Origin: Gammaproteobacteria bacterium | Lineage (GTDB): Bacteria; Pseudomonadota; Gammaproteobacteria; Acidiferrobacterales; Sulfurifustaceae | Assembly (NCBI GenBank): GCA_016199745.1 | Contig: JACQFZ010000055.1 | Coordinates: 1-42,007 of the forward strand | Reading direction: 5' to 3' | Length of the DNA: 42,007 nt | Part shown: in pieces, positions 1-42,007 of the stretch | How the letters are laid out: the number at the start of each line of letters is the position of its first letter | How positions within the stretch are numbered: position 1 is the first letter of the stretch | Translations under genes and position numbers: made by a program | Notes under the pieces: model-generated | Told to the model about the DNA's origin: nothing | The model's input: only the letters and a program-made list of their open reading frames with translations | Databases searched by the model: none

Positions 1-198
1 AAAATCGATTGACATTGATCGGACAGCGAAAACAATTCCATGCTTTGGACCGAGCTGTTCTTGTGGAAACCCGATTGAGCGCAGCCAATCCGCACGAGCC
101 CGTTCCATGTAGTTCAAATAGTTTGAGTAATAAACAACACCGCCGGCGTCCGTATCTTCGTAGTACGCTCGAAATTCCACCTCGAAAGTAGTTGCCAC
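1..198 (-). CDS. ybgC: YbgC-type acyl-CoA thioesterase, N-terminal part (cut by window edge)
   Basis: Reading the minus strand from a GTG at 198 gives an open frame of 66 codons that runs off the left edge. It carries the hot-dog thioesterase signature [17 protein letters not shown], followed by [15 protein letters not shown], typical of the YbgC family. The Asp of the first motif is the expected catalytic residue. A GGAG Shine-Dalgarno lies 5 bases before the GTG. YbgC enzymes hydrolyse acyl-CoA in the cytoplasm and usually sit first in a tol-pal operon; whether tolQRAB follow here is outside the window. Family recognition is firm; only the N-terminal half is seen. Confidence 0.85.
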
Positions 199-606
199 AA
201 GATCTCCGATTAGTAGTCGTTAGAGAGTTAAGAAAAAATGCGATCAGGACTACGGTTGCAAGATTACAAAATTTGGCTAACGGGCAACAGCTCTAAAACT
301 ATTTTTCTCCCTCATTGAATAATTAACGTGTTTACTTGCCACACATATTTCGCTGGAGCGCCTTCGGTTCCGAGTTCTTTGGGGTAGATCGCGGGGATAC
401 ATTAGCCACAATGGTTGATCCTAGCGGTGAACTCCTGGAGTTTTGTAATCGAGGAAAGGCGACAAATCGGCCGCGCACAGTTTGCCAAAGTTCAGATGAT
501 GCCCGCCCGCTCCGGGTAATCTTCCGCGAAGCGGATGGCATTAGTCCCGTCTTGCACAAAGCCGCGGTTCATGCGATGAAGACGGACAAGCTAATGCGAG
601 GTAGGG
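199..606. other. Intergenic stretch without a recognised gene
   Basis: About 400 bases between the divergent ybgC start and the membrane gene at 607. Short open frames on both strands have no recognisable domain or good ribosome site. The region should contain the two divergent promoters, but I could not identify convincing -35/-10 pairs. Confidence 0.4.
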
Positions 607-1047
607 ATGTTAAGTTACGAAACGTTGGACACGATCGCTGATTCATATACTCCGTTACTAGGAGCCATTTCTCTGTTGCTCGTCGCATCGGCTTTAATAT
701 TCAAGCGGTGGCGGCTTGCTGGGCTACGGTCTCTTGGAATTTGCACTGGACTCATAGTTGCCTATGGGTTGATGTTCCTCGACGATAGATACCATATTTG
801 GCCAGCAGTGGGTCTGGACTACAGCACGCATACAGCAGTCGCGCTCGTCTTAGTAACGTATTTGGCATTTTTTACCCGTAAGCTGGCCGCTTTCTGGATT
901 GTTTCGCTTCTTTCCTACTTTGGTTTAATGCTCTACCAGCACTACCACACAGTCGCCGATATCGTAACCACTGTAGCCGTTGTCTCTATCCCTATGGCCG
1001 TCGCGTATTGGTCTCTTTACAGAATCGACGAGCGACGGAATTATTAA
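607..1047 (+). CDS. Small PAP2-like integral membrane protein
   Basis: A 146-residue protein with about four or five hydrophobic segments. Residues near 80 read DYSTHTAVALVLV and near 112 YQHYHTVADIVTT, resembling motifs 2 (SGH) and 3 (H-x3-D) of PAP2-type phosphatases. The first PAP2 motif (KX6RP) is not evident and the protein is shorter than typical members, so it may be a reduced or inactive relative. GAGGTAGGG sits directly before the ATG and supports the start. It converges on the sensor kinase gene downstream. Membrane location is firm; enzymatic function is only a suggestion. Confidence 0.6.
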   Translation: MLSYETLDTIADSYTPLLGAISLLLVASALIFKRWRLAGLRSLGICTGLIVAYGLMFLDDRYHIWPAVGLDYSTHTAVALVLVTYLAFFTRKLAAFWIVSLLSYFGLMLYQHYHTVADIVTTVAVVSIPMAVAYWSLYRIDERRNY

Positions 1048-1068
1048 GTTTGCAGTTGTTTGCACATC

Positions 1069-2643
1069 TTATGTGTTCGCCCCCCGGTTAATTTGCTTGA
1101 TGGGAAGCCGCACGATAAAAGCAGCTCCTTTGTTCAACTCACTTTCAACTTCGACAGTTCCGTCGAGCAATTTGGCGAACCGGCTGACGATGGCAAGGCC
1201 AAGACCGGTTCCTCCCGGATGGTTACCCTCCGTTCCTGCCTGATGGAACGCCTCAAAAATCGACTGCTGATCTGTTTTTGCAATTCCGCGGCCGGTGTCT
1301 CTTACTGAAATAACCGTTTGATCGCGGTCGCACGTTATGGCCATCCGAATATTGCCATTGCGCGTGAACTTGCAAGCGTTGCTCAGCAGATTAAGGATAA
1401 TCTGACGTAGTTTGTCTCGATCTGTATTGATGACTTGCGGTGTTCCTTCGATTGAGACATCGAGCTTGTTGTTAGCGTGCTGAGCGAGCGGAGCTAAGAT
1501 TTCCGCGACTTCGTTGCCCACTTTTTTTACATCGACCGTTCTTAAAGTAACGCTCATTCGACCTTCTTCTATTTTTGATAGATCGAGCACATTGTCGATA
1601 ATCGTTCGCAGTTGAATGGACGTCTGCAGAACAATACTCAAGTCTCTCAATATCGATTCCTGACCGAGTGGTCGAACATTCTTTACTGCTAGCTGTGTGT
1701 AGCCGACGATGGACTGCAGCGGTGTGCGCAGCTCGTGAGCCACCAGCGCCAGAAACGCCGACTTGTTTCGGTTAGCGGAGATCGCCAGGTCATGTGCTTG
1801 TCGTAACTCTTCGGTGCGAAGCTGTACTTGCGACTCCAACAGTTTGCTGTTTTCGCGTAGACGCTGTTCGTGTTCTTCAAGTAGACCCATCATGTTATTG
1901 AAAGCGCGGGCCATCTTTACCATTTCAGGGGGACCACGTTCGGTCACTCGAATTAGCGATGGATTCGTTGTCGCCTGCTCAAGTGTTTCCGAGAGGTCAA
2001 GGATGGGTCGTAACAGGCGGTTCATTAGCGGAATAAAGACAGCAAGAGCCATGAGGACAGCAGCGATTGCGAGCACAACAATAGCGCTGACTAAATAGCT
2101 ACCTAAACGTTTGACGGGTGCTTTGCTGCGTACTACGTACACATAACCTAGAAACTCATCGCGGCTCGGCGATACTGTGAACGGCGAATCCGGCGTGGTG
2201 GTTGTACTGGTAAATACCGGCGCGATGAAATGCCAATGATCGTCGTTCTCGTAAGCGACGATCGCTTTTTTATATTCCGAGATCATCGATTGTTGCGGAT
2301 GCCACGATTTAGGATCGACACCACCCTCGCGAATAACTTTTCCGGTATTGTCATACATGCCGACGAACTCCACGTCAGGCGAGGCTAACGCGCGGTCAGC
2401 CGCTTCTTTACCGTTTTGAGGCGATCCTACAAGTAGCGCCAGGGTACTGCCGTGGGCAAACGATGTTGTTGTTTGTAGTCCTTGCTCGATTTCATTTGAG
2501 GTAACAATGCGTGTCGCCAGCACTAACGTTACCCCGGCCGTGACAGCGACCGTGGACGTTATGGCCGCCACCAACAGCAGGGCTGCTTGGCGGCGAAATC
2601 CCCTTTGAATCAGTGCGGCAAGGGCAGATAGGGGACGCTTCAT
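1069..2643 (-). CDS. Membrane sensor histidine kinase (HAMP-HisKA-HATPase)
   Basis: A 524-residue sensor kinase. A transmembrane helix at about 20-45 is followed by a periplasmic sensor region (about 46-180) and a second helix at 182-206. Then come a HAMP region, a short coiled coil (about 255-290), a HisKA domain with the phosphorylatable H303 in HELRTPLQ, and an ATPase domain with the N box near 419 (NLLSNACKFT), DTGRGI at 449 and GGTGLGLAI at 477. There is no attached receiver domain, so it must pass phosphate to a separate protein. Its start overlaps the stop of the binding-protein gene by 4 bases, so the two are translationally coupled and probably sense together. Likely partners are the receiver proteins at 3957-4550 and 10545-11342. 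Confidence 0.93.
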   Translation of the reverse strand: MKRPLSALAALIQRGFRRQAALLLVAAITSTVAVTAGVTLVLATRIVTSNEIEQGLQTTTSFAHGSTLALLVGSPQNGKEAADRALASPDVEFVGMYDNTGKVIREGGVDPKSWHPQQSMISEYKKAIVAYENDDHWHFIAPVFTSTTTTPDSPFTVSPSRDEFLGYVYVVRSKAPVKRLGSYLVSAIVVLAIAAVLMALAVFIPLMNRLLRPILDLSETLEQATTNPSLIRVTERGPPEMVKMARAFNNMMGLLEEHEQRLRENSKLLESQVQLRTEELRQAHDLAISANRNKSAFLALVAHELRTPLQSIVGYTQLAVKNVRPLGQESILRDLSIVLQTSIQLRTIIDNVLDLSKIEEGRMSVTLRTVDVKKVGNEVAEILAPLAQHANNKLDVSIEGTPQVINTDRDKLRQIILNLLSNACKFTRNGNIRMAITCDRDQTVISVRDTGRGIAKTDQQSIFEAFHQAGTEGNHPGGTGLGLAIVSRFAKLLDGTVEVESELNKGAAFIVRLPIKQINRGANT

Positions 2644-3605
2644 TTAAATACCACCTCGAACTTCGTTTCGACATCGCGGCTATATTCGAGGCCGAGATGG
2701 CGCGCGGTTCTTAGATTGACGGCGAGTTTTAAATCGATCGCGGGTCTGAGGGATGCGCTGGTTGAATCAGCAGCCCGGGGCTCGGCAAGCACTCCTGCCA
2801 GCCTTTGTCCGATGGCGTTGTAGTCGGGGTAGAACGAAAACAGTGCGCCGCGCTGTGCATGTTCGGGAGCGCTTGAGAATACGACCACGCGGTTTTTCCA
2901 CGCCGTACTCAGAACTAACTGCAGCGTGGCCTCATCGAAAGCGGGATCAAGGGGAAGCCAAAGCGCATCATGTTGTCGATCAATGCTGTTCAACACGTCG
3001 AGGTAAGCGATAGCCGCAGATCGTTTTGTCGTCGCTTCCTTAATGACAAGAGCTATTCCGAACTCAGCGGCAGCGTTGCGCGACCGTTCAGCGAGCCAAC
3101 TGTTTTGATCTGGAGTAATGACGGTGTGTACGCGGCGGATTTGTGGCGCCAGAGTCCTGAGAGTGCTAAAGATTTTTCGAGGGTCGGGATCGAGAACGAT
3201 TCCAGGAATTCGACGGTCGCGTAGAGACGGGTCCCAAATGACGGCGCTGACGGCTATCGGACCGGTCCAATCAGTTTTCTGGATAGCCTCGAGCCCGCGT
3301 CGTCCGAGTGCGATGACGCTTCTTACCTGGTGAGCAGCTAACTCTTGTTTCAGTTCGGTCGGGGAATAGTTTTGCGATAGCGGCAATCGATAGATTTTTC
3401 CCGGCGTTTTCTTTTCTACCCCGTCCGATATCGACTCAAAAACAGCGTTGTAGTCGTTAAGATCGGGATATAAGACAGCAACGGCCGGCTCCTGCGAGTG
3501 TAGGATTGGCGACAGGAAGCACAGCGCAGCGACAAGAGCGGCGATAAGAAATTTTGCTCGCCCCGAGCGTCTTGTCATCACTGCTGTGCTGTTGTTGACG
3601 GGCAT
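2640..3605 (-). CDS. Orphan periplasmic ABC-type substrate-binding protein
   Basis: A 321-residue protein with an N-terminal signal sequence (hydrophobic stretch about 18-36 ending LHSQEP). The rest is a two-lobed fold resembling the 'ABC transporter substrate-binding' family PF04392/COG2984, with AVAVLYPDLNDYNAVFESI at the start of the mature part and a central VRSVIALGRRGLEAI. No ABC permease or ATPase gene is present in the window. It overlaps the kinase gene by 4 bases, so it more likely feeds ligand information to the kinase than supports transport. Such binding proteins next to kinases and TonB receptors recur in gammaproteobacteria; the ligand cannot be told. Confidence 0.75.
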   Translation of the reverse strand: MPVNNSTAVMTRRSGRAKFLIAALVAALCFLSPILHSQEPAVAVLYPDLNDYNAVFESISDGVEKKTPGKIYRLPLSQNYSPTELKQELAAHQVRSVIALGRRGLEAIQKTDWTGPIAVSAVIWDPSLRDRRIPGIVLDPDPRKIFSTLRTLAPQIRRVHTVITPDQNSWLAERSRNAAAEFGIALVIKEATTKRSAAIAYLDVLNSIDRQHDALWLPLDPAFDEATLQLVLSTAWKNRVVVFSSAPEHAQRGALFSFYPDYNAIGQRLAGVLAEPRAADSTSASLRPAIDLKLAVNLRTARHLGLEYSRDVETKFEVVFK

Positions 3606-3956
3606 ATCAGAGCTACGCGTGGTGTCGACCGGTTTCGCTCTGAAGCAGTAACGTAGATTGTCGCTCTTCTCCCATAATGCCTATCCGTCATCATGTTGAT
3701 GAGACGATGGTGGCTCGGCGGAAAAGCAGAAAAGGGTGGGGTAATGCTGCTTACGACAGGGCACCATCGAAATATTTATAACGGCGCAACGGGACAAGCA
3801 AAAAGTTGCCACGCTGCACATTTCGACAGCTCGCGCTAGGTTCCATGAAGGTACCCCAGTCGTTTTTGTAGCGAGTGTGGAAAATTTAGCACTGTCCTGG
3901 TGGAATTAATACTCCTAAGAAATGCCTATTGACTACCGCTGTCCTCGTAACTACTT
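3606..3956. other. Intergenic region upstream of the binding protein and kinase pair
   Basis: About 350 bases with no open frame of note. It separates the response regulator stop (3957) from the binding-protein start (3605), both on the minus strand, and should hold the promoter of the binding protein/kinase operon. I see no strong terminator or operator. Confidence 0.35.
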
Positions 3957-4550
3957 CTAAGAATTCTCCGCTTCGCCATATTCTTCATCGATTTTCCGCA
4001 GAATTTCTTCGCAAATCTCGACCGCGCGACGATGCTGATGGCAGGCCATTCGCATCAAGATCGTTTCGGCATCTGTACGAGTTTTCTTGTGCTGTGCCAT
4101 TAACAAACCGATAACCATGCTGACGCTACGCGCAGAGGCGATACCGCGAGAAAGCGAGTCTTCCTTGCTCTTGATCTCATCCGCGCGAGCTAGGCAAACA
4201 GTAACGGTGTTAAGGAGGTCGTCCCGTCGCAGTGGTTTCGTGAGAAATTCTAACGCGCCTTCATTAGCGGCTTGCATCACGAGGTTCCGATCGGGGTAGG
4301 CCGACATCAAAATAAAACGCGTTCCCGTTAACTCGTATAGCACACGACTCGTATCCAATCCCGTTAGGCCAGGCATTCGAAAATCGAGCAGTGCCAGATC
4401 GACCTCATACGTAGCCGCGACTTCTATGCCTTCCTCGCCGGATGACGCCGTAAGTACCTGGAAACCAGCATCGCCCAGTGTCTTCTGTGCAAAATCCAGT
4501 ACCAACGAGTCGTCATCTGCTATGAGAATGCGCTTTTTAGTGGCGTTCAT
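3957..4550 (-). CDS. Response regulator with RNA-binding ANTAR output domain
   Basis: A 197-residue two-domain regulator. Residues 5-120 are a receiver with the acidic pair in IADDDS, phospho-acceptor D56 in LLDFRMPG, and K105 in TKPLRR. Residues about 135-190 match the ANTAR pattern (SVSMVIGLLMAQHKKTRTDAETILMRMA), a helical domain that binds paired stem-loops in nascent RNA and prevents termination. It lies 33 bases after the CPBP gene in the same direction, so it may be the last gene of the receptor/CPBP operon. It has no DNA-binding domain. Its first 30 residues are nearly identical to the broken copy at 6616-6705. No clear Shine-Dalgarno precedes the ATG. Confidence 0.9.
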   Translation of the reverse strand: MNATKKRILIADDDSLVLDFAQKTLGDAGFQVLTASSGEEGIEVAATYEVDLALLDFRMPGLTGLDTSRVLYELTGTRFILMSAYPDRNLVMQAANEGALEFLTKPLRRDDLLNTVTVCLARADEIKSKEDSLSRGIASARSVSMVIGLLMAQHKKTRTDAETILMRMACHQHRRAVEICEEILRKIDEEYGEAENS

Positions 4551-4583
4551 TGTAGTGATTAATTTCGACTGATGAATGAACCG

Positions 4584-5468
4584 CTAACTGTTTGCGACAT
4601 ACGGATATGTGAAGAAAATAAAGTGAATGGTATTAAGTAAGAAATGCGCGAGGATCGACATTTCTATCCGTCCAGTCCGTTGAAAAACCAGCCCATAGCC
4701 AAATCCGGCGACCGTCGCTAATAGCACATAGGTAATTCCACCATCGAAATGGTACAGGCCGAATAAGATGGCGCTCGTTGTTAAGGCGACAACGTTTCCA
4801 AAACGATATGTCCGCAATCCTGATTCAAGCTCTCGCTGAATGAAGCCGCGAAACAACGCTTCCTCGGCCAAGCAAGTCGAAAAAATCATCACAATTGCCC
4901 ACGGCCAGAAGAAGCTCGTCCACTTCGGAGCAAACCGGACGTAACCCAGCGCGAGCGATAGCGCCACGACAACAGCAATATTTACGACCACGATGAGCCA
5001 AGCTTTGCCGAGAGCATCCCGCCATTCGCGATGTGACCGAATTATTCCTGAGTAGCAAAGTACGAGAATAAGAATGCCGGCAGTTGTCTTATCGAAGTAG
5101 AGGCGTCGGGTATAAGGAGCTGCATCAGGCGAGAGTACAAATTCCTTTGCGAGCGTCGGGTTGTGAAACCATGGAAAAATGTGAGCCCCTAGCAATGCCG
5201 CCATGACAACAACCAGAAGTGCTAGGAATACATGTATCATTGAGTGCTGTGCGGCCCCCCATTTTCGATAGGTCCAGCATATAAATGCGAACGCGGCGAG
5301 AGGAACAATCGCTGGTCCGGACAAAACTCCCGCCACATAGCCAAAGACGATGGCGATTCCTAGTAACGCCGCCCAAGCCACCCGGAACGGAATCCAAATG
5401 GCGATGGCGCTGCACATTAAGGCAATGAATGTCAGTAATGTCGGAAGGCCAAGCGTTTCCAATTGCAT
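4584..5468 (-). CDS. CPBP family intramembrane metalloprotease, copy 1
   Basis: A 294-residue polytopic membrane protein of the CPBP (Abi/CAAX-protease-like) family. It shows the glutamate pair and arginine E202-E203-x3-R207 in AEEALFRGFI, FGLYH with H240, and SILAH with H275, the expected metal and catalytic residues. Three helices precede a periplasmic loop and a C-terminal catalytic bundle. It shares this layout and many residues with the copies at 5544 and 7387, including N-terminal LGLPTLLTF and the end FFTYPYVA. CPBP proteins cleave prenylated or other membrane-embedded proteins, but many have unknown targets. The next gene downstream is the ANTAR regulator. Confidence 0.87.
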   Translation of the reverse strand: MQLETLGLPTLLTFIALMCSAIAIWIPFRVAWAALLGIAIVFGYVAGVLSGPAIVPLAAFAFICWTYRKWGAAQHSMIHVFLALLVVVMAALLGAHIFPWFHNPTLAKEFVLSPDAAPYTRRLYFDKTTAGILILVLCYSGIIRSHREWRDALGKAWLIVVVNIAVVVALSLALGYVRFAPKWTSFFWPWAIVMIFSTCLAEEALFRGFIQRELESGLRTYRFGNVVALTTSAILFGLYHFDGGITYVLLATVAGFGYGLVFQRTGRIEMSILAHFLLNTIHFIFFTYPYVANS

Positions 5469-5543
5469 GGTCGTTATCTCGCAGATAGGCGCTTAACAGC
5501 GTCGATACTAGAGGAGGGTATCGACGGGTCCAATGTCCTTCCT

Positions 5544-6449
5544 TTAAGCCAAATAAGGATAGGTAAAAAGCAAAAACCGCATCGAGTTCAGCGTGAAGTG
5601 AGCAAGAATAGACATCTCGATGCGCCCCGAACGTTGAAATGTAATGCCATAGCCAATACCAGCGATTGTGGCGAGTACGATATAGCCGATGCCGCCGTCA
5701 AAATGAACGAGGCCAAATAGAACCGCAGTAATTCCGATAGCGATCCCCTGGCCGAAGGGTCGCTTGCTTAGGGCTTGAGCAAGCTCGCGCTGAATGAAGC
5801 CCCGGAACAACGCTTCTTCACCAAGGATGACGAAGAACAAATAAATGACGGCCCACACGAAGTAGTAGGTAGTCCATTTCGGGTCGAAGTGCACAAACCC
5901 CATGGCCAACGCCAGCGGTACGATCACGACGGTGTTTATAACAATGACGGGCCATGCGCGTTTGAACGCCTCAATCCATTCGCGTCGGGTATGGATCAAT
6001 CCGTCATAACAGAGCCCGAGGACGAGGATGCCGGCGATCCAAGTATCGAAAGTTAGCTTACGAGTGTATGAAGCGGCGCCCGGCGAAAGTACGAGATCCC
6101 TCACATAAACGGGATTGTTGAAGCCGGGAAAGACATGAAGGCCAAGTAGCAGCGCGAGCACAACGACGGCGATTGCTAAAACTAATTTGACGCCAGGGAA
6201 TAGTGGTTTCGATGTTTCATTTTGCTGCCGATACAACCAGCAGACAATTGCCATGGCCCCCATTGGAAAGAGGGCCGGCCCTGTGAGGACACCTGCGCTA
6301 TAACCGATAATTACAGCGATCGTAAGTAATGTTCCCCAAGCAAATCGGAGGGGTAGCCACAACGCGATGACGCTAGCGAATAGCGCAACGAATGTCAGGA
6401 GCGTTGGCAGGGAAAGCGGCTCTAATAGTGAAAGCGGGTCCGTTGACAT
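5544..6449 (-). CDS. CPBP family intramembrane metalloprotease, copy 2
   Basis: A 301-residue paralogue of the flanking CPBP genes, slightly longer at the N-terminus (MSTDPLSLLEPLSLPTLL). It retains E211-E212 and the following Arg in GEEALFRGFI, FGLVH with H249, and SILAH with H284, so it should be as active as the others. AAGGA lies 6 bases before the ATG. Just upstream on the same strand is the response-regulator/TonB-receptor remnant (6477-6705), implying that this gene once followed a full receptor gene, as copy 3 does. It is 75 bases upstream of copy 1 and probably co-transcribed with it. Confidence 0.87.
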   Translation of the reverse strand: MSTDPLSLLEPLSLPTLLTFVALFASVIALWLPLRFAWGTLLTIAVIIGYSAGVLTGPALFPMGAMAIVCWLYRQQNETSKPLFPGVKLVLAIAVVVLALLLGLHVFPGFNNPVYVRDLVLSPGAASYTRKLTFDTWIAGILVLGLCYDGLIHTRREWIEAFKRAWPVIVINTVVIVPLALAMGFVHFDPKWTTYYFVWAVIYLFFVILGEEALFRGFIQRELAQALSKRPFGQGIAIGITAVLFGLVHFDGGIGYIVLATIAGIGYGITFQRSGRIEMSILAHFTLNSMRFLLFTYPYLA

Positions 6450-6476
6450 TGCTATCCTTCTAGTTGATATCGAATT

Positions 6477-6705
6477 TCAAGAAAGAGACTGCACGCCGAT
6501 AGTGTCTAAGTCTGCTGCTGTGATTACCGTTGCAACTGCAGGTGCGACATTTAGCGGCTGTTGATGACCGGTCGCGATTCCAATCGTCTCGGCAGACCGA
6601 TTTAGTTGAATCACAGAAGCCGGCATCGCCTAGCGTTTTCTTTGCGAAATCCAGAACTAATGAGTCGTCATCCGCCACGAGAATGCGTTTTTTTGTGTCG
6701 GTCAT
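6477..6705 (-). pseudogene. Chimeric remnant: receiver-domain start fused to TonB-receptor plug fragment
   Basis: From the ATG at 6705 the first 30 codons (MTDTKKRILVADDDS..GDAGF) match the first 30 residues of the ANTAR regulator at 3957-4550 with only a few changes. After 6615 the match stops. In a shifted frame, 6614-6477 encodes about 45 residues containing SAETIGIATGHQQPLN and APAVATVITAADL, nearly the same as the N-terminal plug of the intact TonB receptor (SPETIGIATGHQQPLN, APAVATVITADEL), and ends in TGA. Most of a regulator and most of a receptor have therefore been deleted, joining their beginnings. The piece may still be translated as an 81-residue nonsense chimera. Confidence 0.85.
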
Positions 6706-6798
6706 TCGCTTCCCAGATTACTTGGTGTCTGTACGTTCTTTCGTTGACGCCATCTGCTTGGCGGTAACTTTGGGTGTCAGTGGGCCTACGGTCCGTTC

Positions 6799-7362
6799 TT
6801 ATTGTTTAAAACGAGAACAACTGTTGCTGCTTATCCTGTATTGATCTCCGCACACGTTGCAGGTGACTGAGCCATTGCCGTTGGCGAGTCTTGTGCCGCA
6901 TTTGCACATCCAGCCGATCCGTTTACCGGGAACACCAACCACTAGCGCATAGGTTGGAATATCCTTCGTCGCTACGGTTCCTGCACCGATAAATGCGTAC
7001 TCATTTATGGTATGTCCGCATACTACCGTTGCGTTGGCGCCTATCGTTGCGCCTTGCTTAACGAGGGTAGGGCGATATTCTGTTTTTCGCGATATATGAC
7101 AACGTGGATTGATGACATTCGTGAACACCATGCTCGGTCCACAGAACACATCGTCTTCCAGGGTCACGCCGTCATAGATCGACACGTTGTTTTGAATCTT
7201 AACGTTGTTACCGATCAAAACTTGGTTGCCTACGAATACGTTTTGACCCACGGAGCAATTCCGGCCGATTTTCGCGCCTGCGCATATGTGCACCCAATGC
7301 CATACGCGGGTGCCTTCTCCAATTTGCGCACCGTCGTCAACGATCGCAGTGGCATGTATCAA
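6799..7362 (-). CDS. Left-handed beta-helix acyltransferase (WbpD-like) with Cys-rich tail
   Basis: A 187-residue hexapeptide-repeat transferase. Residues 1-150 carry the [LIV]-G-x4 repeats of a left-handed beta helix ([53 protein letters not shown]). They resemble UDP-amino-sugar N-acetyltransferases such as WbpD/WlbB, which complete diacetamido sugars of surface polysaccharides. The last 35 residues hold CKCG and CNVCG, a possible zinc knuckle not usual in the family core. The frame begins with TTG at 7362 with no good ribosome site, 24 bases after the CPBP copy 3 stop, so the start is uncertain. No other sugar-pathway gene is nearby. Confidence 0.82.
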
Positions 7363-7386
7363 TGGAATTGTCGGACGGATGAACCA

Positions 7387-8277
7387 TTATCCCTTCGCAA
7401 CATTCGGATATGTGAAGAGAAGAAAATGAGTGGCGTTAAGTAAGAAATGCGTAAGGATCGACATTTCTATTCTTCCAGTGCGTCGGAAAACTAAGCCGTA
7501 GCCAATCACGGCGATGGTTGCCAGCAAGACGTAGCCGATGCCCCCTTTATAATGCAATAGCCCAAAAAGAACTGCGCCGATGCTAAGGGCAGCCAGATTT
7601 CCAAACCGGTAGGTACCAAAATGCAGTTGCAGTTGGCGCTGAATGAATCCGCGAAACAGCGCTTCTTCTGCCATGCATGTCGTGAAAATCATCATGATTG
7701 ACCATGGCCAAAAAAAGTTGGTCCACTTCGGATCGAATCGGACATAGCCTGATGCGAGCGACAGTCCGACAACCGCTGCGATCGTTATAACGATGATCAG
7801 CCAGGCGCGACCGAAAGCATCAGTTAGTTCTCTGCGGTTCCGAATGAAACCTTGATAGCAAAATCCCAGGATGAGAATACCGGCAGCCGTCTTGTCGAAG
7901 TTAATGTATTTCGTATACGGTGCCGATTCGGGTGAAAGGACAATCTGTCTTACCAGCACCGGATTGTGAAAACCCGGAGCAACGTGGAGTGTCAGCAAGA
8001 GCGCTATCACGATGACTACCACCGCAGTTAGCGATTTCATGGCGGACCAGCGATCGGTCCGCGCGTCTTGTTTTTGGTACCACCAACAAGCGAGTGCAAG
8101 GGCCACAATCGGTGCTAGTGCCGGCCCCGTCAAGATGCCCGTCACATAACCGGTACCGACCGCCGCTCCTAACAGACTGATACCGAGGAACCGATACGGC
8201 GACCAGAGACTAATCGTGCTGAGAAACAGTACCGCAAAGGGCAGAAGCGTAGGTAGACTGAGTGGCTCCAGTTGCAT
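7387..8277 (-). CDS. CPBP family intramembrane metalloprotease, copy 3
   Basis: A 296-residue third paralogue, with E204-E205 and R209 in AEEALFRGFI, FGLLH with H242, and SILTH with H277 (Thr in place of the Ala seen in the other copies). The N-terminal part repeats LSLPTLLPF and YVTGILTGPAL of its siblings. The ATG is 5 bases after the stop of the TonB receptor, and its ribosome site (AGAGG) lies inside the last receptor codons, so receptor and protease are tightly coupled. This suggests the protease acts on or with the receptor system, for instance on a membrane signalling protein. That is inference. Confidence 0.87.
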   Translation of the reverse strand: MQLEPLSLPTLLPFAVLFLSTISLWSPYRFLGISLLGAAVGTGYVTGILTGPALAPIVALALACWWYQKQDARTDRWSAMKSLTAVVVIVIALLLTLHVAPGFHNPVLVRQIVLSPESAPYTKYINFDKTAAGILILGFCYQGFIRNRRELTDAFGRAWLIIVITIAAVVGLSLASGYVRFDPKWTNFFWPWSIMMIFTTCMAEEALFRGFIQRQLQLHFGTYRFGNLAALSIGAVLFGLLHYKGGIGYVLLATIAVIGYGLVFRRTGRIEMSILTHFLLNATHFLLFTYPNVAKG

Positions 8278-8282
8278 AGTAG

Positions 8283-10364
8283 TTACCTCTCGTATCGAAC
8301 TTCGAAGAAGACCCCGCGTGGGGGAAGTAAATAATCGTTTTGAAAACTGGTTGATCCGCCGCTAGGATCGCGCCCTTCGCTGTCAAAGACGTTAAAGATC
8401 GAGAGTGCAGTTGACCATGGCGATTTTCCTGATCGATATCGGACGGTGGCGTCCATGAACGCGTAATCCTCGACATTGGGTCGTGTGTCGCCAATGGCAC
8501 GATGACGATCGGCGAGCCATCGCATATTCGTTCCGAAGATCCAATTCGGCAGGAACGTCCAATCGAGCCGCAGATTCGCGCTACGATGCGGCGCAAAGCC
8601 GGCGTCTGTGTCGCTGTTGTCCATGAGATTGCGTTGGTATGCGTACCAGCCACTCAGTCGTACATCGTTTGCAATGTCCCAACGAAATTCCAGCTCGCCG
8701 CCGTTTCCTTCTTGACCTTCGCCATTTCCCTGCAACGTCGTGGCACTTGCATTCTTGGTAGCGAGAATTTTGTCCGTTAAGTGGTGATGAAACAGATTGA
8801 GCCCTGTGCGAAGTGTCGACGTAGGACGGTAATCGAATGCAATTTCATACGTCGTGATCTCTTCAGGATCAAGATCCGGGTTTCCTTTAGTGACTAGATT
8901 GTTCTGTGCATAAAGATCAAGAAGCGTCGGCGCACGGAAGGCTCGACCGACCAGGAACTTCGTGGTGACAGCTTCAGTAGTCGACCATACCACTGCTAAC
9001 CGCGGATTTGTGGCAGATCCAAAATCGCTATAGTGATCGAGGCGCAGACCGGAGGTTAACGTCCAATCCCTCGCTAGAGCCCATTCATCTTGGAGGTACA
9101 CGAAGTAGATACGGCGTTCCGACTTGCTTGGTGCAAATTTTTCCGATTCAGTTAGATCTACCACCTCTCCGATAGGAATCGGTGTTCCGTTAGCATCTAG
9201 TCGGTAATTACGGCGTTCACGTACGTCAGTGACTCGATGCAGTTCTGCGCCCGTCCCGAGCTGCAGGATGTGGCCGCTGAATCCTTCGTAGTTCGCGGTC
9301 GCCTCTGTATGTAGTCGGTTCTCCGAATAGCCGAATTCATCTAGCACGCCATCGGGAAAGCTACCTCCGAATGCTCCTGGTGGATATAAGAGATTGTCAT
9401 GGGTGTCATAGTTAAAGCCATACCAGCTAGCATTCCAGTGGGTGTTCCAATCGCTGTTCGACTTTGGCTGAGCGTACATCAGGTCAACGCTATTCATGTC
9501 CCAACTCTGCCAACCTTTGTCGTCGAGTGCCGCCGCTATTGAGGGAATCGCGACGTCTTGATTACGACGCCGTAGGCGTGTGCGCCACGGGCCTTGTTCT
9601 AAGTCCCAAACCAACTGATAGCCTTCGAACCAGCTTTGAGCGTGACTAGGTGCTAGCGATGCATCAGTGTGGAATTGTTGATCGAATATCGTTTGGCGAT
9701 CTTCTTCAAAGAAAGGTCGGAAACCGTCGGTTTTTCCATACTGCATGGAGAGCAGGCTTTTAGCGCCGTAAAGTTCACCCGGCTGGAGTAGCCGAACTTC
9801 GCGAGTGTCGAACGATCCGACGCGGCCGCGTAACTGCCCGTTTGAGACACTGCTGGGAGTTTTGGTAATGATGTTCACGGTTCCAGCAAATGCATCGGTG
9901 CCGTAAAGCGCTGATCCGGGTCCGCGGATCACTTCAATTCGTTCAATGTTTTGAATCGGTACTTCGCCGATAGTTGATCGCTGATTGCCTAACAGCACGT
10001 CGTTCTGTGGTATCCCGTCGAGCATGAGAAGCCAATCCGGATTGAAGCTCGAATCCGCTCGAATGCCGCGAAAAATGACGTGAGACCCCTGAATCTGTGG
10101 CCGGTAAAGCACGATAAGACCCGGCACAAGCGTGAGCGCTTCGCTCAAAGTGGTCGCGCCGACAGCGTCAAGTTCGTCAGCGGTAATCACCGTGGCTACC
10201 GCAGGTGCAAGATTGAGCGGTTGTTGGTGGCCGGTTGCGATTCCTATGGTTTCGGGCGAATGGTGTATTTGGGTAATATCTTCGGGCGTGTCGGCAAGAA
10301 CGTTCGCGACCGAAATGACGCTTGCAAAAGCTGCTGTTGGCAATAACTGTAGAAAATTCGGCAT
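8283..10364 (-). CDS. TonB-dependent outer-membrane receptor
   Basis: A 693-residue protein from the ATG at 10364, preferred over an upstream frame start because AGGGA lies 7 bases before it and a signal peptide (MPNFLQLLPTAAFA..ANVLAD) follows directly. The plug domain (about 35-150) has PAVATVITADELDAVGATTLSEAL, IEVIRGPGSALYGTDAFAGTVNIITK and the short ligand-loop sequence LLMLDGIPQND. The rest is a 22-strand barrel with RAFRAPTLLDLYAQNN, NPDLDPEEITTYE and a C-terminal Phe/Arg-type end. It resembles vitamin B12/siderophore-type receptors; the substrate is unknown. It heads a unit with CPBP copy 3 and probably the acyltransferase. Its plug is duplicated in the remnant at 6477-6614. Confidence 0.93.
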   Translation of the reverse strand: MPNFLQLLPTAAFASVISVANVLADTPEDITQIHHSPETIGIATGHQQPLNLAPAVATVITADELDAVGATTLSEALTLVPGLIVLYRPQIQGSHVIFRGIRADSSFNPDWLLMLDGIPQNDVLLGNQRSTIGEVPIQNIERIEVIRGPGSALYGTDAFAGTVNIITKTPSSVSNGQLRGRVGSFDTREVRLLQPGELYGAKSLLSMQYGKTDGFRPFFEEDRQTIFDQQFHTDASLAPSHAQSWFEGYQLVWDLEQGPWRTRLRRRNQDVAIPSIAAALDDKGWQSWDMNSVDLMYAQPKSNSDWNTHWNASWYGFNYDTHDNLLYPPGAFGGSFPDGVLDEFGYSENRLHTEATANYEGFSGHILQLGTGAELHRVTDVRERRNYRLDANGTPIPIGEVVDLTESEKFAPSKSERRIYFVYLQDEWALARDWTLTSGLRLDHYSDFGSATNPRLAVVWSTTEAVTTKFLVGRAFRAPTLLDLYAQNNLVTKGNPDLDPEEITTYEIAFDYRPTSTLRTGLNLFHHHLTDKILATKNASATTLQGNGEGQEGNGGELEFRWDIANDVRLSGWYAYQRNLMDNSDTDAGFAPHRSANLRLDWTFLPNWIFGTNMRWLADRHRAIGDTRPNVEDYAFMDATVRYRSGKSPWSTALSIFNVFDSEGRDPSGGSTSFQNDYLLPPRGVFFEVRYER

Positions 10365-10544
10365 AGGTGTGTCCCTGATCACCATTAACGCGTGTTGATC
10401 TACCTACCAATGAGATACGCAAGCGCTACATTGGGATCAACGTTATATACGGCTTGGTTATTGTTATGAGTCATTCGCGTCCGGCGATTTTTCTTGTGAG
10501 TTCCATTCACTTGTTATTGATTAGATCCGACTCGACCAGATCCA

Positions 10545-11342
10545 TCAACTTACTGGCGCTCCAATATCATATTTTTGATTGAGCTGTCGAGTGGCTTCGG
10601 CGACAGCGCGCGAAAGAGCAGAGATCGTCTCTTCCACTTGATGTTTTGGTTGCTGCGAAATATCGGAACGCAATGCATAGCATGCATTTTCAACAGCGAT
10701 CGCGCCCACCATGCCCGAGGAGGCACCGAGCTTGTGTGCGAGTTCTTCGATCGCATACGCGTTTCCTTCGCTTGCGGCTTTCTCAATCTGGCTCGTTAGG
10801 CTAGACGCTTGAGCAATAAATTTTCGTAGAAACGATTGTTGAAATTCGCCTTCTGGATCATTGTGCGCAAGATCGGCGAGACGGGCTTCATCCAGGACGC
10901 CAGCTGTCGAAGCAGGGCGATCCTCTAGCGATGCCAAACGTTGCTGGCCCGCAGCGACTTTTTCGATAGCATTAATCAGCTCTTCGTGGGTCACCGGTTT
11001 AGTTAGCACTGCATCGATGCCGCAACCACGGCAGTCGGTGTGCGTTTCGGGGGTTGTATTGGCGGTTAGTACGATAATGGGAATGAGTTGGTGATGAACA
11101 GTGCGGTGCTGCCTGACGATTTCTACGACCCCCGGTCCCGGCATGCGAATGTCCAATACCGCTAGATTGTATGTGCCTTTCGCTAGCTCGGTGAGTGCGT
11201 CGTGTCCATTGTCAACGGCATGCGACGTATGTTCTGCATCTGCCAATATGCGGACGATAAGTTCGCGAATTAGCTCGTCGTCGTCCGCTACTAGCACTCG
11301 TAATTTTTGCGCTGATCGACCGTTGGTGTGATTCAAGGCCAC
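10545..11342 (-). CDS. Receiver-HPt phosphorelay protein
   Basis: Reading from GTG at 11342 (AAAGGGAG just upstream; TTG at 11336 is also possible) gives about 265 residues; the frame is open further back to TTG 11423 but without domain content. The receiver has VLVADDDE, phospho-acceptor Asp in VLDIRMPG and Lys in TKPVTHEE. A linker leads to a C-terminal HPt four-helix domain with phospho-His in ELAHKLGASSGMVGA. REC plus HPt without a kinase or output domain is the middle of a phosphorelay, so it could carry phosphate from the kinase at 1069-2643 to another receiver such as the ANTAR protein. It lies upstream of the TonB receptor on the same strand, about 180 bases away. Confidence 0.88.
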   Translation of the reverse strand: MALNHTNGRSAQKLRVLVADDDELIRELIVRILADAEHTSHAVDNGHDALTELAKGTYNLAVLDIRMPGPGVVEIVRQHRTVHHQLIPIIVLTANTTPETHTDCRGCGIDAVLTKPVTHEELINAIEKVAAGQQRLASLEDRPASTAGVLDEARLADLAHNDPEGEFQQSFLRKFIAQASSLTSQIEKAASEGNAYAIEELAHKLGASSGMVGAIAVENACYALRSDISQQPKHQVEETISALSRAVAEATRQLNQKYDIGAPVS

Positions 11343-11726
11343 GACTCCCTTTCTTGTTAGAACAAACAAGTGCGCGAAAAAAACATTCGTCGCTAATCTA
11401 TTCAAGAAGCCCACGCGTGGCAATTGACTCTTCGCACAAGATTTCTATAATGACGCTCGTTCTGTGCCTCTTTGTTTTCTAAACAGCACAGATAGGCGAC
11501 AGAACCGCCTGCATACGACGCATTCAACGTCGAGCATCGACCCAAGGTCGTTGTTGAGTCTCCGGGAATTCTTAGGGATTGCTCGGGACTGCAGGTGGAG
11601 ATTCGCTCTCTCCTCGTCCCCGTACATCCCCAATTCTCGGAACACACTCCTTAGCGGCGACGTTATTGTCGTCTCCATGTCCGGCTGTGCTTTTTAGCGG
11701 CTCATAAGCCAAAGGAGCGTCAGACA
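11343..11726. other. Divergent intergenic region upstream of csrA
   Basis: Nearly 400 bases between the divergent receiver-HPt and csrA genes. Short frames exist on both strands (for example a 77-codon minus-strand frame starting at 11678), but none has a ribosome site or recognisable sequence. It probably holds both promoters. Confidence 0.35.
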
Positions 11727-11990
11727 GTGCTTATTCTCACGCGCAGAATAAATGAAGCGATCAACATCGGTGATGACATTCAGATAACAGTGCTTGAGGT
11801 GAGGGCGAATCAAGTGCGGTTGGACATCAGCGCGCCGAAAGAGGTTCCAGTTCACCGCGAGGAAATCTTCGAGCGCATCAAAAAAGAGAAGGAAGCCGGC
11901 GTATCTCCTCGATTGCGTCGTGGTTCGTGCGGAGATACGGCTAGCGGACAACAAGTGACCCAATCGAAATTACAGTTGACGCGGCGTTAA
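11727..11990 (+). CDS. csrA: Carbon storage regulator CsrA (long C-terminal tail)
   Basis: An 87-residue CsrA/RsmA post-transcriptional regulator. It starts with GTG; AAAGGAG lies 9 bases upstream. The core (1-55) matches the family throughout: [41 protein letters not shown]. The RNA-contact residues L4 and R44 are both present, so it should bind GGA motifs in mRNA leaders as a dimer. The usual length is about 60-65; here an extra 25-residue basic tail ([15 protein letters not shown]..) follows. As the first gene of the CsrA/XRE cluster it may be an accessory paralogue rather than the housekeeping csrA, which normally sits near alaS. Confidence 0.93.
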
Positions 11991-11992
11991 AG

Positions 11993-12025
11993 AAACGACG
12001 TCACGCAATGGACCGTCGTCGTGTT
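11993..12025 (+). terminator. Possible terminator after csrA
   Basis: Six bases after the csrA region, AAACGACG (11993-12000) can pair with CGTCGTGTTT (12016-12025), with one bulge; TATT follows. The stem is imperfect and the U-run short, so termination is only a possibility. Confidence 0.3.
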
Positions 12026-12072
12026 TATTCGGCGCGATATTTCGAGGACGCTACGTTGCGATATTAGTAGAG

Positions 12073-12176
12073 CTTGATTCGGTCGTGTGCTGCACGGCGT
12101 ATGCCGTAAGCGACTTAAGGGAGTAGCTCAGACCGTTAAAAACAAGAAGATCACGGCAGCGCACGACCGAATCAAG
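12073..12176 (+). repeat. 21-bp inverted repeat enclosing a small hairpin (candidate structured RNA)
   Basis: The arm 12073-12093 (CTTGATTCGGTCGTGTGCTG plus C) is the reverse complement of 12156-12176 except at one position, which would form a G-U pair in RNA. Between the arms a perfect hairpin, ACGGC-GTAT-GCCGT, occupies 12094-12107, and a GGGAG lies at 12119-12123. The whole would fold into a 104-base structure. It stands between csrA and an XRE gene. It may be a small RNA, a leader element or a mobile-element end; sequence alone does not decide. Confidence 0.6.
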
Positions 12177-12217
12177 AGCAAAAAATGGCGTAAGACACAA
12201 TTAGAGGGGCCCATCAA

Positions 12218-12574
12218 ATGTCGCCAATGAAATCGTCGTCAGCGGAGGGAAGTATGGTGGTGAATAGAAACACGACGAGGCGAAGCGATCGAAGCGAACG
12301 CAACGCCAAGAACCATCCGCTACGGCGCCAACTCGCCGATCGGCTGCGGCTACTACGCAAAGTCCGTAAGTGGTCGCAAGGGCAGGTCGCAGACGCGAGC
12401 GGATTGCATCGAACCTACATCAGCCTGGTAGAACGTGGGCGATGCAATATTAGCCTAGACAATCTTGAGCGGCTCGCCGATGCGTTCGGTATTGGAGCCG
12501 CGGACTTGATAGGTCCTGACGACTCCACGTCGTCGGCGGATGGCACAGCGCCGTGCCTCCTGTATGGACGATGA
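12218..12574 (+). CDS. XRE-family transcriptional regulator
   Basis: A 118-residue DNA-binding protein. A basic N-terminal stretch (about 1-40) leads to a Cro/C1-type helix-turn-helix (about 42-100): RQLADRLRLLRKVRKWSQGQVADASGLHRTYISLVERG, then NISLDNLERLADAFGI. The recognition segment SGLHRTYISLVERG is repeated almost exactly in the protein at 13746 and in the decayed copy at 12973-13193. The start could also be a later ATG (12227 or 12254). The tandem CsrA gene follows 54 bases on and may be co-transcribed. XRE regulators of this kind often control the element that carries them. Confidence 0.88.
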   Translation: MSPMKSSSAEGSMVVNRNTTRRSDRSERNAKNHPLRRQLADRLRLLRKVRKWSQGQVADASGLHRTYISLVERGRCNISLDNLERLADAFGIGAADLIGPDDSTSSADGTAPCLLYGR

Positions 12575-12628
12575 GAGCGATCACCCGGCGATCCATCTCT
12601 GAAAATTCAAAAGGAAGGAATGACCACG

Positions 12629-12961
12629 ATGCTCATTTATACGAGGCGTGCCGGCCAAATTCTAACCATTGGCAACCACCTTGTCATTACGGTGCTTACC
12701 GTTGAAAGCGATCACGTGCGTATGTGCATCGATCTAGACAATACCTTCCAATTCATTTTTTCTAGCCGTGTGGGTCAGACCTTGAACATTGATGGCGACA
12801 TATCGGTCACAGTGCTAGTGAGTAAGGACGGTCACACTCGCCTTGGCGTCGATGTCGCCATAAATACACCGGTTTACCAGGAAGAGATTCAAAAGCTTAT
12901 TTCATGGAATGAAACCCGTCTGAATCTTAGTGACGACAACGCTGACCGGCTTTTTAATTGA
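12629..12961 (+). CDS. Tandem (single-chain) CsrA-like protein
   Basis: A 110-residue protein made of two CsrA-like halves. The ATG at 12629 is preferred over 12620: it gives the canonical beginning MLIYTRRAG and a 9-base spacing from AAGGAAGGA. Half one (1-40) covers strands 1-4 (MLIYTRRAGQILTIGNHLVITVL..DHVRMCI) and then runs directly into half two (about 41-92: FIFSSRVGQTLNIDGDISVTVL..HTRLGVDVAINTPVYQEEIQKLI). Key RNA-contact residues differ. L4 is Tyr in half one and Phe in half two, and the R44 equivalent is Gln (PVYQEEI versus PVHREEI). Half one lacks its own HREEI segment. It may be an altered-specificity RNA binder or a CsrA antagonist. Confidence 0.85.
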   Translation: MLIYTRRAGQILTIGNHLVITVLTVESDHVRMCIDLDNTFQFIFSSRVGQTLNIDGDISVTVLVSKDGHTRLGVDVAINTPVYQEEIQKLISWNETRLNLSDDNADRLFN

Positions 12962-12972
12962 GCAATAGCAGA

Positions 12973-13193
12973 TGACGGTATTGATCGATCACCCTCAGCG
13001 TCGTCGAGCTAGAAAACAAAGTCACCACCGCGAAAAAGAGCGGACTGCATCGTGCTTACATTAGTTTGGTGGAGTGGGCATCCCGCCGGGCCATAGAGCG
13101 CATGGTAAGCGAATACGTAGGTGAACTATTTTCCGTATCCCGACCAGCCGTCATTGGATTCAGAGAACGACGGGAAGGCACCTTCGTTCATTA
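12973..13193 (+). pseudogene. Decayed XRE-regulator copy
   Basis: An open piece ending at TAG 13191-13193 encodes AKKSGLHRAYISLVEWASRRA, matching the recognition helix of the neighbouring XRE proteins (ASGLHRTYISLVERG). In another frame just upstream, the ATG at 12973 begins MTVLIDHPQRR, echoing the NHPLRRQL of the gene at 12218, but this frame closes soon after. The middle of the domain is missing and the frame is broken, so it is a remnant of a third copy. Confidence 0.75.
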
Positions 13194-13275
13194 GAAGCCA
13201 CTAGCAAAATAGTAGGGTAACCAGGCAAAATGGCCTGTCACAATAACGACAAAAGGGATTTGTGCAGATCTTACG

Positions 13276-13687
13276 ATGGACGATATCGCCGCCGTACTGC
13301 GCATCATCGTCAAGCACAAAGGCAAGCTGTTGGCGATAGGTTTGCTTTTAAGTCTTTGGCTCTTCGCTTATCCGCGAGCACACCTAGATTCAGTCGAAGT
13401 CAGCCCAGATCGGACTTATCGACTGGAGTTCTACCGGCCGGGTCTGCTTCAGCATTTCCTAAATCGCGAAAAGAGCAGCCCAGGCTTCGTGCGGTTATAT
13501 CGGAACTTCGACAACGAATATTTCGGTGAGAGTGACGTATTCGATTGCTTCGGGGCTACCTGTGACATAATTTTGGCACATGGCGATTGACGGTGAAGTC
13601 GGTATTGGGGCTCATTATACGTTTAAGCACGTGCCGCCTATTGGACCCGGTGACGTCGTCCTGGCAATCCCACAACCGACACCATAA
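13276..13687 (+). pseudogene. Membrane-anchored small protein of unknown function, probably frameshifted
   Basis: From ATG 13276 a 104-residue frame runs to 13590. It has an N-terminal hydrophobic anchor (about 19-32, KLLAIGLLLSLWLFAYP) and an outer part including VEVSPDRTYRLEFYRPGLLQHFL and SSPGFVRLYRNFDNEYFGES. The last residues (DCFGATCDIILAHGD) look unrelated to the rest. In the next frame, 13579-13687 reads AIDGEVGIGAHYTFKHVPPI and ends PQPTP before TAA, a more natural C-terminus. I infer a frameshift near 13560-13580, but the short 104-residue form could be the real product. No family name is assigned. Confidence 0.55.
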
Positions 13688-13745
13688 CAGCAGGTAGATG
13701 CCACTATGTTCCAGGTCTACTCGCCCAATTGAGTGATGCGAACCG

Positions 13746-14222
13746 ATGTCAAAAACTACTACACTGCAAGACACCATTACCCTCGAACAAGCCGCACAAC
13801 GCTATGGTTTCCCCGTGCACTACTTACGAGGCCAGGCAAAGAAGGGCACTCTTTCTGCTCGGCAACAGTGGTTGACGACGCCACAAGCCATTGAGGCGCT
13901 TATTGCCAGTAATGCGCGGCGCCTCAATGGAAAAAACAAGAAAAAGAATAATGCGCGCCACCAATTAGCGAGCAAATTGCGGATACTACGAAGTGCGCGT
14001 GGTTGGGCGCAGGAAGATCTTTCTCAGGCCAGCGGATTACATCGAACGTATGTCAGTTTGGTCGAGCGCGCCGGCTGCAATGTCAGTTTAGACAACATCG
14101 AGCGCCTTGCCGATGCCTTAGCGGTCAGTCCGTCTGATCTGCTCAGTATCGATGGGAGCACAAACGGGCCTTCGGTATCGACGGCGACAAAACCCAAGGT
14201 TAACAAAACACGTAAGCGTTAG
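13746..14222 (+). CDS. Two-domain regulator: helix-turn-helix/excisionase-like plus XRE domain
   Basis: A 158-residue protein. Residues about 10-58 (TITLEQAAQRYGFPVHYLRGQAKKG..TTPQAIEALI) resemble a MerR/excisionase-type winged helix. A Lys/Asn-rich linker follows, then an XRE domain at about 72-132 with LRILRSARGWAQEDLSQASGLHRTYVSLVERAGCNVSLDNIERLADAL. The XRE part is a close paralogue of the gene at 12218. The tail is basic (KPKVNKTRKR). The ATG lies in a poor ribosome-site context (GCGAACCGATG). It is probably a DNA-binding controller of the local cluster. Confidence 0.82.
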   Translation: MSKTTTLQDTITLEQAAQRYGFPVHYLRGQAKKGTLSARQQWLTTPQAIEALIASNARRLNGKNKKKNNARHQLASKLRILRSARGWAQEDLSQASGLHRTYVSLVERAGCNVSLDNIERLADALAVSPSDLLSIDGSTNGPSVSTATKPKVNKTRKR

Positions 14223-14380
14223 CGGTCGCGCTGTTGAGGCGAGCTCAGCTTAGGTAGTACCGCATTGTTTTATACGACCGTTTTTTGGATTCCTAAAAAA
14301 TAATTGAACAGGAGAACACTGCGTGGGACCGACTATTAGTCGCCGCACTTAAAAAAGCCACCTCAATCCTCGCCAAGAAA

Positions 14381-14974
14381 TTGGCAAAAAATGAACTGAA
14401 GGAGGTTGGACGCGGGATTAATGAGGCACATGGAAAGAGTCCGCTCGTGCTCTCATACATCGAAGAGGATATTAAGGAACTACAGAAGGAGGTTGTTGAC
14501 TATCACGCATCATTTATCATCGCTCAAGCGGCAGCAGGTCTTAAGATCGACGAATTCACTTACCATACAATTTGCGTTAAGACTTTCTCCGCAAACGAGC
14601 AGCAGGATATTGCCAAGCTAATCGAAGCCATAAGCAAGATCGGCGATACCACGAAAGAGCTTGAGGATAAGGCCATGAAACGCCTACAAGTGGAAATGGA
14701 TGAGCTTAACCGCCGCTTCAAACACTTCAACCACCCGATGGGACTTAGGAACAATCCGGCGCTAACGAAACACATCCTGTTTCAGATAAGCCAACAGGCA
14801 TATCGATATCAGTTGAGTAAGGTAAAAACGGAAATACACGGCGATAAATTGCAGCAGGGTTGTACAGACTTAATTGCCATGCTCCGAGATATCAGCAAAA
14901 AAATGCGCACTGAGAAACCGATGGTACTCTTTGCTAGTAACTGCCGCGCTTTTGCACATAAAAACGGATTGTAA
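14381..14974 (+). CDS. Helical cytoplasmic protein of unknown function
   Basis: A 197-residue, charged, mostly helical protein with no signal peptide and heptad-like stretches (about 20-45 and 80-115); no family is recognised. The first available start is TTG 14381, but the same frame is open back past an AGGAG at 14310-14314. Bases 14321 onward would read GCG-TGG-GAC-CGA-CTA, then VAALKKATSILAKK, which looks like a genuine N-terminus whose ATG became GCG. The gene ends 2 bases before the start of the secreted Sel1/TPR-like gene, so the two form an operon. Confidence 0.6.
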   Translation: MAKNELKEVGRGINEAHGKSPLVLSYIEEDIKELQKEVVDYHASFIIAQAAAGLKIDEFTYHTICVKTFSANEQQDIAKLIEAISKIGDTTKELEDKAMKRLQVEMDELNRRFKHFNHPMGLRNNPALTKHILFQISQQAYRYQLSKVKTEIHGDKLQQGCTDLIAMLRDISKKMRTEKPMVLFASNCRAFAHKNGL

Positions 14975-14976
14975 TC

Positions 14977-15816
14977 ATGCGCAACATACTGATGTGGGCA
15001 ACTACCTTGATATGTGCGACCGGTCTTACTGTCATTGCCCCGGCGGACGCCGCCGAATCCAGCACAACACAAGATGGCCGCTGGATACTCTGCCGCACGG
15101 TGCCGGCCAAGTCAGCAATGCCGCACCACGTAGGTCGAGAATATAAAAAGTTCCATGGGGAATGGTCGCGCCAGTTAGACGCCTGTCAGGCGTTGCAAAA
15201 GGAAGACTTTAAAGACCCGGACCTACATTTCTATATGGGGCGCTTGCTGAATAAGCTCAACAAAGTTGACGAAGCTATCGAGCAATTCCAACTCGCGCGG
15301 GCGAAGGGAAGCACCAAAGGAATTACGGCCTTAGCATTCCTAATGTGGTCGAATGAGATACCCACCAAGAAGATCGGCGTGAGTCAGCGCGCGCTCTATG
15401 AAGAAGCAGCGCAGCGTGGTGATCCGGTAGCACAGATAAAGCTTGCTGACTTGCTGATGAGTAACATCATGGGGATGAAAAACGATCCGGACGATTCACC
15501 GTATCCTCTCGCAGAGAGTCAAAAGCAGAAGTATCAGCAGCAAATCATTAAGTTGTTACAGCAAGCGTCGGCGCAAGGTAATGTTATCGCTGACTACGAA
15601 CTCGGTTACCAATATAGCCTTCTCCAAATTGAACACCCGAAGGACGATGCCATTAAAAAACTTGCCGAACACCATCTGGACAAAGCGGCTAAAGGCGGCG
15701 TGCGCGATGCCACAATAGAACTGCGAAGGTTATACCATCGCGATATCGCGCAATACGGCGATCCGGAAAAAATGCCCTACCAAACGACATTCATCGATGC
15801 GCTATCTCGACCCTAA
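14977..15816 (+). CDS. Secreted Sel1/TPR-like repeat protein
   Basis: A 279-residue protein with a signal peptide (about 1-25, cleavage after PADA-A). Helical repeats follow: DPDLHFYMGRLLNKLNKVDEAIEQFQLARAKG at about 80-111, ALYEEAAQRGDPVAQIKLADLL at about 140-161 and LLQQASAQGNVIADYELGYQYS at about 190-211, the pattern of TPR/Sel1 units. Such proteins act as periplasmic scaffolds. Two cysteines lie in the first mature part. It starts 2 bases after the previous stop and is followed by a strong terminator, so it closes the operon. Partner and role are unknown. Confidence 0.75.
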   Translation: MRNILMWATTLICATGLTVIAPADAAESSTTQDGRWILCRTVPAKSAMPHHVGREYKKFHGEWSRQLDACQALQKEDFKDPDLHFYMGRLLNKLNKVDEAIEQFQLARAKGSTKGITALAFLMWSNEIPTKKIGVSQRALYEEAAQRGDPVAQIKLADLLMSNIMGMKNDPDDSPYPLAESQKQKYQQQIIKLLQQASAQGNVIADYELGYQYSLLQIEHPKDDAIKKLAEHHLDKAAKGGVRDATIELRRLYHRDIAQYGDPEKMPYQTTFIDALSRP

Positions 15817-15826
15817 CTAAACAAAC

Positions 15827-15857
15827 AAAAAGGGCGCCTACCTGGGGCGCCTTTTTT
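15827..15857 (+). terminator. Rho-independent terminator
   Basis: A-run, then GGGCGCC, a TACCT loop, GGGGCGCC and six T. The GC stem (GGCGCC with GGCGCC) is flanked by A-U pairs. It lies 11 bases after the Sel1/TPR-like gene and closes the CsrA/XRE side of the window. Confidence 0.9.
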
Positions 15858-15959
15858 ATGAAGCCCTGCAACGTAATTCGCCAACCTGCTTCACGTTGGC
15901 CGCGGTAACCCTTCGACACGAGACACAAGATCAAAAAAATTAAAGCGCGACGCCGTCGA

Positions 15960-16187
15960 ATGATCTCATCATTTGTCCCAAGAGTGACGTGGTTGAAGCT
16001 TCCATCCAACGTTAATTGGCAGGTCATTGGACGTGGGCTGATGATCTTGCTTATTGGGGTAACGATTATTTATACCGGCGAAGCAAAACATTTAGTCGTG
16101 GGTGAGAAAAAATATTTCATTGGGGCGCCATTCATTCTACTGGGTCTGTATAGCCTCTATCTGGGACTCAAGAAGCCAAGCAAATAG
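15960..16187 (+). CDS. Small two-helix membrane protein, unknown
   Basis: A 75-residue frame with two hydrophobic segments, about 26-40 (GLMILLIGVTIIYTG) and 52-68 (YFIGAPFILLGLYSLYLGL), ending in a basic tail (KKPSK). The helix-turn-helix topology and charge pattern argue for a real membrane protein. There is no clear ribosome site before the ATG. It follows the terminator and converges on the patatin gene. No family is recognised. Confidence 0.5.
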   Translation: MISSFVPRVTWLKLPSNVNWQVIGRGLMILLIGVTIIYTGEAKHLVVGEKKYFIGAPFILLGLYSLYLGLKKPSK

Positions 16188-16252
16188 CACGTGTGGGGCA
16201 CATTGCGAATCTGTCACTTGTTAGCGCCAAGCAGTACTGATTCAAAACAGTT

Positions 16253-17641
16253 TTACGGACACGCCAATGACGCGCCCTTGGTCTTTTCCAGCGGCGCACC
16301 AACCAGCTTTTGAAAGCACGGCGACTGCAGGAGTAGTTGCCGGCCTTTTTGCCGCAGCGCGTTGACTTGCTCCTTCGGTAGATCAAATACAGTGTCGATT
16401 GCTAAAAAGCGCTCGCGTTCGGCGGTGTCTTCGATTTGGTCGAAGCCGACGTAAATGCGGTATAGCTCGACCTGGTGTAAGTCGGGTTGTTGTCGTTGAG
16501 CGGCGTCGCGCCGTTGGAGGGTTTCCTTCAGCAGCTCGATGGTGTCGAACGAGTAATTGATCAGTGGCACTGACGCGATCGATTCGACGACGGTGGCGAC
16601 GCCGGGGGCGTTCGCCGATCGGTCGTACGCTGTTGGCAGTTCGTTCTTGGCGTCGACCGTGATCACCACCAGCTTCTTGATCTCTTCCAGGTTCATCCGG
16701 TTCAGCACGCTGCCGTCGACGTCGCCCGAGCTCATCGACGTCAACGGTCCGCGTAGGCCGATGTTGTCGGCGACGCCGCCGTCGAGCAGGTGTACGTAAC
16801 GCCGATCCGGTTCTTGATAAGTGCGCAGCATGCGCGCACGGTAGTAGCGTCGTGGGTTGGCGTCGAGGTCGTGCAAGGCTTGTTCGACCCACTTCGGTTC
16901 GCGGAAATGGCAGCTGCCGGGATAACTGTTGATTGCCAGCGGCGAGAAGGCGATCGGGAAATTAGAGGACGCGGCGACGGCGCGGGCGACGGTCAGGCTG
17001 CCGAGATCGGCGCATAGCGGATCGAATTGCGACTGCGTGAACATGAACTGCGTGCCCTTGACCATGTCGGTGGCATTGATCATTAGAAATGGTTTGTGCC
17101 GTTGTTGCTCGACGTCGCTGAAGGTTGTTTGATCGAATAGCAGGTCTTGATATAACTCGGCGGCGAGCTCGATGCGGCCGAACTGTGGCGATGCCAACCG
17201 CCACCAGTTGTACGGGTTGAGCATCTTGACGATCAGATCGCGCTGCACGTTGTGATACAGAAAATTTTGCTGAAAGCGCCCGCCGTCGACGAAGATATCG
17301 TCGCCGTGCAGACCGTAGTACGCGGCGATGAAGCTGCCGCCGGAGACGGACGAAATGACGTCGACCTCTTTCAGCAAATTGCGCCGCTCGCCGTCGACGA
17401 CGACGGTGGTCTGGCGCAGCTGCTCGAGTACGCCGTAAGCCAGCGCCGCCGCGCGCGTGCCGCCGCCGGAGAAAGTGACGATAACGAACAGGTCGTCTTT
17501 GTTGTCGTCGTTGGCAAGCTGATCGTAGCGGTAGCCGTGGTCGGGGTCGTACGCTGTCAACGGTTGGACCGGCGGAAACGAGGCGCAACTGGCGAGCAGG
17601 AGCAGCAATAATGTCAGTGCGAACCGATAGCGCAGCGGCAT
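16253..17641 (-). CDS. Patatin-like phospholipase lipoprotein
   Basis: A 462-residue protein from ATG 17641 (a TTG two codons earlier is possible). The signal peptide ends in a lipobox, LLLASC. The patatin hydrolase domain follows. It has an oxyanion glycine run in TFSGGGTRAAALAYGVLE, a nucleophile serine in SSVSGGSF (G-x-S-x-G is relaxed to S-V-S-G-G) and the catalytic Asp in LLDGGVADNIG, forming the expected Ser-Asp dyad. It should act on phospholipids or other acyl esters at the envelope. Its ATG is 2 bases after the stop of the small gene upstream, with no ribosome site of its own, implying translational coupling. Confidence 0.9.
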   Translation of the reverse strand: MPLRYRFALTLLLLLLASCASFPPVQPLTAYDPDHGYRYDQLANDDNKDDLFVIVTFSGGGTRAAALAYGVLEQLRQTTVVVDGERRNLLKEVDVISSVSGGSFIAAYYGLHGDDIFVDGGRFQQNFLYHNVQRDLIVKMLNPYNWWRLASPQFGRIELAAELYQDLLFDQTTFSDVEQQRHKPFLMINATDMVKGTQFMFTQSQFDPLCADLGSLTVARAVAASSNFPIAFSPLAINSYPGSCHFREPKWVEQALHDLDANPRRYYRARMLRTYQEPDRRYVHLLDGGVADNIGLRGPLTSMSSGDVDGSVLNRMNLEEIKKLVVITVDAKNELPTAYDRSANAPGVATVVESIASVPLINYSFDTIELLKETLQRRDAAQRQQPDLHQVELYRIYVGFDQIEDTAERERFLAIDTVFDLPKEQVNALRQKGRQLLLQSPCFQKLVGAPLEKTKGASLACP

Positions 17642-17643
17642 GG

Positions 17644-17859
17644 TCAAATTTGTTTAAACTCGATGATCAAAGGGGCGGTCGGTAGCGTGTCGCTGACAGT
17701 ACACGTGCATTCGTTCGGTGAGTAGTCGTTGCCCGGACCTAAGTCGAATACGTGTTGACCCGGTTCGACCTGGAAAACACGATTGGTCTTACAGGTGCGG
17801 ACGCCGTCGACTCGAACATAGCGTTGCGCGGGGAAAACCACCTTCACGTACTCGTCCAT
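17644..17859 (-). CDS. Small unknown protein coupled to the patatin gene
   Basis: A 71-residue soluble protein without a signal peptide (MDEYVKVVFPAQRYVRVDGV). It is beta-rich, with VFQVEPGQHVFDLG resembling a PEGA-like segment and two close cysteines (NECTCTV). AAGGAG lies 9 bases before the ATG. It is the first gene of a two-gene operon with the patatin lipoprotein. No family name can be given; a partner or regulator of the phospholipase is conceivable. Confidence 0.7.
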   Translation of the reverse strand: MDEYVKVVFPAQRYVRVDGVRTCKTNRVFQVEPGQHVFDLGPGNDYSPNECTCTVSDTLPTAPLIIEFKQI

Positions 17860-17942
17860 GATTATTCGCTCCTTATTGTGTCGTGCAGTGCTCCATAATG
17901 TCCTTGCTATTAATATGGGTCAAGCAAACGATCGGATAAGCC

Positions 17943-18410
17943 ATGAAGGTAATTGACGCCACGACGTTGAACGAATTGACCGAGTCGGCGATCGCGTCCC
18001 CGCGCCGCCGTAAAAATTTGAATCTGCACGATTCGTTGGATGATGCGGTGCAGCGTTTTCTCAACGCTTTCGAGCCCGGCACTTATGTGCGGCCGCATCG
18101 GCATAGCGGTAAGTGGGAGCTGTTCGTATTGATCCAGGGGCGGGCGGCGGTATTGGGCTTCGATGACGCCGGTACCGTGGTAACGCGCGTCGAGCTCAAC
18201 GCCGACAACGGCGCGCGCGTCGTCGAGATTCCCGCGTCGACCTGGCACACCATTGTGTCGTTGGCGCCGCGCACGGTCATGCTCGAGGTGAAACGTGGGC
18301 CGTACGATCCGTCGGTGCCGGCGGAGTATGCGCCGTGGGCGCCGGCTGAGAATGATGCAGCGGCGGCGGCGTTCGAGCGGCGGTTGCAAACGGTGGGTCC
18401 GCCGCGTTGA
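17943..18410 (+). CDS. wbuC: WbuC-family cupin metalloprotein
   Basis: A 155-residue cupin. The first cupin motif reads GTYVRPHRHSGKWELFVLIQGRAAVLGFDD, with metal-binding His residues and Glu, and the second is near VVEIPASTWHTIVSL. The N-terminus (DATTLNELTESAIASPRRRKNLNLHDS) is characteristic of WbuC-type proteins found in O-antigen clusters and elsewhere. The substrate is unknown. No polysaccharide genes adjoin it here. The ribosome site is weak. It diverges from the patatin operon. Confidence 0.85.
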   Translation: MKVIDATTLNELTESAIASPRRRKNLNLHDSLDDAVQRFLNAFEPGTYVRPHRHSGKWELFVLIQGRAAVLGFDDAGTVVTRVELNADNGARVVEIPASTWHTIVSLAPRTVMLEVKRGPYDPSVPAEYAPWAPAENDAAAAAFERRLQTVGPPR

Positions 18411-18436
18411 AGCTCTTGGGGAGGCGTTAAGAAGGT

Positions 18437-18480
18437 TACCCTCTCCCCTAGCCCCTCTCCCGCAAGCGGGAGAGGGGAAA
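18437..18480. repeat. REP-like palindrome
   Basis: A perfect 12-bp stem, CCCCTCTCCCGC (18452-18463) with GCGGGAGAGGGG (18466-18477), preceded by a related CCCTCTCCCC. The same CCCTCTCCC/GGGAGAGGG motif recurs at 21845, 26540, 30016 and 34055. It may also stop transcription after wbuC. Confidence 0.8.
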
Positions 18481-18581
18481 GTTATTACCTGGTTTCAACA
18501 GAGCAAGATAGCTTTCTATTGGCCGCGGGCTTTGCCGGCGGCTACAGTAGTTGAAGGAAATTATTATAAGTAAGGGGACAT

Positions 18582-19331
18582 ATGACCGTCGCCAAGACTT
18601 CCTCGTTTGCTACGGCGCGCGACTGGCTGCAAACCGGTGTTTTAATAGTTGGCGCACTGGTCGGTACCTACCAGTTCTATCTCAAGGATGTGCTCAGCCC
18701 GGCGCGCGCGCCGACGGCGTTGGACGTGGCGGCGCGGATTGAAAAGGTCGGCGAGAAGGACGGCAAGTTATTGATGAAGGTAGTGGTCGCTGCCACTAAC
18801 CCTACCGATCGCCGGATTTATGTTCCGGCCTTTTGGTTTACCGTGCGTGGCAGCCGCTTGGAGGGCGCCGATGCTTTTAGCACCAGCGAATTTACCGAGC
18901 GGGTTCGAACCGGCGAACAGTTGGTGACTCGTTATTTGCCGAATCCTAAGAGCGAAATTGTCGCCGAGCGGCGAATCATCAGTGACGGGCTCGCGTGGTG
19001 GGAGCCGAACGACAAAACCAACGACGAGGCGATTTTTACTATCCCGCAGGGGAAATTCGATTATTTGGAGTTGCAGGTTTTTTACCTACACACCCGCGAT
19101 ATCTCGGTGCTAACTACGCCGGCGTGGTTTGTCGGCGACGATGGTGCATTGAGCGCGCACCTTCAGTTCAAGACGCGCGATGACGCCAAACCAGAATTGT
19201 TCGATGTCACTAACTCGCGTCATCTCAAGTGGGCCGATGAAGCGGCTGCTGGAATTAATTGGTACGTCAGCACGCTTTCGCTGTGGCCGACGGCGCTAAC
19301 AAAAACCGAACGGTCAGCCAAACAACAATGA
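18582..19331 (+). CDS. Membrane-anchored protein of unknown function
   Basis: A 249-residue protein with one N-terminal hydrophobic segment (about 15-33, WLQTGVLIVGALVGTYQFYL) and a soluble remainder. That remainder looks like a beta domain (VAARIEKVGEKDGKLLMKVVVAATNPTDRRIYVPAFWFTV). AGGGGACAT directly precedes the ATG. It overlaps the next gene by 4 bases (ATGA) and starts a three-gene operon with the DUF2157-like and DUF4824-like proteins. No family is recognised. Confidence 0.78.
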   Translation: MTVAKTSSFATARDWLQTGVLIVGALVGTYQFYLKDVLSPARAPTALDVAARIEKVGEKDGKLLMKVVVAATNPTDRRIYVPAFWFTVRGSRLEGADAFSTSEFTERVRTGEQLVTRYLPNPKSEIVAERRIISDGLAWWEPNDKTNDEAIFTIPQGKFDYLELQVFYLHTRDISVLTTPAWFVGDDGALSAHLQFKTRDDAKPELFDVTNSRHLKWADEAAAGINWYVSTLSLWPTALTKTERSAKQQ

Positions 19332-20395
19332 GCGCGCCATCGAGGACTGACGCCCAGCAGCGGGCCGATGAAATCCGTATTTTTCAGCGCGAGTTGGCGC
19401 GGTTACAGCACGACAATGTGATCGCATTGTCCGCTGCGCAGAGCCAGGCGCTGGCGGAACATCACGAGCGGCTGCTGGTGGAATATGCCGCGGCGTTCGA
19501 CATCGACCGCGACACGCACGCCAAACAATTGTCGCTCGGTATGCGCATCGCTTCGTTTCTCGGCGCGTTGGCGCTGGCCGCCAGCGTATTTTTTCTGTTC
19601 TATCAATTTTGGGGAATGTTGCCGACGGCAGCGCAGGTCGGCGTTTTGCTGACGGCGGTGCTGGTCACGTTCTTAGTGACGTTGTGGATTCAAGGCCGTG
19701 ACGACACCGGTTACTTCACCAAGCTCGCCGCCATGGTCGCGTTCGCTTGCTTCGTGCTGAACATTTACATGCTCGGACAGATCTTCAACATCACACCGTC
19801 GGACAAAGCGCTGTTACCGTGGGCGGCGTTCGCGTTTTTACTGGCGTATGCGTGCGATCTGCGGCTGCTGCTCGCCACCGGCATTTTGTGCGTCGTTGCC
19901 TTTATCGCGGCTCGTACCGGCACCTGGGGTGGAATGTATTGGTTGGACTTCGGCCAACGGCCGGAGAATTTCTTGCCGGCAGCGGTGTTGTTGTTTGCCG
20001 TGCCGCAGTGGATAGCACATCGCCGCTTTAGCGGTTTTGCAGCGATCTATCGCCTGTTCGCGTTGCTGACATTGTTGCTGCCGATGTTGGTGCTGGCCAA
20101 TTGGGGTGATGCGAGTTATTTCGAGTTCGATCCCGATTTTATCGAAGGGATCTATCAAGTATTGGGATTTGTCACCAGCGCTGCTGCTATCTGGCTCGGT
20201 GCGCGCCGCCAGTGGCCGGAAGTCGTGAACACCGGGACGACGATGTTCGTGATTTTTCTGTATACCAAGTTTTTCGATTGGTGGTGGGAGATCATGCCGA
20301 AGTATCTGTTCTTCTTGGTCGTTGGCTTAACGGCGATATTGTTTCTGGTGGTGTTGCAGCGCTTGCGCAAGACCCCGCGGAGTCGCGCGGCATGA
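19328..20395 (+). CDS. DUF2157-type polytopic membrane protein
   Basis: A 355-residue protein from ATG 19328, which overlaps the preceding stop. A soluble N-terminal region (about 1-75, helical, FQRELARLQHDNV..LVEYAAAFDID) is followed by about ten membrane helices (LGMRIASFLGALALAASVFFLFYQFWGML onward), the layout of DUF2157 membrane proteins. The function of that family is unknown. The end overlaps the next start by 4 bases, so all three genes are coupled. Confidence 0.8.
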   Translation: MSAPSRTDAQQRADEIRIFQRELARLQHDNVIALSAAQSQALAEHHERLLVEYAAAFDIDRDTHAKQLSLGMRIASFLGALALAASVFFLFYQFWGMLPTAAQVGVLLTAVLVTFLVTLWIQGRDDTGYFTKLAAMVAFACFVLNIYMLGQIFNITPSDKALLPWAAFAFLLAYACDLRLLLATGILCVVAFIAARTGTWGGMYWLDFGQRPENFLPAAVLLFAVPQWIAHRRFSGFAAIYRLFALLTLLLPMLVLANWGDASYFEFDPDFIEGIYQVLGFVTSAAAIWLGARRQWPEVVNTGTTMFVIFLYTKFFDWWWEIMPKYLFFLVVGLTAILFLVVLQRLRKTPRSRAA

Positions 20396-21267
20396 TCGCC
20401 GTTACCTCTTGGTCGCACAAACGCACGCTGATCGTCGGTCTCGCGTTGTTAGTTGTGACTAACGCCGTCGCGCTCATTGGCGTTGCTTACAACCGTCTCG
20501 GCGAGCCGGAGAGTCAATTGCGCCTGACGGAACGCGAACTCGCGCTGCCATACAGTTATTGGTACAACCGCGAAAACAGCGGTCTCGGTCTTACGCTGAC
20601 GTGGCGCGCGGTCGATCCCGACGACGCCGGTGCGCTTTACTACAGCGCCGCGCCGAAATGGTTGGACAAGGCGAAGTTGGCAACGCTCGGTTTCGATGTG
20701 TCGTCGGCCGAGCGGACGTTGTCCGGCGAGCGCCATTACCGGAAGTTGCTGAGCAAGAATGTCTGGGTGGTGTTGGAACTCGACGGCCCAGCCTATCGAC
20801 GCGTGGTCGAGCACGCTAAGCAGAAAGCGCAGAAAGATGCGGCGTTGGCCGCGGCAAATCCGCGGAACGACGAGTTCAAGCAGCGCGCACGTGCGTCGCA
20901 GGAAAGTTTAGTGCGCGAGCAGCGCGACGCGAGTCGCTTGATCGCGATCGACGCCGGGCTCGATGTGGCAGCGCTGCGCGAGCGTTATCCGAACCGCGCG
21001 CAGAATGCCATTGTCAGCGGCCGGGTTACGCCGAGTTTCGCCAAGACCGACGACCGTGCGTACGTCGTCGCTTATCTCGCGCTCAACCTCGACGCGGTAC
21101 ACGTACCGTTGGCGCATCGCCGACTGTTCGATGCCTTGCGGTCGGTCGACATTCCCAACCAGGGTGGGCCGCGTTACGAAGTGACCGCCGCCTTCGGCCA
21201 GCGACTCGAGCCATGGATCGTCTCGGTAGCGCCGCTAAATTCAGCGGCGCTTAAACGAGCGAAATAG
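20392..21267 (+). CDS. DUF4824-like membrane-anchored protein
   Basis: A 291-residue protein starting at ATG 20392, overlapping the previous stop. One N-terminal helix (LIVGLALLVVTNAVALIGVAYN) is followed by an outer domain beginning LGEPESQLRLTERELALPYSYWYNRENSGLGLTLTW, typical of DUF4824 proteins often found next to DUF2157 genes. A helical Ala/Lys/Gln-rich stretch lies at about 145-190. Its last 27 bases overlap the end of dsbB on the other strand. Family from memory of the N-terminal pattern; biochemical role unknown. Confidence 0.75.
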   Translation: MIAVTSWSHKRTLIVGLALLVVTNAVALIGVAYNRLGEPESQLRLTERELALPYSYWYNRENSGLGLTLTWRAVDPDDAGALYYSAAPKWLDKAKLATLGFDVSSAERTLSGERHYRKLLSKNVWVVLELDGPAYRRVVEHAKQKAQKDAALAAANPRNDEFKQRARASQESLVREQRDASRLIAIDAGLDVAALRERYPNRAQNAIVSGRVTPSFAKTDDRAYVVAYLALNLDAVHVPLAHRRLFDALRSVDIPNQGGPRYEVTAAFGQRLEPWIVSVAPLNSAALKRAK

Positions 21268-21741
21268 AAGGAGCAGTGTCGCCAGCAATAAAGCGGCGAA
21301 ACACAGCAGGCTCCACTCGGCGATCGACAATCCCAGAAACCGCCAGGCGACGGCGCTGCAGTCAGCGCTGCCGCGAAAAATTTTCGGCAAGATGTCGGCC
21401 AACGGCACTGTGCGCATGATGAAGTCGAGATCTTGAATCTTGCAGCCGAGCGATTCTGGCGGGAAGTGTTCGATCCAGACGTGCCGGCCGGCGGTGATCA
21501 AGCCGCCGATGACCGGAAGCGCCAACACGATCGGCAACCAGCGTGACCGCGCCGCGCTACCGAAAAGGAGGCCGAGCAAGGCGACGGCACCGCTGACGAT
21601 AAATGCGATGCGTTGCAGGATGCACATCGGGCAAGGCTCGAGGCCTTCGGTGTGCTGTAGGTACAGCGCGAACGCGATTAACCCGAAGCAAAGCAGCGTA
21701 ATGATGGCGTAGGTCGAGCGAGGAGAGATACGGCTTAGCAT
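21241..21741 (-). CDS. dsbB: Disulfide bond formation protein DsbB
   Basis: A 166-residue inner-membrane quinone reductase that reoxidises DsbA. It has four hydrophobic helices, the first periplasmic cysteine pair C37-x2-C40 (EPCPMCILQR) and the second pair C100 and C128 in the long periplasmic loop. Both pairs are complete, so it should be active. The gene converges on the DUF4824-like gene and overlaps it by 27 bases at the 3' ends. No dsbA is nearby. Confidence 0.94.
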   Translation of the reverse strand: MLSRISPRSTYAIITLLCFGLIAFALYLQHTEGLEPCPMCILQRIAFIVSGAVALLGLLFGSAARSRWLPIVLALPVIGGLITAGRHVWIEHFPPESLGCKIQDLDFIMRTVPLADILPKIFRGSADCSAVAWRFLGLSIAEWSLLCFAALLLATLLLLFRSFKRR

Positions 21742-21800
21742 TTTTACCTCTTCGTGGTCTCGTTAACTGCTGCGGTATGGTAATTATCCAGCCGAACTTG

Positions 21801-21918
21801 AATGGTACTTAACTTAAGCAAAAGCCGACGCCTATCCACCGCCACCCTTCTCCCCTTGTGGGAGAGGGAACGCTGCGGTTATGACGGTAAAATTTCTTAA
21901 GTAAGTTTAAGTGCCATT
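21801..21918. repeat. MITE-like palindromic repeat, copy A
   Basis: An end motif (AATGGTACTTAACTTAAG, 21801-21818) has an imperfect inverted partner at 21896-21918. Between them is the CCCTTCTCCC/GGGAGAGGG hairpin (21845-21868). The left half, including GCAAAAGCCGA, recurs at 26496-26562. It is a small non-coding mobile or REP-type element between divergent dsbB and convergent RRM transcription. Confidence 0.7.
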
Positions 21919-21942
21919 GCGGCTGAACTTTATTATCTTCCG

Positions 21943-21976
21943 GCGCAAAAAAGGCCGCATCGCGGCCTTTTTTGCA
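21943..21976 (-). terminator. Bidirectional-looking terminator after the RRM gene
   Basis: GCAAAAAAGGCCGC, a short ATC spacer and GCGGCCTTTTTTGC form a strong GC stem with A/T runs on both sides, 16 bases beyond the RRM gene stop on the minus strand. Confidence 0.9.
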
Positions 21977-21991
21977 AGCTTGATCAATCAA

Positions 21992-22387
21992 CTAATAGGG
22001 GCGTCTGCCGCCGCCGCCACCGCCGCGCGGTTTGCCGCCGCGGTTGCCGCCGCCGCCGCCGCCAAATCCACCGCGACCGCCGCCACCACCACCACCGCCG
22101 CCGCCGAAGCCGCGACCGCCGCCGCCACCACCAGCGCCACGCTCGGTCTTCGGGCGCGCTTCGTTGACGTTGATCGTGCGACCTTTAATCTCTTTTTGAT
22201 TCATGCCGGTGATAGCGGCTTGCGCTTCGGCCTTAGCCGGCATCTCGACGAAACCGAAACCACGTGGCTCGCCGCTGAATTTGTCACGCAGAATATTTAC
22301 CTTATCAACCTGCCCGTAGGCGCCAAACGCGGCGCGCAAATCCTCTTCAGTCACTTCACGCGCCAGATTGCCTACAAAAATATTCAT
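21992..22387 (-). CDS. Glycine-rich RRM RNA-binding protein
   Basis: A 131-residue protein from ATG 22387, chosen because AGGAGATATCGAG precedes it. One RRM covers 1-82, with RNP2 IFVGNL at 3-8 and RNP1 RGFGFVEM at about 42-49. A C-terminal tail of 45 residues is almost entirely Gly and Arg, with RGG-like boxes, ending RRPY. Such proteins act as RNA chaperones and are often cold induced. The DEAD-box helicase rhlE lies upstream on the same strand, a frequent functional companion. The GC-rich tail repeat is prone to length variation. Confidence 0.92.
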   Translation of the reverse strand: MNIFVGNLAREVTEEDLRAAFGAYGQVDKVNILRDKFSGEPRGFGFVEMPAKAEAQAAITGMNQKEIKGRTINVNEARPKTERGAGGGGGGRGFGGGGGGGGGGRGGFGGGGGGNRGGKPRGGGGGGRRPY

Positions 22388-22595
22388 CTCGATATCTCCT
22401 GATAGGTGGTAAACCAAACGTTGCGACGATCCTCAGGTTTTGGGCAGAGCGAAGTCTGTCGTGAAATCAGGGGATGCGACCTCGTCCAGCTATGCACTAT
22501 ACGCCGTGGTTGCAGGCGATGGGCAATAACCGCCAGCGGTCCAGTGCTTAGTAAAGCCGTCCTTGGGAAAGTTCCTTTACGGAAAGAAGAGAAGG

Positions 22596-22620
22596 CGCGC
22601 CGCGGCGTTACCGCGGCGCG
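22596..22620 (-). terminator. Hairpin downstream of rhlE
   Basis: A perfect 10-bp stem, CGCGCCGCGG (22596-22605) with CCGCGGCGCG (22611-22620), 15 bases beyond the helicase stop on the minus strand. Only a mixed pyrimidine run follows, so termination efficiency is uncertain. The rest of 22388-22595 is the RRM gene leader with no further structure recognised. Confidence 0.6.
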
Positions 22621-22634
22621 ATATTGCTAATCAA

Positions 22635-24029
22635 CTATCCGAGCAGCGGACGACGTCCGTCACGTTGGAAGTTCCGGCCGTCCTTACGCGGTTGTTGCCG
22701 GCGCGGCTGACCGTCGCGGCTTTCCGCGTGGCGCGTGTTGCCGCCGTTACCATTCGGTGCTGGGCGGCTATTTCCGTTTGTCTCCCGTTGCGGCGGTCGC
22801 TTTTGAGCGCCTTGGCGGTGGGCATGGGCCGACGGTTTGCGGTGATGACCGTTGGAACGCGGACGCTCGCTGTCGAAACGCGTATTCGGCGTCGTCTTCG
22901 GCTCGAGGCCCTCGACCACGTGTGCCGGGATCGAGCGCTTGGTGTAGCGCTCGATATCACGCAGTTGGCGCCGGTCTTCGGCGCTGGCGAACGAGATAGC
23001 GATACCGCTGGCGCCAGCACGGCCGGTACGGCCGATGCGGTGCACATAGTCTTCCGGGTTTTTCGGCAGGTCGTAATTGACGACGTGGCTGATGCCATTG
23101 ACGTCGAGGCCGCGCGCGGCGACATCGGTTGCGACCAGCAGCTGTACTTTGCCGGTACGCAGATGTTGGATCGCGCGGTTGCGTTGGTTCTGGTTCATGT
23201 TGCCGTGCAACGCCGCCGACGGATAACCCTCGGTGTGCAGCTTCTTCGCCAGGCGGTCGGCGCCGCGCTTAGTGCTGGTGAAGACGATGACTTTGTCGAT
23301 CGCTGTGTCGTTCAGCAAGTGCACCAACAGTTGGTGCTTGTGCTCGCCGCCGTCGACATGGTGCAAGCGCTGCTCGATGTTTTCATGACGCTCCTGCACG
23401 TTGGCCATCTGGATGCGCTTCGGATTTTTCATCATGCGGCTGGTGAGCTTGGCGATGTCGCCTTCGAGCGTCGCCGAGAACAGCAGCGTCTGCCGGTTGG
23501 CCGGCGTCGCCGCGGCGATTTTCTGAACCGCGTGCACGAAGCCCATGTCGAGCATGCGATCGGCTTCATCGAGCACCAATACTTCGAGGCGCGAATAGTC
23601 GATGCGACCGCTTTCCATATGGTCGAGCAAACGACCCGGTGTGGCGACGAGGATATCGAGCGGCTGCGACAGCAGGCGCATTTGCGGGGTGTACGAAACG
23701 CCGCCAACGATGCTGCCGATACGGAACTTGAGATGCCGGCCATATTTGGCGGCGGCCTCGGTGACCTGATTGGCCAGCTCGCGCGTCGGCGTCAGTACTA
23801 GCACGCGCGGGCCGCGGCCGGGGGCAGTTGCCGGTGTCGTCAGGCGTTGCAGCGACGGCAGCACGAACGCGGCGGTCTTACCGGTACCGGTCTGCGCCGA
23901 CGCCATGAGGTCATGGCCGGCGAGCGCTTCGGGAATGGACTGCGCCTGGATCGGGGTCGGCGTGTTGTAACCGCTTTCGGTTAGCGCCTTTAGGATCGAA
24001 GGGTGCAGATTTAATTGTTCGAACGTCAT
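22635..24029 (-). CDS. rhlE: DEAD-box RNA helicase, RhlE type
   Basis: A 464-residue ATP-dependent RNA helicase from ATG 24029 (AAGGAA 11 bases upstream; homologues begin MTFEQLNL). Motifs in order: Q motif TPIQAQSIP, I AQTGTGKT, Ia PTRELANQV, II DEAD, III SAT, IV-V region VATDVAARGLDV, VI HRIGRTGRAG. A disordered basic tail of about 90 residues (rich in Arg, Asn, Gly, Pro) follows the helicase core, as in RhlE proteins that aid ribosome or degradosome work. It lies upstream of the RRM protein gene. Confidence 0.94.
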   Translation of the reverse strand: MTFEQLNLHPSILKALTESGYNTPTPIQAQSIPEALAGHDLMASAQTGTGKTAAFVLPSLQRLTTPATAPGRGPRVLVLTPTRELANQVTEAAAKYGRHLKFRIGSIVGGVSYTPQMRLLSQPLDILVATPGRLLDHMESGRIDYSRLEVLVLDEADRMLDMGFVHAVQKIAAATPANRQTLLFSATLEGDIAKLTSRMMKNPKRIQMANVQERHENIEQRLHHVDGGEHKHQLLVHLLNDTAIDKVIVFTSTKRGADRLAKKLHTEGYPSAALHGNMNQNQRNRAIQHLRTGKVQLLVATDVAARGLDVNGISHVVNYDLPKNPEDYVHRIGRTGRAGASGIAISFASAEDRRQLRDIERYTKRSIPAHVVEGLEPKTTPNTRFDSERPRSNGHHRKPSAHAHRQGAQKRPPQRETNGNSRPAPNGNGGNTRHAESRDGQPRRQQPRKDGRNFQRDGRRPLLG

Positions 24030-24339
24030 TTTAGTGTATTTCCTTGAATATCGCGGACGCGCGCGCTCTCCTGAGAGAGCGTGAAAAGCGCCCAGGTTAA
24101 GAACCGCCAAGTAGATCCGCGCGGCTATTACCTACCGATAGACATGGCAAGAGCAGCAACAAAGCCGATGGCGCTACATCCTCGCCAACCGTTTTGTCGC
24201 TGAAATTCCAGAGATGAAAAACCTGAAACCAGATGGAGGGTCAGAGAGTGATGAAATCGCGCGGGTGAACCGTGGTTGCAATCCCAGCGCGGATCGGCAC
24301 CTTACCGTAAAACCGCGCTACAAGCCAGCCGCAAGTAAA
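24030..24339. other. Leader/intergenic region upstream of rhlE
   Basis: About 310 bases between the rhodanese terminator and rhlE, both transcribed leftward. It should include a long rhlE leader, as is common for cold-regulated helicase genes. A CTCTCCTGAGAGAG palindrome (24067-24080) is visible; nothing else is recognised. Confidence 0.4.
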
Positions 24340-24374
24340 AACCCCCCTCGCGGGTGGGTGCGAGAGGGGGGTTG
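24340..24374 (-). terminator. Terminator after the rhodanese gene
   Basis: AACCCCCCTCGC and GCGAGAGGGGGGTT form a long GC stem around a G/T-rich loop. It lies 12 bases beyond the rhodanese stop on the minus strand. Confidence 0.75.
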
Positions 24375-24386
24375 AGTGGTAGGCAA

Positions 24387-24737
24387 TTACGTCACGGCGG
24401 TGGCGGTTGCGCCCTTTTCCAGCGGTAGTCCGGCGTCGATCCAATCTTGTTTGCCGTCAACGTATTCGAAGACGTTGGTATAACCGAGCGAATCCAAGGT
24501 CTGGGCGGCAATGCGCGAATTTTGGCACGGTGCGTTAGCGCAGTAAGCGACGATAACGGCATTTTTATCGGGTAAAACCTGCGATGCCAGCTCGCGTACC
24601 TTATCGTGCGGAAGATGCAGCGCACCGGGTAGGTGGCCGTCACGGTAGTGCTTTTCCGGCAGCGCTTCGACCAAGGCGACTGGGGTTTGGGACTTCAGCT
24701 GAGCTTGTAGCTCCTGACGCGATATAGGACGAAACAT
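24387..24737 (-). CDS. Single-domain rhodanese
   Basis: A 116-residue sulfurtransferase-type protein from ATG 24737, set by GGAGG 7 bases upstream. The rhodanese fold is shown by PVALVEALPEKHYRDGHLPGALHLPH and the active-site loop YCANAPCQNSRIAA with C66 as the likely persulfide carrier; a second cysteine, C71, sits in the loop. It probably handles reactive sulfur in the cytoplasm. It diverges from a MarR regulator and its promoter region contains a perfect palindrome (24772-24785), so it is probably repressed by that regulator. Confidence 0.9.
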   Translation of the reverse strand: MFRPISRQELQAQLKSQTPVALVEALPEKHYRDGHLPGALHLPHDKVRELASQVLPDKNAVIVAYCANAPCQNSRIAAQTLDSLGYTNVFEYVDGKQDWIDAGLPLEKGATATAVT

Positions 24738-24771
24738 GATTTTCCTCCGTTGATTGGTTGCGGTTACAACG

Positions 24772-24785
24772 GTTGCATATGCAAC
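24772..24785. promoter_or_regulatory. MarR-type operator, site 1
   Basis: The perfect palindrome GTTGCATATGCAAC lies 34 bases upstream of the rhodanese start, between the divergent genes. It shares both arms with site 2. Confidence 0.8.
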
Positions 24786-24789
24786 TAAT

Positions 24790-24816
24790 TTGACAATAGC
24801 ACCGCCCCAATAAAGT
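24790..24816 (+). promoter_or_regulatory. Candidate promoter of the MarR gene
   Basis: TTGACA (24790-24795) is a consensus -35. The best -10 is TAAAGT at 24811-24816, with a short 15-base spacer. The -10 overlaps the left edge of operator site 2, which would give direct autorepression. Confidence 0.45.
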
Positions 24817-24828
24817 TGCAAGTGCAAC
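24815..24828. promoter_or_regulatory. MarR-type operator, site 2
   Basis: GTTGCAAGTGCAAC has the same GTTGCA and TGCAAC arms as site 1 around a two-base centre. The centres of the two sites are 43 bases apart, about four helical turns. It covers the TTG codon at 24816, arguing that translation starts further on. Confidence 0.8.
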
Positions 24829-24839
24829 CAACGGCGGAT

Positions 24840-25298
24840 ATGCTCGCCGCTATGACGGGAAAGGTTTGTGAAGCCACATTCGCCGCCTGGGTGCGATTGA
24901 TTCGCGCGCAGCAAGCGTTGCTCGAACGAGTCGAGGCCGACTTGAAAGCGGCCGATTTGCCGCCATTGGCCTGGTACGACGTATTGCTCGAGCTTGGTCG
25001 TACCGACGAGGGTCAATTGCGTCAATTCGAGCTCGGCGACAAAGTGTTGCTGAGCAAATACAACGTCTCGCGCTTGCTCGATCGGCTGGAACTAGAAGGG
25101 TTGGTCAAACGCCACTCGTGCAAAGAAGATCGCCGCGGCGCTCATGTGGCGATCACCAAAGACGGGCGCGCATTGCAGAAGAAAATGTGGCCGGTGTACG
25201 AGCACGCGATTTCGGAATACTTCGCGCGCCATTTGTCGGCAGCGGAGATCGAACAGTTGGCGAAGTTGATGGGCCGTTTGTTGGTGACGCCAGCATGA
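24840..25298 (+). CDS. MarR-family transcriptional regulator
   Basis: A 152-residue winged-helix regulator. ATG 24840 is chosen because an upstream TTG (24816) lies inside an operator; ATG 24852 is also possible. The DNA-binding core is LPPLAWYDVLLELGRTDEGQLRQFELGDKVLLSKYNVSRLLDRLELEGLVKRHSCKEDRRGAHVAITKDGR, with the typical beta-wing DRRG. Cysteines at the N-terminus and in HSCKEDRR could sense oxidants or persulfides. It diverges from the rhodanese gene; the twin palindromes between them suggest control of both. Confidence 0.9.
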   Translation: MLAAMTGKVCEATFAAWVRLIRAQQALLERVEADLKAADLPPLAWYDVLLELGRTDEGQLRQFELGDKVLLSKYNVSRLLDRLELEGLVKRHSCKEDRRGAHVAITKDGRALQKKMWPVYEHAISEYFARHLSAAEIEQLAKLMGRLLVTPA

Positions 25299-25330
25299 TC
25301 TACTAACGAAAAGGATCGAGGATAAACAGT

Positions 25331-25708
25331 ATGGTCGGTTTTGTATTGCGCACACTCATCGTCGCGCTCGGACTGTGGGCGGCATCGGTGCTGGTGCCCG
25401 GCATCAACGTGCAGGGTACCTGGACTTTGATCGGTGCGGCGCTATTGCTCGGTGTGGTCAATGCCGTGTTGCGGCCGGTGCTGATTATTCTGACGTTGCC
25501 GATTACGCTGGTGACGCTCGGTTTGTTTCTGCTCGTCATTAACGCCGCCATGCTGGGTTTGGTCGCCTGGGTGTTCGACGACTTCACGATTAGAGGTTTC
25601 TGGGCGGCGATCTTGGGCGCGATTATCGTCAGCATCACCGGTTGGTTGGCGTCGAATTTGGTCGGCTCGCGCGGGCGCATCGATGTCATTACGCGGCGGT
25701 CGCGCTAA
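25331..25708 (+). CDS. YvlD/phage-holin-4 family membrane protein
   Basis: A 125-residue protein with four hydrophobic helices: FVLRTLIVALGLWAASVLVPGI, TLIGAALLLGVVNAVLRPVLIILTLPITLVTLGLFLLVINAAML and FWAAILGAIIVSITGWLASNLV. The sequence NAVLRPVLIILTLPITLVTLGLF is the family hallmark (PF04020). Despite the holin name these are widespread chromosomal proteins with unknown or envelope-related roles. The stop overlaps the GST start (TAATG), so the two are coupled. Confidence 0.88.
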   Translation: MVGFVLRTLIVALGLWAASVLVPGINVQGTWTLIGAALLLGVVNAVLRPVLIILTLPITLVTLGLFLLVINAAMLGLVAWVFDDFTIRGFWAAILGAIIVSITGWLASNLVGSRGRIDVITRRSR

Positions 25709-26412
25709 TGCCGATCAAGCCCAAGCTCATCAGCTACAAGCTATGCCCGTATGTGCAACGGGCAGTCATTGCGCTCATCGTTAAAGCCATCGACTACGAC
25801 ATCGAGTACATCGATCTGGCACGCCCGCCGGAGTGGTTTTTGCGGATCTCGCCGTTTAAGAAAGTGCCGCTGCTGCTGGTCGGCGAGCATGTGATTTTCG
25901 AATCGGCGATTATTAATGAATATCTCGACGAGGCTTATCCGAATCGGTTGCATCCGGCCGATTTGCTCACGCGCGCGACGCATCGTGGCTGGATAGAATT
26001 CGGCAACAACTGCATGCCCAATGCTTTCCAGCTGACGGTGAAACCGACCGAGCAGGAATTCGACGACGTACTCAGCGATCTGCAGAGCAAGTTCGATCAG
26101 CTCGAAACGGTGGTCGATGCGGCGCCATATTTCAGCGGCGCCGATTTTTCGCTGGTCGACGCCAGCTATGCGCCGTTGTTCCAGCGCTTGCGCTATCTCG
26201 ACGAGTTGCGCCCGGGCATCTTCGATCGCGCGCGGCATCCGAAAATCAATCGATGGAGCGATCAGCTACTACAGCTCAGCGCCGTTCAGCAGTCGTGCGT
26301 GCCGGATATTAAAGCGCTTTACTACGAGCAGTTGCGCAAACGCCAAGGATTCGCCGCGCAGTTCTTGCCGCCGCTAGCGGCCGGCGTGAGCGTGGCAAAG
26401 AGCGTTTATTAA
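25708..26412 (+). CDS. Glutathione S-transferase family protein
   Basis: A 234-residue protein from ATG 25708. The N-terminal thioredoxin-like domain (1-80) begins KLISYKLCPYVQRAVIALIVK with a cysteine in the position used by omega/beta-type GSTs. It contains the cis-proline and glutathione contacts in KVPLLLVGEHVIFESAIINEYLDE. The all-helical C-terminal domain includes FSGADFSLVDASYAPLFQR. It likely reduces or conjugates glutathione adducts in the cytoplasm. It is coupled to the YvlD-type gene and lies downstream of the MarR gene. Confidence 0.9.
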   Translation: MPIKPKLISYKLCPYVQRAVIALIVKAIDYDIEYIDLARPPEWFLRISPFKKVPLLLVGEHVIFESAIINEYLDEAYPNRLHPADLLTRATHRGWIEFGNNCMPNAFQLTVKPTEQEFDDVLSDLQSKFDQLETVVDAAPYFSGADFSLVDASYAPLFQRLRYLDELRPGIFDRARHPKINRWSDQLLQLSAVQQSCVPDIKALYYEQLRKRQGFAAQFLPPLAAGVSVAKSVY

Positions 26413-26924
26413 GTTCGCTCAGCAATTTCTCGCCGATGGTGTCCCGTTCCTAGGGTCGTGTCCTGCTAATTCGTCAAAGAATTGTTCCAGCGCAGAATGG
26501 CACTTACTTGAGGCAAAAGCCGAAACGTATCAGCCGCCACTCCCTCCCCCTCAGGGGGAGGGTCGGGGTGGGGGTGGGTTTTTTGCAGTAGCGACCACAA
26601 CCCACCCCCATCCTGTTTCTTGCCCAGGGCGCACTAAAACCAGTGCGCCAGCTCCGTCTCGCCTCCCCTGAAGGGAAAGGGACCTGTTAATAAGTTCGGG
26701 GTGGGTGAGTTTAGTCATCGTTTTAGCCCGTTCGTTGTCCGCCCACGCGCCCCCCGATTCTCCACTATCGTTACCTCAGGATTGTCTGATTTCCGCCGGC
26801 ATGGCGCCGCAAGTGTCGGCTAGCCGTCACCGATAGGGGAGAAAATCCCCCTGGCACATCGGTTGCATTTACCCCTAGCAAGCAGGCCGCTCACCTGCGG
26901 TTCAATAGACAACAGGGGAATAAA
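26413..26924. repeat. Intergenic region with MITE-like repeat copy B and REP palindromes
   Basis: AATGGCACTTACTTGAGG (26496-26513), GCAAAAGCCGA and CCGCCACTCCCTCC align with repeat copy A at 21801. The palindrome CCCTCCCCCTCAGGGGGAGGG follows, then GGTCGGGGTGGGGGTGGG and, inverted, CCCACCCCC near 26600. Remaining bases up to 26924 hold a small GGGG-AGAAAAT-CCCC hairpin near 26837 and the leader of the PagP-like gene. No gene is seen. Confidence 0.7.
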
Positions 26925-27437
26925 ATGGACTTTCGCAACCGGAATGAAAAAAGCGCCAGCCAACGATTTTTGTTGGCCATCGTCGTTACCCTCCTGCTAA
27001 TGCCATTTGCCGCTTCAGCCGGCCAGACATCGCTGATTATTAACGGCAAGGCGTGGCACATCGGTACCGACAAGCATTACAACGAAAAGAACTGGGGTGC
27101 CGGCGTGCAATACGATTTCGACGTCGTCGGCGACAACTGGATCCCGTTCGTTACTGCCTCCGGCTTCAAAGATTCCAACAACAACCCGTCGTATTACGCG
27201 GGCGGCGGCTATCTCAAGCGCTTCGCCATCAGCTCGGATTACCACGTCGACATCGGCGCCATCGCCTTTTTAATGCAGCGCGAAGGCTACAAGAACGACA
27301 ACCCGTTCCTGGGCGCACTGCCGGTGCTGTCTATCGGCACGCAGAAGGTCGCGGTCAACATCACTTACATCCCGTCGGTCGATCCGAAGTGGGTCCCCTT
27401 GTGGTTCTTCCAGCTGAAGGTCGCACTGCCGCAATAA
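26925..27437 (+). CDS. PagP-like outer-membrane acyltransferase
   Basis: A 170-residue protein with a signal peptide (about 1-32, cleavage near ASA-GQ) and an eight-strand barrel pattern. It resembles lipid A palmitoyltransferase PagP: AWHIGTDKHYNEKNWGAG matches PagP WHARFAYDKE..YNERPWG, FKDSNNN matches FKDSWNK, and PVLSIGTQKVAVNITYIP matches PLASVGYGPVTFQMTYIP. The catalytic residues of PagP (His, Asp, Ser) correspond to H45, D83 and S84 and are all present. AACAGGGGAATAAA precedes the ATG. It should transfer an acyl chain to lipid A or another outer-membrane lipid. Similarity was judged by eye. Confidence 0.7.
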   Translation: MDFRNRNEKSASQRFLLAIVVTLLLMPFAASAGQTSLIINGKAWHIGTDKHYNEKNWGAGVQYDFDVVGDNWIPFVTASGFKDSNNNPSYYAGGGYLKRFAISSDYHVDIGAIAFLMQREGYKNDNPFLGALPVLSIGTQKVAVNITYIPSVDPKWVPLWFFQLKVALPQ

Positions 27438-27450
27438 TCGCCGCCGTACT

Positions 27451-27506
27451 CTCTCGGTTTGACCGCCGCCGCCGGATGATTTTTACTGGGCCCGGTCAAC
27501 CGAGAG
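27451..27506 (+). promoter_or_regulatory. Stem-loop covering the pdxH ribosome site
   Basis: CTCTCGGTTTGACCG (27451-27465) pairs with CGGTCAACCGAGAG (27493-27506), with one bulged T. The right arm contains GAGAG, the only ribosome-site candidate of pdxH, 6 bases before its GTG. There is no U-run, so translational control is more likely than termination. Confidence 0.6.
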
Positions 27507-27512
27507 CTTCCT

Positions 27513-28097
27513 GTGTCAGCCACCGATCCCATCACGCTGTTTACCGAATGGTTTGCCAAGGCCGCTAGCACCGGCATCGACAAGCCGAATGCCATGACCC
27601 TAACCACCGTCGGTAGCGACGGTCGGCCGGATGCCCGTATTGTCCTGCTGAGCTCGGTCGATACACGCGGCTTCGTTTTTCACACGAACTATCAAAGCCG
27701 TAAGGGCGAAGAGTTAGCGCACAATCCGGCGGTCGCGTTGGTGTTCTGGTGGGACCCGCTCGGATCGCAGGTGCGAATCGAAGGGCAAGCCACCAAGACT
27801 AGCGCCGCCGAATCGGACGCCTACTTTGCCAAGCGTCCGCGCGGTAGCCAACTCGGTGCGTGGGCGTCGGCGCAGAGCCGGCCGATCGAAAGCCGCGCGG
27901 TGCTGGAAGCGCAACTGCGCGAGTGCGAACGCGAATACGATGGCCGGCCGGTGCCACGGCCGCCGCATTGGGGCGGTTACCGGGTCGTGCCGCAGCGGAT
28001 CGAATTTTGGCAAGATCGTCCGAACCGATTGCACGATCGCATCCGCTACGAGCGCGCCGCCGATGGCGGTTGGCGCACGCTCCAGCTGTCACCGTAG
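27513..28097 (+). CDS. pdxH: Pyridoxamine 5'-phosphate oxidase
   Basis: A 194-residue FMN enzyme that makes pyridoxal 5'-phosphate from pyridoxine or pyridoxamine phosphate. It starts with GTG. Signatures: NAMTLTTVGSDGRPDARIVLLSSVDTRGFVFHTNYQSRKGEELAHNP (FMN binding), ALVFWWDPLGSQVRIEG, PRGSQLGAWASAQS and the C-terminal substrate motif RIEFWQDRPNRLHDRIRYER. The N-terminus is somewhat shorter than in E. coli. The ribosome site lies in a hairpin (27451-27506). Confidence 0.94.
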   Translation: MSATDPITLFTEWFAKAASTGIDKPNAMTLTTVGSDGRPDARIVLLSSVDTRGFVFHTNYQSRKGEELAHNPAVALVFWWDPLGSQVRIEGQATKTSAAESDAYFAKRPRGSQLGAWASAQSRPIESRAVLEAQLRECEREYDGRPVPRPPHWGGYRVVPQRIEFWQDRPNRLHDRIRYERAADGGWRTLQLSP

Positions 28098-28190
28098 TTA
28101 CCTACCTTAATCTGCTTTAATCAGATAACCGCGCCGACAACGCGCGGTCTGGCCGCGCACATCGGCACCCCATAATTAGCGGAGTCCCTC

Positions 28191-29111
28191 ATGTCGTTCT
28201 TACGCAAACAGCTATCGTGCTTGCCGTTGTTGCTTCTGCTGGTTAATAGCGTTGCTGCGCTTGCCGCCGACGTCACCGAGCCGGCGGCGGCCGATGTACA
28301 AGCCGCTTTCGCCGCCGCCGAAAAAACCGTGCAGCGCGGCCCGGCCGACGTGACGCTCGCCGACCAGGCGACGCTCAAGCTGCCGGCTAATTTCGCCTTT
28401 GTGCCGGCGAAAGAGGCGGCGGGAATTCTGCAGGCATGGGGCAATCGCGCCGGCGACGAGTTGATCGGTATGGTATTTCCCAGCGGTGAGACGGCGGACA
28501 ACTGGTTTGTCGTCATCCAATTCGATAAGGCCGGTTACATCAAAGACGACGACGCTAAGGATTGGAACGCCGACGATCTGCTGCAGTCATTAAAAGACGG
28601 CACCGACCACGCCAACGAGGAGCGCCGTAAGCGCGGTATTGCCGAGATGGAAATCGTCGGTTGGGTTGAGCCGCCGCACTACGATTCGACCACGCGCCAA
28701 CTGGTATGGTCGATTGCGTCGCGCGACAAGGGTGCGGCCGATTCGGCGGAGAAGGGCATCAACTACAACACCTACAGCCTCGGCCGCGACGGCTACATCA
28801 GCATGAATCTCGTCACCGATTTGAAAGCGATCGAGACCCACAAGCCGATCGCCAAGACCTTGCTCGGCGCTTTGAGTTTCCGCGACGGCGAGCGCTACGC
28901 CGACTTCGACGCCTCGACCGACAAGGTCGCGGCCTACGGTCTGGCGGCGTTGGTGGCCGGCGTTGCCGCCAAAAAACTCGGCATGTTCGCGCTGCTCGCC
29001 GGCGTGCTGGTGAAGTTCTGGAAGCTGATCGCTATCGGTTTCGTCGCCTTCGGCGGCGGCCTGGCGAAATGGTGGAAGGGTCGCAAATCTTCCGGCGGTA
29101 CACCGAGCTGA
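28191..29111 (+). CDS. DUF2167 family membrane protein
   Basis: A 306-residue protein with a signal peptide (about 1-27). A large extracytoplasmic domain includes VTLADQATLKLPANFAFVP, NWFVVIQFDKAGYIKDDDAKDW and YNTYSLGRDGYISMNLV, which mark DUF2167. Near the C-terminus are hydrophobic segments (LAALVAGVAAKKLGMFALLAGVLVKFWKLIAIGFVAFGGGLAKWWKG) and a basic tail. GGAG lies 6 bases before the ATG. The next gene, an M50 protease, begins 7 bases after its stop; this pairing suggests joint action in envelope maintenance. The molecular function of DUF2167 is unknown. Confidence 0.85.
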   Translation: MSFLRKQLSCLPLLLLLVNSVAALAADVTEPAAADVQAAFAAAEKTVQRGPADVTLADQATLKLPANFAFVPAKEAAGILQAWGNRAGDELIGMVFPSGETADNWFVVIQFDKAGYIKDDDAKDWNADDLLQSLKDGTDHANEERRKRGIAEMEIVGWVEPPHYDSTTRQLVWSIASRDKGAADSAEKGINYNTYSLGRDGYISMNLVTDLKAIETHKPIAKTLLGALSFRDGERYADFDASTDKVAAYGLAALVAGVAAKKLGMFALLAGVLVKFWKLIAIGFVAFGGGLAKWWKGRKSSGGTPS

Positions 29112-29118
29112 GGCAGGT

Positions 29119-29847
29119 ATGAGATTCTTATTGTTGTTGCTGTCCGGATTGAAGCTCGGCAAGGTGCTGTTGACCGGCGGCACGATGCTGCTGTCGGTAT
29201 TCGCGTATGCCTTCATCTTTGGCTGGAAATATGCCGTTGGCTTCGTGCTGCTTATCTTCGTCCACGAGATGGGCCACTACCTGGCGGCGCGTCAACGTGG
29301 CCTCGGCGTGGGCGCGCCGACGTTCATTCCCTTTGTCGGCGCCTGGATCGAACTGAAGCAGTTGCCGCACGATGTCGAAACCGAAGCTTACATCGGCATC
29401 GCCGGTCCGGTCGCCGGCACGGTCGGTGCGCTGGCGTGTTACCTGCTCGCGCGCCAGTACGACAGCGATTTGTTGTTGGCGTTGTCGTACGCCGGATTCT
29501 TTTTGAACCTGTTCAACTTGATCCCGATTTCGCCGTTCGACGGCGGCCGCATCACTGCCATCATTTCGCCGCGTGTGTGGCTACTCGGCGTGCCGATGTT
29601 AATCGGGTTGTTTTTGTATCGGCCAAGTCCGTTGCTGATCATCATGGCGCTGTTTGCGGCGCCGCAGGTATGGAAGGCAATCAAGTTCGATCCAAACGAT
29701 CCGGAACACGCGGCTTATTACAAGGCGAAACCGGAAACTCGATTAACGTACGCGCTGTATTATCTCGGGCTCGCCGGCTTTCTCGCCGTCATGGCGCAGG
29801 ATGTGCACGAAATGCTCGGCACGATACGCCACGCTGCCGGGTCGTAG
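29119..29847 (+). CDS. Site-2-type intramembrane metalloprotease (M50 family)
   Basis: A 242-residue polytopic protein. The zinc site is H49-E50-x2-H53 (FVHEMGHYLAARQ) plus D141 in NLIPISPFDGGRI, both complete. About five or six helices; no PDZ domain between the motifs, unlike RseP, so it belongs to the smaller M50 group. GAGGCAGGT precedes the ATG. It follows the DUF2167 gene closely and is probably co-transcribed. The substrate is unknown. Confidence 0.9.
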   Translation: MRFLLLLLSGLKLGKVLLTGGTMLLSVFAYAFIFGWKYAVGFVLLIFVHEMGHYLAARQRGLGVGAPTFIPFVGAWIELKQLPHDVETEAYIGIAGPVAGTVGALACYLLARQYDSDLLLALSYAGFFLNLFNLIPISPFDGGRITAIISPRVWLLGVPMLIGLFLYRPSPLLIIMALFAAPQVWKAIKFDPNDPEHAAYYKAKPETRLTYALYYLGLAGFLAVMAQDVHEMLGTIRHAAGS

Positions 29848-29853
29848 TCCGCG

Positions 29854-30000
29854 CTAGCGTTTTAGCGCGATCAACACGCCGGTGACAATAGCGAGCGCGC
29901 CCAGCACAACCGTGTCATAGGTGAAGTTCAGGTGAATAACCGCTCGCAGTCCGGTGGCGACCAGCCAAACGCCGAGCAACAGCGTGCCTAGATTTTTCAT
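29854..30000 (-). CDS. 48-residue two-helix membrane protein
   Basis: The minus-strand frame from ATG 30000 (AGGGAG 5 bases upstream) to TAG at 29854 encodes 48 residues, beginning MKNLGTLLLGVWLVATGLRA and ending VTGVLIALKR. Two hydrophobic helices (about 4-20 and 29-46) are joined by a short polar loop HLNFTYD. The good ribosome site and tidy topology support a real small protein. No homologue is named; short two-helix proteins of this shape are common but uncharacterised. It converges on the M50 protease gene, 6 bases from its stop. Confidence 0.72.
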   Translation of the reverse strand: MKNLGTLLLGVWLVATGLRAVIHLNFTYDTVVLGALAIVTGVLIALKR

Positions 30001-30015
30001 GTGCACTCCCTGCTT

Positions 30016-30094
30016 CCCTCATCCCCACCCTTCTCCCGGGGGGAGAAGGGCTTCAAAACCCCTCTCCCTCGGGAGAGGGGCTGGGGTGAGGGAA
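30016..30094. repeat. Paired REP palindromes
   Basis: CCCTCATCCCCA at the left has its inverse TGGGGTGAGGG at the right. Inside are two hairpins, CCCTTCTCCC/GGGAGAAGGG and CCCCTCTCCC/GGGAGAGGGG. Same family as the repeats at 18452 and 34055. Confidence 0.8.
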
Positions 30095-30198
30095 GCTGTT
30101 GAGTTGATGTCGGTTCATTTTGTTAAGGACTCTAAGAAAGTGGAAACGTTGCCGAATAGCATAGCAGCGAAGCGCGTTGCGTCGTTTGTGGGCCGCCG

Positions 30199-31185
30199 TT
30201 ACAGCGCTGCCGTTGCTCGGTCGGTTTGCACCTGATTGCGGCCGTTGGTTTTGGCTTGATAGAGCGCGGTATCGGCGCGTTGCAGCAAGGCGTCGATGTT
30301 ATCGCCTTCTTCATAGGCGGTGACGCCGACGCTGATGGTGGGGCGCGCTTCCGACAGTTTGAGCCGGGTTACCGCCTCGCACTGCCGCTTCGCCAGTTCG
30401 CGCGCTTGTTCGAGTTGAGTATCGACATAGATCGCACAGAATTCATCGCCGCCGTAACGGCCGACCATATCGACATCGCGGCAGGTTTGCGCCAACGCGT
30501 TGGCGATAGCGATCAAGGTGGCATCGCCGGTAACGTGGCCGAAGGTGTCGTTGATCTTCTTGAAGTGATCGACGTCGATCAGCGCCACCGCAAAGTGTCG
30601 CCGGCGCTGACCTTCTTTGAGCAGCGACCCGAGGCGCGCGCGTAGTCGGCGGCGATTGGCGAGACCGGTCAGATCGTCGCGGCCGGAAAGCGAATCGAGC
30701 GCCGTCACCTGGCTGCGCAATTCTTCGAGCGAACGGAACAGCTCGGTCAGATCGCGCGTGACCCAGACCACTAACGGCACACCGTCGTCGTCGGTGCACG
30801 TCTCCGAACGCGTTTCGACCCAGCGATAACTACCGTCGGTGCGACGCAATCGATAGGCAATGTTGCGATACGTCTGGTCGAATCCGTGCGCGGCTTGATC
30901 GACGGCGATGCGGGCGACATCGTCCGGGTGAAACAGCTCATAGACGGCGCGGCCGATAAGGTCTTGCGGTTGCCAGCCGAAATAAGTCGCGAACGAATTT
31001 GACGCGAACAAGAAGCGGCCGCTGGGATCATGTAAGGAAATGCAGTCGCGCGCATGCTCGACGATCAATCGTAATGTCGGTACGTCTAATGGTGCCTGCG
31101 CGCCGAGCTGACGGCGCAGCTCGGCGGCATCGCGCTCGAGCGAGTTGAGTTGTTCGATTAATTTGCCGGGTTCTACGGGGGGCAC
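30199..31185 (-). CDS. PAS-GGDEF diguanylate cyclase
   Basis: A 328-residue cytoplasmic protein (GTG start) that makes cyclic di-GMP. An N-terminal coiled coil (about 8-30) precedes a PAS domain (about 36-150, HARDCISLHDPSGRFLFASNSFATYFGW..DLIGRAVYELFHPDD and the PAC part) and a GGDEF domain (about 165-325). The latter has the catalytic GGDEF at 245-249 and a product-inhibition site RDVD at 236-239, five residues before it. It should therefore be active and feedback inhibited, with the PAS ligand as input. No membrane segment. Confidence 0.93.
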   Translation of the reverse strand: MPPVEPGKLIEQLNSLERDAAELRRQLGAQAPLDVPTLRLIVEHARDCISLHDPSGRFLFASNSFATYFGWQPQDLIGRAVYELFHPDDVARIAVDQAAHGFDQTYRNIAYRLRRTDGSYRWVETRSETCTDDDGVPLVVWVTRDLTELFRSLEELRSQVTALDSLSGRDDLTGLANRRRLRARLGSLLKEGQRRRHFAVALIDVDHFKKINDTFGHVTGDATLIAIANALAQTCRDVDMVGRYGGDEFCAIYVDTQLEQARELAKRQCEAVTRLKLSEARPTISVGVTAYEEGDNIDALLQRADTALYQAKTNGRNQVQTDRATAAL

Positions 31186-31274
31186 GGTTCGCCTACCTAT
31201 GTTGCCTCACTCGGTTTGGTTGAGCCGCTTTGAAACAGTTCCTGGCTAGCTTAGCCGGTGGGTCGTTGCCGTTG

Positions 31275-31463
31275 TTATTTTTTATCTGTTTTTTCTTTCC
31301 CTTTCCCCTTGCCGTCATCGCCGATATCGATGCCGACATCGACACCGGTATTGCCGGCATCACTATCGCCGTTATTACTACCACTGCTGTTATCGCCGCC
31401 ACTGCTAGAGCTGCCACCATAGTGATATGTCGCGCTCAATCCGTGAAAAGCCTGTCGCGGATA
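31275..31463 (-). pseudogene. Possible remnant of an outer-membrane protein C-terminus
   Basis: Between the cyclase and metA, the minus-strand frame after a TGA at 31464-31466 reads PRQAFHGLSATYHYGGSSSSG, then a Ser/Asn/Gly/Asp-rich run with GVDVGIDIGDDGKGKGKEK and TAA at 31275. The beginning resembles a final barrel strand. It lacks a start codon with a ribosome site. It could be a decayed gene end or chance; confidence is low. Confidence 0.3.
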
Positions 31464-31508
31464 TCAGTGGCGCGCGCAATTCCTTTGCGGCTTAAAGGGA
31501 GAAGCGGC

Positions 31509-32579
31509 TTAACGTTGCAAACGTAACGGATTGTTCGGATCGATGCCCGGCCCGAACGGCAGCTTGCGATCGATGTTAGTGATTTGATAGACCTTGCCGA
31601 TCCAATTGTTAATCACCGCCTCGGCGGTATCGTGCCAAGTATTGTCGAGCGTTGCTGCCACCAGCGCCTCCGGCAGTTCCGGAATCGGTTGTTGCTGCGT
31701 GTGCGCCGCAATGATACGGCCTTTGTGCTCGTCGAGAATGGCGCGGGTTTGTGCGCTGAAATAGTTGTCGACGAATGGCGGGTAATCGCTACGCTCACCA
31801 GCGGCGAAACGAGTGACCTCGCGTTTGTATTCCTTGAGCAGGCTGACCGTGTCGTATTCCGGATGGCCCTGAAAGAACACCATGCGAAAGCCGTCTTCGC
31901 TGACGGCCAGGTGTACGCCCGCTTCGTCGCCTTCCGCCAGAATCGGCAACCGCGCCGCGGCAAATTGCTCGTGGCTGATATCGTTGAAGCGCGAATGCGG
32001 CACGTCGAAACGGGTGTTGACGTCGCTGACCAGCGGATGCCGCCGATCGACCACACGATGCGGGAACACGCCCCAGCGTTTGAAGCCGAGCGGCCGGCGT
32101 TTTTGCCCGTAACGAAATTGCAGCACCGCATGCGTTGCCAAACACGAGCACAGCGTCGACGTGACGTTCGCCGTCGCCCAGTCGATGACTTCGATCAACG
32201 GTTGCCAGAACGGCTCGAGCGCTAAATCGGGTTGCGTCACATTGGCGCCGGTGATGATGAGCGCATCGAGGCCGTCGCGTTTGATCTGCTCGAAACTTTC
32301 GTAGTGCTTCGCCACATGTGCGCTTGCCTCCGGTCCGCGCTTCAATTCCTTGAGCGTGAACGGATGCATATAGAACTGGGCGATTTGGTTGCTCTCGCCG
32401 ATCAGCCGGAAAAATTGCCGTTCGGTTGCCGCCAGCGCCGCGTCCGGCATCATATTAAGCAAGCCGATGTGCAGCTCGCGGATGTCCTGCTTCAACGCAA
32501 CATCGCGCGGCACGACGGTCTCGCCCTCACGGCGGAGGGCATCGAAGGCGGGGAGATCGGAATTGGCAACGAGGGGCAT
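31509..32579 (-). CDS. metA: Homoserine O-succinyltransferase (MetA type)
   Basis: A 356-residue enzyme of the class-I-glutaminase-like fold that activates homoserine for methionine synthesis. Evidence: LHIGLLNMMPDAALAATERQFFRLIG at 36-61, the nucleophile region TLCSCLATHAVLQFRYGQKR with C146 as the likely catalytic cysteine, and FFQGHPEYDTVSLLKEYKRE with the catalytic His. Compared with E. coli MetA (CWGAQA), the CLATHA form is typical of the MetAS variants in other proteobacteria; succinyl is the likely donor but acetyl cannot be excluded by eye. It follows the P-loop ATPase gene with 2 bases between. Confidence 0.9.
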   Translation of the reverse strand: MPLVANSDLPAFDALRREGETVVPRDVALKQDIRELHIGLLNMMPDAALAATERQFFRLIGESNQIAQFYMHPFTLKELKRGPEASAHVAKHYESFEQIKRDGLDALIITGANVTQPDLALEPFWQPLIEVIDWATANVTSTLCSCLATHAVLQFRYGQKRRPLGFKRWGVFPHRVVDRRHPLVSDVNTRFDVPHSRFNDISHEQFAAARLPILAEGDEAGVHLAVSEDGFRMVFFQGHPEYDTVSLLKEYKREVTRFAAGERSDYPPFVDNYFSAQTRAILDEHKGRIIAAHTQQQPIPELPEALVAATLDNTWHDTAEAVINNWIGKVYQITNIDRKLPFGPGIDPNNPLRLQR

Positions 32580-32581
32580 GG

Positions 32582-33427
32582 TTAAGCCTGGCGTTCTAAC
32601 ACGTGTTCGACCAAACGCAGGAAGCTCTTTTCGTCGCGCGCTTGCGCCAGTTCGTCGGTGGTCACGGTGTAACCGTATTCTTTGGCGATGGCGTCGTAGC
32701 GGGGAATGCGCGAATAAAACAGGCGCGGGAACATCCAGCGGACAAAATGATCCGGTTCGATTTGCGCGACATAGGAAAGATTATTTTCGCCTAAGTAAAT
32801 CGCCAGCTGCTCGTCCAAAAACGCCTCGCGATAATAAAGTGGTTTCGGGTTTTGCTCGGCGCGGCGGATTAACGCTTGTTCGTCGGTTTTGCTGGCCTTG
32901 ATGTACAAAATGAGCGTGTGCTCGGCCAATACCTGCAGCACCTGCGGATCGTCGAGCTCGCACAAGCTGCCGCCGGCGTCGTTGACGAAATGGGCGTAAC
33001 CGTAGATATCGCGCGCTTTGTGGATGAACTCCGGCACATCCTTCATCGCCGCGATCTCGCCGTGATGATGCAGCGTCTGCCGGCGCTTGAACTCGTCGAG
33101 CGTCAGGCCGCCGTGATCTGGGTTGCCAAGCTTGCCAAGAAAGCTCGACAGCGGCTGCAGATTGTCGACGCTCAAGTTGTTACGAATATATATAGAGTCG
33201 GACCGTAGCAGCTCGCGCAGGAACGGGATCTGCATCGCTTGGTGCTTGATGTTGTCGAGGATTGGCTCGTCCAGGTAGCGCGTGCCGATGCGGTAGTCGC
33301 CCGAGTAGTGAAACCAATTGCCTTGGCGCAGTTGCGTGGCCACGCGGGTCTTGCCGACACCGGACATGCCGAGCAAGGTGACGCTTTTGTGGGGCCTAGC
33401 TTTGAATGCTTGTGGCGTAAGTTTCAC
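32582..33427 (-). CDS. P-loop ATPase of unknown role, upstream of metA
   Basis: A 281-residue protein with a Walker A motif at 20-27 (LLGMSGVGKTRVA). A likely Walker B or kinase-type acidic site is near HFVNDAGGSLCEL. The opening resembles nucleotide or shikimate-type kinases, but the remainder (DDPQVLQVLAEHTLILYIKAS, FVRWMFPRLFYSRIPRYDAIAKEYGYT) is not familiar. No membrane segment. Its stop lies 2 bases before the metA start, so it is co-translated with metA. Substrate unknown. Confidence 0.75.
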   Translation of the reverse strand: MKLTPQAFKARPHKSVTLLGMSGVGKTRVATQLRQGNWFHYSGDYRIGTRYLDEPILDNIKHQAMQIPFLRELLRSDSIYIRNNLSVDNLQPLSSFLGKLGNPDHGGLTLDEFKRRQTLHHHGEIAAMKDVPEFIHKARDIYGYAHFVNDAGGSLCELDDPQVLQVLAEHTLILYIKASKTDEQALIRRAEQNPKPLYYREAFLDEQLAIYLGENNLSYVAQIEPDHFVRWMFPRLFYSRIPRYDAIAKEYGYTVTTDELAQARDEKSFLRLVEHVLERQA

Positions 33428-33494
33428 GGTGGGATCCGTCTAATCTTGGTACAGCTATTGTATCCGGGCTTGGCGATTTGTGCGTTGTTCGGTC

Positions 33495-33523
33495 TCGTTT
33501 CAGCGCGAGCGCGCTACTATAAT
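33495..33523 (+). promoter_or_regulatory. Promoter of the YkgJ-type gene
   Basis: A perfect TATAAT at 33518-33523 with 17 bases to a weak -35 (TCGTTT, 33495-33500). The -10 lies 28 bases before the ATG at 33551. The divergent ATPase/metA operon starts 90 bases to the left. Confidence 0.5.
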
Positions 33524-33550
33524 GCGCGCTCTTCCCGATGGGTGTGAGCC

Positions 33551-34009
33551 ATGACCACTGTTATTCCGATTAAGCCGGCCGGTAAGGTGAAGATCACGCC
33601 GGAAAACAAATGCAGCTTCTGCAAAGGCCCGTCGACCTGTTGCACGTATTTTACTCAGCAGATCGACACGCCCAAGGTGATGGAAGATTTCGACCTATTG
33701 CTGTGGCAGATCTCGCACTTCAATACCCAGTTTTATAAGGATTCCGACGGCTGGTTCATCCTGGTCAATAACAAGTGCCAGCATCTACAGCCGGGCGGCC
33801 TCTGCGGTATCTACGACACCCGGCCGCAGGTCTGCCGCGACCACTCGAACGACGATTGCGAGTTCGAGGGCGCGGCCGGCGCTGATGATTTCGACATGTA
33901 TTTCCCCGATTACGAATCGCTGCTGATTTATTGCCGCAAGCGTTTCAAAAAGTGGGATCAGCGATTTAAGCCGGTGAAAACGAAGGCAAAGACAAAACGC
34001 GCGCGCTAG
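33551..34009 (+). CDS. YkgJ-type cysteine cluster protein
   Basis: A 152-residue cytoplasmic protein. Cysteines C21, C24, C30 and C31 (KCSFCKGPSTCC) and later NKCQHLQPGGLCGIYDTRPQVCRDHS form the YkgJ/'Fe-S cluster or zinc' pattern in which the cysteines bind a metal centre. The tail is basic (KTKAKTKRAR). The TAG stop lies inside the left terminal repeat of the element at 34006-34202. Function of the family is not settled. Confidence 0.85.
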   Translation: MTTVIPIKPAGKVKITPENKCSFCKGPSTCCTYFTQQIDTPKVMEDFDLLLWQISHFNTQFYKDSDGWFILVNNKCQHLQPGGLCGIYDTRPQVCRDHSNDDCEFEGAAGADDFDMYFPDYESLLIYCRKRFKKWDQRFKPVKTKAKTKRAR

Positions 34010-34202
34010 TACTCCGTCAGATAAGTTTTTCTCGATAACGACGGCACGAACTGACCCCCTCTCCCTCCGGGAGAGGGCTGGGGTGAGGGAAAACATCGGT
34101 GATCGTAGCCACGCCGTCCCTCACCCCTTCCCCTCTCCCGGAGGGAGAGGGGTTTACGCACGGTGGCATGCGGAAAAAAAAACTTATCTGACGGAGTACT
34201 AG
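34006..34202. mobile_element. MITE-like element with perfect 25-bp terminal inverted repeats
   Basis: The left end (34006-34030, beginning CTAGTACTCCGTCAGATAAG) is an exact reverse complement of the right end (34178-34202, ending TTATCTGACGGAGTACTAG). Between them, REP units CCCTCTCCCTCCGGGAGAGGG and its inverse are arranged head to head with GGGGTGAGGGA/CCCTCACCCC. It has no coding frame. It sits between two convergent genes and supplies the stop codon of the YkgJ-type gene. Confidence 0.85.
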
Positions 34203-34224
34203 TCGCTGCTGACTGACTGGCGCA

Positions 34225-34782
34225 TTACTGCGCCAGCTGCAACGAAAAAAGCCCGGCGAGCGTGTGCCGCAGCTCATCGATGGTGATGTACTGATAGCGC
34301 GCATAAGTGTCGGCCCACTGCCCGCAATTGAGTGAGTTGACGTCCGGCTGCGTCGCCGAGTTCAAACGCAGGCGGGTGGCGAAGGTCATAATTTCGCTGT
34401 CGTTTATCGTATCGCCGATGCTGACGCCCGCCCGTGCCAGGCGAATGGGGCCGATCTCGGTGAGTCCGTCGCTGACATCCCGCCGGACTTGAGTAATCAA
34501 GAATTCGTCCTTTTGCACGGTGCGGGGTGTGTTCTCGCGGGTACGCATGGCGAACCGGCAATGCGGCTCGTATTTTTGGATCTCGGAGAACGGCAGTACG
34601 CGTCCGTTTTGGATATAAATGCTGGCGTCGTCCGCTGGAATCGTCAGCTCGCGCTGCAGCGTCAGCCGCGATCCCACCGGAATATGGTACGACAGCGGGC
34701 TGCGAGCGTTGTCCGTTTGGCAGCCGCTCAGCGCGACCGCGGCGAGTACGGCGCCGAGCGCGAAGGTTCTGCAGGCGTTCAT
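34225..34782 (-). CDS. Lipoprotein of unknown function
   Basis: A 185-residue protein from ATG 34782 (GAGGTGC upstream; a codon three earlier is also ATG-like but lacks spacing). The signal peptide ends in the lipobox AALSGC. The mature part is beta-rich (HIPVGSRLTLQRELTIPADDASIYIQNGRVLPFSEIQKYEPHCRFAMR) with two further cysteines that could pair. No family is recognised. It is a single gene. Confidence 0.8.
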   Translation of the reverse strand: MNACRTFALGAVLAAVALSGCQTDNARSPLSYHIPVGSRLTLQRELTIPADDASIYIQNGRVLPFSEIQKYEPHCRFAMRTRENTPRTVQKDEFLITQVRRDVSDGLTEIGPIRLARAGVSIGDTINDSEIMTFATRLRLNSATQPDVNSLNCGQWADTYARYQYITIDELRHTLAGLFSLQLAQ

Positions 34783-34952
34783 ATAAAGCACCTCGAGGCG
34801 AATCGTGAATCGGTGTCATTATGAACCTGATCGAACGGCAATAAAAAAGGGATAACGCCAACCGTTTCAAAGGTCGTAGCCCAATGGAGCGCGGCGCAAT
34901 CCGGGGACCCACCACCCTCGCTGGATAACGGCACTTCTGATTTATTTAAAAT

Positions 34953-35018
34953 TGTAGGGCGGACTTGTCCGCCGATCGATAAAGAACGGAAGGAAATGGC
35001 GGACAAGTCCGCCCTACA
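34953..35018. repeat. Perfect 21-bp inverted repeat with palindromic arms
   Basis: The arm 34953-34973 (TGTAGGGCGGACTTGTCCGC plus C) is the exact inverse of 34998-35018. Each arm also contains the self-complementary GGCGGAC-TT/AA-GTCCGCC. This is an intergenic REP-type unit unlike the CCCTCTCCC family, in the space between the lipoprotein start and the HAD gene stop. Confidence 0.85.
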
Positions 35019-35048
35019 TGGTTTGATTCTGCACTAATCAGCGCTTTC

Positions 35049-35696
35049 TCAGGGCAAAATTTCGTGCAGGTGCGCTATTGCCGTGAACTCGCTGACCGTT
35101 TTTGCCGGTTGTTTCGAGTCCGGACAAGTAATCGCCACCAAATGACGGATGCCGTATTGCCGTGCCGACCGCAACACTGGCAGGCTGTCATCGACCAGTA
35201 GGCTCGTCGTCTTATCGAACGGCTGCACCTGCTGCATCCGCTCCCAAAAATCCACGTGTTCCTTCGGCAAACCAAAATCGTGCGAGCAGACGATGGCGTC
35301 GAAGTGCGCGCGCAGCTGTGTGCGCTCGAGCTTGAGCGCCAGCGCCTTATTGTGCGCGTTCGTTACCAACAACATGCGTCTGCCGCTGGCGCGCACCGCC
35401 TGCAAAAATTCGAGCGTGTGCGGGTGCAAGGCGATCAAGTGATCGATCTCTTCTTTGAGCTGCCGAATGTCGAGGCCGAGCTCGCGCGTCCAATAATCGA
35501 CGCAATACCAGTTCAGCGTGCCTTCGGCGCTAGCGAAGCGCTGGCGCAGCTCGCTTGACGCCGCGTCGATGGCGACGCCGTGTTTCTCGGCATAACGCCG
35601 CGGCACGTGCTCCTGCCAAAAGTGATTGTCGTAATGCAGATCGAGCAGCGTGCCGTCCATATCGAGCAGCACGGTTTCAATGTCGTTCCAGTTCAT
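35049..35696 (-). CDS. yrfG: HAD-superfamily nucleotidase (YrfG type)
   Basis: A 215-residue cytoplasmic phosphatase from ATG 35696. HAD motif I is VLLDMDGTLLDL with nucleophile D12 and D14; motif II LVTNAHNKAL; motif III Lys in GLPKEHVDFW; motif IV LLVDDSLPVL. WQEHVPRRYAEKHG and LNWYCVDYWTRELGLDI match the GMP/IMP 5'-nucleotidase YrfG. The ribosome site is weak. It diverges from the DUF2846/barrel gene. Confidence 0.87.
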   Translation of the reverse strand: MNWNDIETVLLDMDGTLLDLHYDNHFWQEHVPRRYAEKHGVAIDAASSELRQRFASAEGTLNWYCVDYWTRELGLDIRQLKEEIDHLIALHPHTLEFLQAVRASGRRMLLVTNAHNKALALKLERTQLRAHFDAIVCSHDFGLPKEHVDFWERMQQVQPFDKTTSLLVDDSLPVLRSARQYGIRHLVAITCPDSKQPAKTVSEFTAIAHLHEILP

Positions 35697-35848
35697 CGGT
35701 CGATTATACGTGTAGGGTAGCGCCGACCTAGCGTTGACGGCGTTTAGCTCGCGTCGGTATGGTACGAGCCGGGAGATCGGAAACGCACGGAGGCGAGCAG
35801 GATTATAACTCGCAGTCGTTTCGACTTTTCTGAAGGGGAGGAATTCTA

Positions 35849-36904
35849 ATGAAGAACGACGATCGGCGCCGTTGTTGGCGCGTCGGTGGATTGGTATTGT
35901 TTCTATCAATCGCCGTTCCGGCCCATGCCGCTGTTCTGCTAGCCAGTCCCAACGAAGATAACCTCGCCAAAACCGCTGTGCCGCTGGCCGATAAGGCGCT
36001 GGTTTACGTCTATCGTGCCGACGATGCCGACAGCTCGACGGCGACGCTGTTGTTGAATGGCAGCGAAGCGGCCTATCTCGGTGCTCGAACCTTCGGTTAT
36101 TGGAGCATGGCGCCGGGTCGAGTCGAGGCGCGTCTCGCCGGCACGGCGATCAGCACGGCGCTGACGGTCGAAGCGGGGCGTATCTATTACATCGAGTTGT
36201 ACCAATCCACTAACGGCCTGTTGGCGCTGAAGCCGGTTTCCTTCGCCATCGGCCGCAGCCAAATCCAACGCGGACAGTTGGTGGCCGCGCCGGGCGGACC
36301 GTCGCTGACGCCAACGCGAATACCGGCGGCCTCGGCGGCGAGCACGGCGACGCCGTCAGCCGCCACGGTGATCGAACCCGGTATCCGTTCGCGGCGTACC
36401 CGCGCGGCAGTCTCACCGAAGTTCGGGAATTTCACGTTGGCTGAGGAATCGCAAACGTTTTTGGGCGTCGATCGCCAGTTTGACGATAGCGGCATGGCGA
36501 CAGGTGTGGAAGTCGAGTGGTTTTTGCGGCCGACGCTGTCGTTGGGCGTCGAGCTCATGCGCTACTCGAACGATTACACGTCGCCGTCCACCGGCGCGTC
36601 CGGTTCGATCGATAGCCAGGTGATCTTGTTTAACGGCAAGTATTACTTCCACCCACAAAGCGCGTGGCAGCCCTACATTGGCGCGGGCGTTGGCGGTGTC
36701 GCCGTCGATTTTAGCGGCGGTATCAGCGGCGATGCCGGTGGTCCGGCGTTGCAGCTGGTCGGCGGCGTGCAGTGGCGATTTATTAGTTGGTTCGCCCTGC
36801 GCACCGAGGTCAAATACCTGCATGCGATCGCCGAAGACGAAGGCGGTCATGAGATCAACGTCTCCGGCAGCGGCATATTCCTGAGCGCCACCGGTTATTT
36901 TTGA
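35849..36904 (+). CDS. Fusion protein: DUF2846-like domain plus outer-membrane beta-barrel
   Basis: A 351-residue protein with a signal peptide (about 1-27, AHA-A). Residues about 45-140 (ALVYVYRADDADSSTATLLLNGSEAAYLGARTFGYWSMAPGRVEARLAG) resemble DUF2846, a small lipoprotein-type domain. An Ala/Pro/Thr-rich linker leads to a C-terminal eight-strand barrel (about 205-351, GVEVEWFLRPTLSLGVELMRYSN, YYFHPQSAWQPYIGAGVGGVAVDF) ending in Phe as outer-membrane proteins do. GGGGAGGAATTCTA gives a strong ribosome site. The combination is uncommon; role unknown. Confidence 0.78.
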   Translation: MKNDDRRRCWRVGGLVLFLSIAVPAHAAVLLASPNEDNLAKTAVPLADKALVYVYRADDADSSTATLLLNGSEAAYLGARTFGYWSMAPGRVEARLAGTAISTALTVEAGRIYYIELYQSTNGLLALKPVSFAIGRSQIQRGQLVAAPGGPSLTPTRIPAASAASTATPSAATVIEPGIRSRRTRAAVSPKFGNFTLAEESQTFLGVDRQFDDSGMATGVEVEWFLRPTLSLGVELMRYSNDYTSPSTGASGSIDSQVILFNGKYYFHPQSAWQPYIGAGVGGVAVDFSGGISGDAGGPALQLVGGVQWRFISWFALRTEVKYLHAIAEDEGGHEINVSGSGIFLSATGYF

Positions 36905-36911
36905 TGCTCGT

Positions 36912-36952
36912 TCGGTTGGCCGCCTTCATAATATAAGGAGTCGGCCAACCGA
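36912..36952 (+). promoter_or_regulatory. Perfect 11-bp stem-loop holding an AAGGAG in its loop
   Basis: TCGGTTGGCCG (36912-36922) pairs exactly with CGGCCAACCGA (36942-36952). The loop contains AAGGAG (36935-36940), the best ribosome site for the thioesterase gene, yet 19 bases from its ATG unless the stem closes. It may instead end the upstream transcript. Confidence 0.55.
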
Positions 36953-36959
36953 GTGATTT

Positions 36960-37496
36960 ATGAATCTGTACCTGCGCCTGCTGCGGTTGTTGTTACTGAT
37001 TCCGTTCGTACGTCGGCGCGATATCTTCGCCGAATCGCATCTCTCGTTCCGTGTCTGGCCGAACGACTGCGATCTCAACTTCCATATGAACAACGGCCGT
37101 TACCTGACCTTCATGGATCTTGGCCGTATGCACTTGTTGGTGCAGATCGGCCTTTTTAAATTGCTATTGAAGTATCGTTGGACGCCGGTACTGTCGGGCG
37201 CCGAAATCAGTTTCATTCGTTCGCTGCCGCCGTTCGGCAAATTTACGTTGGTGACGCGCATGCTGACCTGGGACGAGAAGTATTTTTATTTGGAGCAGCG
37301 CTTCGAACGTGGCGACGTGTTATGCGCGCTGGCGACCGTTCGTGGGTTATTCGTCACCGGCGGCCGTACCGTGCCGAGCGCCGATGTGCTGCGTGCCCTG
37401 GGTGTCGACGCCGCGCCGCCGGCGATGCCGACAATCGTAAGTCATTGGAAAGAGCTAGCGGCATTGAAGAAAGAACAATCGGCGCGCAGCGCATGA
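36960..37496 (+). CDS. Thioesterase-fold (hot-dog) protein
   Basis: A 178-residue protein. A hydrophobic or amphipathic N-terminus (YLRLLRLLLLIPFV) is followed by the acyl-CoA thioesterase motif LSFRVWPNDCDLNFHMNNGRYLTFMDLGRM, in which the N/D residue region is the expected active site. SGAEISFIRSLPPFGKFTLVTRMLTWDEKYFYLEQRF is also typical. The N-terminal helix suggests membrane association, as in THEM6-like proteins. Substrate unknown. Confidence 0.85.
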   Translation: MNLYLRLLRLLLLIPFVRRRDIFAESHLSFRVWPNDCDLNFHMNNGRYLTFMDLGRMHLLVQIGLFKLLLKYRWTPVLSGAEISFIRSLPPFGKFTLVTRMLTWDEKYFYLEQRFERGDVLCALATVRGLFVTGGRTVPSADVLRALGVDAAPPAMPTIVSHWKELAALKKEQSARSA

Positions 37497-37537
37497 TGTT
37501 CGCTGCCTAGGTGCAATTCTCATTGGGCGCAATCTAA

Positions 37538-38341
37538 ATGTCATTCGATCCTTGTCGCTCTATCGATGCTGTCGAGCAAACGGCACTGGAAGCCGGCCGA
37601 CGTATCCTCGCCGTTTACGCGCACGAGTTCGGTGTCACCGCTAAAGGCGACGGTTCGCCCGTGACTGCGGCGGACGATGCCGCGCAAGCGGTAATCGTCG
37701 AGCGACTCACCCAGCTCACGCCGCAAATACCGATTTTGTCGGAAGAGGCGGCGAGCGTTGACTATGCCGATCGCGCCGGCTGGACGCGTTTCTGGCTGGT
37801 CGATCCGCTCGATGGCACCAAGGAATTCATTAGCCGCAATGGCGAGTTCACCGTGAACATTGCCCTCATCGAGCACGGCGAGCCGGTGTTGGGTGTGGTG
37901 CACGTGCCGGTCAACGGCGTCACCTATCTCGCTTGCCGTGGGTTCGGTGCCTTCAAGCGCCAAGGTGCCGGTGCGCCGATCGCGATCCGCGCGCAGCACT
38001 ATGACGGTCGACGACCGCGCGTCGTGGCGAGCCGGTCGCATGCCGATGCCTCGTTACAGGATTACCTAACGCGGGTCGGCGAGCACGATCTGGTGTCGAT
38101 GGGCAGCTCGCTCAAGTTTTGCCTGGTGGCCGAGGGCATGGCCGACGTGTATCCGCGTTTGGGGCCAACGATGGAGTGGGACACCGGGGCGGCGCAGTGC
38201 ATCGTCGAGGTGGCCGGCGGTCGGGTGGTCGACCCGGACGGAGCGCCGCTGCGCTACAACAAGCCGTCACTGCGCAATCCTTGGCTGATTGCCAGCGGTG
38301 CCGGTGGCTACGACTGGAACCGCTATTTGGCTGCCGGCTAA
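37538..38341 (+). CDS. cysQ: 3'(2'),5'-bisphosphate nucleotidase CysQ
   Basis: A 267-residue inositol-monophosphatase-fold enzyme that removes the 3' phosphate from PAP, a by-product of sulfate assimilation. Metal-binding motifs are all present: ILSEEAAS (Glu), FWLVDPLDGTKEFISRNGEFTVNIALIE (DPLDGT) and PTMEWDTGAAQCIVE (WDTGA). The ribosome site is weak. It stands alone between the thioesterase and the unknown anchored protein genes. Confidence 0.93.
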   Translation: MSFDPCRSIDAVEQTALEAGRRILAVYAHEFGVTAKGDGSPVTAADDAAQAVIVERLTQLTPQIPILSEEAASVDYADRAGWTRFWLVDPLDGTKEFISRNGEFTVNIALIEHGEPVLGVVHVPVNGVTYLACRGFGAFKRQGAGAPIAIRAQHYDGRRPRVVASRSHADASLQDYLTRVGEHDLVSMGSSLKFCLVAEGMADVYPRLGPTMEWDTGAAQCIVEVAGGRVVDPDGAPLRYNKPSLRNPWLIASGAGGYDWNRYLAAG

Positions 38342-38473
38342 CGGCGTCGACTCTCGTTGGTTTTCGAGGTCGCGTTCGCCGGTCGAGGCTTGCGCGGTGT
38401 TCCCCTGTCGACTATGGTCCGCTCGAGAACTCTAATATCTACAAAACGTTGCCGCGCCCGGCAGGTACCGTGA

Positions 38474-39781
38474 ATGAATAAGCTCAGCAGGCTCCTTACT
38501 ATCGTCCTGTTGTTGACGGTCGCCGTTTACGCCGGACTCAAGTATTACCTCTACTCGCAGACGCACGCCGCGGTCGAGCGCTTCCGCCAGCAAGTCGCTT
38601 TGTTCGTCGCCGTCGAGTACCGCGGTATCGGCTCCACCCTCTGGGGCGGCACGGTGCAGATCGATGAGCTAACGCTCAAACCCAACGGCATCGACGACGT
38701 CGTTTCGATCAGCGAGGCATCGTTCAGTGCCGGCAGCCTGCGCCATCTACTGCGCTTCGCGCGTCACGCCAAGGACAACACGCCGCCGGACTCGTTTCGT
38801 TTGGTGTTGCACGACGTCAAATTGCAGTTGGACGGCGAGCTGGTGAACGTCGCCGATCGTTTTCTAGCCGCTGCCAGCGAGCGCCAGCCGACGCGACCGA
38901 ACTGCGGCAATCTAGCGACCAATCAATTGGGATTTTTGCGCGAGCTCGGCTATGAAACGCTGACGGCGGATTTCGGTTTCGACTACACGTTCAACGGTGT
39001 CGCCGGATTGCTGAAGCTGCGGACCGAGGCTGAGCTCAAAGACATGAACCGGTTTGTCATGGATATCAAATTCAGCGGTGTTCAAGCCGGGTTGGCCGAT
39101 TTCAAAACAGCGTCGCCACGCATTAAGGAAGTCGGCGTCGTGCTCAAAGATTTGTCGTACAACGAGCGCCTGCGCAAATATTGCGCTAAGGCGGCCGGCA
39201 TCACCGAAGCCCAATACCTGCAGGCGGAAGTCGAGCACGGCGGTGCGTTTTTTCAACAACTCGGAATTCTCCCCGGCCCCGGCATACGTGCGGCTTACCG
39301 CGACTATCTGACGACGGCGAACGGCGAGTTAGCGTTGCGCGCGCAACCGAGCGAGGATCTGCCCGATCTGCGTGCGCTCGCGCACTACAAGCCGGCGGAC
39401 GCGGTGACGATGTTGAATCTGGTCGCGCACGTCAACGGTAAACCGATAGAGGATTTGAGCTTTGTTTACGGCGAGTTGCCGGCAGCGGCACCGGCGGTCG
39501 CCGCCGCACCCGAACCACCGCCGGCCGCGAAGCCACCGGTGAGCGCCAGTGTGGCGCCACCGGCAGCGACCGGGCAATTCCGGCCGGTGTTGATCGCCGA
39601 GCTGAAGCGGTATCTCCATCGCTATGTGCGTGTGCACGAACGCGGACAGCCGCCGCGCGAGGGCACGTTGGTGGAGGTCACCAATCGCATGGCGGTGCTC
39701 GAGCGCCGCGCCCAAGGCAGTGTCACCGTCGCTCGTATCCCGCTGACGCGCATCGGCAGCGCCGAGGTGCGGAAAGACTAG
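38474..39781 (+). CDS. Large membrane-anchored protein of unknown function
   Basis: A 435-residue protein with one N-terminal hydrophobic segment (about 7-28) and a soluble outer part. The first part (YRGIGSTLWGGTVQIDELTLKPNG..VSISEASFSAGSLRHLLRFARH) resembles envelope proteins with AsmA/DUF945-like beta layers. A Pro/Ala-rich linker (about 340-372) leads to a C-terminal domain (RPVLIAELKRYLHRYVRVHERGQPPREGTLVEVTNRMAVLERRAQGSV), probably a small beta barrel. No family is assigned. The FGGY kinase gene starts 15 bases after it, so they may share a transcript. Confidence 0.75.
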   Translation: MNKLSRLLTIVLLLTVAVYAGLKYYLYSQTHAAVERFRQQVALFVAVEYRGIGSTLWGGTVQIDELTLKPNGIDDVVSISEASFSAGSLRHLLRFARHAKDNTPPDSFRLVLHDVKLQLDGELVNVADRFLAAASERQPTRPNCGNLATNQLGFLRELGYETLTADFGFDYTFNGVAGLLKLRTEAELKDMNRFVMDIKFSGVQAGLADFKTASPRIKEVGVVLKDLSYNERLRKYCAKAAGITEAQYLQAEVEHGGAFFQQLGILPGPGIRAAYRDYLTTANGELALRAQPSEDLPDLRALAHYKPADAVTMLNLVAHVNGKPIEDLSFVYGELPAAAPAVAAAPEPPPAAKPPVSASVAPPAATGQFRPVLIAELKRYLHRYVRVHERGQPPREGTLVEVTNRMAVLERRAQGSVTVARIPLTRIGSAEVRKD

Positions 39782-39796
39782 CGGCCATTTCTCGGT

Positions 39797-41215
39797 ATGC
39801 CGCTTTATCTTTGTCTCGACCAAGGTGGCCACGCCAGTCGCGCGCTGGTATTCGATGAACGCGGCGATGTCATCGCCCGCGCCGTTCGCGAAGTCGCGAC
39901 AACGTATCCCGCCGTCGATCAGGTCGAGCAAGACCCCGAAGCGGTCGTCGATTCGCTGCGCGCGGTCGCTACCGCAGCGCTTGCCGATTTGGGCGCCCGT
40001 GCGAACGATGTCATTGCCGTTGGTTTGGCCACGCAGCGTTCTAGCCTCGTTGCCTGGGATCGCATCAGCGGTCGCGCCCTCACGCCGGTAATTTCTTGGC
40101 AGGATCGGCGGGCGCAACGGCAGCTAGCGTCGATCGCACCGCGGGCGCATGACATCGATCGCCGTACCGGCCTGCGGTTATCGCCGCACTATGGCGCGTC
40201 AAAAATGTGTTGGTGTCTCGAGCATCTCGACGCGGTACGTGCCGCTGCGGACAACGGCCGGCTGGTGCTTGCGCCGTTAGCGAGTTTCTTGGCGTTTCGC
40301 TTGTTGGCGGAACAACCGCTCGTGGTCGATCCGGCCAACGCCCAGCGCACGCTGCTGTGGAATATTGCCAGCGGCGATTGGGACGATCGCCTGCTCGAGT
40401 TATTCGAGGTGCCGTTAACGGCACTACCGCGTTGCGTACCGACGCACTTCGAATTCGGCCACCTGCGCATCGGACCGCAACGCTTGCCGCTGACGGTATT
40501 GACCGGCGATCAGTCGGCCGCGCTTTTTGCGTTTGGCGAACCGGCGACAACCACCGGTTACATCAATATCGGCACCGGTGCGTTCGTGCAGCGCGTCTTG
40601 CATACACCGCAATGGGTCGACGGCCTGTTGACGAGTGCGGTGCGGCGGCAAGCGGGCGCAACGACTTATACATTGGAAGGAACCGTTAACGGCGCCGGCG
40701 CCGCGCTCGCATGGTTCAGCGAGTCGGCCGGCTTGAGCGATGTCGAAGCGTCGTTGCCGGATTGGCTCGCACGTACGGAGACGCCGCCGATTTTTTTGAA
40801 CGGCGTCGGCGGCCTCGGTGCACCGTATTGGCAACCGAATTTCGCATCGCGCTTCGTCGGCGCCGCCGCGCCGAGCGCGCAAGCGGTGGCGATCGCCGAG
40901 AGCATCGTGTTTTTACTGGCGGTCAATATCGAACGATTGCACGTCGTCGGCGATGCCTTGCGCACGCTGTTGGTGACCGGTGGGCTCGCACGTTGCGACG
41001 GCTTGTGCCAGCGGCTAGCCGATTTGACCGGTCTGCCGGTGCAGCGTCCGCAGGAACACGAAGCCACCGCCCGTGGGCTTGCCGGATTGGTGGCCGGGGT
41101 GGCGGCCGATTGGCCGGCGTCGGTCGGTATCCCATTGTTACCTATCGCAAATGCGGCATTTACCGCGCGATATGCGCATTGGCGCGCCGCCATGGATGAC
41201 GCGTTACGGCATTAG
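39797..41215 (+). CDS. FGGY-family carbohydrate kinase
   Basis: A 472-residue sugar or polyol kinase. It has the N-terminal ATPase opening LYLCLDQGGHASRALVFDERG, VGLATQRSSLVAWDRISGRAL..VISWQDRR, the nucleotide loop TGDQSAALFAFGEPATTTGYINIGTGAFV and the catalytic Asp in that GDQ motif. LNGVGGLGAPYWQPNF is typical of glycerol kinase relatives, and LLVTGGLARCDGLCQRLADLTGLPVQRP is the FGGY C-terminal signature. No transporter or catabolic neighbour indicates the substrate. It is shorter than GlpK (about 500). Confidence 0.9.
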   Translation: MPLYLCLDQGGHASRALVFDERGDVIARAVREVATTYPAVDQVEQDPEAVVDSLRAVATAALADLGARANDVIAVGLATQRSSLVAWDRISGRALTPVISWQDRRAQRQLASIAPRAHDIDRRTGLRLSPHYGASKMCWCLEHLDAVRAAADNGRLVLAPLASFLAFRLLAEQPLVVDPANAQRTLLWNIASGDWDDRLLELFEVPLTALPRCVPTHFEFGHLRIGPQRLPLTVLTGDQSAALFAFGEPATTTGYINIGTGAFVQRVLHTPQWVDGLLTSAVRRQAGATTYTLEGTVNGAGAALAWFSESAGLSDVEASLPDWLARTETPPIFLNGVGGLGAPYWQPNFASRFVGAAAPSAQAVAIAESIVFLLAVNIERLHVVGDALRTLLVTGGLARCDGLCQRLADLTGLPVQRPQEHEATARGLAGLVAGVAADWPASVGIPLLPIANAAFTARYAHWRAAMDDALRH

Positions 41216-41404
41216 CGCTTCGCGGTTGACCGTCCTTCGGATAGACTTCGCCGCCAATCCTGCCAGCGCTTCGATGTCGCCCGGTTACCTGGAAGACTCG
41301 GCGCTGGTGTTGTAAGACTTAGATACAAACGTTGGCCCACCGCCTGTATTTCGGTGCAGCGCAATGCTGAAGGGCCGCAATAACTTTTAGGGGATAACAA
41401 TAAT

Positions 41405-42007
41405 ATGTCGCTTCGTCCCGTTTTTTCGCCCGCTATTTTCCGCACGATCGCGCTTGTTGTTGCCACCTTGTTTTTGGTTGCCTGTGGTGGTGGCTCGGGT
41501 TCTGATGAAGTAACAACGTTCGGCGATGGCGGTGATACCGACACTAGCGGTCCGGGACCTGTCGGCGGCATCGTGCTTACCGTCGTGGTCGCGAATGGGG
41601 GTTCGGTGACGAGCTCGACGCCGGGAATTTCTTGCCCATCCGATTGCAGCCAAGGCTACGACAGCGGTACGTCCGTTTCGTTAGTGGCAACACCGTCAGC
41701 CGGTTATTCGTTTGCCGGTTGGAGCGGCGCCTGCGCCGGTGTTGGCGGTTGTACCGTTAGCATGACAACGGCACGAACGGTAACTGCCAATTTCTCCTCG
41801 ACCGCGTCGGGCAGTAATTTGCTCCGCGTCGCCGTCTCCGGCTTCGGCTACATCACCAGCCCCACCGGCATCAGCTGCGGCTCCATCGCCGCCGGCGTCA
41901 ACAGCCCCAGCGCCAACTGCCTGCGCAAATTCGGCAGCGGCACCGACGTCTTAACCGCCACCCCCTACAACGCCAGCTTCAAGTTCGACGGCTGGAGCGG
42001 CGATTGC
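41405..42007 (+). CDS. Lipoprotein with InlB-B-like repeats (cut by window edge)
   Basis: An open frame of 201 codons from ATG 41405 (AGGGGAT upstream) runs off the right edge. The signal peptide ends in the lipobox FLVAC with C27. A Gly/Ser/Asp linker is followed by repeated modules of the divergent InlB-B type: VLTVVVANGGSVTSSTPGISCPSDCS..GYSFAGWSGAC..CTVSMTTARTVTANF, then LLRVAVSGFGYITSPTGISCGS..FKFDGWSGDC. Each carries paired cysteines. Such proteins are surface adhesin-like. From codon 140 on, codon use changes abruptly (56 of 62 codons end in C). Confidence 0.85.
   Translation, partial: MSLRPVFSPAIFRTIALVVATLFLVACGGGSGSDEVTTFGDGGDTDTSGPGPVGGIVLTVVVANGGSVTSSTPGISCPSDCSQGYDSGTSVSLVATPSAGYSFAGWSGACAGVGGCTVSMTTARTVTANFSSTASGSNLLRVAVSGFGYITSPTGISCGSIAAGVNSPSANCLRKFGSGTDVLTATPYNASFKFDGWSGDC

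Follow-up and report, generated by a model that had tools for sequence, protein, structure and literature searches.

A tandem CsrA gene in a gammaproteobacterial genome: predicted fold, paralogues and a candidate single RNA face

CsrA is a small RNA-binding regulator that normally works as a dimer, and each of its RNA faces pairs strand 1 of one chain with strand 5 of the other (PMC7652899). The window analysed here, a stretch of 42,007 nucleotides that forms contig C55 of a 4.26 Mb Gammaproteobacteria genome in 72 contigs, holds a frame in which two CsrA units appear to follow one another in a single chain. This raises the question of whether such a fusion is a real gene, and of what becomes of the two RNA faces when both halves of the dimer are carried by one polypeptide.

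Family matches, frame and predicted fold

The protein passes the curated cut-off of the CsrA family in Pfam (PF02599), which it matches in two stretches (E 1.4e-16, 60.6 bits against a cut-off of 27), the best of them covering residues 1–36. The NCBIfam csrA equivalogs NF002469 and TIGR00202 also match in two stretches each, both under their curated cut-offs (62.2 versus 73 bits and 61.2 versus 70.1 bits). These double matches bear out the original prediction, made from the sequence, of one polypeptide with CsrA strands 1–4 followed by a second CsrA-like unit, and residues 41–92, assigned there to the second fold, do match CsrA. Its residue calls were likewise correct: unit 1 has Tyr4 and unit 2 a Phe at the corresponding position, Gln stands in place of R44 (residue 84, codon 12878–12880), and unit 1 lacks an HREEI segment. 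When each unit of this protein and of its two intact paralogues (see below) was aligned with a normal CsrA of the same genome, encoded on contig C13, none of 2000 residue shuffles aligned equally well.

The likely start codon is the ATG at 12629, which is preferred over an in-frame ATG at 12620 because the paralogue on contig C69 shares only the later ATG, the earlier codon being ACG there. Strands 1–5 plus a helix are not found in each unit, as unit 1 stops after strand 4. The helix inserted between strands 2 and 3 in proteins of the RsmN/RsmF type is absent from the sequence of both units, and the model of the tandem protein has no helix before residue 84. Features of the locus are collected in Table 1.

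Table 1 Features of the tandem CsrA gene and its surroundings in the window
Feature	Coordinates	Strand	Basis
Ordinary csrA, GTG start	11727–11990	+	Pfam 7.5e-25; NCBIfam above cut-off
Palindromic element between csrA and XRE gene	12056–12193	+	Inverted repeat; 84% identical copy at C69
XRE-type helix-turn-helix regulator gene, same cassette	12218–12574	+	Pfam HTH_31 1.6e-13; paralogues in C69 and C67 cassettes
Likely ribosome-binding site, AAAGGAAGGA	12610–12619	+	Contains two GGA triplets; read from sequence
Tandem CsrA gene	12629–12961	+	110 residues and stop; Pfam and NCBIfam matches, paralogues
Unit 1, CsrA strands 1–4, without strand 5 or helix	12629–12742	+	Pfam stretch 1–36; predicted strands
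Unit 1 strand 1, L-I-Y-T-R-R, kept half of RNA face	12632–12649	+	Thr5-Arg6-Arg7 in four of four copies
Three-residue turn D-N-T, unit 1 strand 4 to unit 2 strand 1	12737–12745	+	Modelled strands 29–36 and 40–47
Unit 2, CsrA strands 1–4, strand-5 segment, helix start	12746–12907	+	NCBIfam best stretch 43–96; model
Unit 2 strand 1, decayed, Thr-Arg-Arg to Ser-Ser-Arg	12746–12769	+	Sequence comparison of copies
Unit 2 strand-5 segment, V-Y-Q-E-E-I	12872–12889	+	Sequence; no strand there in model

Two monomer models were computed, a shallow first one from three aligned rows (mean pLDDT 76.7) and a deeper second one from 39 (mean pLDDT 82.0). Alignment A3 comprised 34 of the 52 CsrA found, the window's csrA, the second unit of a broken copy on contig C2 and the three tandem proteins; the CsrA motif picked none in three of 55 loci, which were dropped. 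In the second model, block mean pLDDT is 88–95 over residues 1–80, with strands at 2–7, 11–14, 18–25, 29–36, 40–47, 51–54, 58–66 and 69–75 and a helix at 84–103. Modelling of the 110-residue chain alone, a check that had been proposed with the original prediction, thus returned two confident CsrA-like units linked by a turn of three residues. The second model does not form the strand 5 of unit 2, residues 76–83 being coil there (block pLDDT 61), and the shallow model likewise lacks it.

Both units resemble truncated CsrA chains of solved structures. The second model superposes on one of them (5z38) over 36 columns at 0.8 Å, its residues 38–78 on such a chain over 41 residues at 1.3 Å (Z 4.3), and residues 1–37 of the first model on such a chain at 1.1 Å (Z 4.0). 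Whole-chain comparisons were poor: the top Foldseek match of both models was an unrelated S-layer domain (3u2g), neither model had a match under an E of 0.001, CsrA chains stood at ranks 2–8 for the second model, and the longer matches to CsrA chains had an rmsd of about 4 to 6.5 Å. The VIA-align rows of highest Z were unrelated proteins and were not counted as kinship. Some of this is to be expected in comparing a swapped dimer with single chains. The two CsrA-like units in the model and the three intact paralogues support the covalent pseudo-dimer that had been proposed, and we consider it likely. The fold of the two units is itself a prediction, and we infer the sandwich, the single face and the loss of bridging.

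Paralogues, gene neighbourhood and distribution

A PF02599 search of the window's own genome gave 17 matches at E up to 1, 15 of them above the family cut-off. Several ordinary CsrA are encoded in this genome, including the product of the gene ending at 11990, 638 bases ahead of the tandem frame, where the original prediction had placed it (about 640 bases upstream). There is a tandem paralogue on contig C69, 88% identical to the window's protein, and another on contig C67, about 39–40% identical. A fourth tandem gene, on contig C2 (L040 8500–8800), has a frame broken at two places, one near a run of six A, and sits directly upstream of a normal csrA. Net charge is −5 for the window's protein, −4 for that of C69 and +5 for that of C67.

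Three intact, diverged copies that share the fused frame on three contigs rule out an assembly or sequencing artefact, including the erroneous fusion of two genes that the original prediction had named as its alternative. The tandem genes of C55 and C69 differ by 19 synonymous and 13 nonsynonymous changes, a dN/dS of 0.17 overall and of 0.18, 0.13 and 0.35 in unit 1, unit 2 and the tail. The shortage of nonsynonymous change has a binomial p of 1e-5 with transition bias ignored, and residues 25–46, which run across the junction, show no amino-acid difference. As read from these substitutions, constraint is placed on at least one of the two genes, dN/dS being unable to tell which. Given the paralogues and the mostly synonymous change, the fusion is therefore taken to be a real gene, under selection in at least one of these two copies.

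The gene order csrA, XRE regulator, tandem gene is common to C55 and C69; on C67 it is tandem gene, csrA, XRE regulator. Eight XRE matches were found in the genome. Four share their cassette with a CsrA gene (C55 at 12218, C69, C67 and C22), the loci on C72, C17 and C48 showed no CsrA gene, and the eighth is the window's second XRE gene, at 13926, downstream of the tandem gene. Positions 13030–13080, also downstream of the tandem gene, resemble by eye a piece of an XRE regulator, perhaps a remnant. At C69, the csrA adjoins a gene for a Peptidase_S24 protein, a kind seen in phage repressors (L038 11847–12731), and contig C67, home of the third tandem gene, has a group II intron match close to its end (L039 12473–12550).

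Among relatives in the order, 15 genomes besides the window's own had an XRE match (E up to 1e-16). Taking one XRE locus per genome, a CsrA match was found in nine of 14 (E up to 0.05, the weakest being L110 at 0.02); one of the five negative loci, L105, is short and comes from a genome with seven more XRE matches. At C22 and at each of the nine positive loci the CsrA-like protein bears an insertion, and for that of L101 the best matches among solved structures were RsmF and RsmN (E 9e-6 and 1.1e-5). An XRE gene followed by a CsrA-like gene with the RsmN/RsmF-type insertion, separated by a few bases or in short overlap, was seen at L041 7054–7721 (C22), L100, L101, L103, L104 and L108. Judged from these sequences, the pairing of XRE and CsrA genes appears to be older than the tandem gene in this order.

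The palindromic element of the C55 cassette and its counterpart on C69 (L038 11203–11323) are predicted to fold strongly as RNA, with z-scores of −8.24 and −5.19, and an AAGGGAG stretch lies within the element. No third copy was found in the genome at the sensitivity of the search. An RNA role and a DNA role for this element are equally possible. Elsewhere, no Rfam family reached its gathering score in the window. Around the starts of the three tandem genes, predicted folding was no better than that of shuffles (z 0.27, −0.66 and −0.21), the same held for the C67 spacer (z −0.44), and promoter and terminator scans returned fewer sites than the shuffle mean.

The distribution of the fusion was examined with an alignment of the three tandem proteins, the window's own genome being counted in each sample. 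That genome was the only one with a full-length match among the order's 57 genomes (E up to 1e-13), among 398 sampled from the phylum (E up to 1e-13) and, among the matches listed, among 369 sampled from the class (E up to 1e-9); many of the genomes searched are incomplete drafts, and the genus is represented by one other member, 89% complete. Outside this genome, the best listed matches fall mostly in the second half of the model and score no more than 56 bits, against at least 179 for the tandem genes. In several class genomes, matches reach the first half of the model, most of them with internal stops, among the matches listed. Six places in the class and order samples with long open frames or long matches were examined, and each proved to be a single CsrA unit. 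In a scan of 120 sequences (119 loci and the window), frames with two full CsrA units were confined to this genome's three copies; L108 and L109 were split into two weak CsrA pieces owing to their insertion. A contig scan by two short peptide patterns, which favour close relatives, yielded two loci, of which L042 is a single CsrA and L043 matches residues 42–106 only, with no two-unit frame. The profile search for tandem CsrA proteins that had been suggested added two more intact examples from the same genome, and none of full length from the other genomes sampled, among the matches listed.

Mobile elements were also considered as a home for the gene, and this candidate was rejected: no relative was confirmed in IMG/VR viral contigs, among the matches listed. 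In the plasmid collection, two of 125 matching records covered at least 80% of the query among the matches listed, both from Legionella geestiana, and the one inspected has separate neighbouring csrA genes with no fusion. On a conjugative plasmid of this species, a row of csrA-like genes, one of them truncated, stands just before the trb genes (L044 3001–3684). The C67 protein reached 80% in none of 154 plasmid records, among the matches listed. In the phage collection, one of 49 records covered at least 80% of the query among the matches listed (Salmonella, H23), and its match spans 171 bases, room for one unit only.

Contact residues and the fate of the two faces

In CsrA, Thr5-Arg6-Arg7 fall inside essential region 1 (PMC4573307), L4 and R44 are critical (PMC7652899), and the R6–E46 salt bridge has been called indispensable (PMC6692469). 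Strand-1 and strand-5 residues are unevenly retained in the tandem genes. Over four copies, including the broken one on C2, Thr5-Arg6-Arg7 is retained at 12 of 12 places in unit 1 and has decayed to three of 12 in unit 2; over the three intact copies the counts are 9/9 and 3/9. With the near-duplicate C55 omitted they are 9/9 and 2/9 (Fisher p 0.002), a statistic that spans three lineages, one of them frame-broken. Thr5 and Arg6 are still present in the unit 2 of C67. In unit 2, the E46 place is kept in all four copies and the R44 place is Arg in C69, C67 and the broken C2 gene; the full strand-5 Arg-Glu-Glu is present in the C69 and C67 paralogues. Only the window's copy has Gln in place of Arg.

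We favour, at a probability of roughly 0.55, a CsrA pseudo-dimer in a single chain with only one of its two RNA faces kept, which would not bridge and would modulate ordinary CsrA. In each CsrA sheet, one chain supplies the three central strands and the other chain supplies strands 1 and 5 (PMC7652899); the strands lie in the order 5-2-3-4-1 (PMC3791407) and are antiparallel (PMC7366521). Unit 1 would contribute strands 1–4, and unit 2 strands 1–4, the strand-5 segment and the helix. With that order and direction, the three-residue turn from unit 1 strand 4 would lead straight into unit 2 strand 1, its antiparallel neighbour in the domain-swapped sheet, and little other change would therefore be needed. 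The sole complete face would combine strand 1 of unit 1 with strand 5 of unit 2. At the opposite face, strand 5 would be gone altogether and strand 1, from unit 2, decayed, so that one face should remain and the other be lost. Bridging of two sites on a single RNA by CsrA was demonstrated with dimers carrying R44A in one or both chains (PMC7652899). Unlike dimeric CsrA, a one-face protein would sit on single GGA sites without bridging two, and we hypothesize that it would thereby modulate or compete with ordinary CsrA in the cell, for instance the csrA product of the same cassette.

The original prediction of altered or lost RNA binding was thus too broad: loss fits the second face, but the half-site pattern indicates that the composite face is apparently kept. 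Its emphasis on R44 holds for this copy, but not for those of C69, C67 and C2. The change to Gln would probably weaken the kept face, which suggests that the window's protein may bind less well than the C69 protein; the latter, with Arg at the R44 place, would be the better candidate for the full predicted activity. Loss of this residue is not always fatal, as RsmN R62A, the R44 equivalent, still complemented some phenotypes (PMC3791407). Even the kept face differs from that of CsrA, with Tyr or Phe at L4, Tyr at H43 and a changed loop ahead of strand 5, and may bind differently. These three changes count against the one-face reading, as do the unformed strand 5 and the poor whole-chain matches of the model, the Thr5 and Arg6 of C67 unit 2, and the acidic character of the C55 and C69 proteins.

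Some of the same evidence can be read as a complete loss of RNA binding, leaving a CsrA-fold scaffold that acts by protein contacts, such as an open sheet edge, left by the missing strand 5, that is offered to CsrA or a different partner. The replacement of R44 by Gln here, the changed L4 of both units and the acidic C55 and C69 proteins would fit such a scaffold, and truncated CsrA occurs in a solved complex with the protein CesT (5z38). We nonetheless consider this unlikely, as C69 and C67 keep the Thr-Arg-Arg of unit 1 and the Arg-Glu-Glu of unit 2 while the partnerless places decay, an asymmetry of half-sites that would be unexpected were RNA contact irrelevant. That the window's copy arose by duplication of the C69 gene and is now decaying, with no separate function, seems to us improbable. 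In favour, no other copy has Gln in place of R44, and the C2 copy is frame-broken; against this, the frame of the window's copy is intact and its changes relative to C69 are mostly synonymous in both units, although this ratio does not tell on which branch constraint acted. The remaining arrangement, in which a pair of tandem chains exchange strands and so restore a CsrA-like dimer or a larger body with more faces, is the one we find hardest to credit. CsrA is naturally a swapped dimer and the monomer model is compatible with a higher assembly, but unit 1 lacks strand 5, so no assembly would pair every strand 1, and the strand 1 of unit 2 has lost all but three of its 12 Thr-Arg-Arg residues over the four copies.

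A bolder form of the one-face reading is that fusion and the discarding of a strand 5 produced a natural, selected one-face CsrA which, from within a csrA/XRE cassette, opposes bridging and occupies single GGA sites. We put this forward tentatively, as a possibility with the odds against it.

Relation to known CsrA proteins

The tandem protein is a variant of the CsrA kind. It shares with CsrA/RsmA/RsmE (PF02599) the sequence family, the strand order of each unit, the Thr-Arg-Arg of unit 1 and, in two tandem paralogues, the strand-5 Arg-Glu-Glu. It differs in having two units per chain, one strand-5 segment and one expected face, and in scoring below the NCBIfam csrA equivalog cut-offs. Like RsmN/RsmF of Pseudomonas aeruginosa (4kji, 4k59), it would be a CsrA fold whose chain is rewired while the arrangement of the RNA-reading sheets is preserved, but RsmN is a two-chain dimer with a helix inserted between strands 2 and 3 (PMC3791407), an insertion that the tandem protein lacks. 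RsmQ, a plasmid-borne CsrA homologue, offers another parallel as an extra CsrA-family protein proposed to interfere with that of its host; it homodimerises and heterodimerises, and the available text of that report describes no tandem form (PMC9928087). No tandem or fused CsrA was found in the openly accessible literature searched, and in one review of the CsrA family in Pseudomonas the words "tandem" and "fusion" do not occur.

A further likeness is to engineered dimers of CsrA in which one chain carries R44A (Mercante 2009, cited through PMC7652899), which have one working and one broken face. Those are two-chain laboratory constructs, whereas here a single chain would carry a second face decayed by evolution. 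The extent to which CsrA regulation needs two faces has been approached with such dimers engineered to carry one mutated face (PMC7652899), and a one-face chain would permit a direct comparison of one-face with two-face CsrA regulation. The tandem chain would further illustrate how a simple turn from strand 4 to strand 1 can convert a swapped dimer into a single polypeptide. If one face is indeed kept, the tandem gene is a natural test of why CsrA needs two.
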